Origin: Methylocapsa acidiphila B2
GTDB lineage: Bacteria; Pseudomonadota; Alphaproteobacteria; Rhizobiales; Beijerinckiaceae
Direction: 5' to 3'
Assembly: GCF_000427445.1 (NCBI RefSeq)
Contig: NZ_KE386496.1
Location: 310,001 to 374,000, forward strand
DNA length: 64,000 nucleotides
The notes beneath the pieces are model-generated. The model did not search any database. It worked only from the letters and a program-made list of their open reading frames with translations, and had not been told where the DNA came from. The position numbers and the translations under genes were made by a program. Positions 1 to 64,000 of the stretch are shown in pieces (the stretch's first letter is position 1; each line of letters begins with the position of its first letter).

Positions 1-207
1 GACTTCGATTATGAGATCCAGATGGCCAGCATGAATGCGGCGATGGCGCCGGAGGTCAAGACGGTGTTTTTCGCGGCCTCTCCCGCGGTCCGTCACATTA
101 CGGCGACATTGGTGCGCCAGATCGCAAGTCTTGGCGGCGATCCGTCTTCCTTCGTGCCGGATCTCGTCGCCCGCGCGCTCGCCGCAAAGCGGCGCGGCGC
201 GAGTTAG
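1..207 (+). CDS. coaD: Phosphopantetheine adenylyltransferase, C-terminal part (partial)
   Basis: The reading frame is open from the first base and ends at the TAG at 205-207, so the 5' part lies outside the window. The visible 68 residues ([15 protein letters not shown]..., then [20 protein letters not shown]) match the C-terminal third of CoaD, including the segment that precedes the final helix. CoaD transfers AMP from ATP to 4'-phosphopantetheine to make dephospho-CoA in the cytoplasm. CoaD followed by two cyclophilins, queA and tgt is a gene order I know from Hyphomicrobiales, which supports the call. The nucleotide-binding motif of the N-terminus cannot be seen here. Confidence 0.85.
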
Positions 208-319
208 AAGAATTTTCAAGCGAGGCGACGCCGGTTCGGGTCGGCTATGCGCCGAGACAGAATACGAGAGCTTCGCCAAACAGGCTCAAAGCCGATCAGC
301 ATGGGAGGATGGAATTCGA

Positions 320-934
320 ATGTCGCTTCAACGAATGATTTTGGGCCTGGGCCTGGCGCTCGCCCTGATGTCCGGCCTCGCCGCCGCCCCCGCGCAAGAT
401 CCGCAAAACACGCTCTATCTCGACACCAAGGACGGCCGCATCACCATCCTGCTGCGTCCTGATCTTGCGCCGAAACATGTCGCGCAGATCGAGGCCCTGA
501 CCAAGCGCGGCTTCTACGACGGCATCGTCTTCCATCGCGTCATCGAGGGCTTCATGGCGCAGACCGGCGATCCGACGGGCACCGGAATGGGCAAGTCCGA
601 CCTACCCAATATTCCCGCTGAATTTTCCTCCGAGCCCTTCAAACGCGGCACGGTGGGGATGGCCCGCTCCCAAGATCCCGATTCGGCCAATTCGCAATTC
701 TTCATCTGTTTCGGGGAGGCGCCGTTCCTCAACGGCAAATATACGGTCGTCGGTCAGGTGATCTCCGGGATGGACGTCGTCGACAAGATCAAGAAGGGCG
801 CAAAGGAAAGCAACGGCTCGGTCACCAATCCCGACAAGATCGTCAAGCTCCAGATCGCTGCGGACGCCGACGCCGGCAAAGCCGATGCAGGCAAGGGCGG
901 AGCAGCCAAGGCCGGCGCGGGAAAAGCCAAATAG
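320..934 (+). CDS. Exported cyclophilin-type peptidyl-prolyl isomerase
   Basis: This 204-residue protein begins with a hydrophobic signal peptide (MILGLGLALALMSGLAAAPA), so it should act in the periplasm on proline bonds of folding proteins. The cyclophilin domain follows from about residue 30: the FHRVIEGFMAQTGDPTGTG segment carries the catalytic Arg region, and NSQFFICF and the GQVISGMDVVDKI stretch are typical. The last 30 residues are a low-complexity Ala/Gly/Lys tail. The ATG at 320 was chosen because it precedes the signal peptide and follows a GGAGG at 304-308. A related cytoplasmic cyclophilin lies directly downstream, so the pair probably arose by duplication. Confidence 0.9.
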   Translation: MSLQRMILGLGLALALMSGLAAAPAQDPQNTLYLDTKDGRITILLRPDLAPKHVAQIEALTKRGFYDGIVFHRVIEGFMAQTGDPTGTGMGKSDLPNIPAEFSSEPFKRGTVGMARSQDPDSANSQFFICFGEAPFLNGKYTVVGQVISGMDVVDKIKKGAKESNGSVTNPDKIVKLQIAADADAGKADAGKGGAAKAGAGKAK

Positions 935-1437
935 GAACCGTTCTCGCCGATGGATTTGGAAACGGGGCGCACGGAGCCTCCGACCTCGATCCTGTGACGA
1001 CCGCGCGGCGCCTTAAAAGAAAAATTGGGCGCCGCACGCGAAATCCCGACTCATCCCCAATATGGGTGATGCGTCGCACGTTGCAGCACGGCATGATCCT
1101 ATCGTTTTCAACGACCGAGTTTTGATGTCGCCGCTCTCGTAAGAAGCCTCGGGGGGAGTTTCTTCCTAGTTTCCTTTCTGGGCGGCGAACTGGATTTATG
1201 CGGGCGCTGGCATATTGTTCCGCACCTCAGTTTTGAGTTTTCAGAACGAATGTTGCTCTTCTTGCGCATCAGCCAGCCGGTGCGCAAGAATTTTGCCCTT
1301 CCAGCTTCCAAGGATCGACGCTCAAGACGCGGACCCGCGCGATCCGTCGCCGTTTCGCCGCCCACCCCACGGTTTACCTTGGGGCGCGCTTGGTCTATTG
1401 CGTCGGCCACGTAGAGTTTAAATCGTAGGAGTTCCGA
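935..1437. other. Intergenic, 503 bp, between two cyclophilin genes
   Basis: No reading frame here resembles a protein I know, and the frames present look like chance openings in GC-rich DNA. I see no tRNA and no strong terminator. The last 20 bp carry the AGGAG ribosome-binding site of the next gene. Confidence 0.6.
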
Positions 1438-1893
1438 ATGCCGGAAGCCGGGAACACGCTCACCCTGGAGACGACGCAAGGCCCCGTGGTGATAGAAATG
1501 CGGCCGGATCTTGCGCCGGGCCATGTCGCCCATATCAAGAAGCTCGTCGAGGAGAAATTCTACGACGGCATCGTCTTCCATCGCGTGATCGACGGCTTCA
1601 TGGCCCAGACCGGCTGCCCGAACGGCACGGGGACCGGCGGATCGAAATATTCCAATCTCAAGGCCGAGTTCACCGCCGAGCCCCATGTGCGCGGAATCTG
1701 CTCCATGGCGCGGGCGCAGGACCCGAATTCCGCCAATTCGCAATTTTTCATCTGCTTCGACGACGCCCGCTTTCTCGACCGCCAATATACGGTTTGGGGC
1801 AAGGTGATCTCCGGCATGGAGAATGTCGATAAGATCAAGCGCGGCGAGCCGGTGCGCGATCCCGACAAGATCGTCAGCGCGACTCTGAGCTGA
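1438..1893 (+). CDS. ppiB: Cytoplasmic cyclophilin-type peptidyl-prolyl isomerase
   Basis: A 151-residue single-domain cyclophilin without signal peptide, so likely cytoplasmic. The catalytic stretch FHRVIDGFMAQTGCPNGTG, the motif NSQFFICFDDARFL and the C-terminal KIVSATLS strand are all present, and the length fits the PpiB group. AGGAG lies 8 bp before the ATG. It is closely similar to the exported cyclophilin just upstream but lacks the signal peptide and the Ala/Lys tail. The order before queA is typical of the group. Confidence 0.92.
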   Translation: MPEAGNTLTLETTQGPVVIEMRPDLAPGHVAHIKKLVEEKFYDGIVFHRVIDGFMAQTGCPNGTGTGGSKYSNLKAEFTAEPHVRGICSMARAQDPNSANSQFFICFDDARFLDRQYTVWGKVISGMENVDKIKRGEPVRDPDKIVSATLS

Positions 1894-1977
1894 TTCTTTT
1901 CCGGGCTGGAGCCCGATTGTTTCAGGCGGCCGACAAGGCGCCTTGCCTGCGCAGCCGCGGCGCGCAATGACGAAATC

Positions 1978-3072
1978 ATGCGCGTCGATCTCTTCGACTT
2001 TGATCTTCCCCCCGATCGCATAGCTTTGCGCCCCGCCGAGCCGCGCGACGCCGCGCGGCTTCTCGTGATTCGGCCGCATGACGAGCCGTCCTTCGATGAT
2101 CGCGAGGTCTCGGATCTGCCAGGGCTGCTCGAGCCGGGCGACGTTCTCGTCGTGAATGATACGAGGGTCATCCCGGCCAGGCTCCAGGGCTTTCGCGCCA
2201 GGGGCTATTCCGGCGCCTTTATCGAAGCGACGCTCCACAAGCGCGAAGGCGCCGCGCTTTGGCGCGCCTTCGCGCGGCCGGCCAAAAGGTTAAGGCAAGG
2301 CGATCTGATCCGCTTTCGTGCGGCGGAGGATGCGGAAGGCGCCGAAAGCCTGGAAGCGGAAGTCGTCGAAAAAGGCGAGGAGGGGGAGATCACGCTGGCC
2401 TTTGCGCTCTCGGGCGTCGCGCTCGATCAGGCGATTCTGCGGATCGGACGCCTGCCTTTGCCGCCCTATATCGCCAGCAAGCGGCCAACCGATTCGCGAG
2501 ATGTGCAAGATTATCAAACCCTGTTTGCGGATCATCCGGGCGCTGTCGCGGCGCCAACCGCGAGCTTGCATTTCACGCCGCGCCTTCTCGAGGCTCTGCT
2601 CGCGCGTGGGGTCCGAATCGAGAAAGTGACGCTTCATGTCGGCGCCGGCACCTTCCTGCCGGTGAAGGCCGAAGATACGGCCGACCATAAGATGCACGCC
2701 GAATGGGGTGAAGTGACAGAGGCGACGGCCGATGCGTTGAACCGCGCGCGGGCGTCTGGCCGAAGGATCGTCGCCGCCGGCACGACGAGCCTGCGGCTCC
2801 TTGAATCCGCCGCAAGGGCGGATGGAATGATCGAGGCCTTTTCCGGCGACACCGCGATCTTCATCACGCCGGGCTATCGGTTCAAGGCGGCAGATGCGCT
2901 TTTGACGAATTTCCATTTGCCGCGCTCGACGCTGTTCATGCTTGTCGCGGCTTTTTCCGGCCTGGAGCGTATGCAGGCGGCCTATAAGCACGCGATCGCG
3001 TCGGGCTATAGATTCTACAGCTATGGCGACGCCTGCTTGTTGTTTCCCGCCGCGACGGAGCGGCCCGCATGA
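1978..3072 (+). CDS. queA: S-adenosylmethionine:tRNA ribosyltransferase-isomerase
   Basis: QueA transfers and isomerises the ribosyl part of S-adenosylmethionine onto 7-aminomethyl-7-deazaguanine in tRNA, giving epoxyqueuosine. The 364-residue product starts with the family signature [20 protein letters not shown] and contains [41 protein letters not shown] and the C-terminal [15 protein letters not shown]. Length and motifs fit a complete enzyme. Its stop overlaps the tgt start by 4 bp (ATGA), so the two consecutive queuosine enzymes are translationally coupled. Confidence 0.96.
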
Positions 3073-4199
3073 GCGAGGGCTTTCATTTCGCCGTCGCGCA
3101 TACAGACGGCCGCGCGCGCACCGGGGCCATAAATACGCCCCGCGGCGTAATCCGCACGCCGGCATTTATGCCGGTGGGCACGGCGGCGACCGTCAAGGCC
3201 ATGCACCCCGAGGATGTGAGGGCGCTCGGCGCCGACATCGTCCTTTCCAACACCTATCATCTCATGTTGCGCCCCGGCGCCGAGCGCATCGCCGAGCTCG
3301 GCGGCCTGCATAAATTCATGAACTGGCCCTGGCCGATCCTCACCGATTCCGGAGGCTTTCAGGTCATGTCCCTCGCCAAGCTCAGGAAGCTCGACGAGAA
3401 TGGCGTGACCTTCCAATCCCATATTGACGGGTCGCGGCATCTTTTGACGCCGGAGCGCTCGATGCAGATTCAGGATCTACTCGGCGCCGACATCCAGATG
3501 CAATTCGACGAATGCGTCCGGCTTCCCTGCACGGAGGAGGAGGCGCGCCGCGCCATGCTCTTGTCGCTGCGCTGGGCCGAGCGGTCGAAATCGGCCTTCG
3601 CACAAAAGCTGGGGCGGGCGATCTTCGGCATCGTCCAGGGCGGCGCGAGCGAGAGCTTGCGGCTCGAAAGCGCCAAGGTTCTCGTCGAGATGGAGTTCGA
3701 CGGCTATGCGCTCGGCGGCCTCGCCGTCGGCGAGCCGCAAGAGGTCATGCTGGCGATGATCGACTGCGCCGTCCCGAGCCTTCCAGCCGACAAGCCGCGC
3801 TATCTCATGGGCGTCGGCGCGCCCGACGATCTCCTCGAGGCGGTGCTGCGCGGCGTCGACATGTTCGATTGCGTCATGCCGACGCGCGCCGGCCGCCATG
3901 GCCTCGCCTATACGAGGCTCGGCCGGCTCAATCTGCGCAACGCCCGCCACGCGGCCGATCCGGCCCCAGTCGATCCGCTATCGCCTTGCGCGGCGGCCCG
4001 GACCTATTCCCGCGCCTATCTGCATCATCTCGTCAAATGCGGCGAGATCCTCGGCATGATGCTGCTGACCGAGATCAATCTTGCCTATTATGAGGCGCTG
4101 ATGGCGGACGCGCGGGAAGCGATCGGCGCCGGCAGGTTCGAGGCTTTTTGCGCCGAGACGAAAGAGGCGTGGCGAAGCGGGGAGGCGGGGGGTGGGTGA
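3069..4199 (+). CDS. tgt: tRNA-guanine transglycosylase, with altered zinc site
   Basis: Tgt swaps guanine at the wobble position of GUN-anticodon tRNAs for preQ1. The 376-residue product has the catalytic [11 protein letters not shown], the substrate-binding FGIVQGG and GGLAVGE, and the second Asp region [16 protein letters not shown]. Compared with the classic zinc site (Cys-x-Cys-x2-Cys, then His 26 residues on, as in the Zymomonas enzyme), only Cys307 remains. The other ligand positions read Ser305, Ala310 and Ile336, at exactly the expected spacing. The fold residues around them ([10 protein letters not shown]) are conserved, so the enzyme may be active without zinc. It overlaps queA by 4 bp. 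Confidence 0.95.
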
Positions 4200-4283
4200 G
4201 TTTGAAGGTCGTCTAGTGACTTATAGCTGTCGCTTGTCGACACCACTCTCTCCGAAGATCTAGATCTTGATGAGCGATTTGCC

Positions 4284-5270
4284 CTACCCGTCTCCGGGCT
4301 TGCTCAACTTCGTCAGTGGAACCTTCGGAATGATGCACGCGTCGTCGTCACCGCCGCCAACGCGGGTGAACAGATCATCTCCTTTTGATTCGTCGGACAG
4401 CTCGCCCACTACAACAGGCCTTCCGGTCCAACCACAATCGCCGCAAACTGGGCGCTCCCATGCCACCTCGGGCAAGTCTTCGCGCCAACCCTCCTCCGGC
4501 AAAAGGTGCGGCGAATTGCAATTAGGACACTGTTCCGGAACCGAGCGGATGTGACGGAGCACGAGTGATGCAACGAGTCCAAGCACGTGCTCTATTGTCG
4601 TCTGCGCTGCCTCCGCGTCATGCCAAGTTGCCGACTGAGCGTGTGTAAGCCAATTCGCAAATACCCAGGCATCGGTAAGCAACGATTTGAACAGGTGACG
4701 GCGTTCCTTCTGACTGGAGCCCGCTAACGCTACATCGCAGATCAATTCGCTCCAAGCTCGGAAATCAGCGCGCTTGGCCGTTGCTTCGGTAGTCCATGCG
4801 GCAATGTCTTGAGCTGCCCCAACAAAAGCGAGAAGTGCTTCCCGGCCGCGCATGCCGATCGCTTGATAGTCGGCGACGTTCTGAGCCTGTCCCAGCGCAT
4901 CGGAGGCCTCGTGCAGCTTAGCGAAAACAACCCCAAATGGCCTGATGTTCCGGTCTGATCTCCTTTGCCTCTGAGTACGAGGCACTCGCAGACAAAGCCC
5001 CATGTGGAATGTAACCGCTAGGTCCATATTGGGGAACTGAGCCTGTGAATAGAGATTCGTCGGGTTGGTGATTACCCACCAGCGGCCATCGGTTGCATGG
5101 ACATCCCATACATCGTGCCGGTGACCGATGATTGCTTCAGAATAGACCTTCTGGAGGAAGCTCACCTCAGTGCCAGGTGATTGCGACAAGTAGTATTGAA
5201 TAACGCTGGCCTTCTCCTCCTCGGACGCTGGCAGCATAATTTGCCTCATTTCTCGCAGGCGTTTTGCCAA
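4284..5270 (-). CDS. Unknown protein with C-terminal zinc ribbon
   Basis: A 328-residue protein that I do not recognise. Near the C-terminus it has a four-cysteine ribbon, CPNC then CGDC about 30 residues later, likely to bind zinc. The middle is helical, with Trp-rich stretches, and there is no signal peptide or clear membrane segment. It is a single gene lying convergent to tgt, between the queuosine genes and the cell-wall genes. Its codon use and base composition look less GC-rich than those of its neighbours, which suggests a transferred gene. A role as a defence or regulatory gene is possible but nothing in the sequence shows it. Confidence 0.6.
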   Translation of the reverse strand: MAKRLREMRQIMLPASEEEKASVIQYYLSQSPGTEVSFLQKVYSEAIIGHRHDVWDVHATDGRWWVITNPTNLYSQAQFPNMDLAVTFHMGLCLRVPRTQRQRRSDRNIRPFGVVFAKLHEASDALGQAQNVADYQAIGMRGREALLAFVGAAQDIAAWTTEATAKRADFRAWSELICDVALAGSSQKERRHLFKSLLTDAWVFANWLTHAQSATWHDAEAAQTTIEHVLGLVASLVLRHIRSVPEQCPNCNSPHLLPEEGWREDLPEVAWERPVCGDCGWTGRPVVVGELSDESKGDDLFTRVGGGDDDACIIPKVPLTKLSKPGDG

Positions 5271-5460
5271 GTGGCGGATGCCATACTATCAGATTGCTCT
5301 TCTTGCGGAGATCAATCGGAGCCATCTAGGAGCAGCGTGAAATTAGGAGCAAAGGATGCTTTGAGGAACTTTAAGCAAATGCGCTTGACCGCTTATGACC
5401 CATCGCGGACATCCTAACTAATCCACTATTAATCGGCGGGGCGTCGGGGCAGGCAGCGCC

Positions 5461-6687
5461 TTATTGAATCGTGCCCCCCGCAACCTCCCTCAGCCGCTTG
5501 AGAACGTCCAGCGTTCCATAGCCATCCGCCGGCGGAGCGTTGTATTTGATCTGAAACGCGTGGATCGCGTCGCGCGAGGCCTGGCCGAAGCGGCCGTCGA
5601 TCGCGCCTTTGTAGAATCCGAGCTTTTCCAACAGCTGTTGAATCTCGGCCTTTTGTGTCCGGCTGAGGAATGTTTCGCCCGCAGGCCAGTGTCCGCGCAA
5701 GTCGCCTTCGCCTTTGATGCGGTCTGCGAGCAGGCCGAGCGAAAGCGCATAAGAGTCGGAATTGTTGTAGACCTTGAGCACCCAGTAATTTTCTGAAAGC
5801 AAGAAGGCCGGGCCTTTGGCGCCTGAGGGAAGGAACAGGGTCGCCTCGCCTGAGGTCGGAAGCGGGCGCCCGTCGGCGCGCCGAACGCCATGTGCGGCGA
5901 AATCCGCAAAAGAGCTATGTAGAGATTCGAAAGCGATATCTTTCGGAAGCGTCGCCTCCATGCCCCAAGGCAGGCCGGGCTTCCAGCCGGATTGGCGCAA
6001 GAAATTTGCGATCGAGGCGAGGCTGTCTTGCGGCCTGCCCCAAATGTCTGGAGAGGAAGCGCCTTCCGCGCTGACGGCATATTTGAGATAGGCCGAAGGC
6101 AGGAATTGCGGGCCGCCCATGGCGCCGGCCTAAGAGCCCCTCAATTTTTCGCGCGGAACCTCGTCCTGGTCGAGGATGAAGAGGGCGCTCGCCAATTCGT
6201 CGAGGAAGAGCGCACGGTCCTGGCGGGTGAAGGCCAGGGTCGCGAGCGTGCGGATAATGTCCTTGCCCTCTTGCGCCTTGCCGTAATCGCTCTCCATCCC
6301 GAAGGTCGCGAGCAGGATCTCGCGCGGGACGCCGGCGCGCGCTTCGATTTTTGCGAGTTCGGCGCCCCATGATTTCAAGCCGGCGCGGCCTTGCGCGACG
6401 CGTCGGGGCGAGGCGGCTTCGGCGAGATAGGCGCTCAGCGGCTTGTCGAACTCGGCCTGCCGGCTCGTCGGCGTGGGCGCCGCCGGATCGGGCGCGAGGC
6501 CCGCGATCGCGGCGTCGAAGGTCGCGCGACGCACGCCTTTGGCTTCGGCGAGCGGCCAGACGGTTTGACGAAGAAAGGATTGAAATTCGGCGGGCGCTTG
6601 CTGCGCGCTTTCCGCATGCCCCGGACCGCTCGGCGCCAGGCCGCCGAGCGCGAGAGCGGCGATGAGCAAGACGAGGCGGCGAGTCAA
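5461..6687 (-). pseudogene. MltB-type lytic murein transglycosylase with in-frame amber stop
   Basis: Two consecutive open segments in the same frame together encode a normal MltB-family enzyme that cleaves peptidoglycan glycan strands. The order is signal peptide (TRRLVLLIAALALGGLA), catalytic domain with the Glu in TFGMESDYG, then GAMGGPQFLPSAYLKYAV, then a C-terminal peptidoglycan-binding domain (LLEKLGFYKGAIDGRFG). A TAG at 6130-6132 (codon 186) separates the halves where the family normally has an aromatic residue in G-S-W/Y/F-A-G-A-M, so it is most simply TGG changed to TAG. No frameshift is needed. I chose the TTG at 6687 as start because it gives a clean signal peptide and avoids overlap with the upstream gene; an ATG at 6807 is possible. 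Confidence 0.85.
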
Positions 6688-6754
6688 CGCTTGTGCCTTG
6701 CGCGCATGTTGGGCAGGGCCTCGCTCGTCGAACAATATCCCTGCGGTCCTCAGC

Positions 6755-7315
6755 CTATTGCAACGCGCTGATCTGTTGCGGTTCTGCGGCTTGTTGTTGC
6801 GGAGCAAGGAACGAAAAGACTTCGGCGAGTGGATTTTGCGGCTCTGCGGACTCTGCCGGTTGGGCCTTTATCTCGGGGACGACAGGCGGGGAGGAGGCCG
6901 TCCGCAAGGCCGAGAGCATGTTCTTCTGCCGCGCCGTGTAGTAGTAGCCGGCGCTGAACAAAGTGACCGCACGATCTTCGTCGCCATCCGCGAGTCTATA
7001 GGCGTTGGCGAGATAGGGCACGGCGTAGGTGAGATTGATCTTCGGATCGAGCAGGCCCTTGGCCTCGCCCTTGTAGCCCATTTCTCGCGCGGTCGCGATT
7101 TTGATCTGCATTAGGCCGAAGCAATGCTGATGGACGACGCGCGGATTATAACGGCTTTCGCGCTTCACGATGCGATGAACGAAGGATTCTGGAACGCCGT
7201 GGATCTCGGCTTGGCGGGCGATCAATTCATCATAGGTCTTCGGACGTTCTGCGGCCGATACGCTGACCGAATAGACGAGCGCTCCGACGAATGTGCATGA
7301 TAGCTTGCGCCACAT
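6755..7315 (-). CDS. Soluble lytic transglycosylase-like (SLT) protein
   Basis: A 186-residue exported protein: signal peptide MWRKLSCTFVGALVYSVSVSA, then an SLT (goose-lysozyme-like) domain with the catalytic Glu in RIVKRESRYNP, the FGLMQIK motif and the INLTYAVPYLANAY helix. It should cut the glycan backbone of peptidoglycan to 1,6-anhydro ends in the periplasm. The last 50 residues are a Pro/Gln/Ala-rich tail of no known function. It lies just upstream of the broken mltB-like gene on the same strand, so the two may be co-transcribed, and this enzyme could cover for the broken one. Confidence 0.85.
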   Translation of the reverse strand: MWRKLSCTFVGALVYSVSVSAAERPKTYDELIARQAEIHGVPESFVHRIVKRESRYNPRVVHQHCFGLMQIKIATAREMGYKGEAKGLLDPKINLTYAVPYLANAYRLADGDEDRAVTLFSAGYYYTARQKNMLSALRTASSPPVVPEIKAQPAESAEPQNPLAEVFSFLAPQQQAAEPQQISALQ

Positions 7316-7551
7316 AGCCTTGGTCCTCCGTGGTCCCTCCTTTATTCAGGATGGATTGCGGCTGGAAAAGGGCTTTCGCGCTTCAGAGCGCATTCCGTTG
7401 GCCTGTGTGGCTTCGGCGCAACAGAAAGACAGGGCTCTCATCACAGCATGAGAATGCGCCGCCATATCTTTCAATTGTCTAAATACGAGAGAAAAAGCGC
7501 CGCAATTTTTGAATTTGCGGCGGCTGGAGGAGACAAGCGCCGTTCGCGTCG

Positions 7552-8331
7552 TCAGATCTGGCGCTCGATCATCAGGCTCTTTATTTCGGCGATCGCCTTG
7601 GCCGGGTTCAATCCCTTGGGGCAGGCCTTGGCGCAATTCATGATCGTGTGGCAGCGATACAAGCGGAAGGGATCCTCGACATTGTCGAGCCGCTCGCCGG
7701 CCGCTTCGTCGCGTGAATCGATCAACCAGCGATAGGCCTGAAGCAGGGCGGCGGGTCCGAGATAGCGGTCGCCGTTCCACCAATAGCTCGGGCAGGAGGT
7801 CGAGCAGCAAGCGCAAAGGATGCACTCGTAGAGGCCATCGAGCTTTTCGCGCTCGGCCGGCGATTGCCGCCACTCCTTCTCGGGCGCCGGGGTGCTCGTA
7901 TGCAGCCAGGGCTCGATCGAGGCGTGCTGGGCGTAGAAATTGGTGAGATCCGGCACGAGGTCCTTCACCACGGCCAAATGCGGCAGCGGATAAATGCGGA
8001 TCGCGCCCTTCACGTCGTCGATGCCTTTCGTGCAGGCGAGCGTGTTGGTCCCGTCGATATTCATCGCGCAGGAGCCGCAGACCCCCTCGCGGCAGGAGCG
8101 CCGGAACGTCAGAGTCGGATCGATCTTGGATTTGATCCAGATGAGCGCGTCGAGAATCATGGGCGCGCAATCGTCGCGATCGACGTAATAGGTGTCGATG
8201 CGCGGGTTGCGCGCGTCGTCTGGACTCCAGCGATAGATGCGGAGCTCCTTGAGATTTTTCGCGCCCTCGGGCTTCGGCCAAACCTTGCCGGCGACGGGGC
8301 GGGAATTTGCGGGAAGCGCGAATTCGACCAT
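7552..8331 (-). CDS. sdhB: Succinate dehydrogenase iron-sulfur subunit
   Basis: SdhB carries electrons from FAD in SdhA to quinone through three iron-sulfur clusters. All ligand groups are visible: CREGVCGSC with a later Cys for the 2Fe-2S centre, [11 protein letters not shown] for 4Fe-4S, and [14 protein letters not shown] for 3Fe-4S. The product is about 259 residues, normal for the family. I chose the ATG at 8331; a TTG two codons upstream is also possible. It is the last gene of the sdhCDAB operon, 64 bp after sdhA. Confidence 0.96.
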
Positions 8332-8395
8332 GGTCAACTCATCCCTGATGTCATTGCTCGCGCGAGGCGCCTCTGGCCCCGCGATCCGGCGGGTC

Positions 8396-10231
8396 TTAAT
8401 AAACCCGCGGCTTCGGCGGGATCGACTGGATCTCGTTCGTCATCGTCTGGCTGTGAACCGGGCGATAGTCTATCGTCACCTTGCGGGCGGCTGGATCGAT
8501 CGACGCCAGCGTGTGCTTCATCCAATTTGCGTCGTCGCGCGCGGGATAGTCCTCCCGCGCATGGGCGCCGCGCGACTCGGTGCGATTGGCGGCGCCGGCC
8601 ATGGTGACGACGGCCTGAACGATGAGATTGTCGAATTCGAGCGTCTCGACTAGGTCCGAATTCCAGATCAGCGAACGGTCGGTGACGCCGATATGCTCCT
8701 TGGCGGCCCACACGTCGAGAATGCGCTTCGAGCCTTCCGCCAGCGTCGCGCCGGTGCGATAGACGGCGCAATCGGATTGCATGACCTTCTGCATGCGCAG
8801 GCGCAACTCCGCCGTCGGAATGTCGCCCTTGGCGTTGCGGAAATGGTCGAGCCGGGACAGAGCGAGATCGGCGGAATCGGCTGGAAGCTCCGGCTGTTTG
8901 GCGCCCGGCGTCGCGAGCTCCGCGGCGCGCAGGCCCGCGGCGCGGCCGAAGACCACGAGATCGATCAGCGAGTTTGATCCGAGCCGGTTCGCGCCATGAA
9001 CCGAGACGCAGGCGGCTTCGCCGATCGCCATCAGGCCGGGGACGACCACATCCGGATCCCGCTTCTGCTTGATCACCACCTCGCCGTGATAATTGGTCGG
9101 GATGCCGCCCATGTTGTAATGCACGGTCGGCAACACAGGGATCGGCTGGCGGGTCAGGTCGACGCCAGCGAAGATCTGCGCGCTTTCGGAAATGCCGGGC
9201 AAGCGCTCGTGGAGGATCTTGGGGTCGAGATGGTCGAGATGGAGATAGATGTGGTCTTTATTTTTGCCGACGCCTCGGCCTTCGCGGATCTCCACCGTCA
9301 TTGCGCGTGAGACCATGTCGCGCGGCGCGAGATCCTTCACGGAAGGCGCGTAGCGCTCCATGAAACGCTCGCCGGCCGAATTGGTGAGATAGCCGCCTTC
9401 GCCCCGCGCGCCCTCGGTGATGAGGCAGCCCGCGCCATAAATGCCGGTCGGATGGAATTGCACGAATTCCATGTCTTGCAAGGGGAGCCCGGCGCGCAGC
9501 ACCATGGCGTTGCCGTCGCCCGTGCAGGTATGGGCGGAGGTCGCCGAGAAATAGGCGCGGCCATAGCCGCCGGTCGCGAGCATCACGAGCTGGGCGCGGA
9601 AACGGTGGATTGTGCCGTCGTCGAGCTTGAGGCAGACGACCCCGCAGCAGCGCCCATCCTTCATGATGAGGTCGATGGCGAAATATTCGATGAAGAATTC
9701 AGTATTATAGCGCAGCGCCTGACCATAGAGCGTGTGCAGCATGGCGTGGCCGGTGCGGTCGGCGGCGGCGCAGGTGCGCTGCGCCGGCGGCCCCTTGCCG
9801 AAATCCGTGGTCATGCCGCCGAAGGGCCGTTGGTAGATGCGGCCGTCCTCGGTGCGCGAGAAGGGCACGCCCCAGTGCTCGAGCTCATAGACGGCCGCCG
9901 GCGCATTGCGGCAGAGATATTCGATCGCGTCCTGATCGCCGAGCCAGTCCGACCCTTTGACAGTGTCGTACATGTGCCATTGCCATTGGTCCGGGCCCAT
10001 ATTGGCGAGCGAAGCGGCGACGCCGCCTTGCGCCGCGACCGTGTGCGAGCGCGTCGGGAAGACCTTGCTGATGCAGGCCGTGCGCAAGCCGGCTTTGGAA
10101 CAGCCGACGGTCGCGCGCAAGCCGGCGCCGCCGGCGCCGATCACGATGACGTCGAAACTGTGATCGGTGATCGGATAGGCCGCGCCGTTATAGGCGGGAG
10201 CGCTTCCGTTCGCGGCGAGGGTCGAGGCCAT
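8396..10231 (-). CDS. sdhA: Succinate dehydrogenase flavoprotein subunit
   Basis: SdhA oxidises succinate to fumarate in the citric acid cycle and passes electrons to SdhB at the inner face of the membrane. The 611-residue protein has the FAD-binding [14 protein letters not shown], the His that binds FAD covalently in [10 protein letters not shown], and the active-site stretches HPTGIYG, RGEGG and [11 protein letters not shown]. The ATG at 10231 is preceded by AAAGG at a good distance; the frame is open five codons further to a TTG. It sits between sdhD and sdhB. Confidence 0.97.
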
Positions 10232-10294
10232 GCGGACGCCTTTCAAAATTAGTCTGTGTCGGGGCCATGCGCGTCGGCTTGGGGCGCTCGCCGA

Positions 10295-10687
10295 TCAGGC
10301 GAAGCTCAGCTTCAAGACCGCATAAACGCAGGCGAGGCCAATTGCGAAGGAGAAGAAAAGATTGGCGAGGAGCGACGCGTCCTTCAAATGCGGCGCATGG
10401 ACGTAATCGTCGATGATCGCCTGCATGCCGATCTTCATGTGCTGGACGCCGGATAGGATGAACATCAGCAGCAAGATCGCGACGGGCGGGCGGGCGAGAA
10501 AAGCGCGGGCCGAGGCGTAATCCTTGCCGACCAGCGACAGCACGATCCAGACGAAGGCGATCGTCAAGAAAGCGAGCGCGACAGACGTGACGCGCACGCG
10601 CCAAGCGTCCTGCGTTCCCGTTTTCGCGGCCCCCAGGAAGCGCACCTTGCTCGCGGCGGTCCTCGTCGTTGCCCGGTCATGCGCCAT
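10295..10687 (-). CDS. sdhD: Succinate dehydrogenase membrane anchor subunit
   Basis: A 130-residue hydrophobic protein with three membrane segments (ALAFLTIAFVWIVLSLV, PVAILLLMFILSGVQHMKIG, LANLFFSFAIGLACVYAVL). The HMKIGMQAIIDDYVH stretch in the second helix is the SdhD heme/quinone region. It anchors SdhAB to the inner membrane together with SdhC. The frame extends upstream of 10687, but MAHDRATTR is the usual start of the family. It lies between sdhC and sdhA on the same strand. Confidence 0.9.
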   Translation of the reverse strand: MAHDRATTRTAASKVRFLGAAKTGTQDAWRVRVTSVALAFLTIAFVWIVLSLVGKDYASARAFLARPPVAILLLMFILSGVQHMKIGMQAIIDDYVHAPHLKDASLLANLFFSFAIGLACVYAVLKLSFA

Positions 10688-10906
10688 GATGGCCAAATCC
10701 TTCGCTAAGATCACAATGATTTCGGAGCGAACCGATCCGAAATCACGAACATGATAGATTATCAATAGGCTAGAGCTGGATGCGGGGTTGGTTTCCCGCA
10801 TTATCCCTTATTTCGCCGGCCGAAAAGGAGCCCGTCGGGATCGCCGACGCTGGGGGCGGACTTCCCTCGATCGGATGGGAGGCCGCCGCCATATCGACGA
10901 GGGGCG

Positions 10907-11320
10907 TCAGCGAGCCCAGAAAGCCAAGAGCCAAACGCCGGCGGCCAAGAGCGCGCCGCCAATCAGCGTGGCTTGCGCCAGCCATTCGCGCTGGGGATAG
11001 GCGAATCCATGGCCCGAATCCCAAATCAAATGGCGGACGCCGCCAAGCAGGTGATGGAACAATGCCCAGGTGAAAGCGAACAGAATCAGCTTCCCGACAA
11101 GCGAGTTCATGAACGATGAGACGATCGCGAAGGCCTCGGCGTCGGTCGAGGCCGCGATCAAGAACCAAGCCAGCAGCAATGTTCCAAAATAGAGCGCCGC
11201 GCCGGTGATGCGATGCGCGATCGACATCATCATGGTCAGCGTGGGGCGGTAGATCAGCAGATGGGGGGAGAGCGGCCGCCGGCTTTCGAGGCTGCCAGGG
11301 CGTAAATCGACCTCGGCCAT
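10907..11320 (-). CDS. sdhC: Succinate dehydrogenase cytochrome b556 subunit
   Basis: SdhC is the first gene of the operon and encodes the b-heme subunit, 137 residues long with three membrane helices. The signature RPLSPHLLIYRPTLTMMMSI near the N-terminus, SIAHRITG (quinone site) and the heme His in ALFHHLLGGVRHLIWD are clear. The ATG at 11320 (MAEVDLRPGS) was chosen over an upstream in-frame codon, since the extra 49 residues do not look like the family. The 220 bp between sdhC and sdhD is longer than usual but holds no other gene. Confidence 0.93.
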   Translation of the reverse strand: MAEVDLRPGSLESRRPLSPHLLIYRPTLTMMMSIAHRITGAALYFGTLLLAWFLIAASTDAEAFAIVSSFMNSLVGKLILFAFTWALFHHLLGGVRHLIWDSGHGFAYPQREWLAQATLIGGALLAAGVWLLAFWAR

Positions 11321-11545
11321 ATAGATGTACTCTCGCCCCCTACAGTTGGTTTTTTCTCCCTTAGCGCAAACCGCAGGAAGGAGCAATGTAAACGTAGCCG
11401 TGCGACGATATTCGCCAGCGGCCGCCTCTGGCGGGCGTTTTTGCGGTGGCGACACGAAAAAGCGCATCGACTTTTTCGCATGAATCCGTCAGCCATGACC
11501 TCAATGGTATGCTTCAGCGGGGCATTGCTTGCTATGGCGGGAAAT

Positions 11546-12490
11546 ATGAACGTTCAAGGCGTCGAATTCCTTGCGTGTCTTTCGTCCGCGCAGCGGATCG
11601 CCGCCGCGCTGGCGGTGATCGCCCTGGGGCTCGCCGGCCTGCCTGAGCCGGCGGCGGCGGCCTCAGGCCGCATCAGCATCGAATCCGGGGGCGTCGCCCG
11701 GACGGCTCTGCTCATTGAGCACCGGCGGTTGAAAAAGGCGCGGCGGCCGGTCGTCATCGTGTTGCGCGGCGGCAAGGACAGGGCGGCTCGCTTGCGGCGG
11801 GTCTTTGGATTCGAGGACATGGCGCGCTCGTCCGGACCGGTTCTGATTTATCCCGATCCTATCGGCGGCCATTGGAGCGATATCGCCGGCGCGGAGGCGA
11901 GCCGCGACGCGACCTTCATTCGCGACCTCATCGCGAAGCTGGTCTCGGATGGCGTCGCCGATCGACATCGAATCTTCATCATAGGAGTCTCGAGCGGCGG
12001 CCCAACGGTCTTGCGGCTCGCCTGCGACGACGCCAATCTTTTCACGGGCGTCGCCGCCGTCGTCACCGGCATGCCCGCGGATCTCGCTGCGACATGCAAG
12101 CCTTCGCGTCCGCTTCCCTTTTTGATGATCGCCGGAACCGCGGACCCCGTGGTTCCCTATAAGGGCGGCAAGTCCAATTGGCCGGAGGGCAAGACCGATC
12201 TCGTCTCGGTCGACGCCGCCATGGCTATTTTTGTGAAGGCGGCGGGCTGTGGCGACGGCCGGACGACGACGGCTTTTCCTGATCGCGACCCCCATGACGG
12301 GTCTCGCGCCTATCTTGACAGATGGAACGGATGCAAGGCGCCTGTCGAGCTCGTCCGGGTCGAAGGCGGCGGCCATACGATTCCCGGCCATGTGAGCGCG
12401 CCGAGCGTCGATTCGGCGCGGGGCCCGCGCAACGCTGACATCGACAGCGCCAAGATTATTTGGGATTTCTTTCGTCGGCTCGGCGATTGA
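11546..12490 (+). CDS. Exported PHB-depolymerase-like / feruloyl-esterase-like hydrolase
   Basis: This protein of about 314 residues starts with a long signal peptide (RIAAALAVIALGLAGLPEPAAA) and belongs to the alpha/beta-hydrolase group that includes LpqC-type esterases and extracellular PHB depolymerases. The nucleophile Ser is in GVSSGG, a likely acid follows in GTADPVVPY, and the His in GGGHTIPGH completes the triad. It probably cleaves ester bonds outside the cytoplasm; the substrate cannot be read from sequence. The start is uncertain because several ATGs lie upstream; 11546 best fits the signal peptide. It is divergent from sdhC and convergent to the YggU-like gene. Confidence 0.8.
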   Translation: MNVQGVEFLACLSSAQRIAAALAVIALGLAGLPEPAAAASGRISIESGGVARTALLIEHRRLKKARRPVVIVLRGGKDRAARLRRVFGFEDMARSSGPVLIYPDPIGGHWSDIAGAEASRDATFIRDLIAKLVSDGVADRHRIFIIGVSSGGPTVLRLACDDANLFTGVAAVVTGMPADLAATCKPSRPLPFLMIAGTADPVVPYKGGKSNWPEGKTDLVSVDAAMAIFVKAAGCGDGRTTTAFPDRDPHDGSRAYLDRWNGCKAPVELVRVEGGGHTIPGHVSAPSVDSARGPRNADIDSAKIIWDFFRRLGD

Positions 12491-12500
12491 GTTTTTTCGC

Positions 12501-12791
12501 CTATTTTGAGGCGGGACGAGCTAATTGCGCCAATCTTGCGTCTAGGACCTCAGCGTCGCCGATCAAGCTCAATGTCTTGAGGCGACTGGTCGCGCCGGCC
12601 TCAATCCGCACAGAGGCGAGGGGCAGGCGGAGCGCCTTGGCGATCAGGCGAATCAAAGCCTCGTTGGCTTCGCCGTCTTGAGGGACCGCGCGCACTTTGA
12701 CTTTCAGCACCATCCGCCCGTCGCTGAGACGCTCGACGCCGCCGATCTCGTCGCGCGCGCTTTTGGGGGTGAGGCGCGCCCATAGCAACAC
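12501..12791 (-). CDS. DUF167 / YggU family protein
   Basis: A 96-residue protein of the YggU (DUF167) family, recognised by RLTPKSARDEI near the start, VKVRAVPQDGEANEALI and the GATSRLKTL motif. Its biochemical role is not established. The start is a GTG at 12791, because no other start codon occurs in frame before the end of yggT, 40 bp upstream. yggT followed by this gene is a common pair in proteobacteria. The gene ends 10 bp from the convergent esterase gene. Confidence 0.85.
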   Translation of the reverse strand: MLLWARLTPKSARDEIGGVERLSDGRMVLKVKVRAVPQDGEANEALIRLIAKALRLPLASVRIEAGATSRLKTLSLIGDAEVLDARLAQLARPASK

Positions 12792-12831
12792 GCCGTCGCC
12801 TTGGGGGCGCCAAGGCGGGCTTGCCGGCTGA

Positions 12832-13122
12832 TCAATAGACGTTGGGATAGATGTACTGCCAGATAATGTCTTGGATCAGGAAAATGAGCAGAAGGAGAAT
12901 GATCGGGGAGATGTCGATGCCGCCGAGATTGGGCGTAATTTGGCGAATGGGTCGAAGGACCGGCTCGGTTAGTGCGTTCAAGGCGTTCCAGATTGAGCGC
13001 ACCAAATCATTGCGCACATTGACGACATTGAAGGCGACCAGCCACGACAGGATCGCCGAAGCGACGATCAAATAAGTGTAAAGCCGCAAGATCAGCAATA
13101 GGAGGTCGAGAACGGCGCGCAT
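12832..13122 (-). CDS. YggT family membrane protein
   Basis: A 96-residue integral membrane protein of the YggT family: two hydrophobic segments, residues about 4-30 and 70-90, separated by the conserved LTEPVLRPIRQITPNLGGIDISP. The family is linked to osmotic or cation tolerance and to cell-division or cell-wall gene clusters in other bacteria; no reaction is known. The frame is open far upstream, but the MRAVLDLLLL start fits the family. It precedes the YggU-like gene. Confidence 0.88.
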   Translation of the reverse strand: MRAVLDLLLLILRLYTYLIVASAILSWLVAFNVVNVRNDLVRSIWNALNALTEPVLRPIRQITPNLGGIDISPIILLLLIFLIQDIIWQYIYPNVY

Positions 13123-13262
13123 GACGACTCCAAGGCACGAGCTTATCGAGCTTCGTTTATCCGCCTGGAGCCTGGCTGGCAAGCCAGCGGAGACGCGAAG
13201 CGAGCCTCCCCTAACCAACCATCTTGCGCCGGCGGCGCGGCTCGCGTAAAGAGCGGCGCGAA

Positions 13263-13338
13263 GGGGCTGTAGCTCAGATGGGAGAGCGCTGCAATCGCAC
13301 TGCAGAGGTCGGGGGTTCGAATCCCCCCAGCTCCACCA
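13263..13338 (+). tRNA. tRNA-Ala (anticodon CGC)
   Basis: A complete 76-nt cloverleaf with encoded CCA. The acceptor stem pairs GGGGCTG with CAGCTCC and contains the G3-U70 wobble pair that marks tRNA-Ala. The anticodon stem CTGCA/TGCAG encloses the loop ATCGCAC, which gives anticodon CGC (reads GCG). The T arm is GGGGG-TTCGAAT-CCCCC. No truncation is seen. Confidence 0.97.
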
Positions 13339-13527
13339 GACCCCTTCTTTCGCGGCGAAGGCTAAGACTTCAGCGGCGTCGCGCCAGCCGAAGATCAAAT
13401 TGACATCGACCGCCACGGCCAAATGCCCTGAAGCGGCGCCGCTTGCATGTAGTCGGGATAGCGGCGACGGTCGGCTGGCCGGAGGCGAGACCGCCCGCGG
13501 AAGTTCCTCTCGCCGAGCTGACGTTCG

Positions 13528-14712
13528 ATGATCATCTTGCATGTCATTGCGACCGTGAATCCCGAGAGCGGCGGCCCGATTGAGGGGATCATGACTTCGG
13601 CGGGTGTTTTGCGGGCGCAGGGGTGCGACCGTGAGATTCTGTCTTTGGATTCGCCGGACGATCCTTGGGTGAAGTCTTGTCCGCTGCCGGTCCATCCGAT
13701 GGGGATCTCGCATCCGTCCTATTCCAAATGGCGCAAGCGGCTGCCTTGGCTTCGCTACGGCTACACGCCGCATTTCGTGCCCTGGCTGCGGGAGAACGCG
13801 CGGCGCTATGATGCGATCGTCGTGAACGGGCTGTGGAACTACTCGTCCTTTGGGGCGTGGCGGGCGCTATCCAAGCTGGACGCACGCTATTTCGTCTATC
13901 CGCATGGGATGCTCGACCCTTATTTCAACAAGATCCAGCCGGTGAAGCGCCTGGCGAAGCAGGTTTTATGGTGGTTCAGCGAAGGCCCGCTGATCGCCAA
14001 CGCCGCGCGGGTGATGTTCGTGACGGAGGAGGAGCGGCAGCTGGCGCGCCATTCGTTTTGGCCCTATCGGGGACGCGATCAAGTGGCGCCTTACGGGATC
14101 ATCGACGTCGCGGGCGATCCGGCGGCGCAGGCGGCGCAGTTCCGCAGCCTGCTTCCGCGCCTGGGCGAGCGGGATTTTCTTCTTTTCCTGAGCCGGATCC
14201 ATCCGAAGAAAGGCTGCGATCTTCTGATCGAGGCTTTCGCCGAGGTCGCGGCGAAGGCGCCTCATCTCGACCTCGTGATGGCGGGGCCGGATTCGGTCGG
14301 CTGGGGGCAAAAGCTTCAGGATCTGGCGGCGGCGCGGGGGATTTCGGATCGGGTGCATTGGCCGGGCATGCTGAAGGGCGATCTGAAATGGGGCGCGTTT
14401 CACGCGACCCGGGCCTTTGTTTTGCCGTCGCATCAGGAGAATTTCGGGATCGTGGTGGCGGAGGCGATGGCCTGCGGCAAGCCGGTCCTGACGACGACCA
14501 AGGTGGCGACTTGGCGTGAGGTGGACGAGAGCGCTGCGGGGTTCGTCGAGCGCGACGATCTCGCCGGGATCATCCGCCTGCTGGAGCGGTTCCTGGCGCT
14601 TTCGGCCGAGGAGAGGGCGGCCATGGGCCAACGCGCCCGGCAAGGCTTCGTCGAGAAATTCGACATCGGCGCCTTCGCCCCAAAACTCATCGAAATCTTG
14701 AGAACGAGTTGA
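13528..14712 (+). CDS. GT4-type glycosyltransferase
   Basis: A 394-residue retaining glycosyltransferase with GT-B fold. The N-terminal domain has HVIATVNPESGGP; the C-terminal nucleotide-sugar domain has FLSRIHPKKGCDLLIEAF, a GPD segment and the E-x7-E stretch in SHQENFGIVVAEAMACGKPVL. It should add a sugar to a surface polysaccharide or lipid carrier at the inner membrane; donor and acceptor are not readable. No other polysaccharide genes are adjacent except the methyltransferase 147 bp downstream, which may modify the same glycan. Confidence 0.88.
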   Translation: MIILHVIATVNPESGGPIEGIMTSAGVLRAQGCDREILSLDSPDDPWVKSCPLPVHPMGISHPSYSKWRKRLPWLRYGYTPHFVPWLRENARRYDAIVVNGLWNYSSFGAWRALSKLDARYFVYPHGMLDPYFNKIQPVKRLAKQVLWWFSEGPLIANAARVMFVTEEERQLARHSFWPYRGRDQVAPYGIIDVAGDPAAQAAQFRSLLPRLGERDFLLFLSRIHPKKGCDLLIEAFAEVAAKAPHLDLVMAGPDSVGWGQKLQDLAAARGISDRVHWPGMLKGDLKWGAFHATRAFVLPSHQENFGIVVAEAMACGKPVLTTTKVATWREVDESAAGFVERDDLAGIIRLLERFLALSAEERAAMGQRARQGFVEKFDIGAFAPKLIEILRTS

Positions 14713-14859
14713 GACGCCTTTCTCTAGCGCAGCTTCTTTAAAAAGGGATTTTGACCGAGGCAGGTTCGAGCGCTGGGCGGCCCTCTGGACGGGGGCCTTG
14801 CTCGCTCTTATGTCGAGGCCAATTGCCGCCTGGCGCGGCTTCGCCGATCGGAATGCCCC

Positions 14860-15924
14860 ATGAACTCCCCTTTTTCTCGCCTTTCGACGCGCGCTGCTTA
14901 TGGCGCGACCCAGTTGCCGCGAATCGCCTGGTATCTCGGGCAGGGAATAGCCAGAGACCGGATGGTGCAGCGCGCGCGGGAAAAGGGCAGCGCGCGGCCG
15001 CGCCCGCAGACCGACGCCCCTGTTCCCAGCCGCAAGCGTCTCTTCGAGGACATAGCCGCGCTCCTGAAGCAGGATCTCGCCAATGTCGAGGCGGGCCTCT
15101 ATCCCATGCCGGCCGACCACGACGGCTCCTTTGCGACGATGATCCAACGCTCGCGCGCCTTCTTCCAAGATCTTCCCGCCATCCATCGGCGTCGGGAGAG
15201 CGGCGACCATAACGAAGTGCTGACCGAGGAGATGCGCGGCAAGCGGCCTCTCTATTATCTTCAGAATTTCCATTTTCAGTCCGGCGGCTGGATGACGGAG
15301 GATTCGGCCAGGCTCTATGACACCCAGGTCGAAACGCTGTTCTACGGCTCGGCGAATGTCATGCGGCGCCAGGCCTTGCCGCCGCTTCATGAGATCTTCG
15401 CCGGACGCGATCAGCGCCGGCTGAGCCTGCTCGACATAGGCTGCGGCACCGGGCGCTTTCTCGATTGCGTCAAGCAGGCCTGGCCCCGGCTGCCTGCGAT
15501 CGGCCTCGACCTGTCGGAGCCCTATGTCGAAGAGGCCAGGCGCCATCTGGCGCGCTGGTCGGGGATCGGGCTCATGGTGGCCAATGCGGAATCGATTCCG
15601 CTGCCGGACGAGAGCCAGGACGCCGTGACCTGCGTCTTCCTGTTCCATGAGCTGCCGCCCAAGGTGCGCCGCATCGCGCTCGCGGAATTCGCCCGCGTTC
15701 TGAAGCCTGGAGGCCGTCTCGTCCTCGTCGATTCGATTCAGCGCGGCGACCAGCCGGATTATGACGGCCTGCTCGAGCTCTTTCCGCAGAGCTTTCACGA
15801 GCCCTACTATCTCAGCTACATCGATGAGGACTTTGCCGCCCTGGGCGAGGCTTGCGGTTTGGCCCATGTCCGCGACGAGAGGGCTTACGTGTCGAAAGTG
15901 ATGGTGTTCGACAAGCCGTCCTGA
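14860..15924 (+). CDS. Class I SAM-dependent methyltransferase
   Basis: A 354-residue protein with a Rossmann methyltransferase domain in its second half: motif I LLDIGCGTGRFL, acidic loop GLDLSEPYVEEAR, then NAESIPLPDESQDAVTC and EFARVLKPGGRLVLVDS, typical of the UbiE/Methyltransf_11 group. The first 180 residues are Arg-rich and unlike the catalytic domain and may bind the substrate. It follows the glycosyltransferase on the same strand. Substrate unknown. Confidence 0.85.
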   Translation: MNSPFSRLSTRAAYGATQLPRIAWYLGQGIARDRMVQRAREKGSARPRPQTDAPVPSRKRLFEDIAALLKQDLANVEAGLYPMPADHDGSFATMIQRSRAFFQDLPAIHRRRESGDHNEVLTEEMRGKRPLYYLQNFHFQSGGWMTEDSARLYDTQVETLFYGSANVMRRQALPPLHEIFAGRDQRRLSLLDIGCGTGRFLDCVKQAWPRLPAIGLDLSEPYVEEARRHLARWSGIGLMVANAESIPLPDESQDAVTCVFLFHELPPKVRRIALAEFARVLKPGGRLVLVDSIQRGDQPDYDGLLELFPQSFHEPYYLSYIDEDFAALGEACGLAHVRDERAYVSKVMVFDKPS

Positions 15925-15986
15925 TTGAAGCCGCTGGCCAACCTGCCCAACGGGGCGGCGCGTGAACGGGTCCCAAGAAACAGGCG

Positions 15987-16140
15987 CCTGAACGCCGGGC
16001 CGAACGATCGGAAACCAACGCCTTGGCCTCATGCCTGACCAAGGCTTCCGAGCCGAGCGCCGGGTGAAACGCGCCGTGGCGAGGCATAGCCGAAACAAGC
16101 TCAACGGTTCGCTTGAACGCCCCGCGAACGATCGGAAACC
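15987..16140. repeat. Pair of imperfect direct repeats, about 28 bp
   Basis: Two near-identical blocks end in CGAACGATCGGAAACC, at 15987-16016 and 16111-16140; each starts with TGAACGCC. They lie about 124 bp apart, downstream of the methyltransferase and before the convergent DUF952 gene. They contain the palindrome CGATCG. No function is evident. Confidence 0.6.
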
Positions 16141-16156
16141 CGAAATTCGCCCGCTG

Positions 16157-16501
16157 CTAAGCGAGAAGCCCGGAGAAATCGTGGCCGCCGTCCGGCCTTA
16201 GAGGAAGGGGCTTGACGAAAACCACGGCGTCGAGCGGCAAGGGGCCGTAAAGATGCGGAAAGAGCGCGCCGCCGCGCGAGGGTTCGTAGCGCAAGGCCTC
16301 CCCGAGCCCCTGCGCCTCGACTGCGACGAGCAGCAGATCGTCTTGGCCTCGAAAATATTTCTCGGCGGTCTCGTCGGCCTGATCGGCGGTCGAGAAATGG
16401 ATGAATCCGTCGGCGAGATCGATCGGGGCGCCGTCGAACCTCCCCCGGTCCTCGGCTTGGCGCCACAGGCTGGCCGGAGCAATCTTGTAGATCAAGGCCA
16501 T
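16157..16501 (-). CDS. DUF952 family protein
   Basis: A 114-residue protein recognised as DUF952 by its start MALIYKIAPASLW, the GFIHFSTADQ block and LFPHLYGPLPLDAV. The family is often described as glutathione S-transferase-like, but no activity is established. It follows the esterase-like gene on the same strand with only 16 bp between them, so the two are probably one operon with lysK further upstream. Confidence 0.85.
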   Translation of the reverse strand: MALIYKIAPASLWRQAEDRGRFDGAPIDLADGFIHFSTADQADETAEKYFRGQDDLLLVAVEAQGLGEALRYEPSRGGALFPHLYGPLPLDAVVFVKPLPLRPDGGHDFSGLLA

Positions 16502-16517
16502 GGTTCGGTCCGTCCCC

Positions 16518-17162
16518 TCATGCGCTCGGCTCGGCGGCCTGTTTCACGTCGGTCAAGAGCTTTCGCGCCTCGATGATGTCCTCGGGACTGATCCCATGCG
16601 CGCGGTCGGTGAAAACATGCGACCGGATCAGCGCGCCGCCGGCCTGAAGGGTCTTGATCGCGCCGCGCGTGCGATCGACCGGAATGACCGCATTGATCTC
16701 GCTGCCGCTGACATAGATGGGTACGGCGAGAAGGCCGGAGCCGGGCCTGCGCCCGATCGCCGCGACGTCGATGAGGCCGCCCGACAAAATCAACGCGCCG
16801 CCATAAGAGCGCGGGTTGCGGACCAGGAATTCGGCGATGACGCACGCGCCATGCGCGAAGCCGCCGAGAACGATGCGATCTTGCGCGACGCCCCGGTTGC
16901 GTAGGGACTCGACGATCGCGCGGCAATGGGCGAGCGATTCCTCGAGGCCAGCCTTATTGTCTTCAAATGGTTCGAGGAGGTTCCTCGGAAACCAGGTCCC
17001 GCCCTTGGCGGCGGGCAGGATATAGCGCACATCGGGGCAATCGACATCGATCGCCAAGGCCTGCATATCGTCCGGCGTCTGGCCATGGCCGTGCAGGAGG
17101 ATCGCGACCGCCTCGGCGGCGTCCCAATCGGAGCCGAATTCGCGCGGATCGGGAAAGGTCAT
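16518..17162 (-). CDS. Phospholipase/carboxylesterase-like protein lacking the catalytic Ser
   Basis: A 214-residue alpha/beta-hydrolase of the phospholipase/carboxylesterase (YpfH/Est-type) group: ILLHGHGQTPDDM at the oxyanion loop and ALILSGG after the nucleophile elbow are typical. Where the family reads GFSQG, this protein reads GFAHG, so position 103 is Ala (codon GCG), not Ser. The usual acid after the last strand (GxxDPxVP) reads GSEINAVIP. The His in DRAHG remains. Catalysis by the normal triad is therefore unlikely; the protein may bind a ligand or be decaying. It lies 21 bp after lysK. Confidence 0.8.
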   Translation of the reverse strand: MTFPDPREFGSDWDAAEAVAILLHGHGQTPDDMQALAIDVDCPDVRYILPAAKGGTWFPRNLLEPFEDNKAGLEESLAHCRAIVESLRNRGVAQDRIVLGGFAHGACVIAEFLVRNPRSYGGALILSGGLIDVAAIGRRPGSGLLAVPIYVSGSEINAVIPVDRTRGAIKTLQAGGALIRSHVFTDRAHGISPEDIIEARKLLTDVKQAAEPSA

Positions 17163-17183
17163 GAGGATCGCCCTTTTTTTGAT

Positions 17184-18869
17184 CTAGGCGGATCGCCGCG
17201 CCGCGAATTCGGCATGCGCGCGGATGAGGTCGCCGGCAAGCGCCGAGGCGATCAGCATGCGCGTCTCCTCGATCCCATAAAGCGCGACGAAAGATCCGAA
17301 GCGGGGACCGCGCGCCTCGCCGAGGAGCACGGCGTAGAGCATGGCGAACCAGTCGTTCGAGACGCCGGGGCGCTCTGGCGTCGCGCCCTTGGCCTTCAGG
17401 TCCTGATAGCGCGGAATTTTTCGCGCGATGTCGTAAAGTGTGGATTGGATTTCTTCCGCGCTCGCGTCCTTGGCGACGCCTGCGAGCGCATCGGACAATT
17501 GGCGCAAGGCCTCGCGCTCGATCTCGTCGGGCGCGCGATAGGTTTTTGCCGGCCGCACGAAATCGCGGAAATAGCGCGCCGCATAGGAGGCCAGCCTATC
17601 GAGGCGCGGATGGGTGGCGGGGGAGACGTCCGGCGCATAGCGGCGCAGGAAGCCCCAAAGGACCTGAGGGTCCTCGCTATTTGCGACGGCGGCGAGATTG
17701 AGCAGCATGCCGAAGGAAATCGTGGTTCCCTGTCCGCCGCTATGGCTCAGAATTTCAGGCTCGGGCGGCGCGCCCAAATGAATGTGCCAGACCGGATTGC
17801 CAAGCCGTTCCTTGGTCTCCTGCCGCGGATAGGCGTCGAGAAAGCCGAGATAATCGTCGACGGCGCGCGGTATGGCGTCAAAATAGAGCCGCTTGGCGGC
17901 GGTCGGCTTCTGATACATGAACAGGGAGAGGCTCTCGGGGCTGGCGTAGGTCAGCCATTCCTCGATCGTCAGCCCATTGCCCTTTGACTTGGAGATCTTC
18001 TGGCCCTTTTCGTCGAGGAACAATTCGTAGTTGAAGCCTTCCGGCGGGGCGCCGCCGAGCGTGCGCACGATCGCGCCCGAGAGCTTGACCGAATCGATGA
18101 GATCCTTGCCGGCCATCTCGTAATCGATTCCGAGCGCATACCAGCGCATGGCCCAATCCGGCTTCCATTGCAGCTTGCAATGGCCGCCGGTGACCGGAGT
18201 CGTGAAGGCTTCTCCGGTTTGCGGATCGCGCCATGAAAGCTCGCCCCTGGCGGCGTCGACGGCGTCGATTTGGACCTGCATGACATGCCCGGTGACCGGA
18301 TGGATGGGCAGGAAGGGCGAATAGGTGGCGGCGCGCTCCTCGCGAAAGGTCGGCAGCATGATCGCCATCACCTCATCGTAATGGGCGAGCATGTGGAGCA
18401 GGGCGGCGTCGAAACGGCCGGACTTATAGTAATCCGTCGCCGAGGCGAATTCGTAATCGAAGCCGAATTGGTCGAGAAAAGCGCGAAGCCGCGCATTGTT
18501 ATGCGCGCCGAAGCTCGGATGGGTGCCGAAAGGGTCGGGCACCTGCGTCAGTGGCTTGCCGAGATGGGCGGCGATCAGCTCCTTGTTGGGAATATTGTCC
18601 GGGACCTTGCGCAGCCCGTCCATATCGTCCGAAAACGCGATGAGCCTTGTGTCGATTTCGTCGTGGGTCAGGACGCGGAAGGCGTGGCGGACCATGGTCG
18701 TGCGCGCGACCTCGCCGAACGTGCCGATATGGGGCAGGCCCGACGGTCCGTAGCCGGTTTCGAACAGGACTTGGCGCTGGCCTGTGGCCTCGACCCGCCG
18801 CAGGATCTTGCGCGCCTCCTCGAATGGCCAGGCATTGGCCTGACCGGCGAGCTCGAGAAGCGGCGACAT
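17184..18869 (-). CDS. lysK: Lysyl-tRNA synthetase, class I
   Basis: Charges tRNA-Lys with lysine. This is the class I form found in archaea and many alphaproteobacteria, not the common class II LysRS. The 561-residue product has the HIGH-type motif in [15 protein letters not shown] and the KMSKS-type motif KISKSKGNG, with the class I LysRS block [13 protein letters not shown] between. Length fits. It is the first gene of a likely operon with the esterase-like and DUF952 genes. Confidence 0.95.
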
Positions 18870-18988
18870 GGCGATTTCCAGGACTAGCGAGGGGGCGCCC
18901 GGACGCCGAAAGGCGTGACTTCAAGTCTCGCAGGCGGCGAACGGGAATGACTCGACGATAAGGAGGCTGGCCGCGGCCGTCAATCGGT

Positions 18989-19888
18989 TCAGGCGGGCGG
19001 CTGCGCGCGATGCGCCTCGGAGGCGCCATTGTGGAGGCGCGCCCAGATCTTCCGTTTCACGAGATAGAGCAGCGCGGCGAAGACCGCGAGATAGACGAGG
19101 ACGCGAAAGCCGATGCGCTTGCGCTCGACGAGCTTGGGCTCCGCCGCCCACATCAGGAAGGCCGAGATGTCCTTTGCGTATTGCTGCACCGTCTTCGGCG
19201 CGCCGTCCGCATAATCCACCGCGCCGTCGCTCAACGGATTGGGCATGGCGATCTTATGGCCGGGGAAATATTCGTCCCAGTTCGGATCCTTATCGTTCGT
19301 GTAGCCGGTCAGGAGGGCGTAAATATAGTCGACGCCGCGCTCCTGATATTGAATGAACGGATCGAGGAGAAAGAGCGGAAAGCCGCGCTCATAGGTCCGG
19401 GCCTTGGCGAGCAAGGACATGTCGGGCGGGACCGCCCCAAAGGCGGCGCGGGCGGTTTGTTCGTTGGGAAAGGCCCAGGGGAAATAGTCCGAGAGCCGAC
19501 CCGGACGCTCGAACATTTCGCCGGCGTCATTGGGCCCATCCTTGATCTTATAGGCTTCGGCGATCGCTCTGGCCTCCGCCTCCGTCAGGTTCGGTCCGTC
19601 AGGGGACATGAGGTCGCGGAAGGCGACCATCTTCAGCGAATGGCAATTGGAGCAGACCTCGCGATAGACCTTGAGGCCGCGTTGAAGCTGGGCTGGATCA
19701 TATTTGCCGAAAGGTCCGGCGAAGCTCCAAACCTGCCTCGCGGGAATGTCTATGGCGAGCGCGTGAGGCCCCTGCGCGCCGCTTGGCGTCTCCGACGCTC
19801 CGGCGGCGAAAGCGCTTCCTGTCGAAGCCGCTGAGGCCAGGAGTATAGCCAGGCCCAAGGCGCGCCCGAACAAGCTGCAATGGCTCAT
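18989..19888 (-). CDS. petC: Cytochrome c1 of the bc1 complex
   Basis: Cytochrome c1 passes electrons from the Rieske centre to soluble cytochrome c. The 299-residue precursor has a signal peptide (LGLAILLASAASTGSAFA), the heme c attachment site Cys79-Ser-Asn-Cys82-His83, the likely axial-Met region IAMPNPLSD, and a C-terminal anchor helix (VLVYLAVFAALLYLV) followed by basic residues. It is a separate c1 gene, not the fused b-c1 fbcH gene of some relatives. It is the third gene of petABC, 63 bp after petB. Confidence 0.95.
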   Translation of the reverse strand: MSHCSLFGRALGLAILLASAASTGSAFAAGASETPSGAQGPHALAIDIPARQVWSFAGPFGKYDPAQLQRGLKVYREVCSNCHSLKMVAFRDLMSPDGPNLTEAEARAIAEAYKIKDGPNDAGEMFERPGRLSDYFPWAFPNEQTARAAFGAVPPDMSLLAKARTYERGFPLFLLDPFIQYQERGVDYIYALLTGYTNDKDPNWDEYFPGHKIAMPNPLSDGAVDYADGAPKTVQQYAKDISAFLMWAAEPKLVERKRIGFRVLVYLAVFAALLYLVKRKIWARLHNGASEAHRAQPPA

Positions 19889-19951
19889 GAACTCGTTCCC
19901 TGTGAGACTTGGCTTTGGGAGATCTCGGCGGCGGAGTTTTTCGCGGCTACT

Positions 19952-21217
19952 CTACTGGCCGGGCATTTGGGTGGCCTTGGCGGGTAGAACTTGCGCCTGT
20001 GGCCCTAGCACCGAATCCGCGATCGTCGCCGGCAAGGGCTGCGGCCTCTCGATGAGGCCGAGCAGCGGCAGGATGACCAGGAAATGGACGAAATAATAGA
20101 TCGTCAGGAGCCGGGCGGCCAGCACATAGCCGCCCTCCGGCGGCTGCGAGCCGACATAGCCGAGGAGCAAGGCGCAGGCGACAAAGATCCAGAAGAAAAT
20201 TCGGTAGAGCGGCCGATAGGCGGCGGATTTCACCCGCGACGTGTCGAGCCAGGGCAGGAAGGCGATGATCAACACCGCGGAGAACATGGCCGCCGCCCCG
20301 CCGATCTTCGAGGGGATTGAGCGGAGGATCGCGTAAAACGGCAAATAATACCATTCCGGCACGATATGAACCGGCGTCTGCAATGGGTTCGCCTCGATGT
20401 AATTATCGGCGTCGCCGAGATAGTTCGGCACATAGAAGACGAACCAGCCGTAAAAGATCAGGAAGCAGGCGAGCGCGAAACCGTCCTTGACCGTGAAATA
20501 GGGATGGAAGGGCAAGGTGTCCTTGCCGCTCTTCGGCTCGATGCCGGCCGGATTATTAGAGCCCGGCACGTGAAGCGCCCAAATATGCAGGACGACCACG
20601 CCCGCGATCATGAAGGGCAGCAGATAATGCAGCGCGAAGAAGCGATTGAGCGTCGCGCTGTCGACCGCATAGCCGCCCCAGAGCCAGGTCGTGACATAAT
20701 CGCCGACGAAAGGGATCGCGGAAAACAGGCTGGTGATGACGGTTGCGCCCCAGAAGCTCATCTGTCCCCAGGGCAGGACGTAGCCGAGAAAGGCGGTCGC
20801 GATCGAAAGCAGAAAGATGACGACGCCGAGGAGCCACAAGACTTCGCGCGGGGCCTTGTAAGATCCGTAATAGAGCCCGCGGAACATGTGAATGTAGAGC
20901 GCCAGGAAGAACATCGACGCGCCGTTGGCGTGCATATAGCGAAAGAGCCAGCCGTAATTCACGTCGCGCATGATATGCTCGATCGACGCGAAAGCCAGAC
21001 GCGCGTCCGGCGTATAGTGCATGGCGAGCACGACGCCGGTGACGATCTGCGCCGCCAACATGAAGGAGAGGATGCCGCCGAAGGTCCACCAATAGTTCAG
21101 ATTGCGCGGGTTGGGGAAGACGACGAACGAAGAATGGAGGAGGCCGAGAATAGGCAGCCGGCTTTCCAGCCAGCGGGCGGCCGCGCTCTTCGGGACGTAG
21201 GTCGGATGTCCGCTCAT
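19952..21217 (-). CDS. petB: Cytochrome b of the bc1 complex
   Basis: The membrane core of ubiquinol-cytochrome c reductase, carrying hemes bL and bH and both quinone sites. The 421-residue protein has eight hydrophobic helices, the heme-ligand regions [20 protein letters not shown] and [20 protein letters not shown], and the Qo-site motif PEWY in [17 protein letters not shown]. The start [11 protein letters not shown] at 21217 was chosen over an upstream in-frame codon. It lies between petA and petC on the same strand. Confidence 0.97.
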
Positions 21218-21273
21218 GCTCTCGTCTCTGTTCGGGGACTTGGGTTCGGCGCATCCGGCGCGCGCCGGCAAGG

Positions 21274-21804
21274 CTAACCTATCTTGACTTTGGCGTCGCC
21301 ATCAAAGGCGTAAGGCGGGACCGCGAGATTTTTGGGCGCGGGACCCTGGCGGATGCGCCCGGACGCGTCGTAGACGGAACCATGGCAAGGGCAGAAATAG
21401 CCGCCCTGGAAGGGTCCGTCATTGCCGAGCGGCACGCAGCCGAGATGTGTGCAAATGCCGATGACGATGAGCCATTCCGGCTTTTGCGTCCGCGATTGAT
21501 CCGTCGCGGGATCGGGCAGTTCGTCGATCGGAACCGCGCGGGCGGCCTCGATTTCTGCCTGCGTCCGATGCGAGATGAAAACCGGTTTGCCTCGCCACTT
21601 GATTGTGACGATTTGGCCTTCGGCGATATTGCCGATGTCGACCTCTGTCGAGGCGGCGGCCAAGGTCGTCGCGTCGGGATTCATTTGGTCGATCAGCGGC
21701 CAGACCGCCGCTCCCGCCCCCACGACGCCGACCGCGCCGGTTGCAATGAACAGGAAGTCCCTCCGGGTCGGGGTCGGCTCGTCCGCGGTCGCGCTGGCTT
21801 CCAT
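21274..21804 (-). CDS. petA: Rieske iron-sulfur subunit of the bc1 complex
   Basis: A 176-residue protein with a twin-arginine signal and membrane anchor ([19 protein letters not shown]), so it is exported folded by Tat and stays anchored. The 2Fe-2S cluster ligands are Cys118 and His120 (CTHLGC) and Cys138 and His141 (CPCHGS); Cys123 and Cys140 form the stabilising disulfide. It takes the first electron from ubiquinol at the Qo site. First gene of petABC; a divergent promoter region separates it from trmL. Confidence 0.97.
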
Positions 21805-22000
21805 TCATTCCTCGTATCGGGGCACCTCACGAGGCTAACGACCTATTCAAGCGCCGTAAAAGAATCAATAGGTTTAATGCCGCACTGCAAAGCTTGCCCC
21901 TGTTCCGGCTTCAGGATTTGCCGGCGCGGATGAATTCTTCCAGTGAAATGTGACAGTTCTTCCCGAACGCTTTCGATTCTCCCATCCAAACTGCCGAGAC

Positions 22001-22492
22001 ATGTCCACCGTCGAAATCGAGCCCCCGCTGACGATCGCGCTTTTCCAACCAGACATCCCGCAAAACGCCGGGACGATCTTGCGCATGTGCGCCTGCCTCG
22101 GGCTCGGCGCGGCGATCATTGAGCCTGCCGGATTTCCTGTGAGCGACCGGCATTTCCGCCGCGCCGGCATGGACTATCTGGCCCATGTCGATATCGCCCG
22201 GCATTCGTCCTGGAGCGCTTTCGAGGCATGGCGGAGGGCGCGCGGCGCGCGGCTTCTCGTCCTCTCGACCAAGGCGAGCGTTCCCTATACGGACTTTATT
22301 TATGCGCCCGGAGACATCTTGCTTCTCGGCCGGGAGTCGGCGGGCGCGCCGGAGGCGGTTCACGCCGCTGCGGATGCGCGCCTTCTCATCCCGTTGCGAG
22401 CGCCGATGCGCTCGCTCAATGTCGCCGTCGCCGCGGCCATGGCGGCGGGCGAAGCCGTAAGGCAAATCCGCTTGGGCGTCGCTGGCGGCTGA
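22001..22492 (+). CDS. trmL: tRNA (cytidine/uridine-34-2'-O)-methyltransferase
   Basis: A 163-residue SPOUT methyltransferase. The compact size and motifs (PDIPQNAGTILRMCACLG, LLLGRESAGAP, and the knot region LIPLRAPMRSLNVAVAAAM) match TrmL/YibK, which methylates the wobble ribose of certain leucine tRNAs. ATG 22001 (MSTVEIEPP) is preferred over an upstream in-frame ATG at 21950. It is divergent from petA. Two more tRNA wobble-modifying enzymes, QueA and Tgt, lie elsewhere in this window. Confidence 0.92.
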   Translation: MSTVEIEPPLTIALFQPDIPQNAGTILRMCACLGLGAAIIEPAGFPVSDRHFRRAGMDYLAHVDIARHSSWSAFEAWRRARGARLLVLSTKASVPYTDFIYAPGDILLLGRESAGAPEAVHAAADARLLIPLRAPMRSLNVAVAAAMAAGEAVRQIRLGVAGG

Positions 22493-22591
22493 GGCGTCCG
22501 TCTCTTCGAGCTCCGCCCAAAGGGTGTGAATTCCCACCCTATAGGGCGTTCGCGCGCTCTAGCCTCTCGTCAATGCCGAGAGGAGGGCGTC

Positions 22592-23275
22592 ATGCCTGAT
22601 TTCCAGAATCGTTTGAATGGGTTTCTTCAAGTCGTCGTCAATCTCGTCAAGGTCGCTGTGGCGGTTGTTCTCGGGGCGGTCGTCATCGGCGTCGCCGCGA
22701 CGGATTTCAAGTCGATTACCGCCGCGTCGCAGCAAATCCTCGCGAAGGCGAGCGACGCCAGGGAACTCGATTTCGCCGGGTTCAAGCTGAGCCTCAGCGA
22801 AAGCACGGTGACGGAAGCGCTGGCGCAATATGCCGCCGATCCGAGCAAGATCTCTCCGGAAGTGACGCAAGCCATCCGGGATCTCCGCCCAGATGAGTTC
22901 GCGCGCTTGATGGATGTCGGCCAGCTCGACGGCCTGTGCCGCTACCAGAATCCGAGCGCGCGCATGCTCGGAGACGTCGCCCTCGATTACGACCTCGCCG
23001 CGAAGGGGCTGACCTGGATCGGCGACAGCCCCGACACATTTGCGAGCGTCGAGGCTTATCTCGCTGAGAAGGCGGCGGAGGGTATGCCTAGTCCCAACGG
23101 ACGCCCAATTTCCTGCTACCAAATGACGCTGACCGATCTCGGCCGCAATGTGAAGACGGGCCTGGTTCAGTCCTTCAAGAAAGCGTTCGACCCGACGGAC
23201 GGGTGGAGCGCGCCGTCGCCGTCGGCACCGGCGGCGCAAGGCTCGTTGCAAAAACAAAGTTTGGCGCAGAAATAG
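22592..23275 (+). CDS. Membrane-anchored protein of unknown function
   Basis: A 227-residue protein with an N-terminal membrane helix ([21 protein letters not shown]) and a helical soluble part with no signature I recognise. A very strong ribosome-binding site (GAGGAGGG) precedes the ATG at 22592, so the gene is probably expressed. Two Cys residues (GLCRYQ and ISCYQM) could pair if the domain is periplasmic. It lies between trmL and hemF; the 112-bp gap to hemF makes co-transcription possible. The C-terminal 20 residues are low complexity. Confidence 0.7.
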
Positions 23276-23387
23276 AGCGAGCCGCGCATCCGGCGCGATT
23301 GATTTGCCGCAAAGGGGATCTTCGGCTAACGGCCTATGCAATCGTCAAAAGCCGAACGAAGCATCAACCCCTGCGGATAAAGCGCCA

Positions 23388-24299
23388 ATGTTGGACCGCG
23401 AAATTCATGATCGACGCAAGAGTGAGGCGCGCGCCTGGTTCGAGACGCTGCAAGAGAAGATCGTCGCGGCCTGCGAGCTTCTAGAATCCGAGGCTCCGGG
23501 GCCCTTCGCCAAGCCGGATATGCCGGCGGGGCGTTTCGAAATAAAGCCTTGGCAAAGAACGCAGGACACCGGCGCCGATGGCGGCGGAGGGCGCGGAGCG
23601 CATCTCGCGGGCCGGGTCTTCGAGAAAATGGCGGTCCACACGTCGACGGTCTTCGGCGCCTTTCCGCCGGATTTCGCGAAGCAGATTCCGGGGGCGGAGA
23701 CAGACCCGCGGTTCTGGGCCTCGGGGATTTCGCTCATCGCCCATCCCTGGAACCCGAATGTTCCGACCGTCCATATGAACACGCGCTTCATCGAGACGAG
23801 CAAGGCCTGGTTCGCGGGCGGCGCCGATTTGACGCCGGTGCTCGACCGTCGAAGAGTCCAGAGCGACCCGGACGCGGTGGATTTCCATGCCGCCATGAAA
23901 CAGGCCTGCGTCGGCTCAGAGGCCGTGGCCGATTATGCGCGCTACAAGCAGTGGTGCGATGAGTATTTCTTCTTGAAGCATCGCAATGAGCCGCGCGGGA
24001 TCGGCGGCATATTCTACGATTACCGCGATTGCCCGCGGGGCGATGACGCCGTCTTCGAGGCTAATTTCGCCTTCACCCGAAATGTCGGACTGAGCTTTCT
24101 TTCGATCTATCCCGAGATCGTTCGGCGTAATTTCGGCCTGAGCTTCACGCCGGCGGATCGCGAGGAGCAGCTCATTCGTCGCGGCCGATATGTCGAGTTC
24201 AACCTGCTCTATGATCGCGGCACGATTTTCGGCTTGAAGACCGGCGGCAATGTCGAGACGATCTTGTCCTCCATGCCGCCGCTCGTGATGTGGCCCTGA
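23388..24299 (+). CDS. hemF: Oxygen-dependent coproporphyrinogen III oxidase
   Basis: HemF converts coproporphyrinogen III to protoporphyrinogen IX with oxygen in heme synthesis. The 303-residue protein contains the family stretches [45 protein letters not shown] and GIGGIFYDY, and ends in [16 protein letters not shown]. The ATG at 23388 was chosen because upstream in-frame sequence does not resemble the family. Heme made here would serve the neighbouring cytochrome bc1 and SdhC, though the genes are not in one operon. Confidence 0.96.
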
Positions 24300-24312
24300 G
24301 CTTCGCTTGGGT

Positions 24313-25041
24313 TCAGACGACGGCCGCCGCTGCGGCATAGCCCTCGGGAGCCGTGAGCGGCATTGCGGCGAGCGTCGCGAGATTGGAAGCGAAGCTTTTA
24401 TTTTCGGGGCGAATGTTGAAGCCGTCCTGCGTCGCCTCAATTGAAAAATCTCTCAGATGGTTCGCGATTCCGAGCCCGAGCGCCTTCAGAACAGCCTCTT
24501 TGGCGGTCCAGATCCGATAAAAGCCAGCCCGCCGCGCGGGTTGCGCGAGGCCGGCCAGAAAGCGATGCTCGTCGACGCTGAAGAAGGACCGGGCGAGATC
24601 GAGCTCCTCCACCTTGTCCCGCATCAGCTCGATGTCGACGCCGATCTGACGATCGGAGATGCCGATCAGGGCGAAGGCGCCGGAATGCGATACGTTGAAA
24701 TGCGGCGCCGGATCTCCCGCCAGACGCGGCTTGCCGAATTCGCCCGTAACGAAGGAAATATCCTTGGGCGCGCGTCCGGTCGCCGCGCCGAGCAGGCTGC
24801 GCAAGGCGGCGCGGGCCGAGAGAAAGCGACTGTGGTCCTCGGCGCGAAAAAAGCGATTGGCGCGCTTGATCTCTTCTTCTGAGAGCGCGCAGGCGAGGGC
24901 GCTATCGAGCCCGGCCGTGTCCGCGCGGCTGAGAAGCCAGAGTTCCGCCTGAAGGCCCTTGGCCGGGAGCCTTCGCAAATCGAGGCCTGCTTCGCTAAGA
25001 GGGCCAGTTGGACTTAGATCTTCGGCTTTCCGCTTTGGCAT
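24313..25041 (-). CDS. 4'-Phosphopantetheinyl transferase (Sfp type)
   Basis: Transfers phosphopantetheine from CoA to a Ser of carrier proteins of fatty acid, polyketide or peptide synthases. The 242-residue length fits the Sfp class, and the magnesium motif GVDIE (Asp136, Glu138) and [12 protein letters not shown] are intact. No synthase gene lies nearby, so the partner cannot be read from context. It ends 14 bp from the convergent hemF and starts 82 bp from the divergent pyrD. Confidence 0.9.
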
Positions 25042-25123
25042 TCGCGCAGATTATTTCATGGCGTCGCGACGGAATAGGGCTATTCCTGGCGCGCGAGAGC
25101 TTCGAGAAAATTCGCCGGTAAAA

Positions 25124-26251
25124 ATGATTGATCCGCGCCAAAGCGCCGCGCAGCTTTTCAATGCGCTTATTCGGCCGATTCTGTTTCGGTTCGATCCTGA
25201 AACCGCGCATGCGCTCGCCATCAAGGCCTTGGCGAATTTTCCCCTGCCTCGCCCGCAGCCCGACGATCCGCGCCTCGCGGTCCGCGCCTTCGGTCTCGAT
25301 TTTCCCAATCCGATCGGGCTCGCTGCGGGGTTCGACAAGAATGGCGAGGTTGTCGACGCCATCTTGCGTCTCGGCTTCGGCTTCGCCGAGGTTGGAACGA
25401 TTACGCCCCTACCGCAGCCCGGCAATCCCCGGCCCCGCCTTTTCCGGCTAACCCGCGACGCCGCCGTGATCAATCGCTTCGGCTTCAATAGCGAGGGGCG
25501 CGCGGCCGTGCACGCGCGCCTCGCCAGGCGAGCGTCCCGACGGGGCCTTGTCGGCGTGAACATCGGCGCCAATAAGGACGCGAGCGACCGCACGGCGGAT
25601 TACATCCGCGGAATCGAGGCTTTCGCTGATCTAGCGAGCTATTTCACGATCAATATTTCCTCGCCCAATACGCCGGGCCTTCGCGATTTGCAGGCGCGAG
25701 ACGCGCTTGACGATCTGCTCGCCCGCGCGCTCGCGGCGCGCGACGCCGCAGCTGAAAAATTCGGACGCAGACCCGTCCTGGTGAAGATCGCGCCGGACCT
25801 GTCGCTTTCGGAGCTGGACGCGATCGTCGCTTGCGCGCGAGCGCGGCGGATCGATGGGCTGATCGTCTCCAACACGACGATCGCGCGGCCGAGGACCCTG
25901 ATCGAAACCCGTCTCGCACGCGAATCGGGCGGACTGTCGGGCCGGCCTTTGTTCGAGGTCTCGACCCGAATGCTGGCCGCCGCCTATCAGCGGGTCGAGG
26001 GCCAGTTCCCCTTGATCGGGGTCGGCGGCGTCGATAGCCCCGAGACGGCGCTCGCCAAGATCGAGGCGGGGGCGAGCGTCGTTCAGCTTTATTCCGCGCT
26101 GGTGTTCAAGGGCCCGGAGCTTCCGAGGCGAATCAAGCGCGGCCTTCTCAGCCTCATGGCGCAAAAATCCTATCCGCGGCTCGCCGACGCGATCGGGGTC
26201 GCGGCCTCGGATTGGGCCTCTGGAAAAGTTTCGGCCGATAAGACGAGATAG
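25124..26251 (+). CDS. pyrD: Dihydroorotate dehydrogenase, quinone-dependent (class 2)
   Basis: Oxidises dihydroorotate to orotate in pyrimidine synthesis and reduces membrane quinone. The N-terminal amphipathic helix ([19 protein letters not shown]), [19 protein letters not shown]-like [25 protein letters not shown], the active-site [12 protein letters not shown] and [19 protein letters not shown] are all class 2 features. The ATG at 25124 is preferred over an open upstream frame. Its last 82 bp overlap, on the opposite strand, the end of the MATE gene. Confidence 0.95.
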
Positions 26252-27552
26252 CGCCGCCATTGGGTTAGGCCGCGCGCGACGAGAAATACGAGCAGAGCCG
26301 TCCAAAGGCCGGCGTTGCCGAAGGGTCGCGCGAGATAAAAGCAGGCTATGTAAAGGCCGAGCGAGATCAGCATCATGTTGCGCATGTCGCGCGTCCAGGT
26401 CGCGCCGATAAACACGCCGTCGAATTCGAAGGCGGCTGCGCCGGCGAGCGGCGTCAAAGCGGCGAAGGGTAGAAATTCGCGGGCATAGCCGCGGACGTCG
26501 GGGTTGGTCGTCAGAAAGTCGATGAAGGCTCCGCCGGCCGCGAGCGCGGCGGACGAGACGAAGGCGGCGAAGGCGAGACACCAGATCATGGTCAGGCGCA
26601 CGGCCTTGCGGAACCCTTCGCCGTCGCGCGCGCCGACCGATTGGCCGCAGAGCTGCTCGGCCGCCGTGGCGAAGCCGCTGAGAAAATAGGCCGATGCCAG
26701 GAAGAGGTTGAGAAGAATGGAATTGGCGGCGAGCCTTACGTCGCCGCCGCGCGCGCTTTGGCCCGCGAAAAAGGCGAAGGCGAAAACCAGCGCCGCCGTA
26801 CGGAGCATGATGTCGAAATTGACCTCGAACATTCGCGCGAGCTTGGCGCGCTCGAGCACGCGCGCGAGAGGCACCGACCAAGGATCGCCGAACAGACGCC
26901 GCAGGACGAGAAGGCTCGCGACCGCGCCCAAAAGTTCGGAGGCCAGCGTGCCGATCGCTGAGCCGCGCACGCCGAGATCGAAGCCGTAGACGAGGGCGAC
27001 ATTGAAGGCGATGTTGATGAGATTGACGAAGATCTGCAGAAACAGCGCCTCGTCCGCTCGGCCGCGTCCCGTGATTGCGCCGAGAGCGACATAATTGACG
27101 AGAACGAAGGGCGCGGACCAGATTCTTATGTCGAAATAGAGCCGCGCTGCCTGCGTGACCTCGGGGCTGGCGTCGAGCGCCGTGAAGCCGATGAAGGCGA
27201 TCGCGGACTGAAGACAGATCAGGACAATCCCGACGCCGAGGCCGACGATCAAGGCGCGAGCCAGCGTCGCGCGCTGCTCCGCGTGATCGCCATTGCCATG
27301 GGCTTGCGCGGTGAGCCCCGCGGTTCCCATGCGTAGAAAGCCGAAGCTCCAGAAGATGAAATCGAAAATGACCGCGGCGGCGGCGATCGCGCCGAGAAGA
27401 TAGGCCTGCCCGAGCCGTCCGATGACCGCCGCGTCGGCGATCCCGAGCAATGGGGTCGACAAATGCGCAAGCGTCATCGGCAGCGCGAGGCGCAAAACCC
27501 GGCGGTGATCGACTCGCGCTGGATTGGCCGCGCCGGCCCTCTCGAAGCTCAT
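26170..27552 (-). CDS. MATE family efflux transporter
   Basis: A 460-residue inner-membrane protein with about 12 hydrophobic segments in two halves, as in MATE multidrug/sodium antiporters. The N-terminal [27 protein letters not shown] and the [22 protein letters not shown] loop fit the DinF-like branch. It probably expels cationic compounds in exchange for ions. It lies 13 bp after the small membrane gene on the same strand and overlaps the convergent pyrD by 82 bp at its end. Confidence 0.92.
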
Positions 27553-27565
27553 GTTCGGCGGCGTC

Positions 27566-27922
27566 TCAGCGCTCGCCGCGCATGTTCAAGAGCCGCAGGA
27601 CGAACCAGACTGGAACCACGATCGCAGCCCCGACGAGGACATAGTCCAGAACCTCGCGAACGGCGTCGAAGCCGAGCGACCAAATCCTATTGATGAACTG
27701 AGTGAGGCCGCGAAATATGTCGATAGGCCGGATGTCCAGCCACATCAAAAAGGCGCCGACGATCAAGGACACGAAGAAAAGGCGAAGGACGACGCTGCCG
27801 GGCGCGCCGCCGAGAAAGCGCGCGAGCGGAGAGTCGTCGCGCCGCCAAGGCCGCCCTTGCCGATAGGGAGTCTCGCTCCAGCGCGGAGGCGTCTCGGGCG
27901 CGGGCGGGCGGTCGTCGCTCAT
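27566..27922 (-). CDS. Small membrane protein, DUF6460-like
   Basis: A 118-residue protein: a polar, Pro/Arg-rich N-terminus of about 38 residues, then two membrane helices (VVLRLFFVSLIVGAFLMWL and LDYVLVGAAIVVPVWFVLRLL) linked by DIRPIDIFRGLTQFINRIW. This pattern matches a family known to me from Hyphomicrobiales as DUF6460; no function is known. It lies 13 bp upstream of the MATE transporter and is likely co-transcribed with it. Confidence 0.75.
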   Translation of the reverse strand: MSDDRPPAPETPPRWSETPYRQGRPWRRDDSPLARFLGGAPGSVVLRLFFVSLIVGAFLMWLDIRPIDIFRGLTQFINRIWSLGFDAVREVLDYVLVGAAIVVPVWFVLRLLNMRGER

Positions 27923-28055
27923 GCAGAACCTCTGGAAGCTGGTGAAAGGGCAGGGCGCGCCCGTAATTCAATTTGATCTCGGCGCAAGAAACGCGCCTGC
28001 GTTTGAAAAAATCGTCATCGACTGGCCATCGGCCCGAGCGAACGGTTTCCTCGCT

Positions 28056-29258
28056 TCATGTCAACTCGACCGCCAGCGCTGTCGCCTCGCCGCCGCCGAT
28101 GCAAATCGCGGCGGCGCCGCGCTTTAAGCCATATGTCTTCAGCGCCGCCAATAAGGTCGCCACGATTCGCGCGCCCGAGGCTCCGATCGGATGGCCCAGC
28201 GCGCACGCGCCGCCATGGACATTGACCTTTTCATGCGGCAAAGCGAGCTCGCGCATGGCCGCCATGGCGACGACGGCGAAGGCTTCATTGATTTCAAAAA
28301 GATCGACGTCGCGCAAGGCCCAGCCGGTCTTGTCCATCAATTTCCGCAACGCCCCGATCGGCGCCGTGGGGAATTGATCCGGGGCCTGGGCATGGCTCGC
28401 ATGCGCGCGGATGGTCGCGAGCGGCCTGAGGCCGCGTTTTTCCGCTTCCGAGCGGCGCATGAGGACGAGCGCCGTCGCGCCATCCGAGATCGAGCTTGAA
28501 TTCGCGGCGGTGACGGTCCCGCCCTCCTTGAAAGCGGGCTTCAAGGCTGCGATCTTATCGAGCTTAGCCTTGAGCGGCTGTTCGTCATGAAGGATGATTT
28601 TTTCCGCCTTGCCGGCTGGCGCGGCGACCGGCGCGATTTCGTCGATAAAGTTTCCGTCCCGAATCGCCTTCTGCGCCCGCAACAAGGAGGCGGTCGCGTA
28701 GGCGTCCTGCGCCTCGCGGGTGAATTGGAAGGCCTGCGCGCAACTCTCAGCGAAGACGCCCATCAGCGGATGCGCGCCATAGGCGTCTTCTAGCCCGTCG
28801 AGGAACATATGGTCGAGGAGCCTGCCATGTCCCATCCGATAGCCCGCGCGCGTGCGTTCAAGGAGATAGGGCGCGTTGGTCATGCTCTCCATGCCGCCGG
28901 CTACGATCGCCGTCGCGCTTCCGGCCTGGAGAAGATCATGCGCGAGCATGATCGCTTTCATGCCGGAGCCGCACATCTTATTGATGGTCAGGCAGCCGGC
29001 GGCGGCGGGGAGCCCGGCGGCGAGCGCCGCCTGGCGGGCGGGCGCCTGGCCTTGTCCTGCGGTCAAGACGCAACCCAGGATTGCCTCATCGATGTCTTCG
29101 GGGTGGAGGCCCGAGCGTTCGACCGCCGCCGCTATCGCCGCTGCGCCGAGGCGAGGCGCCGCGAGATCCTTGAAATCGCCCTGAAATCCGCCGATCGGGG
29201 TGCGCGCGGCTGAGGCGATGACGATGGGATCTGGTTCGGCAATTCGGGGATTCGGCAT
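28056..29258 (-). CDS. Acetyl-CoA acetyltransferase (thiolase)
   Basis: Condenses two acetyl-CoA to acetoacetyl-CoA or acts in the reverse direction. The 400-residue protein keeps all catalytic residues: nucleophile Cys96 in INKMCGSGMKA, His356 in GGACALGHPIGASG and Cys386 in ICIGGGEA. No reductase or PHB synthase (phaB, phaC) lies next to it, so a role in polyhydroxybutyrate formation or in the ethylmalonyl-CoA pathway is possible but not shown. It stands alone, divergent from gpmA. Confidence 0.93.
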   Translation of the reverse strand: MPNPRIAEPDPIVIASAARTPIGGFQGDFKDLAAPRLGAAAIAAAVERSGLHPEDIDEAILGCVLTAGQGQAPARQAALAAGLPAAAGCLTINKMCGSGMKAIMLAHDLLQAGSATAIVAGGMESMTNAPYLLERTRAGYRMGHGRLLDHMFLDGLEDAYGAHPLMGVFAESCAQAFQFTREAQDAYATASLLRAQKAIRDGNFIDEIAPVAAPAGKAEKIILHDEQPLKAKLDKIAALKPAFKEGGTVTAANSSSISDGATALVLMRRSEAEKRGLRPLATIRAHASHAQAPDQFPTAPIGALRKLMDKTGWALRDVDLFEINEAFAVVAMAAMRELALPHEKVNVHGGACALGHPIGASGARIVATLLAALKTYGLKRGAAAICIGGGEATALAVELT

Positions 29259-29523
29259 TGCGGGGGTTTCGAAGTTTCGGAGCGTCAGTTTGGCGCCATC
29301 GACCGGTTATATAATGCGTCCGCGAGCCTTTGCCGCAAGTCGGCGAGGGTTTCGCGCGGCGGCGAAATGTCCTAGAGCGCTTCCTGACCGACCGAAGTCA
29401 CGCGGTCGATAAGAAATCGCTCTAATTTCAAAAGATTGAGCATATTCTTGTCGATCGGATCGATTCAATCTGACCGGAATGCGCTCCAGCGCTGCATTGA
29501 TTTAATGCCGAAAAGGATGGGAA

Positions 29524-30144
29524 ATGGATCGCATTCTCGTGCTCGTGCGCCACGGCCAGAGCGAATGGAACATGAAAAATCTGTTCACGGGCTGGAAGGA
29601 TCCGGGTCTCACCGAAAAAGGCGTCGAGGAGGCGCGCACCGCTGGACGCAGCCTGAAGGCGCATGGGCTCGAATTCCGACGCGGCTTCGCGTCCAATCTC
29701 ATCCGCGCGCAGGATACGTTGAAGCTCATTCTCGCGGAGACCGGCGCGCCGAACGTCCAGACGGAACATACGATCGCCCTCAATGAGCGGGACTATGGCG
29801 ATCTCTGTGGGCTCAACAAGGACGACGCGCGAGAAAAATGGGGGGAGAAGCAGGTCCAGCTCTGGCGCAGATCCTATGACGTCTCGCCGCCGGGCGGCGA
29901 AAGCCTGAAGGATACGGTGGCCAGGGTTCTCCCTTATTATATTCAGACTATCCTGCCCGCCGTGCTGCGCGGCGAATGCACGATCGTCTCGGCGCATGGC
30001 AATTCATTGCGGGCGCTGATTATGGTGCTCGACGGACTGAATTCGGAGACGATTCCGACCGTGGAGCTCAAGACCGGGCTGCCAATGGTCTATCGGCTGC
30101 GACCCGATTCGACGGTGGAGACAAAGGACATCCTGGCGCCCTGA
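29524..30144 (+). CDS. gpmA: 2,3-Bisphosphoglycerate-dependent phosphoglycerate mutase
   Basis: Interconverts 3- and 2-phosphoglycerate in glycolysis. The 206-residue product begins [20 protein letters not shown] with the phosphorylated His10, and has the conserved [21 protein letters not shown] and the second His in [12 protein letters not shown]. It is the short form common in alphaproteobacteria. A good ribosome-binding site precedes ATG 29524. The alkB-like gene follows after 23 bp. Confidence 0.95.
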
Positions 30145-30167
30145 GGGCGTCGGCTGAGGCGGCTTCA

Positions 30168-30815
30168 ATGCGAGATTTATTCGAGACGGCCGAGGCGCCG
30201 ACGCGAATCGTCCTCGCCCCTGGCCTGATCTATGCGCCGGCCTATGTCGACGAGACGGCGCAACAGGCGCTCGCCGCCGATGTCGCGCAGGTCATCGCTG
30301 CAGCGCCCTGGTTTCAGCCGCGCATGCCGCGCACGGGGCATGCGCTCTCGGTCAAAATGACGAATTGTGGCGCGCTCGGCTGGGTTTCCGATTGCGACGG
30401 CGGCTATCGCTACGAAGCGACCCATCCCGAGACGCGCCGGCCTTGGCCGCCGATTCCCGAGCGCCTCTTGAATATTTGGTGTGAGATGGCGGACGATCCG
30501 CATCCGCCACAAGCCTGCCTGGTCAATTTTTATGACGGCAAGGCGCGCATGGGCCTGCATCAGGATCGCGATGAAGCGGATTTATCCGCGCCTGTCCTTT
30601 CCGTCTCGCTCGGCGATTCCTGTTTGTTCCGCTATGGCCCGCGCCGGAGCGCCGCCGCGAACCGGCTGGAGCTGCGGTCCGGCGACGTTCTTGTGCTCGG
30701 CGGCGCCTCGCGGCTCTATTATCACGGGGTCGACAAGGTTTTCGCCGGCGGTTCGTCGCTCTTGCCAGGGGGCGGGCGGATCAACTTGACTCTACGGCGC
30801 GTCATGCGGCCCTAA
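30168..30815 (+). CDS. alkB: AlkB-like 2-oxoglutarate/Fe(II) dioxygenase
   Basis: Repairs alkylated bases (1-methyladenine, 3-methylcytosine) in DNA or RNA by oxidative demethylation. The 215-residue protein has iron ligands His131, Asp133 (LHQDRDE) and His186 (YYHGVDK), and the 2-oxoglutarate Arg residues in RINLTLRR (Arg204, Arg210). The N-terminal FETAEAPTRIVLAPGL is also typical. Start ATG 30168 lies 23 bp after gpmA, so the genes may share a transcript. Confidence 0.93.
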   Translation: MRDLFETAEAPTRIVLAPGLIYAPAYVDETAQQALAADVAQVIAAAPWFQPRMPRTGHALSVKMTNCGALGWVSDCDGGYRYEATHPETRRPWPPIPERLLNIWCEMADDPHPPQACLVNFYDGKARMGLHQDRDEADLSAPVLSVSLGDSCLFRYGPRRSAAANRLELRSGDVLVLGGASRLYYHGVDKVFAGGSSLLPGGGRINLTLRRVMRP

Positions 30816-31100
30816 GGGGCGTTCCGACCTTTGATCGGAACATTGAACTTTCCCCTGCGATAGCGATTTCGATCCTGGCGGCAGCGCGGGGCGCGCGCGA
30901 TTTGGCGACGGCTCGTTTACGCGTGTGGCCGCCTGCCGCCGATTTTGCACATAGGGCCGCTCCTCGCCGTGAGGCAAAACGTTACATTAATATGACGCGG
31001 GTCCAATGGACACAGGCGCGGGGAAATCAATCCTCGAGCCTATGAGCCGGACGCGACGATTCTTGTTTCCCGGGCTCAATCAGCGCGGAGGCGATGACCG

Positions 31101-31400
31101 ATGATCGACGCCAAGAAAATCGAGGCGCATAAGGCTTCTAAAGATTTTATCAAGCAGCTTGCCGGCTACGGCTTGACGACGGCGGAGATTCTCTACCGTT
31201 TGCCGGATCACCCGCGCTTGCTGCAGACCTATATTTGGCAGGATTACGATATAGCGCCCGATTTTCCGACGCTGATCAAATTCCTGGCTTTCTGGAGACA
31301 GAAGCTAGACGGCCCGCTCCACAGCGTGCGAGTCGGACATTCCAAGCTCATCAAGCCGGCGGAGATCCGCGCCATCGACGGCGAGTTTCGGCTGCATTGA
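31101..31400 (+). CDS. usg: Usg family protein
   Basis: A 99-residue basic cytoplasmic protein of the Usg family of alphaproteobacteria (GYGLTTAEILYRLPDHPRLLQTYIWQDYDIAPDFP is the diagnostic stretch). The name comes from a gene found upstream of tryptophan genes in Caulobacter; no function is established. Here no trp genes are adjacent. ATG 31101 is preceded by GGAGG. It stands alone between alkB and a poorly coding stretch. Confidence 0.85.
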   Translation: MIDAKKIEAHKASKDFIKQLAGYGLTTAEILYRLPDHPRLLQTYIWQDYDIAPDFPTLIKFLAFWRQKLDGPLHSVRVGHSKLIKPAEIRAIDGEFRLH

Positions 31401-32051
31401 GCAATACTTGGACTCGCCCGACGGCGAAAGCCTGCGCCTTAGTTTTCAAGGGACCGCAAGAAGATCCATCGCGGTCTTGACCTCGACAGTCCGCTCTCGG
31501 CGATCGCGTGCAGGATAGCCGCCTTTATCGACATAGTTTTGGAAAATCGTGGCAACTGCCGCAAGGCGTCCAAATGGGCGGCGACAAAACTCGTCAAAGG
31601 CTTTTCCTCGCGTGTGGAGAGGCGGTGGAGCGATTTGGCCTGCGCCGGAAGGAGCTGAGGGAATAGCCGCCGCGCGTCGTCCTGTCGGACGACCGGCCGC
31701 AACCCGGACCGATGCTGTTTACGCGGGCGGTACGACGCCGCCACACCGCCCAGCGTCCTCGCAGAGTTCCGCGCGAATTCGAGAATCTTGCGGTTTCCGA
31801 GTGCCCGATCACCATCCGGCTCACTAGCGCAAGATAATTCGACGCCGGAACTGCGCCGCCGCGGAACCGGGCCGTCGAAACCTAGGGCGACGCCGATCGG
31901 GACTAGGGCGCGGCCTCGGCGGAAGTCGGATCGTTCGTCGCCATGACGGGCTGGGCGGCGACCGCCACCCAAGCGAACGGGCCAACGCGGCTTTTCAGCC
32001 TGCACGGCGTAAAACCGAGACCGGCTCGCGTCGCGCATCCGTTGCTCCACT
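31401..32051. other. Intergenic, about 650 bp, no recognised gene
   Basis: A frame on the minus strand is open from 32224 to 31439. Its last 60 residues (for example LTSFVAAHLDALRQLPRF) look somewhat protein-like, but the rest is Arg/Pro-rich noise and overlaps the small secreted protein gene. I cannot name it. It may be the eroded end of a gene. Confidence 0.4.
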
Positions 32052-32330
32052 CTATCTGTTTGGGATTGGCTTCGCTGTTCTGTCGGGGGCGGGTCCGCTC
32101 TCGACGCCTGGCTTGCCTTCGATTCCAGGCGCGCCGGCCGCGCTTGACGAGCCCCGATAGTCCGGCGACTCGCCGACCGATCGGCCTTCGCTTTGTTTTT
32201 GGATGGCTGGGCTCGGCGCCACATTCGTTCCCGCGGCCGGACCCGTGGTCGAGCCGGCCTCTTGCGCGCTGGCGGCGCCGCAAAGCGCAGCCGACCCTAT
32301 GACGCAACTCATCAGCATGCGAATGAACAT
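32052..32330 (-). CDS. Small exported Gly/Pro/Ser-rich protein
   Basis: A 92-residue product with a clear signal peptide (MLMSCVIGSAALCGAASA, cut before QEAGS). The mature part is polar and low in complexity. GAGGAG lies just before the ATG at 32330, which supports expression. It resembles many small periplasmic proteins of Hyphomicrobiales, but no family can be named. Confidence 0.55.
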   Translation of the reverse strand: MFIRMLMSCVIGSAALCGAASAQEAGSTTGPAAGTNVAPSPAIQKQSEGRSVGESPDYRGSSSAAGAPGIEGKPGVESGPAPDRTAKPIPNR

Positions 32331-32491
32331 TTCACTCCTCCTTTGTCTGGCTGTCGCTTAGACTGCCCGAAGCAGAAGTTTAATTGGCAAGCGAGTTCGA
32401 ATTTGAGGTTTCATTACCGAGATCTCGCGCGCGTTCCCAACGAACGTGACGCCCGAAGATTGGTTGCCGAGAAATAGACATTTTATCTATT

Positions 32492-32537
32492 CAATGCTTT
32501 ACGGAGCCTGAGGCGAAGCAAAGCCTCAAAAGCATTG
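32492..32537 (-). terminator. Long interrupted stem-loop after radC
   Basis: CAATGCTTT (32492-32500) pairs with AAAGCATTG (32529-32537), and inside it TGAGGC (32509-32514) pairs with GCCTCA (32523-32528). An unpaired block of 8 nt lies on one side. The structure begins 10 bp after the radC stop, which fits a transcription terminator for map-radC, although no T-run follows directly. Confidence 0.5.
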
Positions 32538-32546
32538 CGTGGAGCT

Positions 32547-33257
32547 TTAAATCAGCCGCAGGCCCTTCAAGCTCGCATGGCCATGCTTGCCGATAATCAG
32601 ATGATCATGGACCGCGACCTTTAGCGGCTTGCCCACGGCGATGATCTGATGGGTGAGATGAATGTCGTCGGTCGAAGGCTGTGGATCGCCCGATGGATGA
32701 TTATGAACCAGGATGATCGCGGAGGCGCTGAGCTCGAGCGCGCGACGCATGATCTCACGGGGATAGACCGGGGCGTGATCGACCGTGCCGACGCCCTGAA
32801 CCTCGTCGGCGATCAGGACGTTCTTCTTGTCGAGAAAGAGAATTCGAAACTCCTCATGATCGAGGAAGGCCATGGTCGCGCGGCAGTAATCGACCACCGC
32901 CGCGAAGCTCGACATGGTGGGGCGTTTCTCGATCGCAGATTTGGCGAGCCGCTTCGCCGCCGCCTCGACGATCTTCAGTTCGACCACGGCGGCGTCGCCG
33001 AGACCGTCGATTTCGCGAAGCCGCTCCGGACGCGCGGCGATGGCCTCGGCGAAAGAGCCGAAGCGACCGATGAGGGCCTTGGCGAGCGGCTTGACGTCGC
33101 GCCTCGGCATGGCGCGAAAGAGGATGAGCTCGAGAAGCTCGTAGTCCGCTAGGGCGTCGGCGCCGCCCTTATTAAAGCGTTCGCGCAACCGTTCGCGATG
33201 GCCGAGATAATGCGGCGGCTCGCCAGCCGGGTCGGAGCTGGCCGGCGCTTTCGTCAT
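32547..33257 (-). CDS. radC: RadC / MPN-JAMM family protein
   Basis: A 236-residue RadC protein. The N-terminal helix-hairpin-helix part ([14 protein letters not shown]) is followed by a JAMM metalloprotease-like domain with zinc ligands His185, His187 and Asp198 in [14 protein letters not shown]. Despite the name, a DNA-repair role is disputed and no activity is established. Its start overlaps the map stop by 4 bp, so it is translated with methionine aminopeptidase; map-radC is a common alphaproteobacterial pair. Confidence 0.92.
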
Positions 33258-34096
33258 GCGCCTTCCGCAGCGCCGATCTCGTAGGGTGGACGGTGAAGCC
33301 CTTTCGACGAAGCGGTGAACACTTCATAGCCGGTCTCGGTCACGCCGATCGAATGCTCGAACTGGGCCGAGAGGGAACGGTCACGCGTCACGGCGGTCCA
33401 GCCGTCGGAGAGGATCTTCACTTGCGGGCGGCCGAGATTGATCATCGGCTCGATCGTGAAGAACATGCCGGGCTTCAGCATGGCCCCTTCGCCGCGCCGT
33501 CCGTAATGCAGGATATTGGGCTCGTCGTGAAACAGGCGGCCGAGGCCGTGGCCACAAAAATCGCGCACGACAGAGCAGCGCTCCGATTCGGCGTAATCTT
33601 GAATCGCTGCGCCGATGTCGCCGGTCGTCGCGCCGGGCCGCACGACCGCCATGCCGCGCATGAGCGCCTCATAGGTCACCTCGACCAAGCGCTGGGCGCG
33701 GCGGGAAACCTCTCCTACGTAATACATGCGGCTCGAATCGCCATGCCATCCGTCCAGGATGAAAGTGACGTCGATATTGATGATGTCGCCGTCCTTGAGC
33801 GGCTTGTGGTCCGGCATGCCATGGCACACGACATGATTGATCGAGGTGCAAATCGATTTCCGATAGCCGCGATAATCGAGCGGCGCCGGATAGGCGTCAT
33901 GCGCCATTGCGAAATCGAAGACCAGAGCGTCGAGCGCGTCGGTCGTCACCCCGGGGCGGACGTGTTCGGTCAGCATGTCGAGGGCGTCGGCCGCTAAGCG
34001 GCCGACCCGCCGCATTCCGGCGAAGGCCTCTTCTCCGTGCAACTTGATATGGCCGGTCCTGCGGCCGGCGACTTCGACGGCGTCGATGAAGGTCAT
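33254..34096 (-). CDS. map: Methionine aminopeptidase, type I
   Basis: Removes the N-terminal Met from new proteins. All five metal ligands are present at the spacing of the E. coli enzyme: Asp109, Asp120, His183, Glu216 and Glu247. The substrate His is in INHVVCHG. The 280-residue form carries a short N-terminal extension ([20 protein letters not shown]) usual in this group, which fixes the start at 34096. It overlaps radC by 4 bp. Confidence 0.96.
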
Positions 34097-34307
34097 TGGT
34101 CTCTTTCCGCGGTCGGCTCGCTGCGGCAGCCTTCCTTGCGCCTCGCCGCCATTGGCGAACGAGGCCTCGGAACGATCCCCATCGACTATGCCGAACGGTT
34201 CTCTGCGCGCCGCGCTCAATGTAAGCGATTGGCGCGCCGAAGCAAGAACGTGCGGCCGAAGGCTCGCCAGGTCGCCGAGCCGCCGTCACTGGCCAGGGCC
34301 ACGCGCG

Positions 34308-34622
34308 TCACAAGGCCACATAAATGAATTTGTCTTTCTTCACAGCCGGAAAATTCTCGCGCAGGGCCTTGGCGATCTTGCCGACGAGCTCCTTGTCGCC
34401 CGCCGCCGACGGTCCGACGAAATCCGTGCCTTGGCTCCAAGTCTCGAAATAGCAATGCAGCGTTTCGTCATAATCCGCGCCGGTCGGGTTGGCGGACTTG
34501 TCCTGCAAGGAGGCGACGCCGTCCTTCGACACTTCCAGGCGCCAATCTCGGTCGTCTTTCACCGAGCCGATCAATTTGGCGAGATCGGCTTCCGACCAAT
34601 CGCTCTTCAGGTCCAACGCCAT
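34308..34622 (-). CDS. Conserved small protein of unknown function
   Basis: A 104-residue acidic cytoplasmic protein (MALDLKSDWSEADLAKLIGSV..., WRLEVSKDGVASLQDKS...). It has no signal peptide, membrane helix or known motif that I can name. The ATG at 34622 has AAGGG at a good distance; a second ATG lies three codons upstream at 34631. It stands alone between map and hom. Confidence 0.65.
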   Translation of the reverse strand: MALDLKSDWSEADLAKLIGSVKDDRDWRLEVSKDGVASLQDKSANPTGADYDETLHCYFETWSQGTDFVGPSAAGDKELVGKIAKALRENFPAVKKDKFIYVAL

Positions 34623-34916
34623 GCTTTTCATCCCTTGCTTCGGCTGCGCCGCGGCCTCTGCGCGCCCCGTCCTCGAACAGGCGCACTCATGCAAAATCGG
34701 TGCAATGCCAAGGCAAGGGCGGCGGAAGCGGGGCGCTCCTTGATCGAGCGGGGAAATTAGGGCAAAGCAACGTCGGCGAGACGGTCCAATGACGGGTCGC
34801 GTCGCGTCGGTCCGATTTCGCTGGTTCCGTCACGAAGCGCGAGAGCGGCGAAAGCCCGAGTCAGCCTGGACTTTGCCCTCGGCCCGGCTTCCTCCAGCCT
34901 TCTGGTTTCGTCAAAT

Positions 34917-36245
34917 ATGCTGCCTTCCCTGCGCGTTGGGATTGCCGGTCTCGGCACAGTCGGCGCCTCTGTCGTCAAGCTGCTCGATCGTCAGGCCGAG
35001 GCGCTCGCGAGCCGGATCGGCCGCGGGATCTCCGTCGTCGGCGTTTCCGCGCGGGATCGCGCGAAGGAGCGCGGCGTGGATTTCGGGCGTTTCGCCTGGT
35101 TCGACGACCCGGTGGCCTTGGCGCGGGCCGAGGAGGTCGATCTCTTCGTCGAGCTGATCGGCGGAGAAGCTGGCGTTGCTCTGGCGGCCGTCGAGGCGGC
35201 TCTTTGCGCCGGCAAATCGGTGGTCACCGCCAACAAGGCGCTGCTCGCCAATCACGGGATGCGCCTTGCCCAGCTCGCCGAGGAAAAAAACGCCGCACTC
35301 GCCTTCGAGGCGTCGGTCGCCGGCGGCATTCCGATCGTCAAGACCTTGCGCGAAGGCCTCGCCGGCAATTCGATCGAGCGCGTCTATGGCATTCTTAACG
35401 GCACCTGCAATTATATTTTGACCCGGATGGAGCTCGAGGGCCTCTCCTTCGAGCAATGTCTGCGCGAAGCGCAAAGCCTCGGCTATGCGGAGGCCGATCC
35501 GACCTTCGACATCGGCGGCTTCGACACGGCGCATAAGCTCGCCATCCTGACCTCGCTGGCGTTTGGAACGGTCATCGATCCGGCGTCGATTGCGATCGAA
35601 GGCATCGCCTCGATCAGCCTCGCCGATCTCGAAGCCGCCGCCGAACTCGGCTATCGGGTCAAGCTCCTCGGCGTTGCGCAGCGCACACCGGAAGGCATCG
35701 AGCAGCGCGTGCATCCGACGATGGTGGAAAAGTCGTCCTCCATCGCGCAGGTGATGGGGGTCACCAATGCGGTGACCATCGACGCCGACGCCGTGCACGA
35801 ATTGACTTTGGTCGGTCCGGGCGCCGGAGGCGAGGCGACGGCCTCGGCGATCGTCGCGGATTTGGCCGATATTGCGCGCGGCGTTCGCTCCGCGCCATTC
35901 GGCCTGCCTGTCGCCTCGCTCACCAAAGCGCCCCAGGCGCCCATGCAACTGCACAAGGGCGGCTATTATATTCGGCTTTCGGTGTTTGACCGACCGGGCG
36001 CGGCGGCGGCGATCGCGACGCGCATGGCGGAGCGGCAAATTTCCCTTGAGAGCATCGTCCAGAGGCGCCGGCCCGGCGCTCACGGCGCCGCGGCCGGCGG
36101 AAATATCGAACCCTCGGGCGCGGTGCCGGTGATCCTCATCACTTATGCGACGCATGAGAAAACCATCCGCCAGGCGCTGGAAGCGGTCGTCGCCGACGGT
36201 TTCTTGGCGGAAAAGCCGCAGGTCATACGCATCGAGCGCGAGTGA
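34917..36245 (+). CDS. hom: Homoserine dehydrogenase
   Basis: Reduces aspartate semialdehyde to homoserine for threonine and methionine synthesis. The 442-residue protein has the NAD(P)-binding GIAGLGTVGASVVKLL, the catalytic Lys region VVTANKALLANHG, GGIPIVKTLREGLAGN, the LNGTCNYIL and EADPTFDIGGFD motifs, and a C-terminal ACT domain (YYIRLSVFDRPGAAAAIAT) that probably gives feedback control by threonine. The family length matches. Confidence 0.96.
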   Translation: MLPSLRVGIAGLGTVGASVVKLLDRQAEALASRIGRGISVVGVSARDRAKERGVDFGRFAWFDDPVALARAEEVDLFVELIGGEAGVALAAVEAALCAGKSVVTANKALLANHGMRLAQLAEEKNAALAFEASVAGGIPIVKTLREGLAGNSIERVYGILNGTCNYILTRMELEGLSFEQCLREAQSLGYAEADPTFDIGGFDTAHKLAILTSLAFGTVIDPASIAIEGIASISLADLEAAAELGYRVKLLGVAQRTPEGIEQRVHPTMVEKSSSIAQVMGVTNAVTIDADAVHELTLVGPGAGGEATASAIVADLADIARGVRSAPFGLPVASLTKAPQAPMQLHKGGYYIRLSVFDRPGAAAAIATRMAERQISLESIVQRRRPGAHGAAAGGNIEPSGAVPVILITYATHEKTIRQALEAVVADGFLAEKPQVIRIERE

Positions 36246-36297
36246 CGGACTGTCTCGTCCTAGGAGTTCGGCGCCGAAGCGAGCTCGTGGCGTCCCA

Positions 36298-37839
36298 TTA
36301 TCGACCTTGGCGGGCGAAGGCCGCGATTTTCTCGCGTTGCGCGGCAAGCGGCGGAGGCCCTGCGGTTGTTTTGGTCGTCTCCTGTTCGTCGATGCGGAAC
36401 TTGGCGACGAGTCGCGCGAGTTCGTCGGTTTCGCCTTTGAGCGAATAGGTGGCCGCGGTCGCCTGCTCGACCATCGCAGCATTTTGCTGCGTTAGCTGAT
36501 CCATCTGGTTGACTGCGATATTTACCTCGTTGAGGCTGCCGGCTTGCTCCTTCGCCGAGGCGGCGATTTCCCCGACGAGCCTGTCCACCCCGGCGACCCG
36601 GTCGATGATTCTTTGCAGCGAGGCGCCCGTCTGCCGCACCAGGTTGACGCCGACGCCGACCTCGGCTGAGCTCGCGGCGATCAAGGCCTTGATTTCCTTG
36701 GCGGCCTCGGCCGAGCGTTGGGCTAAAGCGCGGACCTCTTGCGCAACCACCGCGAAGCCGCGGCCGGCGTCGCCCGCGCGCGCGGCCTCGACCCCGGCGT
36801 TGAGCGCCAGAAGATTGGTTTGAAAAGCGATTTCGTCGATCACGCCGATGATCTTGGAGATCTGCTTCGAGGAGGTTTCGATCTCGCTCATCGCCGCTAC
36901 GGCCTGCCTGACGACGTCTCCTGAGTCCTGGGCGTCCGACTTCATCGTGGCGACGACCTTGGCGGCGTCCAACGCGCCGGCCGCGGTCTGCTTCACGCTG
37001 GCGGTTAGTTGCTCCATCGCCGCTGCGGTCTGCTCGAGATTCGCCGCTTGTTTCTCGGTCCGCCGCGACAAATCATCGGAGGCCTGGGCGATCTCTTCCG
37101 CTCCGCTCTTGAGGCCTTGCGAAGATTTCGCGACGGCTGCGATCGCTTCGCGCAGCCTGCCGACAGCTGCATTGAAATCGAGTTTGAGCTGCTGAAATTC
37201 AGCTGCGAGGTCGGCGTCGATGCGCGACGCAAGATCGCCGGCCGCGAGGCGGGCGAGAGCCTTAGCCGTCGCGGCCATGGCCTCCTCGGTCCGGCGCTCC
37301 GCCTCCTGCCTTGCCGCCTCGGCGCGGCGACGCTCTTCGTCGAGCGCTTCCAGATAGCTCGAGATCGCGTAATCCATATCCAACATGACGGCTTTCATGA
37401 GCGCCGATAGAGAGTGGGCCATGCCCTCGGGGCCGGACCGCGTCCGCTGCAACAGACCCGGCCATTGGTCCTTTACAAGCGCATGGATCAGGCTCTCCGT
37501 CACAAGGGCGTAGCCGCCAACGTACCACCGCGGCTCGAGGCCGAGGCGCGCATGCGTTTGCCCGATCGCTTTGACGGCCCGAACGTAGGTCTCGCCGTAA
37601 TCGGCGGCGGCGATGATCTCCCAATGCTGTTCCTGGCGGCTCTTCGCGCTCGCCATATGGGAATCGTCGCGAAAAAACCTGCGCGTGTCAGGCGCTTCGC
37701 GCACCTTGGCGTAGAAGGCGCCGAGCGCGGGTCCTATGGCGGCGGCGATCAGCGGCTTGAGATCGCGCATCGACGCTTTCGTCTTCTCGTCGAAATTTAG
37801 AAAATCCAAACGTTGCTGCAGCGGATCTTGCGCGCTCAT
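36298..37839 (-). CDS. Globin-coupled methyl-accepting chemotaxis protein (soluble)
   Basis: A 513-residue oxygen-sensor chemoreceptor. Residues 1 to about 160 form a HemAT-like sensor globin with likely proximal heme ligand His96 in GQTHARLGLEPRWYVGGY. After a linker with a HAMP-like stretch (LARLAAGDLASRI) comes a signalling domain with the hairpin tip EIAFQTNLLALNAGVEAARAG that contacts CheA/CheW. There is no membrane segment, so it acts in the cytoplasm. No che genes are adjacent; it must work with a cluster elsewhere. The C-terminus has no obvious CheR pentapeptide. Confidence 0.93.
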   Translation of the reverse strand: MSAQDPLQQRLDFLNFDEKTKASMRDLKPLIAAAIGPALGAFYAKVREAPDTRRFFRDDSHMASAKSRQEQHWEIIAAADYGETYVRAVKAIGQTHARLGLEPRWYVGGYALVTESLIHALVKDQWPGLLQRTRSGPEGMAHSLSALMKAVMLDMDYAISSYLEALDEERRRAEAARQEAERRTEEAMAATAKALARLAAGDLASRIDADLAAEFQQLKLDFNAAVGRLREAIAAVAKSSQGLKSGAEEIAQASDDLSRRTEKQAANLEQTAAAMEQLTASVKQTAAGALDAAKVVATMKSDAQDSGDVVRQAVAAMSEIETSSKQISKIIGVIDEIAFQTNLLALNAGVEAARAGDAGRGFAVVAQEVRALAQRSAEAAKEIKALIAASSAEVGVGVNLVRQTGASLQRIIDRVAGVDRLVGEIAASAKEQAGSLNEVNIAVNQMDQLTQQNAAMVEQATAATYSLKGETDELARLVAKFRIDEQETTKTTAGPPPLAAQREKIAAFARQGR

Positions 37840-37959
37840 TATTTTTCCTGTCAGATCGTGTGAAATAGAATTCCATGATCGCCTGACGAGAAATCAGTCA
37901 TGTAGATTGCGCGAAACTGTCGCTGACGGCTTTTGATCAGCCTCGCGCTTGTGCTGGAA

Positions 37960-40143
37960 TTACCCCAAGGTTTCCTCCGGCCATGGCGAAGCCAGAGCCG
38001 GATGGAAAAACGGATCCTCGCGCAATGCTCCGAGCCAGCGAGCCTCGATCCAGCGTCGCTGACCCTCTGCGCTCTGCGCATCCGGGGCTGCGCGACGCGC
38101 GCCCGAGACGCGACCCAGCCGGACGCCCGGATCGATTTGCGTCGTCCAACCCTTGGCGGAGAGCCGCAAGCAGAGGTCGAGGTCGTTGTAAATCGTCGGC
38201 ACATGCTCCGCATCGAAACCGCCGACGAGCATGAATTTCCTTCGGGCAACGGCGAGGCCGGCGCGGGGAACCGCTGAAACCTCGTGAGCACTTTTATCGC
38301 GGCCGAGCAGGTCGCCGCATACCGTCGCGAGGGCTGCGCCGACTCGGCGACGCTGATCTTGCGCGTTGAACCACAGTCCGGCCTGCCTAAGGCTCCCATC
38401 GACGTCGGAGATCAGGCCGCCGACGGCGCCGACATCTTGAAGCAGGGCGCGCGCGACGAGGCGATCGAGCCAATCCTCCGCGAGGATCTCCATGTCGTCG
38501 TCCAGAAACACGAGGACGTCGGCCTTGCGCCGCGCCGCGGCGGCGTTGCAGAGGGCGGAATCATTGATTGGCTCTGCGCTGTGGAGAACGCTGACGATGC
38601 GGTCGCCGCGAAATTTCTCGAAGAGCCGCAGAGCCGCCGGCTCGACGCTGCCGCCGTCGACGATGATGACCGAGAAATTATCGAAGGCCGTCTTCTCGAA
38701 TATGCTTGCAAGGCAGAGGCTGAGCGGGCCCGCCCGATCCCGCGTTGGGATGACGAGCAAAGCCGCTGGATGACCGGCCGGGCGCGGCGCCGGCGCGGAT
38801 ATTCGCTCGTCGGCTTGCGGCCAGGGTTGAGAGCGGGTCAAAAGAACGCGCCGAAGGGCATGCGGCGCGAACGCGGCCAATTCGGCTGAGGCGCGGGTTT
38901 CTCCGTGATCGATGAACGAAGCGAGTTCGGCCTCCGTCCAGTCGCCGAAGATCCGCGCCCGTAGAAAGGCCGCACGGCCGAGATAAGGGCGACAGGCTTG
39001 CAGCGTGGGGCTCCATCCGGGTTTCAGAACCGGGATGAGCTTATGGTCCGCGCGACGAAAGTCTTCGTCAGCATAAAAGATCGCGGATGAGGGCGCGCGC
39101 GTAGCGGCCTCTATGACGGCCGCCAGGGCGAAGGGAGACAGAGCGTCTCCGGCCTCAAGCGCGGCGACGAGCGCCTCGGGCGGGAGCGCCCGCAGGGCGG
39201 CATGGGCCTCGCCGCGCGGCAGACGAAAAATGCGCGGCTCGCCAGCGGGAACCGAAATGCCGCCGTCCGCCGCCAGAATGAGGCGCCAACGCGGATAGAG
39301 CTGCGCGCGTAAGGATGTGATCAAGCGGGCGAGCGCAGCGGCGTCGGCCTGCTCCGCATCGACGATGATGTGGATTTCGAGGCTCGTGGTCCAGTCGTGG
39401 CGGGGCGCGTCGATCCCTTCGAGGTTGAAGGCCCGCGTGTGCGTCTCGCGCCAGGCGCCATAATTCTCGATTGGCTTCGCGTTCGATGTCCAGTCGATCT
39501 TGATGCGGTCCTCTCTGTTTCGGCCGAAATGGCCGGCGAGGACCGCGGCCAGCGCCGAGCCTGGCCGGCGACGCAAGCTGTTCGTGAAGAGGGCGCCGGA
39601 TGAAATCCGTCTCATCGACTCCACCACGAAATCGAATCGGCCCAAGCGATTGGCAGGGCTCACGCTGATGCGAATAGTTCCGGGCGGAATCCTGCCCATC
39701 CAGAGCCCTGCTCCAGCGACAGGTCCGGTTGCGATCCGATCCGTCCAGACGCCGGTCGAGGTCCAAAATCGAAACACCGGCCGCGCAGGCTCGTCCCAAA
39801 GGCTTGCGCGATAGACGATCTCGACGAATTTGCCGGGCGCCAGCGCGGCGCCGGCCTCGATTGAGAGCCAAGGCTCGGTCGACATGGCGATAAAGCGCCC
39901 GCCGTGAATTTCGACGTCTTTTTCCGGCGCGAGGGCGAAGTTCGGCTTTTTCAAATCGCTTCCCATGATTTTGTCGTCGGGCAGGGCGGCGACAAGCGTC
40001 GCGCCCCACGTTGCGTGCCATGGGCGCGAGCCGGCCAGCTCCCGCTTGATCTGTGGCGCCGCAGCCTGCTCGGGCCGAAGGGAGGAGCCGCGCAATGCTT
40101 TTTTTGCCGCATCCGTGCGACATTGCAATGCCGTTCGCGACAC
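37960..40143 (-). CDS. Large protein with family 2 glycosyltransferase domain
   Basis: A 727-residue protein. Its second half is a GT2 (GT-A) domain: LLVIPTRDRAGPLSLCLASI, DNFSVIIVDGGS, VFLDDDMEI (metal-binding DxD) and the acceptor motif VGGFDAEHVPTIYNDLDLCLRL. The first half is an all-beta-looking region followed by a stretch like an incomplete second GT2 domain. It should add sugars to a surface polymer. Codon use is GC-rich like the chromosome. No partner gene is next to it. Confidence 0.85.
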   Translation of the reverse strand: MSRTALQCRTDAAKKALRGSSLRPEQAAAPQIKRELAGSRPWHATWGATLVAALPDDKIMGSDLKKPNFALAPEKDVEIHGGRFIAMSTEPWLSIEAGAALAPGKFVEIVYRASLWDEPARPVFRFWTSTGVWTDRIATGPVAGAGLWMGRIPPGTIRISVSPANRLGRFDFVVESMRRISSGALFTNSLRRRPGSALAAVLAGHFGRNREDRIKIDWTSNAKPIENYGAWRETHTRAFNLEGIDAPRHDWTTSLEIHIIVDAEQADAAALARLITSLRAQLYPRWRLILAADGGISVPAGEPRIFRLPRGEAHAALRALPPEALVAALEAGDALSPFALAAVIEAATRAPSSAIFYADEDFRRADHKLIPVLKPGWSPTLQACRPYLGRAAFLRARIFGDWTEAELASFIDHGETRASAELAAFAPHALRRVLLTRSQPWPQADERISAPAPRPAGHPAALLVIPTRDRAGPLSLCLASIFEKTAFDNFSVIIVDGGSVEPAALRLFEKFRGDRIVSVLHSAEPINDSALCNAAAARRKADVLVFLDDDMEILAEDWLDRLVARALLQDVGAVGGLISDVDGSLRQAGLWFNAQDQRRRVGAALATVCGDLLGRDKSAHEVSAVPRAGLAVARRKFMLVGGFDAEHVPTIYNDLDLCLRLSAKGWTTQIDPGVRLGRVSGARRAAPDAQSAEGQRRWIEARWLGALREDPFFHPALASPWPEETLG

Positions 40144-40385
40144 TTAAAAAGTAAGAAGCAGATTTTGGGGTTTTCAATTTCCTGGGTCAGGCTCCGGCGT
40201 CGCCCCGAGAGCGCAAAAGGGGTCGCGGCGGGAAGCCGTGGTCCCTCGGAACCGCTTTAGCCATTTCGTTTGTCGCTGATCCGTAACGGGCAAGCGCAGC
40301 CGAGCGGGCCCGGAGCTGAAGTCTTGATGGGTCGGTCGGCGTTCGCGCCGGGATCGGCCGCCGCGATCATGAGCAAAGGACGCGC

Positions 40386-40883
40386 ATGCCCTTCTTTCGC
40401 CGAGCCATCGTGTTGTTGTTCGGCGCGGCGATCGCCGTCGCCGCCGGGGTCGTCGTTCTTCCGGTTGCGGCTCTTGTCGATCCGGTCACGCGAGCGGCGG
40501 GCTTCGCAATCGCGGAGGTCGCCTTCTTCGCGCTCACACGGATGGACCCGGACGATTTGGCGTCCGCTGATCTCGGCGGCATTGTCCATTTCGCTTGGAC
40601 GGCTTTCATGGCCATTTGCGTCATGCCTCTGGTTTTCACCATTTTGCTCGGCGAGATCGCCAAGGTTCGGTCTTTTTTTTGGTATGCTGGGGCGACCGGG
40701 CTGATCGCAGCCTCCACGCCCTGGCTCATTCGGGGCGCGTTTCACTCCCAAAGGGCGGCGAGCGCCAGTCCGGAAGAGCTGCGCTTCGCCCTTTTGTTTT
40801 TCCTCACCGGAATCGTGTCCGGCGCCGTGTTTTGGCTCGTCGCGGGCGGCTCCGAGAGCAGGCGCCGAAAGGAATCGGCCTAA
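40386..40883 (+). CDS. Integral membrane protein of unknown function
   Basis: A 165-residue protein with four hydrophobic helices (for example RAIVLLFGAAIAVAAGVVVLPVA and LLFFLTGIVSGAVFWLVAG) and a basic C-terminus (ESRRRKESA). The pattern is known to me from conserved hypothetical proteins of Hyphomicrobiales, without function. It lies just before tRNA-Gln, at the border of the conserved chromosome and the mobile region. Confidence 0.7.
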   Translation: MPFFRRAIVLLFGAAIAVAAGVVVLPVAALVDPVTRAAGFAIAEVAFFALTRMDPDDLASADLGGIVHFAWTAFMAICVMPLVFTILLGEIAKVRSFFWYAGATGLIAASTPWLIRGAFHSQRAASASPEELRFALLFFLTGIVSGAVFWLVAGGSESRRRKESA

Positions 40884-41017
40884 CCGATAGACTTCGCCCC
40901 TTCGTTGCACGTCGGAACCGTTGCAAAGCTTTGCGCGGGACCGGTTGCGGCGGGCGCGGGCAGGCATTATGGTCCCGCCGCGCCAGGGGGCCTCGAGCCT
41001 CCGAACGATGCGGCGTT

Positions 41018-41092
41018 TGGGGCGTAGCCAAGTGGTAAGGCAGCGGATTTTGATTCCGCCATCCGGAGGTTCGAATCCTCCCGCCCCAGCCA
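41018..41092 (+). tRNA. tRNA-Gln (anticodon TTG)
   Basis: A full cloverleaf with encoded CCA. TGGGGCG pairs with CGCCCCA in the acceptor stem; the anticodon stem GCGGA/TCCGC encloses TTTTGAT, giving anticodon TTG; the T arm is GGAGG-TTCGAAT-CCTCC. It is intact. The mobile region starts about 340 bp after it. Confidence 0.97.
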
Positions 41093-41432
41093 GACATTCC
41101 GCCCATGCGGAGACTTTCTCCTGCTTGCGCGGAAGCGGCGCAAAGTCAAAGGCTTGTGCTACCCGAGAGAGTCTCTGCGGCGCAAATGAGGCCAGTTCGG
41201 GCTGGCTCAAGGCCGATTTTGGGGCTCCGTCTCTGACGGGCGTTTTCGAATCTCCGGGATTTTTGCCGCGCCGCGCCTGAGACCGGTTCGTTTTGGGCGG
41301 AGACTCGGGTTCGCGGCGGGGCCGCGCTGGATTAAACCGAGTTCGACAGGCGATGCGCTCGATCGAAGGCGGGCAGGGCCGATCAGAGGCCTCGCGTTTG
41401 GAATCGACTGGAAACTTGGCGGTTCGCTGCGT
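41093..41432. other. Intergenic, 340 bp, between tRNA-Gln and the recombinase gene
   Basis: No gene is recognised. I looked for a second copy of the tRNA-Gln 3' end that would mark an attachment site and found none in the window. The tRNA is the natural candidate for an integration site, but the sequence does not show an att pair. Confidence 0.5.
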
Positions 41433-43229
41433 TCAGCGTAGCCCGAATCGCTGCTCCTGCTCCGCCCAATTGAAAGGCAGAGAACGAACGAGCCCGCTCA
41501 CGGTGACGCTGGCGGGAACATCGCCATTGGCGATTGCCGCGACGATGCGCGGCGACAGGAAGGCGAGCGGCGCCAGGAAGCGGATGTGGCGCACGACCTT
41601 CTGTTCACGTTCGGCGAGCTCTTCGAACGATTGAACGCGCCCGTCCATCAGATCGTTCATCCAGGATCTAGCCTTGGCGATCGCGGTCAGCAGAACGTCC
41701 CGATCTCGGGGATCGAGATCATGCGACCCAGGCAGATGGACGACTCCCTTTCGACGCCTTGCGACGGGTGGCGACCAAGGGATGCTGAGCAAACGTTCTG
41801 CGTCGGCGCCTCCAATCGATGGCTCGATGTCCGAGATATAGCTCTCTGCTTCTGACCTCTCGTTGTCTGAACGCGCCGCGCGCTTAGCGGTGCGGTCAGT
41901 AGACTGCTGTTTGAAGCAAGCCTCGGCTCGCAACGCATCGCCGTCGTCATCCCGCTTGTCGTTCAAGGTGATCTCGATCGCGCACGGGCGCAGAACGACG
42001 CGCGCGATGCAACGCGCGATCAGGTCACGATCGCTGTCCGGCGACGCTGCCGCGACCGTCGAGGCGCTTGTCTCTATCGTCGGTTGATCGCGCGAGCCCG
42101 CGTCGGCGTGTCGATTGACCGTGTGATCTGGCGCCTCGACGTCTCGCGCGGCGATCGCCCGACGGACAGAGTCGACGACGATCGCTTCAATATCCGGTCC
42201 GGATACGCGGGCGACGGATCCGACCTCTGCTCTTTGTTTTTGCAGAAGCGCCTGAGAGACGTAATAGCGATAGCGCACGCCTTTCTTATTGGCGTGGCTG
42301 GGGCTCATGGGATTGCCGCGATCGTCGAAGATCAGCCCTGTGAGCAAGGAAGCCGACTGCGTGCGGCGCATTTTTCGCCGCACGGCTTGGCCGGCGAGCT
42401 TTTCCTGAACCGCGTCGAACAGCTCTCGAGCGAGGATCGGCGCCTGCTCGCCCTTATGGACCTCGCCGCGATAGGCGACCTCGCCGATGTAGAAGCGGTT
42501 CTTCAGAATATGCGCCAAAGCTCCAACCATGAAGCGCGGGGCCGCGATGGTTCTGGCGCTGGCGAGCACCCGGGGCTTTGGCTTGACGCCTTCCGCTTCC
42601 AGCGCGGCGGCCAGGTCTTCGATCGAGCCGAGCCGGAGATAATCCGTAAAGATCTTGTGGACGAGATCAGCGTCTTCCGGCGCGACCTCGAGCTTCTTGC
42701 CGATACTGCGATAGCCGAGCGGCACAGGTCCCCCGACCCAGATCCCATTGCGCTTGGAGGCCGCGATCTTGTCGCGCACCCGCTCGCCGATTACCTCCCG
42801 CTCGAACTGGGCGAAGGAGAGCAGGACATTGAGCGTTAGCCGTCCCATGCTCGAGGTCGTGTTGAAGGACTGCGTGACCGAGACGAAGGAGACCTCGTGA
42901 TCGTCGAAGATCTCCATCAGCTTGGCGAAGTCGGCGAGCGACCGGGTCAAGCGGTCGACTTTGTAGACGACGATAATATCGATGTTGCGGGCTCGGACAT
43001 GTTCCAGCAGGGCCTGCAGGGCAGGGCGCTCCAATGAGGCGCCGGAGAGGCCGCCGTCGTCATAGCGTTCCGGAGAGAGTCGCCAGCCTTCATGCGCCTG
43101 GCTCTTGATATAGGCCTCGCAGGCCTCGCGCTGGGCGTCGAGGGAGTTGAAGGCGAGATCGAGATTATGCTCGGTGGATTTGCGCGTGTAGATCGCGCAG
43201 CGCTGAGGTTTTGGGGTTGGCGCCTTCAT
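41433..43229 (-). CDS. Large serine recombinase
   Basis: A 598-residue site-specific recombinase. The resolvase domain has the nucleophile Ser18 in YTRKSTEHN, the YDDGGLSGASLERPAL and VYKVDRLTRSLADF motifs, and SFAQFEREVIGERVRDKI; a Recombinase domain follows (GYRSIGKKLEVAPEDADLVHKIF). The usual Cys4 zinc ribbon is absent: its position reads LIFDDRGNPMSPSHANKKG without cysteines. The long C-terminal part after residue 400 is of unknown role. It overlaps the DUF2924 gene by 4 bp. Such enzymes integrate, excise or invert DNA segments. Confidence 0.93.
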   Translation of the reverse strand: MKAPTPKPQRCAIYTRKSTEHNLDLAFNSLDAQREACEAYIKSQAHEGWRLSPERYDDGGLSGASLERPALQALLEHVRARNIDIIVVYKVDRLTRSLADFAKLMEIFDDHEVSFVSVTQSFNTTSSMGRLTLNVLLSFAQFEREVIGERVRDKIAASKRNGIWVGGPVPLGYRSIGKKLEVAPEDADLVHKIFTDYLRLGSIEDLAAALEAEGVKPKPRVLASARTIAAPRFMVGALAHILKNRFYIGEVAYRGEVHKGEQAPILARELFDAVQEKLAGQAVRRKMRRTQSASLLTGLIFDDRGNPMSPSHANKKGVRYRYYVSQALLQKQRAEVGSVARVSGPDIEAIVVDSVRRAIAARDVEAPDHTVNRHADAGSRDQPTIETSASTVAAASPDSDRDLIARCIARVVLRPCAIEITLNDKRDDDGDALRAEACFKQQSTDRTAKRAARSDNERSEAESYISDIEPSIGGADAERLLSIPWSPPVARRRKGVVHLPGSHDLDPRDRDVLLTAIAKARSWMNDLMDGRVQSFEELAEREQKVVRHIRFLAPLAFLSPRIVAAIANGDVPASVTVSGLVRSLPFNWAEQEQRFGLR

Positions 43230-43810
43230 CCGCGATCTCCCGAAGCCCTCAAACCCGACGCTTCTTTGGATCGCGGTCGGACCGCGCCGCGGCTTGATCG
43301 CTTTCCTCTCGTCGTCCTAATTTGCTGCTCTGCATACGGTCCGGCCTGCGTCCGCTCGTTTGGCCCGCGTAGGCCAAAGAACCGCGGTCCGTTCCAGCTC
43401 GTGCCCGTGATCTTCCGAGCGATGGCGGATAGGCTGGGATAGACCTGCCCCGACCAATAGAACCCGCCGGGCGCGACCATGATCTCGTGGATCTTGCCTT
43501 CATGCTCGCGAACAATGATCGAGCCGATCTTCAGATGGCGAACCGGCTCGGTCCCTGGCTTCGCCAGCGACGTGAGAAGCCGGCGCAGCTGCGGATCAAG
43601 TCCGCCCAGGCTCTGCTCCTGGAGTCGATAAGCGAGGGCGCGGGCGATGAGGCCTTTGGATAGAGCATCCGGCGCGGGACGCCCCATCGTCTCGCGCCAG
43701 AGCGCACGCAACCTCTCGACGTTCATCGCCGGGATGCGATCGATCTCGGCGACGAGGTTTTCGACAGCCGATTGTGACATCGGCCGTCGATCCGAAACAC
43801 GTGCGGCCAT
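43226..43810 (-). CDS. DUF2924 family protein
   Basis: A 194-residue basic protein. The N-terminal half (ALWRETMGRPAPDALSKGLIARALAYRLQE) is the DUF2924 signature. The C-terminal half contains GGFYWSGQVYPSLSAIARKITGTSWNGPRFFGL, a fold also seen in small DNA-associated proteins. The family is repeatedly found beside serine recombinases in alphaproteobacteria and may help recombination; no activity is proven. The start is uncertain (43810 or 43780). It overlaps the recombinase gene by 4 bp and follows DUF3489 after 4 bp. Confidence 0.82.
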   Translation of the reverse strand: MAARVSDRRPMSQSAVENLVAEIDRIPAMNVERLRALWRETMGRPAPDALSKGLIARALAYRLQEQSLGGLDPQLRRLLTSLAKPGTEPVRHLKIGSIIVREHEGKIHEIMVAPGGFYWSGQVYPSLSAIARKITGTSWNGPRFFGLRGPNERTQAGPYAEQQIRTTRGKRSSRGAVRPRSKEASGLRASGDRG

Positions 43811-43814
43811 CGCG

Positions 43815-44402
43815 TTAGGCCTCGATCGCCGCCGCCGGCTTTTCGACGATCCGATAGAGCGAACCCTTGGCCTCATCGCGGACCCGCTCGACGGCATATC
43901 CCCTCTTGCGCAGTCCGGTCAGCGCCGCCCGCGTCGTATGCGGCAACCAGCCTGTGGCCTTGATCAAGGCGTTGAGCGAAGCGCCATCATCCTTGGAGAG
44001 TATTTCGACGATCATGGCTTGCTTGGAGCCTTGGCGAGGGACGCCGTCGGTCGATCGCTGTTCCGGCTGCGAGGCAGCTCTGGCCTTCGGCGCCTTCCCG
44101 GCGGCGCTGGGCCGGGCCGACTTCAGAGCTGAACCACCGGAGGCCATCGCCTCGTCTTCGGCTCCGATCGCCTCGCGGCCAGCGCGCGTGATGACAAGGC
44201 TAAAGTTCTTTCCATCCGCTTCGCGCCAGATCGGCATTCCCGGCTTCGATCGAATCTCCCGCATGAGCTTGCGCGCGACGAGGCTCGCGCCAAGTTTCGC
44301 GGCTGCCGCCTTGCCCATCCCCTGCGGCGCAACGGCGACGCCATCGTCCCGGGCGGCGGCTTTCGAGAGCGCGATTAATTGATTATCTGTAAGCTTCGGC
44401 AT
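43815..44402 (-). CDS. DUF3489 family winged-helix-like protein
   Basis: A 195-residue protein. The N-terminus (LTDNQLIALSKAAARDDGVAV) and the C-terminal GSKQAMIVEILSKDDGASL, TGWLPHTTRAALTGLRKRGY match DUF3489, whose C-terminal region looks like a winged-helix DNA-binding domain. A linker rich in Ala, Pro and Lys joins the two. It is the first gene of an operon with DUF2924 and the serine recombinase and may regulate it or assist strand exchange. Its start codon lies in an unusual hairpin-prone leader. Confidence 0.82.
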   Translation of the reverse strand: MPKLTDNQLIALSKAAARDDGVAVAPQGMGKAAAAKLGASLVARKLMREIRSKPGMPIWREADGKNFSLVITRAGREAIGAEDEAMASGGSALKSARPSAAGKAPKARAASQPEQRSTDGVPRQGSKQAMIVEILSKDDGASLNALIKATGWLPHTTRAALTGLRKRGYAVERVRDEAKGSLYRIVEKPAAAIEA

Positions 44403-44438
44403 GCTGTCCTCCTTCGCCAATGACAGCATCCGCTGTCA
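44401..44438 (-). promoter_or_regulatory. Two alternative hairpins in the DUF3489 leader
   Basis: Read on the minus strand, UGACAGC pairs with GCUGUCA (loop GGAU), giving an upstream hairpin (44421-44438). The downstream part of it, AUGCUGUC, can instead pair with GACAGCAU (44401-44408), which contains the start codon; the Shine-Dalgarno AAGGAG then lies in the loop. The two stems share a strand and cannot form together. This looks like a translational switch, or the repeats are three half-sites of a DNA-binding repressor. Confidence 0.5.
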
Positions 44439-44633
44439 CCGACGCGACCCCGCCAGTGGCCAAAAGCCGGCAGGGTGAAGGAGGTTGGCGCGTTATAAAC
44501 CGCCCGGGTCGTCGCCTGACGACGCCTAGCAATGCTCCGTTCGGCGCCGAAGTCCAGTCGCAAAGCGAGTCGTTTGGCCCGCGCTGCGCGCAAAGGTACC
44601 GCGGCAAGATCGCGATTCAATCTTTAATGCAGC

Positions 44634-44711
44634 TGTCGGTTTTGCTTAAGAACTTCAATTTGAATCGCTTAGTTAAAAACGCCGTGCTCGATTTTGCCTT
44701 AGCGATTCACC
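44634..44711 (+). repeat. Left terminal inverted repeat and inner copy
   Basis: The terminal copy (44634-44659) starts TGTCGG and ends in AACTTCAAT. A second, weaker copy (TTTTGCCTTAGCGATTCA, 44692-44709) has the same orientation. Between them is an inverted repeat, TGAATCGCTTAG (44661-44672) against CTTAGCGATTCA (44698-44709), with one mismatch. These are likely TniA binding sites. Confidence 0.75.
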
Positions 44712-44753
44712 TGCAATCTTAGTTTTATATTGAATTCATTCATCTTTTTAGCC

Positions 44754-45938
44754 TCATAGTCCTGCGGCCTTGGTGAGATTGACGCGGAATTTGTCCCGCC
44801 GCCGCTGGTAGCGCCGCGTCATCTCGGCCGAGGCGTGGCCGAGCTGCTTTTGGACATAGCGCTCATCGACCTCGGCGGAACTGGCGAGCCCGGCGCGCAA
44901 CGAATGGCCGGCGAACTTGCGCTTGCGCTCGCCTTCGCTGAGGTCGCCGCGAACGCCAGCGGCGAGCGCGGTCTTCTGCACCAGCCGCGCGACATGCTTG
45001 TCGATCAGGCGGTCGGCGGCGACTTTGGTCCCGCCGACCCGGCGGAAGAGGGGGCCATGGCTGATCCGGGCGAACTTGAGCCAGAGTTCAATGGCTGCGA
45101 CGGGGCAGGTCGCCTCGGACGAGCCGCGGCCGATCTCGACCTCGCGCCAGCCGGTCTTCCCCTTGACCTGAACCAGCGCGCCCTTGGCCTCGATCGCGAC
45201 AAACCCGCAGCCGTCTTCGGTCTGCCCCGGCCCGCAGTCCAGGCCGACGATCTCGCTGCGCCGCAAACCGCCGGCGAAGCCGAAGAGGAGAATGGCGCGA
45301 TCGCGCAGGCCGCGCAGGCTATGATCGAGCGTCGCCAGCATGGCCAGCAGATCCTCGGCCAGCACCGCCTCCTTCTGCTCCGGCGGGCGGCCATGCTTGC
45401 GGCGGATCCCGGCCATGACCTCGGCGATATGCCGGTCGCTCCGGTCGAGTTTTTGGCCGCGCTGGGCGAACTGCCAGGCGAGCGCCGACAGGCGCCGCTC
45501 GATCGACCGTACGGACAGCGGTTCGCCGCGCGCGCCCATGCCGCGCTCGGAGGCGCAGGCGGCGAGATAGAGGCCGATAACTTGCGGGTCCGGGGGCAGG
45601 GGAGCAAAGCCCCGGCGGCGGCTCCAGCCGGCGTAATGGCGCCAGTCGGCGGCATAGGCGCGGTTGGTGTTGTCCGCCTTGGCGCCGCGAGCGTAGTCTT
45701 TCGCGGTCTCGGCGAGACGTTCGAGGCCAACCGGCAGGCGCGCCGATGTTTCGGACGCGCGCGCCAAGTCCTGGCTCAAGTCCCCGGCCAAGTCCTGGGC
45801 CTCCGGCGGGCGGGCTTCGGGGCCGGCCTGCGGCCCAGAAGGCTCGTCCTGGGGCGATTTTTCCGTCATTTCGGCTGGTTTTCCGTCATTTTGGGCGCGT
45901 TTTCTTTCGCCCCGAATCAGTGTCCGATAATTGAACAT
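44754..45938 (-). CDS. Tyrosine recombinase
   Basis: A 394-residue site-specific recombinase. Residues 70 to 190 form a SAM-like core-binding domain (DNTNRAYAADWRHYAGW). The catalytic domain has Arg226 (GGLRRSEIVGL), His345-x-x-Arg348 (HSLRAGL), His368 (LGHASAEMT) and nucleophile Tyr377 (TRRYQRR). The N-terminal 65 residues are polar and Pro-rich. It is inside the transposon, where tniR (serine resolvase) is expected in Tn5053 relatives, so cointegrate resolution is a plausible job. An 11-5-11 inverted repeat covers its start codon. The gene is divergent from DUF1403, 84 bp apart. Confidence 0.92.
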   Translation of the reverse strand: MFNYRTLIRGERKRAQNDGKPAEMTEKSPQDEPSGPQAGPEARPPEAQDLAGDLSQDLARASETSARLPVGLERLAETAKDYARGAKADNTNRAYAADWRHYAGWSRRRGFAPLPPDPQVIGLYLAACASERGMGARGEPLSVRSIERRLSALAWQFAQRGQKLDRSDRHIAEVMAGIRRKHGRPPEQKEAVLAEDLLAMLATLDHSLRGLRDRAILLFGFAGGLRRSEIVGLDCGPGQTEDGCGFVAIEAKGALVQVKGKTGWREVEIGRGSSEATCPVAAIELWLKFARISHGPLFRRVGGTKVAADRLIDKHVARLVQKTALAAGVRGDLSEGERKRKFAGHSLRAGLASSAEVDERYVQKQLGHASAEMTRRYQRRRDKFRVNLTKAAGL

Positions 45939-45947
45939 TATCGGACA
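45921..45947. promoter_or_regulatory. Perfect 11-bp inverted repeat over the recombinase start
   Basis: TGTCCGATAAT (45921-45931), spacer TGAAC, then ATTATCGGACA (45937-45947). Arm length and spacer resemble tyrosine-recombinase core sites (11-bp arms, 6-8 bp spacer). The start codon of the recombinase falls at 45936-45938, across the spacer and right arm. It could be the recombination core, an autoregulatory operator, or both. Confidence 0.6.
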
Positions 45948-46022
45948 TTAAATGCTGTCGACAAGCCCGGCGGTTAACATCAAATAGAGCTGACAAAGCG
46001 CCGCCATGGCTTAAGATCGCGC

Positions 46023-47237
46023 ATGGCCCGAATCGATCCCATTCCCTCCCTTTCCGCACCCGAGCCCGCCGCCGAGCCTTCCCACGAGGCTTCGTTTTCC
46101 AGCCGTCGGCGCCCCCGCTCTGCACATGAACCAGCTGCCGAGCCCCGTATCGAACTGACCGATCGAGCTTTTCCAGGATGGGCGAGGAGTTTTGCGAGCC
46201 AAAACTCCGAGGGGAGGCTGGGCCAAGGCTCCGCTCGGCGAAGCCAAGGGGAAGGACCAGTCGAGGGGCACGCGGCGTCCCGGCCCGACCATCGAAACAC
46301 ATCGGATCTATCCGATGTGCCATTTGGCCATGACGCTTCGCTCGATGCGGCTTTTTCCGCCGGCGCCGGCCTCGCTCTCTTCGACGCCGCTCTGGCGACG
46401 CGACCGCATATTTCCGGCGTCCTGCGGCAGCGTCTGGCGCTGCGCGCCGGCGTCGCTTGCGCCGCGATGATGCGGATGCGCGAGGACGAGCGCGCCTTGC
46501 GGGACGCCCAGCATTTCATCAAGGCCGGCGCCGACCCTGGCCCGGCCGGGCGCCTCCACCGGCTGTGGCGGCTCTTCGCGGCGCGGCGGGCGCGGATCGA
46601 CGGCAAAGCTCTGCGCGCCGCGGCCGATCTCCTGGGCCTCGATGCGCCGGCCTCGATCCAAAGCGTCGATCTCGACCGCCTCGTCGCCGCGCTCGACAGC
46701 GTCGCGAAAGACCACCCTAATCCCATCGTCGCGGCGGCCCTGTCGGGATCCGCCACGCTGCAAGCGCTGCCAAATGCGGCGCGCGGCGAGGCCGAAATTC
46801 TGGCGCTATGGGTCGCAGATTTGGCGCTGGCGAATCGACTCGGCTGGGATCGGCCGGTTCCGCTCATCGCCGCGTCGATCCTGCATCCGTCGCTGCGCGC
46901 CAAGTCGAGCAGAAAACGGCCGCAGCCAGATGATCAAGATTGGCTGTCAAGCTGCGCCAAAGCCTACGCCCGCGCCAGCGCAGAGGCTTATGATCTCGCC
47001 AGTGATCTCGCTCGGCGATCCGCAAAACTGCGCTTGGCCGCCTTGAGCCTGCGCGCCAAAGGCGCCGGCCGGGCCGTCGAATTGTTGCTCACTGACGACG
47101 TGGTTGCGCCGGCGATGGCGGCGATGGCGGCCGGATTGTCGGATCGCGCGAGCCGTCGCCTATTCGATCGCCTCATCGAACTCGGCGCCGTGCGCGAACT
47201 TTCGGGTCGGCCGAGCTTTCGGCTCTATGGCCTATAG
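46023..47237 (+). CDS. DUF1403 family protein
   Basis: A 404-residue, largely helical protein of the DUF1403 family, recognised by the N-terminal FPGWARS, the repeated Ala-rich helices (AAFSAGAGLALFDAAL, RQRLALRAGVACAAMMRMREDERALRD) and the C-terminal winged-helix-like LSDRASRRLFDRLIELGAVRELS. Function unknown. About 70 residues near the N-terminus are low complexity. The gene is divergent from the tyrosine recombinase and 63 bp upstream of the ScpB-like gene, with which it likely forms an operon; the trio forms the non-transposase part of the element. Confidence 0.82.
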   Translation: MARIDPIPSLSAPEPAAEPSHEASFSSRRRPRSAHEPAAEPRIELTDRAFPGWARSFASQNSEGRLGQGSARRSQGEGPVEGHAASRPDHRNTSDLSDVPFGHDASLDAAFSAGAGLALFDAALATRPHISGVLRQRLALRAGVACAAMMRMREDERALRDAQHFIKAGADPGPAGRLHRLWRLFAARRARIDGKALRAAADLLGLDAPASIQSVDLDRLVAALDSVAKDHPNPIVAAALSGSATLQALPNAARGEAEILALWVADLALANRLGWDRPVPLIAASILHPSLRAKSSRKRPQPDDQDWLSSCAKAYARASAEAYDLASDLARRSAKLRLAALSLRAKGAGRAVELLLTDDVVAPAMAAMAAGLSDRASRRLFDRLIELGAVRELSGRPSFRLYGL

Positions 47238-47300
47238 CGTTTTCGAGCGAAGCGGGGGCCCTTTGCGTCAAGACGCCGCGGCAAGACAAGGAGTGAGGGC

Positions 47301-47987
47301 ATGAGCCGCCGGAAAAAACGCGAGGCGCGGCCGCTCTTCGATTCCGATCTCGCCGAACTGCCGGAGGGCGCGCGCTGGCGCGAATGGATGGGACGGGTCG
47401 AGGCGGCGATTTTCGCTTCGGCTTCGCCGGTGACGCGCGAGGCGTTGGCGCGGCTCGTCGGGCGGGAGTGCAATCTCGACGATCTCCTCGACGACATCGC
47501 CGATGAATTGCGGAGCCGCCCCTACGAGCTCGCCGCCGTCGCCGGCGGCTATCAGTTGCGCACCAAGCCGCGCTACGCCGGCGCCATCCGCGCCTTGGGG
47601 AATGGGGCCACGGACGGCGGCTTGCCCGAGCTGACGCCGACCGAACTCTTTGCCGTAACCGCGATCGCCTATCTGCAACCCGCCACCCGCGCGGAGTTGT
47701 CGCGGCTCGCCGGCAGGGAGGTCAGCCGCGACGTCATCGCCCGCCTCAAACGCCTCGACTTGATCGCCGCGGGGCCGCGCGCGCCCGAACCCGGCGCGCC
47801 TTACGCCTATGTCACGACGCGGCAATTCCTCAGCGTCTTCGGATTGGCGAGCTTGCGCGATCTTCCCGACATCGAGCGGTTGGAGGACGCCGGCTTGCTT
47901 GACCCGGTCCCTCCCGCCGTCGACCTCGACGGAGTCTTGGGTCTCGGCGAAGAGGACGCGGCGTTCGAAGACGAAGCGGATGACTAG
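47301..47987 (+). CDS. ScpB-like winged-helix protein
   Basis: A 228-residue protein resembling ScpB, the winged-helix partner of kleisin ScpA in the Smc chromosome-condensing complex. ScpB-like features are VEAAIFASASPVTREALARLVG, YELAAVAGGYQLRTKPRY, LTPTELFAVTAIAYLQPATRAELSRLAG and APYAYVTTRQFLSVFGL. No scpA or smc is nearby, and the housekeeping scpB should lie elsewhere, so this is a transposon-borne paralogue, probably a DNA-binding accessory factor. The stop codon shares CTAG with the stop of the convergent tniQ. Confidence 0.85.
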   Translation: MSRRKKREARPLFDSDLAELPEGARWREWMGRVEAAIFASASPVTREALARLVGRECNLDDLLDDIADELRSRPYELAAVAGGYQLRTKPRYAGAIRALGNGATDGGLPELTPTELFAVTAIAYLQPATRAELSRLAGREVSRDVIARLKRLDLIAAGPRAPEPGAPYAYVTTRQFLSVFGLASLRDLPDIERLEDAGLLDPVPPAVDLDGVLGLGEEDAAFEDEADD

Positions 47988-49060
47988 GCTTTCGAGCGGG
48001 CGGCTTGCTTGTCCAAAAGGCGGCGCCGCGCATGGACGGCGCCATAGGCCGCCAGCAACGATGTCAATTCGGCCGCGGGTGCGCCGGCTGCGCGCTTGCG
48101 ACTCCTCGGCGCCGGCTCGTCGTCGATGTCGAGGCGGCGCGCCAGCCGGCGCACCAAAGGTTGCAGGCTCGCGTCGATTCCGCCAGCTGTGACGATGGTC
48201 CGGCGCCAGGCGGCGATTATGGGATCGGGATCGGCCCAAAAATGCCTGCGCAATCGTTGGTCGAAGCCGGGCTCGATTCGCGTGAGGCAGCGGAGTCGCT
48301 CGGCCGTCGACAGTTTCGAAAATTTCTGATCGCACGGCGGATCTTGCAGAGAGGGCAGGGCGAGGAGCCGCTCGGTCAGCGCGCTCCTCCCCAAGAAGCC
48401 TTTCGCCGCCTCGATGCGGACCAGATCGTCGATCAGCTCCGCCGCTTGGCGCGTCGCCGCCGCGAGTTTGGGAGCCTGGGCCCGGCGAAGATCGAATCCG
48501 CAGACGGAGCATTGGAATTGGGGAGCGAGAGCGCGTTGGTTGAAGGGCGCGAGACCTTGGCGGCAAGCCGGACAGCGATCGATCAAGCGCCGGCCATGAC
48601 GTCGGCAGGTCATGACGCTGGCGCGCCGCCAGGCCCGCCGGAAATAAGCCGCCTCGTCGTCGGCGAGGCACTCCGGGCAGAATTGCAGCCACGTCGCGCA
48701 CATTTGGCCGGCCCGGTCCAAACCGACGGAATGGCGGAGCGGCAGAAGCAAGGGCCGCCAATCTCGGCCTCCGATTGTCATCGCCGCGATCCTATCGCGG
48801 CAAACGCCGGTTTGACGATGCAACAGGTTCAGGAGGGTCGCCGGCGCCTCGAGATCGAGCCGCGCCGACCAAGCGCCGGCGCCGAACCCGAGGCAGTCCC
48901 CAAAATGGCGCGGCGACAGGCCATGGGCGAGAGCGAGACGATGCTGCCAGCTCGAGAGCAGCTCGTCTTGCGCCGGGACCACCTCCGCCGGCCAGCGTTC
49001 GGGCACCAGGGTCGCGAGCCGCGGCTGCACTTCGATCGCGGGGCCGCCATGTTTGGGCAA
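47984..49060 (-). CDS. tniQ: TniQ family transposition protein
   Basis: TniQ proteins help choose the target of Tn7- and Tn5053-type transposons. This product has the typical N-terminus (LLSSWQHRLALAHGLSPRHFGDCLG), the Cys-rich zinc segment (FCPECL, then CRRHGRRLIDRCPACRQGL, and CSVCGFDL) and a C-terminal helical part. I placed the start at a TTG (49060) just after tniB; the frame is open upstream to 49195, but that would overlap tniB by 128 bp. It is the last gene of tniA-tniB-tniQ. Confidence 0.9.
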   Translation of the reverse strand: MPKHGGPAIEVQPRLATLVPERWPAEVVPAQDELLSSWQHRLALAHGLSPRHFGDCLGFGAGAWSARLDLEAPATLLNLLHRQTGVCRDRIAAMTIGGRDWRPLLLPLRHSVGLDRAGQMCATWLQFCPECLADDEAAYFRRAWRRASVMTCRRHGRRLIDRCPACRQGLAPFNQRALAPQFQCSVCGFDLRRAQAPKLAAATRQAAELIDDLVRIEAAKGFLGRSALTERLLALPSLQDPPCDQKFSKLSTAERLRCLTRIEPGFDQRLRRHFWADPDPIIAAWRRTIVTAGGIDASLQPLVRRLARRLDIDDEPAPRSRKRAAGAPAAELTSLLAAYGAVHARRRLLDKQAARSKA

Positions 49061-49067
49061 CGGCGGC

Positions 49068-49955
49068 CTATAGCAAGTCTTGGCGCAGCGGCGCCCTGCG
49101 GCGCTCGGACAGCGGCGTGTAACAAAGCGCGGATAGCGTTCGCGGCGTGATCCTCTCGGCGCCGTCATGGATCGCCAGTATGGCGGCGTCGACAAGAATG
49201 CGGACCGTCTCGCCGATCAGCCCTTCGGACAGGCCAAACACGCGCCGGGCGAGAGCTTCATCCGACAGATTGGATGGACGCGCGAGCGGCAGCGCCGCCT
49301 CCAGCGTGTCGAGCAGCGCCAGATAGGGCTCGCCATAACGCCAGCGCGGCACGGGCAGGGCCTGCAGCCGGCTCGCCATCTCCTGCGTGGCGTTGACGTG
49401 ATCATAGACGGCGACCTCGCCGATCAGCACTGGCGACACGTCGTATTCCCGGCCGAGGCGCCTCAGAAACGCGAAAATCGCCTCGACGTCGCGCGAACGG
49501 CCGCGCAAGGCATTGTGGAATTCATCGAAGATCAGGACGCGGGGCTGCAATTGCTGGAGCAGCGCGTCGACCTGTTCGGCCAGTCTCGAAACCGAGCGAA
49601 CGGCGGCAGCCGGCGCGCCGAAGCCTGCAATGACGCTCGCATAGAAATGCGCCAGGCCTGTTCCCTCGCGGGTCTGTAAAATCCATGCCTTGCGTTTGGG
49701 CGCGGACCCGAGGTGTTGCAGCACGAAACGCTCGGCGATCATCGTCTTGCCATTGGCGTAGGGGCCGACCAGCATCAATCCCTCGGTGCGCAGCGACGCC
49801 GGCCGCTCCAGCAACTCCTGGAGCCTCCGATGCGCGGCGAGCGCGGCGTCCGTGCCGATCCAGCGCGGCGCGCGGATGAAGGCGATGCGTTCCGTCGGCG
49901 GCGCCGCCAAGAGGGGCCGAATATGGTCGAAAAGATGCTCGGCCACCCGCGTCAC
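49068..49955 (-). CDS. tniB: TniB-type AAA+ ATPase for transposition
   Basis: A 295-residue AAA+ ATPase of the TniB/TnsC group, which binds target DNA and switches the transposase on. The Walker A motif is GPYANGKT (residues 64-71), Walker B is VLIFDEFHN (Asp144, Glu145), and the arginine/sensor part SEGLIGETVRILVDAAILAI follows. The N-terminal RPLLAAPPTERIAFIRAPRW is typical of TniB. It overlaps tniA by 4 bp and precedes tniQ. Confidence 0.93.
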   Translation of the reverse strand: MTRVAEHLFDHIRPLLAAPPTERIAFIRAPRWIGTDAALAAHRRLQELLERPASLRTEGLMLVGPYANGKTMIAERFVLQHLGSAPKRKAWILQTREGTGLAHFYASVIAGFGAPAAAVRSVSRLAEQVDALLQQLQPRVLIFDEFHNALRGRSRDVEAIFAFLRRLGREYDVSPVLIGEVAVYDHVNATQEMASRLQALPVPRWRYGEPYLALLDTLEAALPLARPSNLSDEALARRVFGLSEGLIGETVRILVDAAILAIHDGAERITPRTLSALCYTPLSERRRAPLRQDLL

Positions 49956-51709
49956 CAGTTCTCGATCGGCAACAGCTTCTTGGACCGGACGGGATGGGGC
50001 GCGGCCGGCGCGCCTGCCGGCTCCAGGGATTGATGCGGCTTTGCGGCCTCGGCCGCTTTGGCCGAGCGGACGGCGTCGCGAAGTTCGCCTTTTGAAGAAC
50101 GGGGGGCTTGCGTCCTGGTCGTTCGCGCGGTCGTCACGATCGCGCCGATCTCGCGCGATATCGCGACCTTTTCGGTCGCCGAGCGGGCTTGCGCCGCCCG
50201 TTGTTCGCGGCGATCACGCAGATGCTCCCATAAGGTGAGCGGCGTGGTTGCCCCGTCGCGCCGCGCCGCCACGCGGAACGTATTGTCGCCGGGATCGCGC
50301 ACATAGATGCGGCTGATGTCGCGCGGATCGTATCTGATCTCCAATTTGTCAATTCGGTCGCGTTCAGGGACGAGAACGCCGAGCCAGGGCGCATAATAAT
50401 GCAGTGCAAACAACTCGACGCCCTGTGGCGTCAGCCGTCGCTGCGCGCCTGGCAGGAAATTGAGCAGCACGGCGTCGGGAGCGTCGGCGCCGCCCGGCAG
50501 ATCGGCGGCATGGGCGCGCCATTCGGCGAGTGGAACCTTCAAGGTCTTCTCGTTCATCTGGCTGTTGTGATCGATGATGGCGAGCGCCACGCAGCGTTCG
50601 AGATCGGCGAAGGTCAGGCAGGCCCGCTTCTCCGATGGATAGCCGTCGCGATCCATGATCGAGCGGCCGGTGGCGCCGTCATGCGTCCCGATCACGCCGT
50701 TGAGCTTTCCGAGCAGACGCTCGACCACGCCGCCCTCGTGCACGCGGCCTCGATCGCGGCGCCGGATGGACACGCCATATTCCGCGCAACCTCTCTGGAA
50801 CGCCTTTCCGCGGAACTCCTTTGCCGAATCCGTGACGATTTGTTTCGGACGTCCGAAGGTCGGCCAATCATGCTCGATGCCGCGCGATTCGAGCCACGCC
50901 GCCTTCGGGCAGATGGCGTGGGCGAGGCACAACGCGACCGATAGCGTGCTCGGGGCCTCCAACGTCAGACAAAATCCCAGAACGCAGCGCGAGAAGACAT
51001 CGACCAAAATGGTCAGATAGGCGCGGCCGACGAAGGCGCCCGCGCCGTCGATCACCTCGACGAACTGGATGTCGGTCGGCGTGTGGTCGATTTGCGTCAC
51101 GGCGAGCGGTCCGGGCGCGCTGATATAGCCGGGTCGTGGCCTGAGCCGCCGCAGATGGTTCGGATTGGCCGAGCGCCGCTTGGCGATTTCCTCGGGCGTA
51201 AACAAGGCCGCGATGCGGCTGCGGACCGCCACATAGGATAGCGGCCATAAGCCTGCCGCTTCGCAGCGCGCCCGGATCTCGCCGACGACTGGAGCCAACG
51301 GCGGCGCCTCCAAAACCATCCATTTTTCTCGCAAAGTCGCAGCGATGATCGCCTCGACATTTTCGGCGAGCCTCTTGCTGCGGCCCGCGCCGCGGCGGGA
51401 GAGCAACGCCGAAACGGTCCGCTCGAGCCGATATTGCGCAAGCAGCACGTAGATGCGCCGCGTCGAGACCCGGAGCTCCCCAGCGGCGCGGGCGATCGCC
51501 GCATTGCGGGGTCCTTCCCCGTCCAGCACTTTGTCCAGCTCGCGGGCGATCAGTTTGGCGTTCCGCCAATTCTCATCGGCAGCGGCGCTCGGAGCCTTCG
51601 CCGTGCTTTGGACGCGTGAATTGAAGCGCCGCAAAAAAGCCCCCGGAATTGAATCTCTTAAGCAAAATTGAAGTTTTAAATCAAAAACGCGGCCCTGATA
51701 ACACTCCAA
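49952..51709 (-). CDS. tniA: TniA-type DDE transposase
   Basis: The 585-residue transposase of the element. An N-terminal helix-turn-helix part (AAGELRVSTRRIYVLLAQYR) precedes an RNase-H-like domain with Asp208 (VTQIDHTPTD), Asp294 (IVTDSAKEF) and Glu330 (GGVVERLLGKLN), 35 residues after the second Asp. The C-terminal half resembles the Mu transposase C-terminal domain (ELFALHYYAPWLG). Its first 30 codons run through the repeats of the right end, so the true start may be the TTG at 51634. It is coupled to tniB by a 4-bp overlap. Confidence 0.93.
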   Translation of the reverse strand: MECYQGRVFDLKLQFCLRDSIPGAFLRRFNSRVQSTAKAPSAAADENWRNAKLIARELDKVLDGEGPRNAAIARAAGELRVSTRRIYVLLAQYRLERTVSALLSRRGAGRSKRLAENVEAIIAATLREKWMVLEAPPLAPVVGEIRARCEAAGLWPLSYVAVRSRIAALFTPEEIAKRRSANPNHLRRLRPRPGYISAPGPLAVTQIDHTPTDIQFVEVIDGAGAFVGRAYLTILVDVFSRCVLGFCLTLEAPSTLSVALCLAHAICPKAAWLESRGIEHDWPTFGRPKQIVTDSAKEFRGKAFQRGCAEYGVSIRRRDRGRVHEGGVVERLLGKLNGVIGTHDGATGRSIMDRDGYPSEKRACLTFADLERCVALAIIDHNSQMNEKTLKVPLAEWRAHAADLPGGADAPDAVLLNFLPGAQRRLTPQGVELFALHYYAPWLGVLVPERDRIDKLEIRYDPRDISRIYVRDPGDNTFRVAARRDGATTPLTLWEHLRDRREQRAAQARSATEKVAISREIGAIVTTARTTRTQAPRSSKGELRDAVRSAKAAEAAKPHQSLEPAGAPAAPHPVRSKKLLPIENW

Positions 51710-51762
51710 CCTGACGAAATCATTACGCTTTCGCTTGTTGAAGTTTTAAATCAAAACCGACA
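51620..51762 (-). repeat. Right end: four copies of the transposase-binding repeat
   Basis: Copies of the motif ATTGAAGTTTTAAATCAAAA, all in the same orientation, start at 51620, 51648, 51667 and 51737; the last one is the terminal inverted repeat (51737-51762). The match falls off toward the inside, but ATTGAA at the start and CAAAA at the end persist. This array of end sites is typical of Tn7-like right ends. Confidence 0.75.
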
Positions 51763-52292
51763 GCTGCGGGCTATCCCCCAAGACTTTTGTGGGACGCGCT
51801 AACCCGAAAATCCCCGTTGGGGTTTCGCCCGAGCCGGTCAATTCCAACAGGCCTATTTCCTTGGAAACACGCCGGTTTCTGGATGGAGATCGGCAATGCG
51901 ACCAGCGAGGGAGCTGCGGCTCGGCCCAGCCTAATCGCCCCACAAGCCGGCCAGCGTCTCCGACAGGGCAGGGGACCTTGATCCCATCCGTCCCTCACCG
52001 CCCGGCGCCCTTGGCTCGGAAACGTGGAGCCGGCGGAGGGCCCAAATTGAAGTCCCAAATAAAAATTGAAGTTCATAGTCAAAAAACAGGCTGCAATTTC
52101 GGCCTAACCTCATGGGAACATCAGGGTTTATGGAATTGCAGTCCTAAAGCAAAAGCCACAACTTGGTCGCGCCGCGCTCGGCCTCCGAGTTAGGTGACCG
52201 AACGCGGCTGTTATCGGGCCTGGGAATATTGAGAGCGTCGATAGAGCGTCCTTGCGGCAAGGAAACGGATTGTCCGCCAGGCATCGAACGAC
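51763..52292. repeat. Sequence outside the right end with three more end-type repeats
   Basis: No gene is recognised. Motif copies at 52046, 52065 and 52135 have the orientation of those in the right end. The outermost, 52135-52160, ends in GCAAAAGCCACA and agrees with the left terminus at 21 of 26 positions. They look like the end of a second, related element. A small hairpin, CCCC-GTT-GGGG with TTT after it (51812-51825), may be a terminator. Confidence 0.6.
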
Positions 52293-52694
52293 TTAGTTTT
52301 GCCGAGCTTTGCGCGCAGCATAGCGTTGATCGCGCGCCGCCTTGCGCGCGGCCTCGTCCGCGATCACGCGCGCGGCGAGCCCGGCCAGTCTCGCTCCCTT
52401 GGCTGCCTGTTCGGCGGCCGTGGCTTCCTCGGCTGCGATCCTCTCGGCTTCCAGGGCGGCTTCGCGTTCAGCCCTTTCGGCGGCCTCGCGGGCGAGCTGC
52501 TTACATGTGGCGGCGGCGCGCTGGGCCTCCCGGATTTTTCTCGCCTCGAGGATCGCCTTTCGCTCGGCTTCCCGAGCTAAAACTGCCGGATCGTCGGGCC
52601 CCGGTTTGGCTCGAAATTTAGTCAATCGCGCGGCGACAGCATTTACGGCGGCGCTCCGACGCTCAACAAAACCCTTTTCTCTAAAATTGCTCAA
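52293..52694 (-). CDS. DUF6481-like charged helical protein
   Basis: A 133-residue protein made almost entirely of Ala, Arg and Glu, predicted to form one long charged helix or coiled coil (AREAAERAEREAALEAERIA). The start NFREKGFVERRSAAVNAVAARL and PGPDDPAVLAREAERKAI match the family I know as DUF6481, common in alphaproteobacteria and without known function. The start is a TTG (52694) preceded by GAAGG. It is the first stable gene after the transposon and may be chromosomal. Confidence 0.7.
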   Translation of the reverse strand: MSNFREKGFVERRSAAVNAVAARLTKFRAKPGPDDPAVLAREAERKAILEARKIREAQRAAATCKQLAREAAERAEREAALEAERIAAEEATAAEQAAKGARLAGLAARVIADEAARKAARDQRYAARKARQN

Positions 52695-52818
52695 TGTTCG
52701 CCTTCTACTTTTGTCGTTGTGAGGGAGGGTCTAACATGTACCTCAAGACGCCAGGTTTCAACCGAAGTCAAAAGCTTCGCTTTGCCGCGATAGCGACCTC
52801 CCTCAGCAAAAGCGACAA

Positions 52819-53046
52819 TTACAGAGCGTAGGGGATGCGGACGCCAGGATCGCCGGATGGGAAATTCTTGACGTCGTGGGTGACCAAAAGCATGGCGCGA
52901 TCCCGCGCCGACGCCCAGATCACAGCATCGGGCAATTTGATCTTATGCCGCCGGCGCAGACCAACCGCCCGCGCGGCGATCCGCTCGTCGACGCCGATGA
53001 TCTCAAAGCCGCTCAGAAAATCGCGCGTGATATTTCCTGCGCTCAT
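52819..53046 (-). pseudogene. C-terminal remnant of a PIN-domain toxin (VapC-like)
   Basis: The 75 residues contain the C-terminal half of a PIN RNase: FEIIGVDERIAARAVGLRRR, then KLPDAVIWASARDRAMLLVTHDVKNF with the second and third acidic residues. The N-terminal part with the first Asp (usually in LLDTNV) is missing, because a TAA interrupts the frame seven codons upstream of the ATG. No antitoxin gene is adjacent. It is therefore a broken toxin, likely left by DNA exchange near the transposon. Confidence 0.75.
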
Positions 53047-53306
53047 GCTTGCGATCCTCGGCGCTTAGGGATCGCCGCGCCAAGAGGATGGAGCAAAGGG
53101 AGGGATAGCAGCGACAAGCGTCTGATCGGCTCCATCTGGACGCGAGGCAAGAAATCTGAATCCCGCGTGCGAGTTAACCTTTTCGGCCCCATAATTTCTA
53201 ATAAGATGGGCAGCAAAAGTCTTCGCAGACACGCCGGAATGACATAAGAGGCTGCGGCGATCGATTATGAGGACCAATGCGGACGAACTACGAGGGTCCA
53301 AGATAT

Positions 53307-54101
53307 ATGCGCGCGAGGACCGCATGGCTGGCCGCTCTGGCTCTCGCTGCGAGCCTTCTTTGTTGCGTTAGAGCGCTGGCGGTCACTCTGGTCCGCGCTG
53401 AAACCGGCCAATGGGATCTCTCGCAGGACGGCGCCAACAGGAGCTGCCGCCTCACTCTGCAGGCGGGGCCGGTCACTTCGAGTCGTCGCGGTCTGGGAAT
53501 GCCCGCCGGCTGCCGCAGAGCGCTCCCGATCCTCGCCAGCGTCGAAAGCTGGAGCCTTGTCGGCGACGATCACCTCGAATTTGCCGACACGACCGGCGAA
53601 CCGGTGCTCGATTTTACAGAGCAGCCGGAGGGCTACTTCCTCGCCAGCGGCCCGCAGGGTGAGACCTATCGGCTTGTTTCGGTCGAACGCGTGCCGCAAA
53701 GGAATCCTTTTGCAGCCAGCCAGAGCGGCGCGAAGCCGGGCCAAGAAACAGGCCAGCAGCCCGTCCAGATTGCGACGAAGGGCAACGCTCCGGGCGGCGC
53801 GATTCGTCCGGCTGATGTGGCCGGCCGTTATTCAATTCTGCGCGAAGGCGGCCAGGATGCGGGCTGCATGTTGACCTTGGACGACAAGGAGGCCGGCCGC
53901 GGCGGCAACAAGGCTTTGCTCGCGCCCGCCTGTCGCGATCAAGGAATCGTGATTTTCGATCCCGTTGGCTGGCGGATCAGCGGCGGCCGCCTCATCCTTA
54001 CCGCTCGAAAGGGCCACACCGCAAACCTCGATCTGCAAGCCGACGGTTCCTGGCTGAAGGACCCTAAGGAAGGCAAGATCCTTAGCCTGAAAAAGCAGTG
54101 A
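53307..54101 (+). CDS. Exported tandem AprI/Inh-type protease inhibitor
   Basis: A protein of about 264 residues with a signal peptide (AWLAALALAASLLCCVRALA) and two copies of an Inh/AprI-like beta-barrel: the first (GQWDLSQDGANRSCRLTLQ ... SWSLVGDDHLEFADTTG), the second (GRYSILREGGQDAGCMLTLD ... GWRISGGRLILTARKG), each with two Cys that may form a disulfide. Inh proteins block serralysin-type metalloproteases in the periplasm. No protease or type I secretion genes lie nearby. A second ATG lies upstream at 53277. Confidence 0.8.
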   Translation: MRARTAWLAALALAASLLCCVRALAVTLVRAETGQWDLSQDGANRSCRLTLQAGPVTSSRRGLGMPAGCRRALPILASVESWSLVGDDHLEFADTTGEPVLDFTEQPEGYFLASGPQGETYRLVSVERVPQRNPFAASQSGAKPGQETGQQPVQIATKGNAPGGAIRPADVAGRYSILREGGQDAGCMLTLDDKEAGRGGNKALLAPACRDQGIVIFDPVGWRISGGRLILTARKGHTANLDLQADGSWLKDPKEGKILSLKKQ

Positions 54102-54648
54102 ACTCCCCTCCACGGACTGGCATAGACGGATTGTGCGGCTGCAACTGGGACAGACCGGAGCGCCGCCGATCCCCGGCCACCACATCCAGCAGCACATCTT
54201 GTGCGCCGCCTCTTCAGACAAATCGCAAAGATGAATCAGCGAAAATGTCCGCGCTACCGCTGATGCGACAAAATGCTGCGCCACAGCAGGATTCCAAGAA
54301 AATAGCCAATCATCCTTGTACGATATAGCGAACCTAACGTCTTTCTATCTGATTGATTCTATCGTTCGGTGTGTTGGTGCCATAATAACGGCGAATTGAG
54401 ACCGTCAGCTCCGGTCTCCTTGTAGCGTAACTTCGAGCCGCCGTCTCGGCGCCAGCGCGGCGGCATAGGCCTAGGTGCACTTGAGCGTGGTGCTTAAGCT
54501 AGAGACCGTCCCGCCGACGACCGGTTTCAAATCGCGGCTCTCAGTCGATAGAGACGACACCTTGACCCCGCGATCTATGAATGGAACGCGCTTGTCAAGC
54601 GAACGGCGAACACTACGTTAGTATCTCTAAAGCATAGGAGCGCCTAAT
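54102..54648. other. Intergenic, about 550 bp
   Basis: No gene, tRNA or clear repeat is recognised. Base composition is lower in GC than the chromosome proper. The last 20 bp carry the TAGGAG ribosome-binding site of the next small gene. Confidence 0.5.
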
Positions 54649-54846
54649 ATGGCCAAAGTCAAAAATTTGCGCCGTGACATTGAGACATTGAGAGAAACCA
54701 TCCATCTCCATTGGGAGGATCTTGCGACTCGCAATGTCACCGCCGGCGAACGAGATGAAATTCGTCAGGACATAAGATCGTGTGTAGGCGAATTGGAGAA
54801 GCTTCTCCACCGCCTCGATAATTTGAAACCAAAATCTGAAAGCTAA
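54649..54846 (+). CDS. Small coiled-coil-like protein, unknown function
   Basis: A 65-residue, charged, helical protein (KNLRRDIETLRETIHLHWEDLATR, then LEKLLHRLDNLKPKSES), likely a short coiled coil. TAGGAG lies 10 bp upstream of the ATG. No family is recognised. Codon use is less GC-biased than in the chromosomal genes. Confidence 0.5.
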   Translation: MAKVKNLRRDIETLRETIHLHWEDLATRNVTAGERDEIRQDIRSCVGELEKLLHRLDNLKPKSES

Positions 54847-55150
54847 AATTCCTTCGAAAAGTTTCAGACGATCGCTCCTTCCATCCGCATTGCCGCGACA
54901 CGGCGTTCGGCTGCAACGTCAAGCTTATAGCCCGCCATCCCGTCCCATGGCCGCAAGGCGCAGGCCCTTGGTCACAAATTTATCGTCGGCCATGTTATCG
55001 GCTTCGGGAAGCTTCGCAACCGTCGCGGGAGCGGAAATGCTTGCCTCGCCCCACTCGACTCACGATCCCTTATTTCCAACAGGGAGAAACAGGTCAGAGC
55101 GGCTGGCGTCCGCCTGGCATCCGACCTTCTCACATAGTCAAGGATAGGCC
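54847..55150. other. Intergenic, about 300 bp
   Basis: Nothing recognised apart from the AAGGATAGG ribosome-binding site before the DUF1003 gene. Confidence 0.5.
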
Positions 55151-55717
55151 ATGGCCGATACGAACGTCCCGCTATCGCTCCTGCCGGCCCACATCGAAGA
55201 GACCGTCCGCTCTATCGCGCGGCTCCACGGCGAGCACCACCAGAACACCACGCCCCTTCAACGAACCGTCGATCGCATGACGGCCTTGGTGGGTCGCCCT
55301 CAATTCATCGGCGTGTTGACCGCCATCGCGGCCGGTTGGGTCAGCCTCAATCTGTTCGCCGCCGCGCTTGGCTTTCGCCCTATCGATCCACCTCCCTTCT
55401 CGGGGTTGGCAAGCGCGGTGTCGCTGGTGTCGCTCTACATAGTCGTCTTGATCCTGGCGACCCAGCGGCGCGAGTATCAACTTGCCCAACTCCGCGAGCA
55501 GCTGACCTTGGAGCTGGCGATCTTAAGCGAGCAGAAAACGGCGAAGGTGATACAGCTACTGGAAGAGTCCCGTCGGGATAATCCACTCATTCGCGACCGG
55601 GTGGATCAGGAAGCGGACGCCATGGCTCAGCCTGCCGACGCACAATCGGTGCTCGAAGCGATCAAGGAGAGCCACGCCGAGGCGGAGCAGATCAGCGGCC
55701 GCGCGGAAAATCCATAG
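55151..55717 (+). CDS. DUF1003 family membrane protein
   Basis: A 188-residue protein with two membrane helices (FIGVLTAIAAGWVSLNLFAAAL and SAVSLVSLYIVVLILAT) between a polar N-terminus (SIARLHGEHHQNTTPLQRTVDRMTALVGRP) and a helical cytoplasmic tail (RREYQLAQLREQLTLELAILSEQKTAKVI). The motif ATQRREYQLAQLREQLTLEL is diagnostic of DUF1003. Function unknown; such genes are often in stress clusters. Confidence 0.88.
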   Translation: MADTNVPLSLLPAHIEETVRSIARLHGEHHQNTTPLQRTVDRMTALVGRPQFIGVLTAIAAGWVSLNLFAAALGFRPIDPPPFSGLASAVSLVSLYIVVLILATQRREYQLAQLREQLTLELAILSEQKTAKVIQLLEESRRDNPLIRDRVDQEADAMAQPADAQSVLEAIKESHAEAEQISGRAENP

Positions 55718-56738
55718 GGGCGGGAGACCCGCCGCAACCTGTAAAGCCAAGGTTGAGCAGACGGCTATGTCCGAATGTCATGACTTCAATCAAGCGCAAC
55801 CAACGAACCGCTTCGGAGCCGCCTGGGACATGGCCTCCGCCGTCTAGGACATCGCGCTTTGTCGCTCCCACAGAAAGCGGCTTACCTTCGAGCCCAAGAC
55901 GACCCTTCCCGCGGACAATCCTCGAACATTTGCTGATCAGAGGCGTCAGCCTAAGCCGCAGGCAGCCAATCGAGGATCTAGGTCGGATCGTGATCACCGC
56001 CTCCAGAGATCCAAAGTCTGGTCGTCCCCCCACGTCATGCGGGAGACAATACCCCCTTTCGATGGAGCGCCGCCGCGTTCAGCGAGACTAACGACATAGA
56101 ACGAGTTCGTCTGAATCGGCGCGTTAATTCAGGGAGATCATCATCAGTCTCCATTGAGATGCCAACGCTGGGTTCATAGTGCTGTCCGAGATCGCCAAGC
56201 GCCTCGCGCGGATGTCCGGGTCGAGGGCCTCAGCTCTGGCTTCGCGAACCCAACACGCGGGGCGGACGCTGCGTGACTACCGCCACCTTAACGGGCGTCA
56301 GTGCGCCGATCAGATCCTTAACAGTCTTGGTCTTAGTCGCTGCGGCGGAGCAATTAGACTGGCTGACTGCGATGAAGGCGCCTACCCCCGCGCCCGCGAG
56401 AAGGCGACGTAAGTGAAGACAACCTGCAAGCCTCCAGCCCGCGGCCGACGCCAGCGGGCGGCCCGCAGCAGCATCTCGTCGGGCTGATCGGTCACATCCG
56501 CCAGCGCTTGAGCCAGAAAGTCGAATGTTAAATTGGAATAGAGCGCTACGGCGCCACGCCAGGTGCGCGCAACAGCGGATCACCCCTTTGCTTAACTCGC
56601 GATTCCGCTGTCAAATCGTCCTCACCACGCCAAATCCCGGCAAATTCCAACTCCACCCAGAATGATGACTTGAGCAGTCACCTTGGCCAGACGCGGAACT
56701 CCAGTCCTATGCATCGCGCGCAATGCTTCGTCCCGAAG
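55718..56738. other. Intergenic, about 1 kb, possibly with decayed genes
   Basis: No intact gene is recognised. On the minus strand near 56400-56540, a short run (FDFLAQALADVTDQPDEMLLRAARWRR in pieces) looks protein-like but breaks off, perhaps a decayed gene. Other open frames are short and of odd composition. Confidence 0.4.
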
Positions 56739-56954
56739 TCATTTCCTTACATGGCTCATCACCCCAATCAGCAAACCCGCGGAAAATGCGGCGAGCACCG
56801 ACAAGAACGGATAGACCGTGCTCGTCGTAGCGGAGCCCTGCTCGGGGACGAGTTCGGAAATCGACGCGGTCAATTTTGTGATGTCGCCGCGCAAAGCCGC
56901 CAAATCCGCAGCGAACGTCTGCGAGACTTTCTCGGTAGTCTTGATATCAGACAC
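56739..56954 (-). CDS. DUF883/ElaB-like membrane-anchored small protein
   Basis: A 71-residue protein: a helical polar part (TTEKVSQTFAADLAALRGDITKLTASISELV) and a C-terminal membrane anchor (YPFLSVLAAFSAGLLIGVMSHVRK). This layout matches the ElaB/YqjD/DUF883 group, which binds ribosomes or stabilises membranes under stress. The start is a GTG (56954) with AGGAG 7 bp before it. Confidence 0.7.
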   Translation of the reverse strand: MSDIKTTEKVSQTFAADLAALRGDITKLTASISELVPEQGSATTSTVYPFLSVLAAFSAGLLIGVMSHVRK

Positions 56955-58182
56955 CTTGTTCTCCTGGGTTTCACAAAATTGGCTTGAACGCCGCTGTCAT
57001 AAAAGGGCTGCGGCGCCACTTGAGGAGCCAACGAGACGAAAGGCTCGGGGATCCCACCGAAGCTAGCGGCGAGGACTGCAGTCCAATTATTTGGCGCTGC
57101 TTCTTTTTCGCTGATGGCGAGCGATCCATGTTTATACTGATCTCCCAAGCCCGACGAAAGTCTGATGGAACCCATAAGATCGTTGCCGACGAGAATCCTA
57201 ATGGCTCGTTGAAATTGCTTGAAGCCAAGCATCGGACCGACGCGGAGTTTGATCAATGCCCGATCAAATTGTTCGAGCGTTTCGAGTACTGAAGCTGGGT
57301 TTGCTAGCCACGGGAATGCGCACCGTGGACTCCTCCAGCCGCCTCGTTCGAAGGCGGACAGCCATCGAGCGTAATATTGCACCCAGTCGGATAATTTTGA
57401 CGCAATCCCGCCGCTGAATCCGATCTGTTGTCGGTCACCAATTCGAAATGAAGTCGACTACCTGAGCCGGCCTACGGTTCTCTCTGTTTGCTCCCCGTAG
57501 GTCGGGAACTACGGCACTTCCCCTCGTAGATCATCAATGAGGAGAATGGAATGCCGGGGGAAGCGAGAACTGACGATGCGACAATTGCGATAATTATTGC
57601 GGCATGACATGATAAAACGATCCACAATGCCCAACCGAAAAAGGGCGAAGGAACAATCATACCCGTCATCCGCATGCAACAGCGAATTCTTATCGTGGAA
57701 ATCCGCCTAACCTCCCGGCGTCCAGTGGTCGTGTGGATCATTCAACCGGATCATCCGCGGACACTTTTTCACCAAAATGCACCGCTAGCGGGCGTAAGCG
57801 CCTAACTCTTGCCCAGCCTAGGACTTGACCGAACTCAACAGCGTTCTCTGTAAATGAGTTTTAACGCCCCACTGAAGGCGGCCGCCTAACGGAGAATCTC
57901 AACATCCTCCGCCAATCAGCCTACAAGACGCTGTCCCTCATCCCAACCTGCCAGCCCGGATATAAATGCAGTCGCCGCGTCGCCGACGCAGATCTTTTGA
58001 GCTCGGCGGCGGAGGAATTGGCCTCCCGCTTGTCAAAAGCCACGCTCGGACGCGCCTGCGTCGCCGTCCTGCTACGCCCCTCTTGCTAAGGACACCCCCG
58101 CCGATTTGACCGATTACTTCGGCGAGGGCTGTGCTCACACTTGTCCGATTGCGAGAGGGCGACTCTTACTCTTGCGCAGAAT
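56955..58182. other. Intergenic, about 1.2 kb, no convincing gene
   Basis: A frame on the minus strand (57382-56870) with a plausible start but unusual composition, and one with a membrane-like stretch (IIIAIVASSVLASP, about 57570-57610), were examined. Neither has a recognised family or a good ribosome-binding site. Possibly decayed genes. Confidence 0.4.
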
Positions 58183-58341
58183 TCAGCGCACTATGCCGAG
58201 GACCCAGAGGATCAAAACAATGATCAGAACCGTGCCAAGCACGCCCCCGAGGCCTGTTCCCCCATAAGTGTTATAGGCGTAATATCCACCGCCGCCGCCA
58301 AACAGCAATAGTAAAATAAGAATGATAACGATCGTACTCAT
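58183..58341 (-). CDS. DUF3309 family membrane peptide
   Basis: A 52-residue peptide: hydrophobic MSTIVIILILLLLFGGGGG, a YYAYNTYGGTGLGG glycine turn, then VLGTVLIIVLILWVLGIVR. This is the two-helix DUF3309 pattern, common and often stress-induced in alphaproteobacteria. AGGAG precedes the ATG at 58341. A similar peptide is encoded at 60769. Confidence 0.85.
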   Translation of the reverse strand: MSTIVIILILLLLFGGGGGYYAYNTYGGTGLGGVLGTVLIIVLILWVLGIVR

Positions 58342-58455
58342 GGTCTTGCTCCTGTTTGAGGCGTCGCTGAAGCGATTACAAATAGCCCCTTAGAAGGATA
58401 TTCGGCTTTGCCGAACTGGCAAGGCATCATCACCATTCTTGCAGCCGGCACGCGG

Positions 58456-59226
58456 TCAAGGCCCATGCCTGGAGAACGAGTCTGTTGCTAGATTGCCGAG
58501 TAGACGATCAAACTCCATCTTCGAAACGCCGTAGCACTCGCACGAGAGGTTCTCGAGCGCGCGACGATCGAGGATCGTGACGTGCCCACGCTTATAGCGG
58601 ATGAGGCCGGCCCGCTGCAACGCGCCTGCCGCAGCGGTAACGCCGGTCCGCTGCACCCCTAGCATCATCGCCAGAAATTCCTGCGTAAGTAGAAACTCAT
58701 CCGATTGCATGCGATCGTGCGTCATGAGCAGCCAACGACAACATCGTTGCTGAATTGTATGAAAGTGATTGCACGCGGCGGACTGCGCGACCTGGTTGAA
58801 GAAAGCGTGGGCATAGCGAAGCATCACCTTCCGCATCGATGCGCTTTGCGCCATTTCCTTTTTGAATAGCGTCGCCTTCATTCTCAAGCCAGCGCCAGGA
58901 ACTTGCACGTAAACGCTGGTGGGCGCCCTACTGTCACCAAACACGAGGGGCAAACCGACCACGCCCTCATTTCCGATGGTTCCCACTTCCGCCGCTTCGC
59001 CGTTCGCCATGGTATTTACCAGGGAGCCGACGCCAGTCTCAATGAAATAGACAAATCCAATTGGCTTTCGAGCATGGTAGAGCGACTGCCTGTACTCTAG
59101 CGCTATAGGCTGAAGATGCGACCGAATCCGCTCGTAATCCCCCTTCGTCAGCAAACTAAGCAAACGGTTGGAACGCAGGACCGCAGCCATGCGGCTCTCC
59201 ACCACCTTGCTCCTCCTCTCTGTCAT
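58456..59226 (-). CDS. Crp/Fnr family transcription regulator
   Basis: A 256-residue regulator: a cyclic-nucleotide-binding beta-barrel (residues about 25-140; FIETGVGSLVNTMANGEAAEVGTIGNEGVVGLPLV) and a C-terminal helix-turn-helix (LLTQEFLAMMLGVQRTGVTAAAGALQRAGLIRYKRGHVTI). No Fnr-type Cys cluster is visible, so it is not an iron-sulfur oxygen sensor of that type. It probably controls a stress response; the target is unknown. A DUF3309 gene lies downstream. Confidence 0.9.
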   Translation of the reverse strand: MTERRSKVVESRMAAVLRSNRLLSLLTKGDYERIRSHLQPIALEYRQSLYHARKPIGFVYFIETGVGSLVNTMANGEAAEVGTIGNEGVVGLPLVFGDSRAPTSVYVQVPGAGLRMKATLFKKEMAQSASMRKVMLRYAHAFFNQVAQSAACNHFHTIQQRCCRWLLMTHDRMQSDEFLLTQEFLAMMLGVQRTGVTAAAGALQRAGLIRYKRGHVTILDRRALENLSCECYGVSKMEFDRLLGNLATDSFSRHGP

Positions 59227-59806
59227 ACTTAAATTGCATCACGGCCGCCGAGCCGACTGACGAACTAACTTACTTTTCGAGGCAGTGCGTGTTGCGCCCT
59301 TGTTGCATTGTCGTCGACAAGTATCTTCCTTGCGCCTTATCGCGGGCTCTCGTCGACCGCGCCTAAACGCCTATAACTAATATAGGGTGCGCCCATTTTC
59401 TGGTTGTGGCAAGGCCAATGTCTTACATCAGACATTTTATCGACTTTGCTTCGCGTAGGAGGCGTTGTCGGGGAACAGCTGAGACGTCGCGATAAAGCGC
59501 GGACGCGGGCACGCCCTGTCAACCTAATATTCGAACCCAGTACAGCCCTCAATAGATCTTCCTACGAAACAGTCAGGAGAAACGAATTCAGACCTCCTTC
59601 AATGCTTCATGGGATCAAAGCCGATCTCAGCGGCTTCAAATGCAAGGAGCGGGGGACGCGCCAAAGAGATCGAAACTGCGAAATCAATGTCTCATATCCG
59701 ACATAACTGACTTGGATCAATGCAATTTGGTTGACTGTGATGCAGCTTCCGGCAGCTTCGGCTTTCCGGGCAACGGAAGCCAACGCCCGCAGGAAGGGTT
59801 GATGAT
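59227..59806. other. Intergenic, about 580 bp, divergent promoter region
   Basis: Separates the leftward Crp-like gene from the rightward histidine kinase gene, so it must hold promoters for both. I see no gene in it. No GGAAC-N16/17-GTT (EcfG) box is evident. Confidence 0.45.
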
Positions 59807-60589
59807 ATGACCATCGAACATTTGCTGCACCGCGCGGGCTTACCGTCAAACACCATATTTGAAAGCCCGGAGCGCTGCACGAACGCGAGCTATGAACGCG
59901 AACTGACTAGACATAGATGCACAGAGCGCTTGTTGCGAGACGCTCTCGCTCGGGAGGCAGCGCTGCTTCGGCAAAAGGACGCGTTGATCCAACAAGGGGA
60001 GATTTTGAGCGAGGAGTCCGATCACAGACTGTTGAATGGGCTGCAGATGGTCGTAAGCCTGCTTTCGCTGCAAAGTCGGGCGGCGACGAATGCCGAGGCG
60101 GCGGCGCAATTGGCCGTCGCAGCCCATCGCGTGGCCACGATCGAGCGCGTCCACCGGCGGCTCCATTATTTGGATGGCGTAAAAGCGGTTGAGTTCAAGC
60201 AATACCTCGAGGATCTTTGTCGCGATTTCTCCACGATGTTGAACTCAGAGGTTCTCCCAGAGCAGGCCATCGTCGTCGAGGCGATTGAAATCAAACTGCT
60301 CACCGCCACCGCCATTCCGCTCGGCTTCATCGCCAACGAACTGATCACGAACGCAGCGAAATACGGCAAAGGCCAGATCGCGGTCAGGTTGGAGGCAAAT
60401 CCCGGAAAGGGCTACGCCCTATCGGTCGCCAATGATGGCCCGGTTTTGCCGGAGGGATTTGATCCAGCCGCCTGCAAAGGATTGGGGATGAGGATTATTC
60501 GCTCTTTTGTCAAACAGATCGGCGGTGAATTGCGGATCGGTGGAGGCGATAAGAAGCAAGGTGCCCGGTTTACGGTGCTATTCTCCTGA
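59807..60589 (+). CDS. HisKA_2/HWE-type sensor histidine kinase
   Basis: A 260-residue soluble kinase. Phosphorylated His73 lies in SEESDHRLLNGLQMVVSLL, the HisKA_2 dimerisation helix; the ATP domain has the N box (IANELITNAAKYG) and a G box (GLGMRIIRSFVKQ). A short N-terminus with a helical stretch (CTERLLRDALAREAALLRQKDAL) leads to the His. No sensor domain and no response regulator are seen beside it. Such kinases often feed the alphaproteobacterial general stress response (PhyR). Confidence 0.9.
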   Translation: MTIEHLLHRAGLPSNTIFESPERCTNASYERELTRHRCTERLLRDALAREAALLRQKDALIQQGEILSEESDHRLLNGLQMVVSLLSLQSRAATNAEAAAQLAVAAHRVATIERVHRRLHYLDGVKAVEFKQYLEDLCRDFSTMLNSEVLPEQAIVVEAIEIKLLTATAIPLGFIANELITNAAKYGKGQIAVRLEANPGKGYALSVANDGPVLPEGFDPAACKGLGMRIIRSFVKQIGGELRIGGGDKKQGARFTVLFS

Positions 60590-60768
60590 ATGTTGGCAAG
60601 TCGGTCGCCGATCGGGTCCGATGATAGCTCTGCTCGCAACGCTGGTGTCGTGGAACCGGGGCGAGGTAAAAAGAACGGCTTCTGGACAATGAATCGCGAC
60701 GTTCTCTACCTCATCATCGGCGTGCTAGCAGTCAATGTTCGGTTAGGTTCTGGAACGGGAGATTGGTC

Positions 60769-60933
60769 ATGTCACTTGGGCTCATACTCGTCATCATCCT
60801 CATTATCTTTTTGCTTGGCGGCTTCAGTGGTCGTTTCGGCGGCTATGGCTATGGCTATGGTCACGGCGGCGTCGGCGTCATCGGCGTCATCCTGATTATT
60901 GTCGTCGTATTGCTTCTTATGGGTAGGTTGTGA
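60769..60933 (+). CDS. DUF3309 family membrane peptide (second copy)
   Basis: A 54-residue peptide with two hydrophobic helices (SLGLILVIILIIFLLGGFSG and GVIGVILIIVVVLLLMGRL) around a glycine/tyrosine turn (GGYGYGYGHGG). A CGGGAG lies 9 bp before the ATG. It is related to the peptide at 58183 but on the opposite strand; the two are not one operon. Confidence 0.85.
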   Translation: MSLGLILVIILIIFLLGGFSGRFGGYGYGYGHGGVGVIGVILIIVVVLLLMGRL

Positions 60934-61599
60934 CCTGACAAAGCGACGTCAAACTCTGCAGCTTGAAAGAATGCGTCAATCCACGGCCTCGGCGCCGGGC
61001 GGTTGGTTCCAGTCGTCGTTGGCTAAACCGGCGCGCTTGCCTCACGTTAATGTATCGAAGACCCGGAAGCAGGCGTGAGGTATGTAATGAGACGAACCTT
61101 TTAGGAAACGGGAAGCAGCTAAGACGCTGCTAAAAGCGAAGTTAGGGCGCAGTGGGGAAGCCTGGCTGATGACGGTTCTGTGCTCTCCAAAGGTAAGCGC
61201 AACGCATTGAGCGGTTTTTCTCAAACCCGTTACGGCCTGACAACGGAGCAAGCCGAACGTGAAACGGAGTTTTGAACCCAGCACCTCAAATAGAAGCAAG
61301 GTCTGTGCGCTTTCCTCGCGCGGATGCTCGCAGACGCGGCGCATGGCTATTTTGCATCCTCAGTCCCGGCAGCAAACCCAGCATCGTAAGGTCCGGAAAG
61401 GTCCGGGTGGAAACGACAGGTTCTGTGCGGCCATCGCCATCGAAAAGGCGTTCGGCTACGTCAGCAATTCCGCCAACCGTCGCGAAATGAAAGTAAATGC
61501 GCATTGCGCGTTTCGCTTCGCAAACGGAGTCGGCGCAGCCAAAGCCCTCAATCATAGTCAATGTGAGACCCTTCCGCGGGAAACCAAGAGGAGAAGCGC
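60934..61599. other. Intergenic, about 670 bp
   Basis: No gene is recognised. Several short frames have no family match and no good ribosome-binding site. Confidence 0.45.
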
Positions 61600-62193
61600 A
61601 TGCGAACATTCATTTTGGTGACGACGTCGGCGATTTCGCTAACGGCGGGAAGTGCTCCTTACGTCAATTGCGCGCAGGCGACGCCATCGTTCAAGGAACT
61701 GCAAGACGCCGCTCCTGTGAGTAACATCGAGAACGTCCAGTTCTCCTTCGGCGGCCACCGATATTGTTGGTATCCCGGGGGCTGGCAAGGACCCGGTTGG
61801 TACTGGTGCGGCTATGCTCGGAGGCGTGGCCTGGGCTGGGGCGGCGGCCATGGCTGGCATGGTTGGAGCGCTCCGGGTCGCGGTGGTGGCCAGGGCGGCC
61901 ATCACGACGAGGGTGGCGGTCGCCACGGTGGTGTTCATGGCGGCGAAGACGGTGGTCCGAGCGGTGCTGGCGCGAGCGTCAAGGGCGGCGGCGGCCCAGG
62001 TGGTGACCAAGGCGGTCACAGCGGCGGAAGCGGGGCTCCGAAGAGCGGTGGCGGGGGCACCGGGGGAGGGGGCGGTGGGCCAGGGGATGATCAAGGCGGT
62101 CACAGCGGCGGAAGCGGGGCTCCGAAGAGCGGTGGCGCTGGCGCCGGGGGCGGCGGTGGCCCAGGTGGTGATCAAGGCGGTGGGGGCCACTGA
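61600..62193 (+). CDS. Exported glycine-rich repeat protein
   Basis: A 197-residue protein. The first 25 residues are a signal peptide (TFILVTTSAISLTAGSAPYVNCAQA); residues about 45-75 form a Trp/Tyr-rich stretch (HRYCWYPGGWQGPGWYWCGYARR), also found in small secreted alphaproteobacterial proteins. The rest is Gly/His/Ser-rich with repeats containing DQGGHSGGSGAPKSGG. AGGAG precedes the ATG. Perhaps a surface or envelope protein; the function is unknown. Confidence 0.75.
   Translation: MRTFILVTTSAISLTAGSAPYVNCAQATPSFKELQDAAPVSNIENVQFSFGGHRYCWYPGGWQGPGWYWCGYARRRGLGWGGGHGWHGWSAPGRGGGQGGHHDEGGGRHGGVHGGEDGGPSGAGASVKGGGGPGGDQGGHSGGSGAPKSGGGGTGGGGGGPGDDQGGHSGGSGAPKSGGAGAGGGGGPGGDQGGGGH
62000..62190 (+). 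repeat. In-frame tandem repeats in the glycine-rich gene
   Basis: The block CAAGGCGGTCACAGCGGCGG begins at 62008 and 62092, and a shortened copy begins at 62173: periods of 84 and 81 bp, multiples of three, so the frame is kept. The first two units are nearly identical at DNA level, a sign of recent duplication. Confidence 0.8.
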
Positions 62194-62263
62194 ATAAATT
62201 GCTTGAAGCACACGACTTGGTCGAAGGGCATTCTGCGGAAACATCCAAACAGGAGACCCCCGG

Positions 62264-62392
62264 ATGAAACCTATCACTATGGTAATTATTGGCGCGCTGC
62301 TTGTTGCGTTAGCCGTAGTTGGATACCTGTATTATCAGAGAACGAATAACGATATCACAATCAAACTGCCAAAGGTCGAGTTCAAGCAATAA
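62264..62392 (+). CDS. Small single-pass membrane protein
   Basis: A 42-residue peptide: a membrane helix (TMVIIGALLVALAVVGYLYYQ) and a short charged tail (NNDITIKLPKVEFKQ). AGGAG lies 8 bp before the ATG. I know similar small proteins from Hyphomicrobiales but no function. It lies between the glycine-rich gene and the CpxP-like gene, all in the same direction, so an operon is likely. Confidence 0.7.
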   Translation: MKPITMVIIGALLVALAVVGYLYYQRTNNDITIKLPKVEFKQ

Positions 62393-62479
62393 GATCTTGC
62401 TCGAAACAGACGCGCATCGGCCACGGAAGGGCATTTTAGCGTCAGCTCAACATCAGAAACCATCTGGGAGACAAAAGTC

Positions 62480-63061
62480 ATGCAGAAAAGTATTGCGTCC
62501 TGCCTAACGACCCTGGGCATTGCAGCTGCCGTAGTTCTTCCTTCGGCCTATGTCGCTCATGGTCGGAGCGATCGGGCAGAAAGGCCCGCCTTTTCAATCA
62601 GCCAATGGGTCGACCATGCCGACGCGGGCATCGCGGATCTCAAGGCAAACCTTCGCCTGTCGGCCGAGCAAGCCAAACATTGGCCCGGCCTTGAGTCCGT
62701 GCTGCACGATATCGCGGTGAAGCGCGCCAAGAGTTTGGCAGGCGAGCGCGATGGTCAAACCGGCAACGCCTCCAGCGAATCATCAGCCCTCGCTTCCCCT
62801 CCGGTGGCAGAGGAAGACGAAAATGTTGAGGCCCCGACGGAACGGGACGCACGTAGTAATATGGCCCCTGACGACATTGGGGAGATGAGGCGCGAGGCCG
62901 ATGCCCTTACGGTGCAGTCCGCGAACTTGCGGCAAATCGCCGACGCAGCGAAGCCGCTCTATGACTCCCTTGACGACCATCAACGCCGACGGCTTGTGCA
63001 GTTCGTCCATAACGTTTTGCGGGGCGACGAAGCGGAGGATTCGCGCGACCGGCGCCGCTGA
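62480..63061 (+). CDS. CpxP/Spy-like (LTXXQ) periplasmic protein
   Basis: A 193-residue exported protein with a signal peptide (LTTLGIAAAVVLPSAYVAHG) and two helical LTxxQ-type regions: ADLKANLRLSAEQAKHWPGLE and, near the end, PLYDSLDDHQRRRLVQFVHNVL. Family members act as chaperones or envelope-stress sensors that cup unfolded proteins. A charged, likely flexible stretch of about 50 residues lies between the two. Here it accompanies other envelope and stress genes. Confidence 0.85.
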   Translation: MQKSIASCLTTLGIAAAVVLPSAYVAHGRSDRAERPAFSISQWVDHADAGIADLKANLRLSAEQAKHWPGLESVLHDIAVKRAKSLAGERDGQTGNASSESSALASPPVAEEDENVEAPTERDARSNMAPDDIGEMRREADALTVQSANLRQIADAAKPLYDSLDDHQRRRLVQFVHNVLRGDEAEDSRDRRR

Positions 63062-63572
63062 GCGAGATGCGTTCGGCAAAGAGGGGATCGACCATCGCCG
63101 TTGACACGTCTCTCGATTCGGTCCCCGATCAAGCTTGAATCCACTCTGACTACAGGTGCCTGCTGGTTGTGATCTAACGCCCAAAAGTTCTTGGAAACTG
63201 GTTATGACTTCGAAGACAATTCAACGTTTCACGTAGTGTGTGATAGGCGAATCAAGGACTAGACATTCTGCCAGCGGCCTTGAGCGCCGGCCCAGCGGAC
63301 GCGTGACTGTATTATCGATGGGGCGCTCGGGCCGCGAGCCACACGCCGGCATGATGCCGAGACAAGCCTCTGCTGCTCTATGCAGTTTAACGACTCTACA
63401 CTGACCGGGAAGATGAGAAGACTGGTGCGCAGATAACGCCACACCATGGTGTTCTCCTTGTTATCAAGTTAAATTCAAGGGGACCCGCGAATCCGATAAA
63501 TTATCATTGCTCTACGCGCAATTCGGATGCACCTTCACTATGCAAATGTCTATTGTCTTGAAGGAGGAATAG
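63062..63572. other. Intergenic, about 510 bp with one doubtful small gene
   Basis: Apart from the doubtful minus-strand frame at 63259-63447, nothing is recognised. AAGGAGG just before 63573 is the ribosome-binding site of the next gene. Confidence 0.45.
63259..63447 (-). CDS. Possible small basic peptide (doubtful)
   Basis: A 62-residue frame whose ATG at 63447 has AAGGAG at ideal distance. The first 15 residues (MVWRYLRTSLLIFPVSV) could be a membrane or signal segment; the rest is Arg/Ser-rich and unlike any family known to me. The ribosome-binding site is the main reason to list it. Confidence 0.3.
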   Translation of the reverse strand: MVWRYLRTSLLIFPVSVESLNCIEQQRLVSASCRRVARGPSAPSIIQSRVRWAGAQGRWQNV

Positions 63573-63842
63573 ATGAAATTCATACGAATAGTCGTTCTAG
63601 CGGCCTGCGCCGCCTATGGTGCAATCATAGGCGGCGCCAACTTGGCCCAAGCCACGCCAATGAATGGCGTCGGCATGACGGCGCCGGCGGTGCTGATTAT
63701 TGAAAAGCCTATTGCGGATGCGTTCCCCGTCGAAAAGACATACTACTACTACCACAGACGGCATTATTATCATCCTTATTACCATCGTCGGTATTATCAC
63801 CGCCATTACCACCACCGGTATTATCACCACCGCTATTGGTAG
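63573..63842 (+). CDS. Exported His/Tyr-rich small protein
   Basis: An 89-residue protein: signal peptide (FIRIVVLAACAAYGAIIGGANLAQA), a short linker, and a tail of about 35 residues made almost wholly of His, Tyr and Arg (HRRHYYHPYYHRRYYHR and similar). AAGGAGG precedes the ATG. A tail of this kind could bind metal ions such as nickel, copper or zinc, or heme, but this is inference. It is followed by a hairpin. Confidence 0.75.
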   Translation: MKFIRIVVLAACAAYGAIIGGANLAQATPMNGVGMTAPAVLIIEKPIADAFPVEKTYYYYHRRHYYHPYYHRRYYHRHYHHRYYHHRYW

Positions 63843-63865
63843 GGAAGCGAAACGCGGATAGCGGT

Positions 63866-63894
63866 ATAGAGCCGGCTTGACGGGTCGGCTCTAT
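63866..63894 (+). terminator. Hairpin after the His/Tyr-rich gene
   Basis: ATAGAGCCG (63866-63874) pairs fully with CGGCTCTAT (63886-63894), with an 11-nt loop. It starts 24 bp after the stop codon. No T-run follows, so termination is likely but not certain. Confidence 0.55.
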
Positions 63895-63909
63895 TAGTGA
63901 GTGTCCCGA

Positions 63910-64000
63910 TCAAATAGTTCGTTTGGGCATAGTCAATTTAATGAGGAGGTAGAGTGCGCCGAGGCCGATGAGAGTGATCGGCCCCCATTGATGGGTCCGG
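63910..64000 (-). CDS. C-terminus of a membrane protein (partial)
   Basis: A frame on the minus strand is open from the window edge and stops at 63910. It encodes a membrane helix followed by a basic end (GPITLIGLGALYLLIKLTMPKRTI). Too little is seen to name a family. Confidence 0.4.
   Translation of the reverse strand, partial: RTHQWGPITLIGLGALYLLIKLTMPKRTI

Follow-up and report, generated by a model that had tools for sequence, protein, structure and literature searches.

A TnsA-less Tn5053/Tn402-like transposon with a candidate tyrosine recombinase resolution cassette also found near repABC

The locus and the ends of the element

The window, the whole 64-kb stretch of Methylocapsa acidiphila B2 DNA that was analysed, contains a chromosomal copy of a transposon with genes for TniA, TniB and TniQ, a tyrosine recombinase (Int), a DUF1403 protein and an ScpB paralogue. 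Its features, with profile or Pfam E values, are as follows.

41433-44429, minus strand: flanking genes, DUF3489, DUF2924 and a large serine recombinase (Pfam/ORF)
44629-44633, no strand: left flank GCAGC, an imperfect target-duplication copy (4/5 against GCTGC at 51763-51767)
44634-44718, plus strand: left end, terminal repeat TGTCGG... and subterminal repeats (leave-window-out profile, 2.4e-8)
44754-45938, minus strand: Int, Cre/Xer-like tyrosine recombinase (PF00589, 8.7e-14)
45921-45947, no strand: candidate crossover (core) site TGTCCGATAA-TTGAACA-TTATCGGACA, which overlaps the annotated Int start
46023-47237, plus strand: DUF1403 protein (PF07183, 3.8e-71) with a C-terminal HTH_13-like domain (PF11972, 4.9e-5, below the cut-off)
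47301-47987, plus strand: ScpB paralogue (PF04079, 1.8e-33)
47984-49195, minus strand: TniQ (PF06527, 9.2e-21)
49068-49955, minus strand: TniB, AAA+ ATPase (PF05621, 1.5e-42)
49952-51709, minus strand: TniA transposase (Mu-transpos_C; rve just under its cut-off)
51649-51762, minus strand: right end, repeats spaced at 19 and 70 nt (leave-window-out profile, 1.1e-5)
51763-51767, no strand: right flank GCTGC (flank comparison with GCAGC)
52047-52160, minus strand: an extra right end standing alone, its repeats again spaced at 19 and 70 nt (inverted-repeat listing and profile, 2.3e-8)

The ends were located in several ways. The top-listed inverted repeat between 44400 and 53000 pairs 44629-44658 with 51738-51767 (30 nt, 90% complementary), whereas longer repeats listed there reach only 71 to 76%. 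Comparison of the two 300-bp end regions gave a best 30-nt inverted match of 27/30, against 17 to 20 in 15 shuffles. Profiles built from the ends of relatives (10 left and 19 right rows, with the window and its own-plasmid relative left out) were searched against all 64 kb and matched 44634 and 51762 exactly, the boundaries proposed in an earlier sequence-only reading, and they also matched at 52160. The remaining three listings are on the minus strand, one inside the left end (E 0.0015) and two with E values above 1. We rejected 52160 as the true right end, because the relatives have the start of tniA roughly 100 bp inward of the right end, a distance consistent with 51762. Two same-genus loci match the region of this second right end at 73% identity across some 210 bp, and both have the two kinds of end close together; the second end is probably the remnant of a related (mini-)element. 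The flanks GCAGC and GCTGC are identical at four of five positions. Among the relatives, the duplication is perfect in L063 and L071, both of which carry Int, and 4/5 in L050 and L062; at least four positions agree in 5 of 11 full-size elements. The empty target site that the sequence-only reading called for was not recovered, as the two flanks, searched separately in 15 same-genus genomes, never matched together.

TniA (DDE-type), TniB and TniQ were assigned by their Pfam matches. The best solved relatives of TniA are TnsB chains and its best PADLOC model is V-K TnsB; the protein is of the rve/Mu-C type and not a Tn3-family TnpA. TnsA and TniR were absent among the proteins scanned. None of the six scanned proteins that the ends enclose has a serine recombinase domain, in agreement with the proposal of a tniABQ element without TniR; one such domain lies outside, at 41433-43229. 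Judged from its sequence, the element belongs to the Tn7 superfamily as a TnsA-less transposon of the Tn5053/Tn402-like kind, 7.13 kb long. Tn5053 and Tn402 are tniABQR transposons and res site hunters, with the serine resolvase TniR and a res site. Like them, the element has TniA, TniB and TniQ and TGT...ACA ends with subterminal, transposase-type repeats. Some relatives have 5-bp duplications, and the relatives often insert near recombinase loci. In contrast to Tn5053/Tn402, no TniR or res was found; the element carries DUF1403, ScpB and a tyrosine recombinase accompanied by a palindromic site, and the relatives insert in or next to a plasmid gene, RHE_PE00001.

The recombinase and its candidate crossover site

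The active site of Int is complete, as the earlier reading stated: R226, H345, R348, H368 and Y377 do not vary among 12 aligned sequences, that of the window included, and neither does K261. The best solved relatives of Int are P1 Cre chains, and in viral contigs its best identity was 38% among 80 of 93 loci. The annotated start of Int at 45938 falls within the palindrome at 45921-45947, and the true start is probably further downstream. The palindrome, DUF1403, ScpB and the second right end formed no part of the earlier reading.

Several observations point to the palindrome as a candidate core site. With one mismatch allowed, its pattern occurs in the organism's own 4.1-Mb genome only beside the two Int copies, and the reversed control gave 0 matches. 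In 26 loci (639 kb), CGATAA and TTATCG are separated by 7 bp in 18 cases and by none of 13 other spacers; in 23 stretches the count was 12 at 7 bp, 1 at 8 bp and 0 at 12 others. The loci of both counts were picked for Int or tniA (a few for end-like DNA), and therefore only the spacer lengths serve as controls, not the presence of the site. Palindromes with arms matching at 9/10 or better were present in 30/32 gaps between Int and DUF1403, against 7/32 after shuffling, although about 5 of these 30 are a different palindrome. The arms vary symmetrically (e.g., GTCCGGTAA/TTACCGGAC), and the spacer is constant in length and variable in its letters. An inverted-arm site of this kind adjoins the recombinase gene, as in Cre/Xer-type resolution systems, a likeness of sequence. 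Nine elements in which the two ends could both be placed have Int and the site between them, towards the left end (in L061 the first four bases are off, and in L036 the pairing of the right end is unsure).

P1 Cre-lox and plasmid dimer resolution likewise use a palindromic site that serves one recombinase; unlike it, the window site has a 10-7-10 layout and is accompanied by accessory ScpB and DUF1403. In Tn4430, TnpI-IRS provides a tyrosine recombinase in place of the serine resolvase, beside a Tn3-family transposase and with neither ScpB nor DUF1403. The element resembles Tn4430 in having a tyrosine recombinase where a serine resolvase is expected, and it differs in its transposase and in the presence of ScpB and DUF1403.

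The C-terminus of DUF1403 is related to that of RHE_PE00001 (hhalign between the families, E 3.7e-5). A comparison of DUF1403 with solved structures gave a single match at chance level, and a single-sequence model of its residues 96-404 had a mean pLDDT of 39.5. DUF1403 was not found in viral contigs, and the term did not occur in the literature searched.

Relatives, insertion place and exchange of the cassette

The related tniA loci include 18 plasmid loci, hand-picked for diversity from the best 60 of 4610 matching records, and a further 7 that are the best TniA matches in genomes, some on short contigs. Four further partial TniA matches of 61 to 73% were left out (G134:C207, G222:C147, G231:C150 and G234:C121), and the tni genes are broken in several loci (e.g., L034, L061, L067 and L069). 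One genome-contig search gave only a single distant Acidobacteria locus. The same gene order, with the cassette of Int, site, DUF1403 and ScpB beside tniABQ, was found in 11 of 26 loci. The cassette is absent beside tniABQ in the other 15, of which some stretches are incomplete or broken and four have scattered cassette parts (L034, L048, L064 and L068). The four-part cassette is also free-standing, often near repABC: of 19 Int loci sampled across the order, leaving aside the organism's own genome, the fetched stretch had rep genes in 12, DUF1403 in 17 and ScpB in 15. In the Int tree, which leaves out the broken Int of L034, the transposon label is barely clustered, with 8 changes, of which at least 5 are forced, and 107 of 500 shuffles as low. 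Read from this tree, the cassette is exchanged between transposon and plasmid, with at least five moves.

Of the 26 right ends, 20 abut RHE_PE00001. We had considered this gene as part of the element core and rejected the idea, as those 20 loci have it beyond the right end; L039, L047 and L050 do have a copy within the left end, and in these three both ends were located and an Int match is absent (for L047 and L050, the recombinase search covered Int only). A palindromic site of a second class lies 145 to 152 bp from the left end in 6 of 13 cases, and such sites are often upstream of RHE_PE00001. In the window, a single case, 205 bp separate the left end from the first start codon of the flanking serine recombinase operon. 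Hunting of res sites was rejected as a proven targeting rule, as recognition of RHE_PE00001 codons by TniQ may instead be the common factor. Recognition of codons is opposed by two mini-elements that lie 145 to 151 bp from a second-class site and in whose flanks the RHE codons were not recognised.

Resolution of cointegrates and alternative explanations

Taken together, we lean, with moderate confidence, to an explanation in which TniA forms cointegrates that Int resolves at core sites, with a cassette shared and exchanged with repABC plasmids and with targeting of RHE_PE00001. Most likely, TniA would move the element by replicative joining, giving a cointegrate in which the element is present twice; recombination of the two core sites by Int would then separate the replicons. 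The resolution cassette near the left end would consist of the Cre-like Int, the core site between the divergent genes, where their promoters would lie, and two proteins with presumed roles in resolution, DUF1403 and a dedicated ScpB. TniQ and TniB of the relatives would probably direct insertion to the 5' part of RHE_PE00001. On repABC plasmids, the cassette most likely resolves plasmid multimers. This is an equally natural job for Int, because its four-part cassette also stands alone near repABC. Int is a plausible resolvase of cointegrates, taken from plasmid cassettes that form an exchangeable pool.

The idea that a tyrosine recombinase has replaced the resolvase is upheld in part: Int adjoins the left end and has a crossover-like site, but 15 of 26 loci lack the cassette beside tniABQ, and it also occurs free near repABC. 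Further points that weigh against a resolvase of the transposon are the barely clustered transposon label in the Int tree, the lack of an Int match in L039, L047 and L050, and the window copy itself, which is chromosomal, has an imperfect duplication and yielded no empty site. The suggestion of a new modular type of Tni element does not hold in that form, as TnsA-less Tn7-like transposons with tyrosine resolvases, for which cointegrate resolution was inferred, are already described in the portion consulted of Benler et al. 2021 (PMC8649781). The window element resembles those in the absence of TnsA and in a tyrosine recombinase within the ends, a likeness by gene content and not by position in the TnsB tree. 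Additional to that portion of the paper are the candidate site, the cassette and its movement between plasmid and transposon, and the gene that the relatives target.

It is possible, although we think it rather doubtful, that Int, DUF1403 and ScpB are passenger cargo that keeps the host plasmid monomeric, captured near repABC and having no role in transposition. The free-standing cassettes, the intermixed Int tree and the loci where tniABQ stands without the cassette are all consistent with this. However, the order and orientation of the cassette are constant, on the TniQ side, which free capture does not predict. An unlikely alternative is that the palindrome serves not for crossover but as an operator, to which the HTH of DUF1403, or Int acting as a repressor, would bind. 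Its place in a divergent promoter region, the HTH_13-like C-terminus of DUF1403 and the occurrence of the site upstream of genes with an HTH_13-like domain would fit an operator, but a spacer fixed at 7 bp while its letters vary argues against it. The second-class sites are a weaker argument against an operator because many precede RHE_PE00001, with its DUF1403-related C-terminus; those of L056 and L118, however, have no DUF1403 or RHE_PE00001 in the stretch, and a distant tyrosine recombinase is nearby. That Int selects the target and is not a resolvase is highly improbable: target selectors derived from tyrosine recombinases have been published, and the consulted part of PMC10293859 describes such a link to a Tn7-like element in TnsF/Tsy of Tn6022, where TnsF is an inactivated fold that selects comM, but Int retains its catalytic residues, and the same RHE_PE00001 place is abutted without Int beside tniABQ in L034, L035, L039, L064, L065, L068 and L070.

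A more far-reaching possibility, which we put forward tentatively and with less than even confidence, is that repABC plasmids have a condensin-linked machine for multimer resolution, made up of Int, the site, DUF1403 and ScpB, and that a Tni branch which targets a second recombination locus has adopted it to resolve its own cointegrates. ScpB and DUF1403 would then act as a topological filter of multimer resolution, and the targeted locus would be RHE_PE00001 with a serine or tyrosine recombinase on the same plasmids. If this is true, the elements would seek out the resolution loci of plasmids for insertion and would swap resolution cassettes with their hosts. For TnsA-less Tn7-like transposons that have a tyrosine resolvase, the present results supply a concrete candidate site and a cassette, and they tie such transposons to a plasmid cassette with an SMC-type accessory protein. 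They also indicate RHE_PE00001 as a shared insertion place for a transposon family on large alphaproteobacterial plasmids.

Ends, gene content and relatives of the transposon

The genome of M. acidiphila B2 comprises two contigs (4.10 Mb), and the window lies on the 3.92-Mb contig. The top-listed inverted repeat pair, 44629-44658 and 51738-51767, is 30 nt long and 90% complementary; when the 300-bp end regions were compared, the best 30-nt match was 27/30, against 17 to 20 in 15 shuffles. Within the 64-kb window, end profiles built solely from relatives' ends (10 left and 19 right rows) match 44634, 51762, and 52160, so the terminal inverted repeats that the sequence-only reading placed at the first two positions are real. 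The main features are as follows.

44634-51762: transposon, encoding between its ends, in order, a tyrosine recombinase (Int), DUF1403, ScpB, TniQ, TniB, and TniA
44754-45938, minus strand: Int
45921-45947: palindrome TGTCCGATAA-TTGAACA-TTATCGGACA, overlapping the annotated start of Int, in the divergent region before DUF1403
46023-47237: DUF1403, with a weak SoFic match in PADLOC
52047-52160: second right end, outside the element, with the 19/70 repeat spacing of the element's right end

None of the six proteins encoded between the ends is a serine recombinase, which agrees with the earlier view that TniR is missing. The active site described then (Arg226, His345, Arg348, His368, and Tyr377) is complete, and these residues and K261 are invariant in 12 aligned sequences, including that of the window. 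DUF1403 and ScpB, situated between the recombinase and TniQ, had been overlooked. In Tn4430, the tyrosine recombinase TnpI stands in place of TnpR.

Relatives of TniA with 56 to 66% identity are found on many rhizobial plasmids, and one with 79 to 80% identity is chromosomal (genome G123). Our sample of 26 tniA loci consisted of the window, 18 plasmid loci (L034-L039 and L060-L071), and 7 others (L045 and L047-L052). TniQ is followed by ScpB, DUF1403, and Int in 11 of them (window, L036, L037, L038, L061, L062, L063, L066, L067, L069, and L071), and the palindrome is present in all 11. Extra genes occur between TniQ and ScpB (one each in L062 and L067) or between DUF1403 and Int (L067 and L069). 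Both ends could be located for nine cassette-bearing elements, with the reservations that the first four bases of L061 are off the profile and that L036 has two candidate right ends. At the other 15 loci, some of which are short contigs, the cassette is not a unit beside tniABQ; parts of it occur in L034, L048, L064, and L068. Two elements of roughly 5 kb, L047 and L050, carry tniABQ and an RHE_PE00001 gene, without an Int match, and L039 resembles them, with an additional helicase.

The second right end in the window matches two same-genus loci at 73% over about 210 bp. Right ends are likewise doubled in plasmid pRL10 (L036), where they lie at 6553 and 9930, about 3.4 kb from each other, ahead of a single tniA. 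In L051 (1513-1520), the left end of one element lies 6 bp from the right end of another, a tandem insertion.

The 5-bp flanks of the window element, GCAGC and GCTGC, are identical at 4/5 positions, as in L050 and L062; the target duplication is perfect (5/5) in L063 and L071, and L037 is flanked by an 8-bp repeat. No clear duplication was seen in L036, L039, L061, L066, or L069, and two mini-elements, L117 and L118, showed 2/5 and 0/5. If copies of the element recombined at an internal site that they share, their flanks could have been scrambled, which could explain the missing duplications.

A candidate crossover site beside Int

The palindrome beside Int was not mentioned in the sequence-only reading. 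With one mismatch permitted, CCGATAA-N7-TTATCGG occurs at only two places in the genome, each adjoining an Int copy (the window and position 50265 of the other contig, C1), and the reversed control gave no match there. In the 26 loci (639 kb), CGATAA-Nk-TTATCG was found 18 times with a 7-bp spacer (k=7) and with none of the other spacers from k=2 to k=15; 23 further stretches gave 12 matches at k=7 and a single one at k=8, the remaining 12 spacers giving none. The arms vary symmetrically (for example, GTCCGATAA/TTATCGGAC, GAACGATAA/TTATCGTTC, GTCCGGTAA/TTACCGGAC, and AATGATAA/TTATCATT), and the central 7 bases are variable. A freer search found a palindrome with at least 9/10 arm matches in 30 of 32 Int-DUF1403 gaps, compared to 7 of 32 shuffled ones, the best palindrome being a different one in about 5 of the 30. 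Among solved structures, the best relatives of Int are chains of P1 Cre, which is consistent with a symmetric site used by one enzyme.

Second-class sites and the insertion target

The right end abuts the plasmid gene RHE_PE00001 (DUF1612) at 20 of the 26 loci, mostly at its 5' codons (just before the start in L038); L036 was counted by the right end farther from tniA. The exceptions are the window, L060, L061, L066, L051 (where it abuts another element), and L047 (where the contig ends). Intact copies of the gene in L200-L203 run straight through the insertion place. RHE_PE00001 is described as essential in pRetCFN42e (PMC3898782), and a remote Fic-like N terminus is reported for DUF1612 (PMC2686095). 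The window copy lies outside this gene, and 205 bp separate its left end from the first start codon in the genes for DUF3489, DUF2924, and a large serine recombinase; serine recombinases also lie beyond the left ends of L037, L050, L061, and L063.

In a second class of sites, the 7-bp spacer is kept and the arms are of the ATCGATAA type (10 sites, in L036, L039, L056, L061, L062, L071, L116, L117, L118, and L201). Six of 13 left ends lie 145 to 152 bp from such a site (L036, L039, L062, L071, and the two mini-elements), with 10/10 arm matches in four and 7/10 in L036 and L117. The mini-elements, L118 7822-8202 (381 bp) and L117 10893-11252 (360 bp), consist of a right and a left end that match the profiles, 151 and 145 bp from the site, respectively. 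The left end of L061 is 13 bp from a second-class site, and 156 bp separate that of L066 from a degenerate one; near the left ends of L037, L050, L063, L069, and L051 there was no match or a poor one. Insertion may be guided by TniQ, which would either read RHE_PE00001 codons or sense a recombination site.

A distant tyrosine recombinase (26 to 32% identity) is encoded within about 2 kb of the second-class site in L036, L056, L062, L071, and L118, an annotated integrase lies 2.4 kb away in L201, and an Int of 44 to 66% identity accompanies the site in L117; none was seen nearby in L039, L061, or L116. None of these sites adjoins DUF1403. They may be operators rather than recombination sites, since many precede RHE_PE00001, and the HTH-like C-terminal domains of its product and of DUF1403 are related (hhalign probability 71, E 3.7e-5). 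However, the stretches of L056 and L118 contain neither gene, which favors a recombinase site.

Exchange of the cassette and the role of Int

The Int-site-DUF1403-ScpB cassette also stands free near repABC (L032 and L033). An order-wide search (E<=1e-80) found Int in 18 of 397 genomes, including our own. The stretches fetched for the 19 loci outside our genome contained DUF1403 in 17, ScpB in 15, rep genes in 12 (L101, with a 29% RepA match, is a possible 13th), and a close tniA in none. Thirteen of the 17 loci with DUF1403 have the palindrome in the gap separating that gene from Int, two of them (L103 and L109) with just 8/10 arm matches; it was not seen there in L101, L102, L111, or L113. 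In 3 of the 19 loci (L098, L105, and L113), a more distant Tni element (TniA 32 to 35%) separates Int from DUF1403 in the free-standing cassette, and another lies between a first-class site and Int in L056; all sit in the recombination gap.

On an Int tree of 34 rows (11 transposon, 2 remnant, and 21 plasmid), the transposon label requires 8 changes, at least 5 of them forced by well-supported branches, and 107 of 500 shuffles give as few. The window Int clusters with two same-genus copies. One (L044, contig C1, 8918-12192), beside repABC, has a left end, Int (82%), a site with a 7-bp spacer unlike that of the window, DUF1403, and ScpB, while the stretch fetched around it gave no tniABQ match; the other (L116, genome G144) retains TniQ and TniA fragments. 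The changes on the tree and these remnants indicate that the cassette has moved repeatedly between transposon and plasmid.

The sequence-only reading proposed a new modular type of Tni element. The general kind, a TnsA-less transposon with a tyrosine resolvase, is already known from PMC8649781, which infers that TnsA-less Tni elements form cointegrates and that these are resolved by recA, in trans, or by a resolvase of the element itself, of the serine or the tyrosine type. An inactivated tyrosine recombinase, TnsF, is described as a target selector (PMC10293859), and PMC10194956 mentions RinQ of Rhizobium etli and, close to repABC on a Sinorhizobium plasmid, a XerD recombinase. The literature matches listed contained nothing on this cassette or on the RHE_PE00001 target, passages of PMC8373256 and PMC3414803 were not relevant, and the term DUF1403 was absent from the literature searched. 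That Int is a required resolvase is argued against by elements without Int and by the mobile history of the cassette. Int, with its own candidate site inside the element, fits a cointegrate-resolving role, and DUF1403 and ScpB may serve as an accessory or topological filter.
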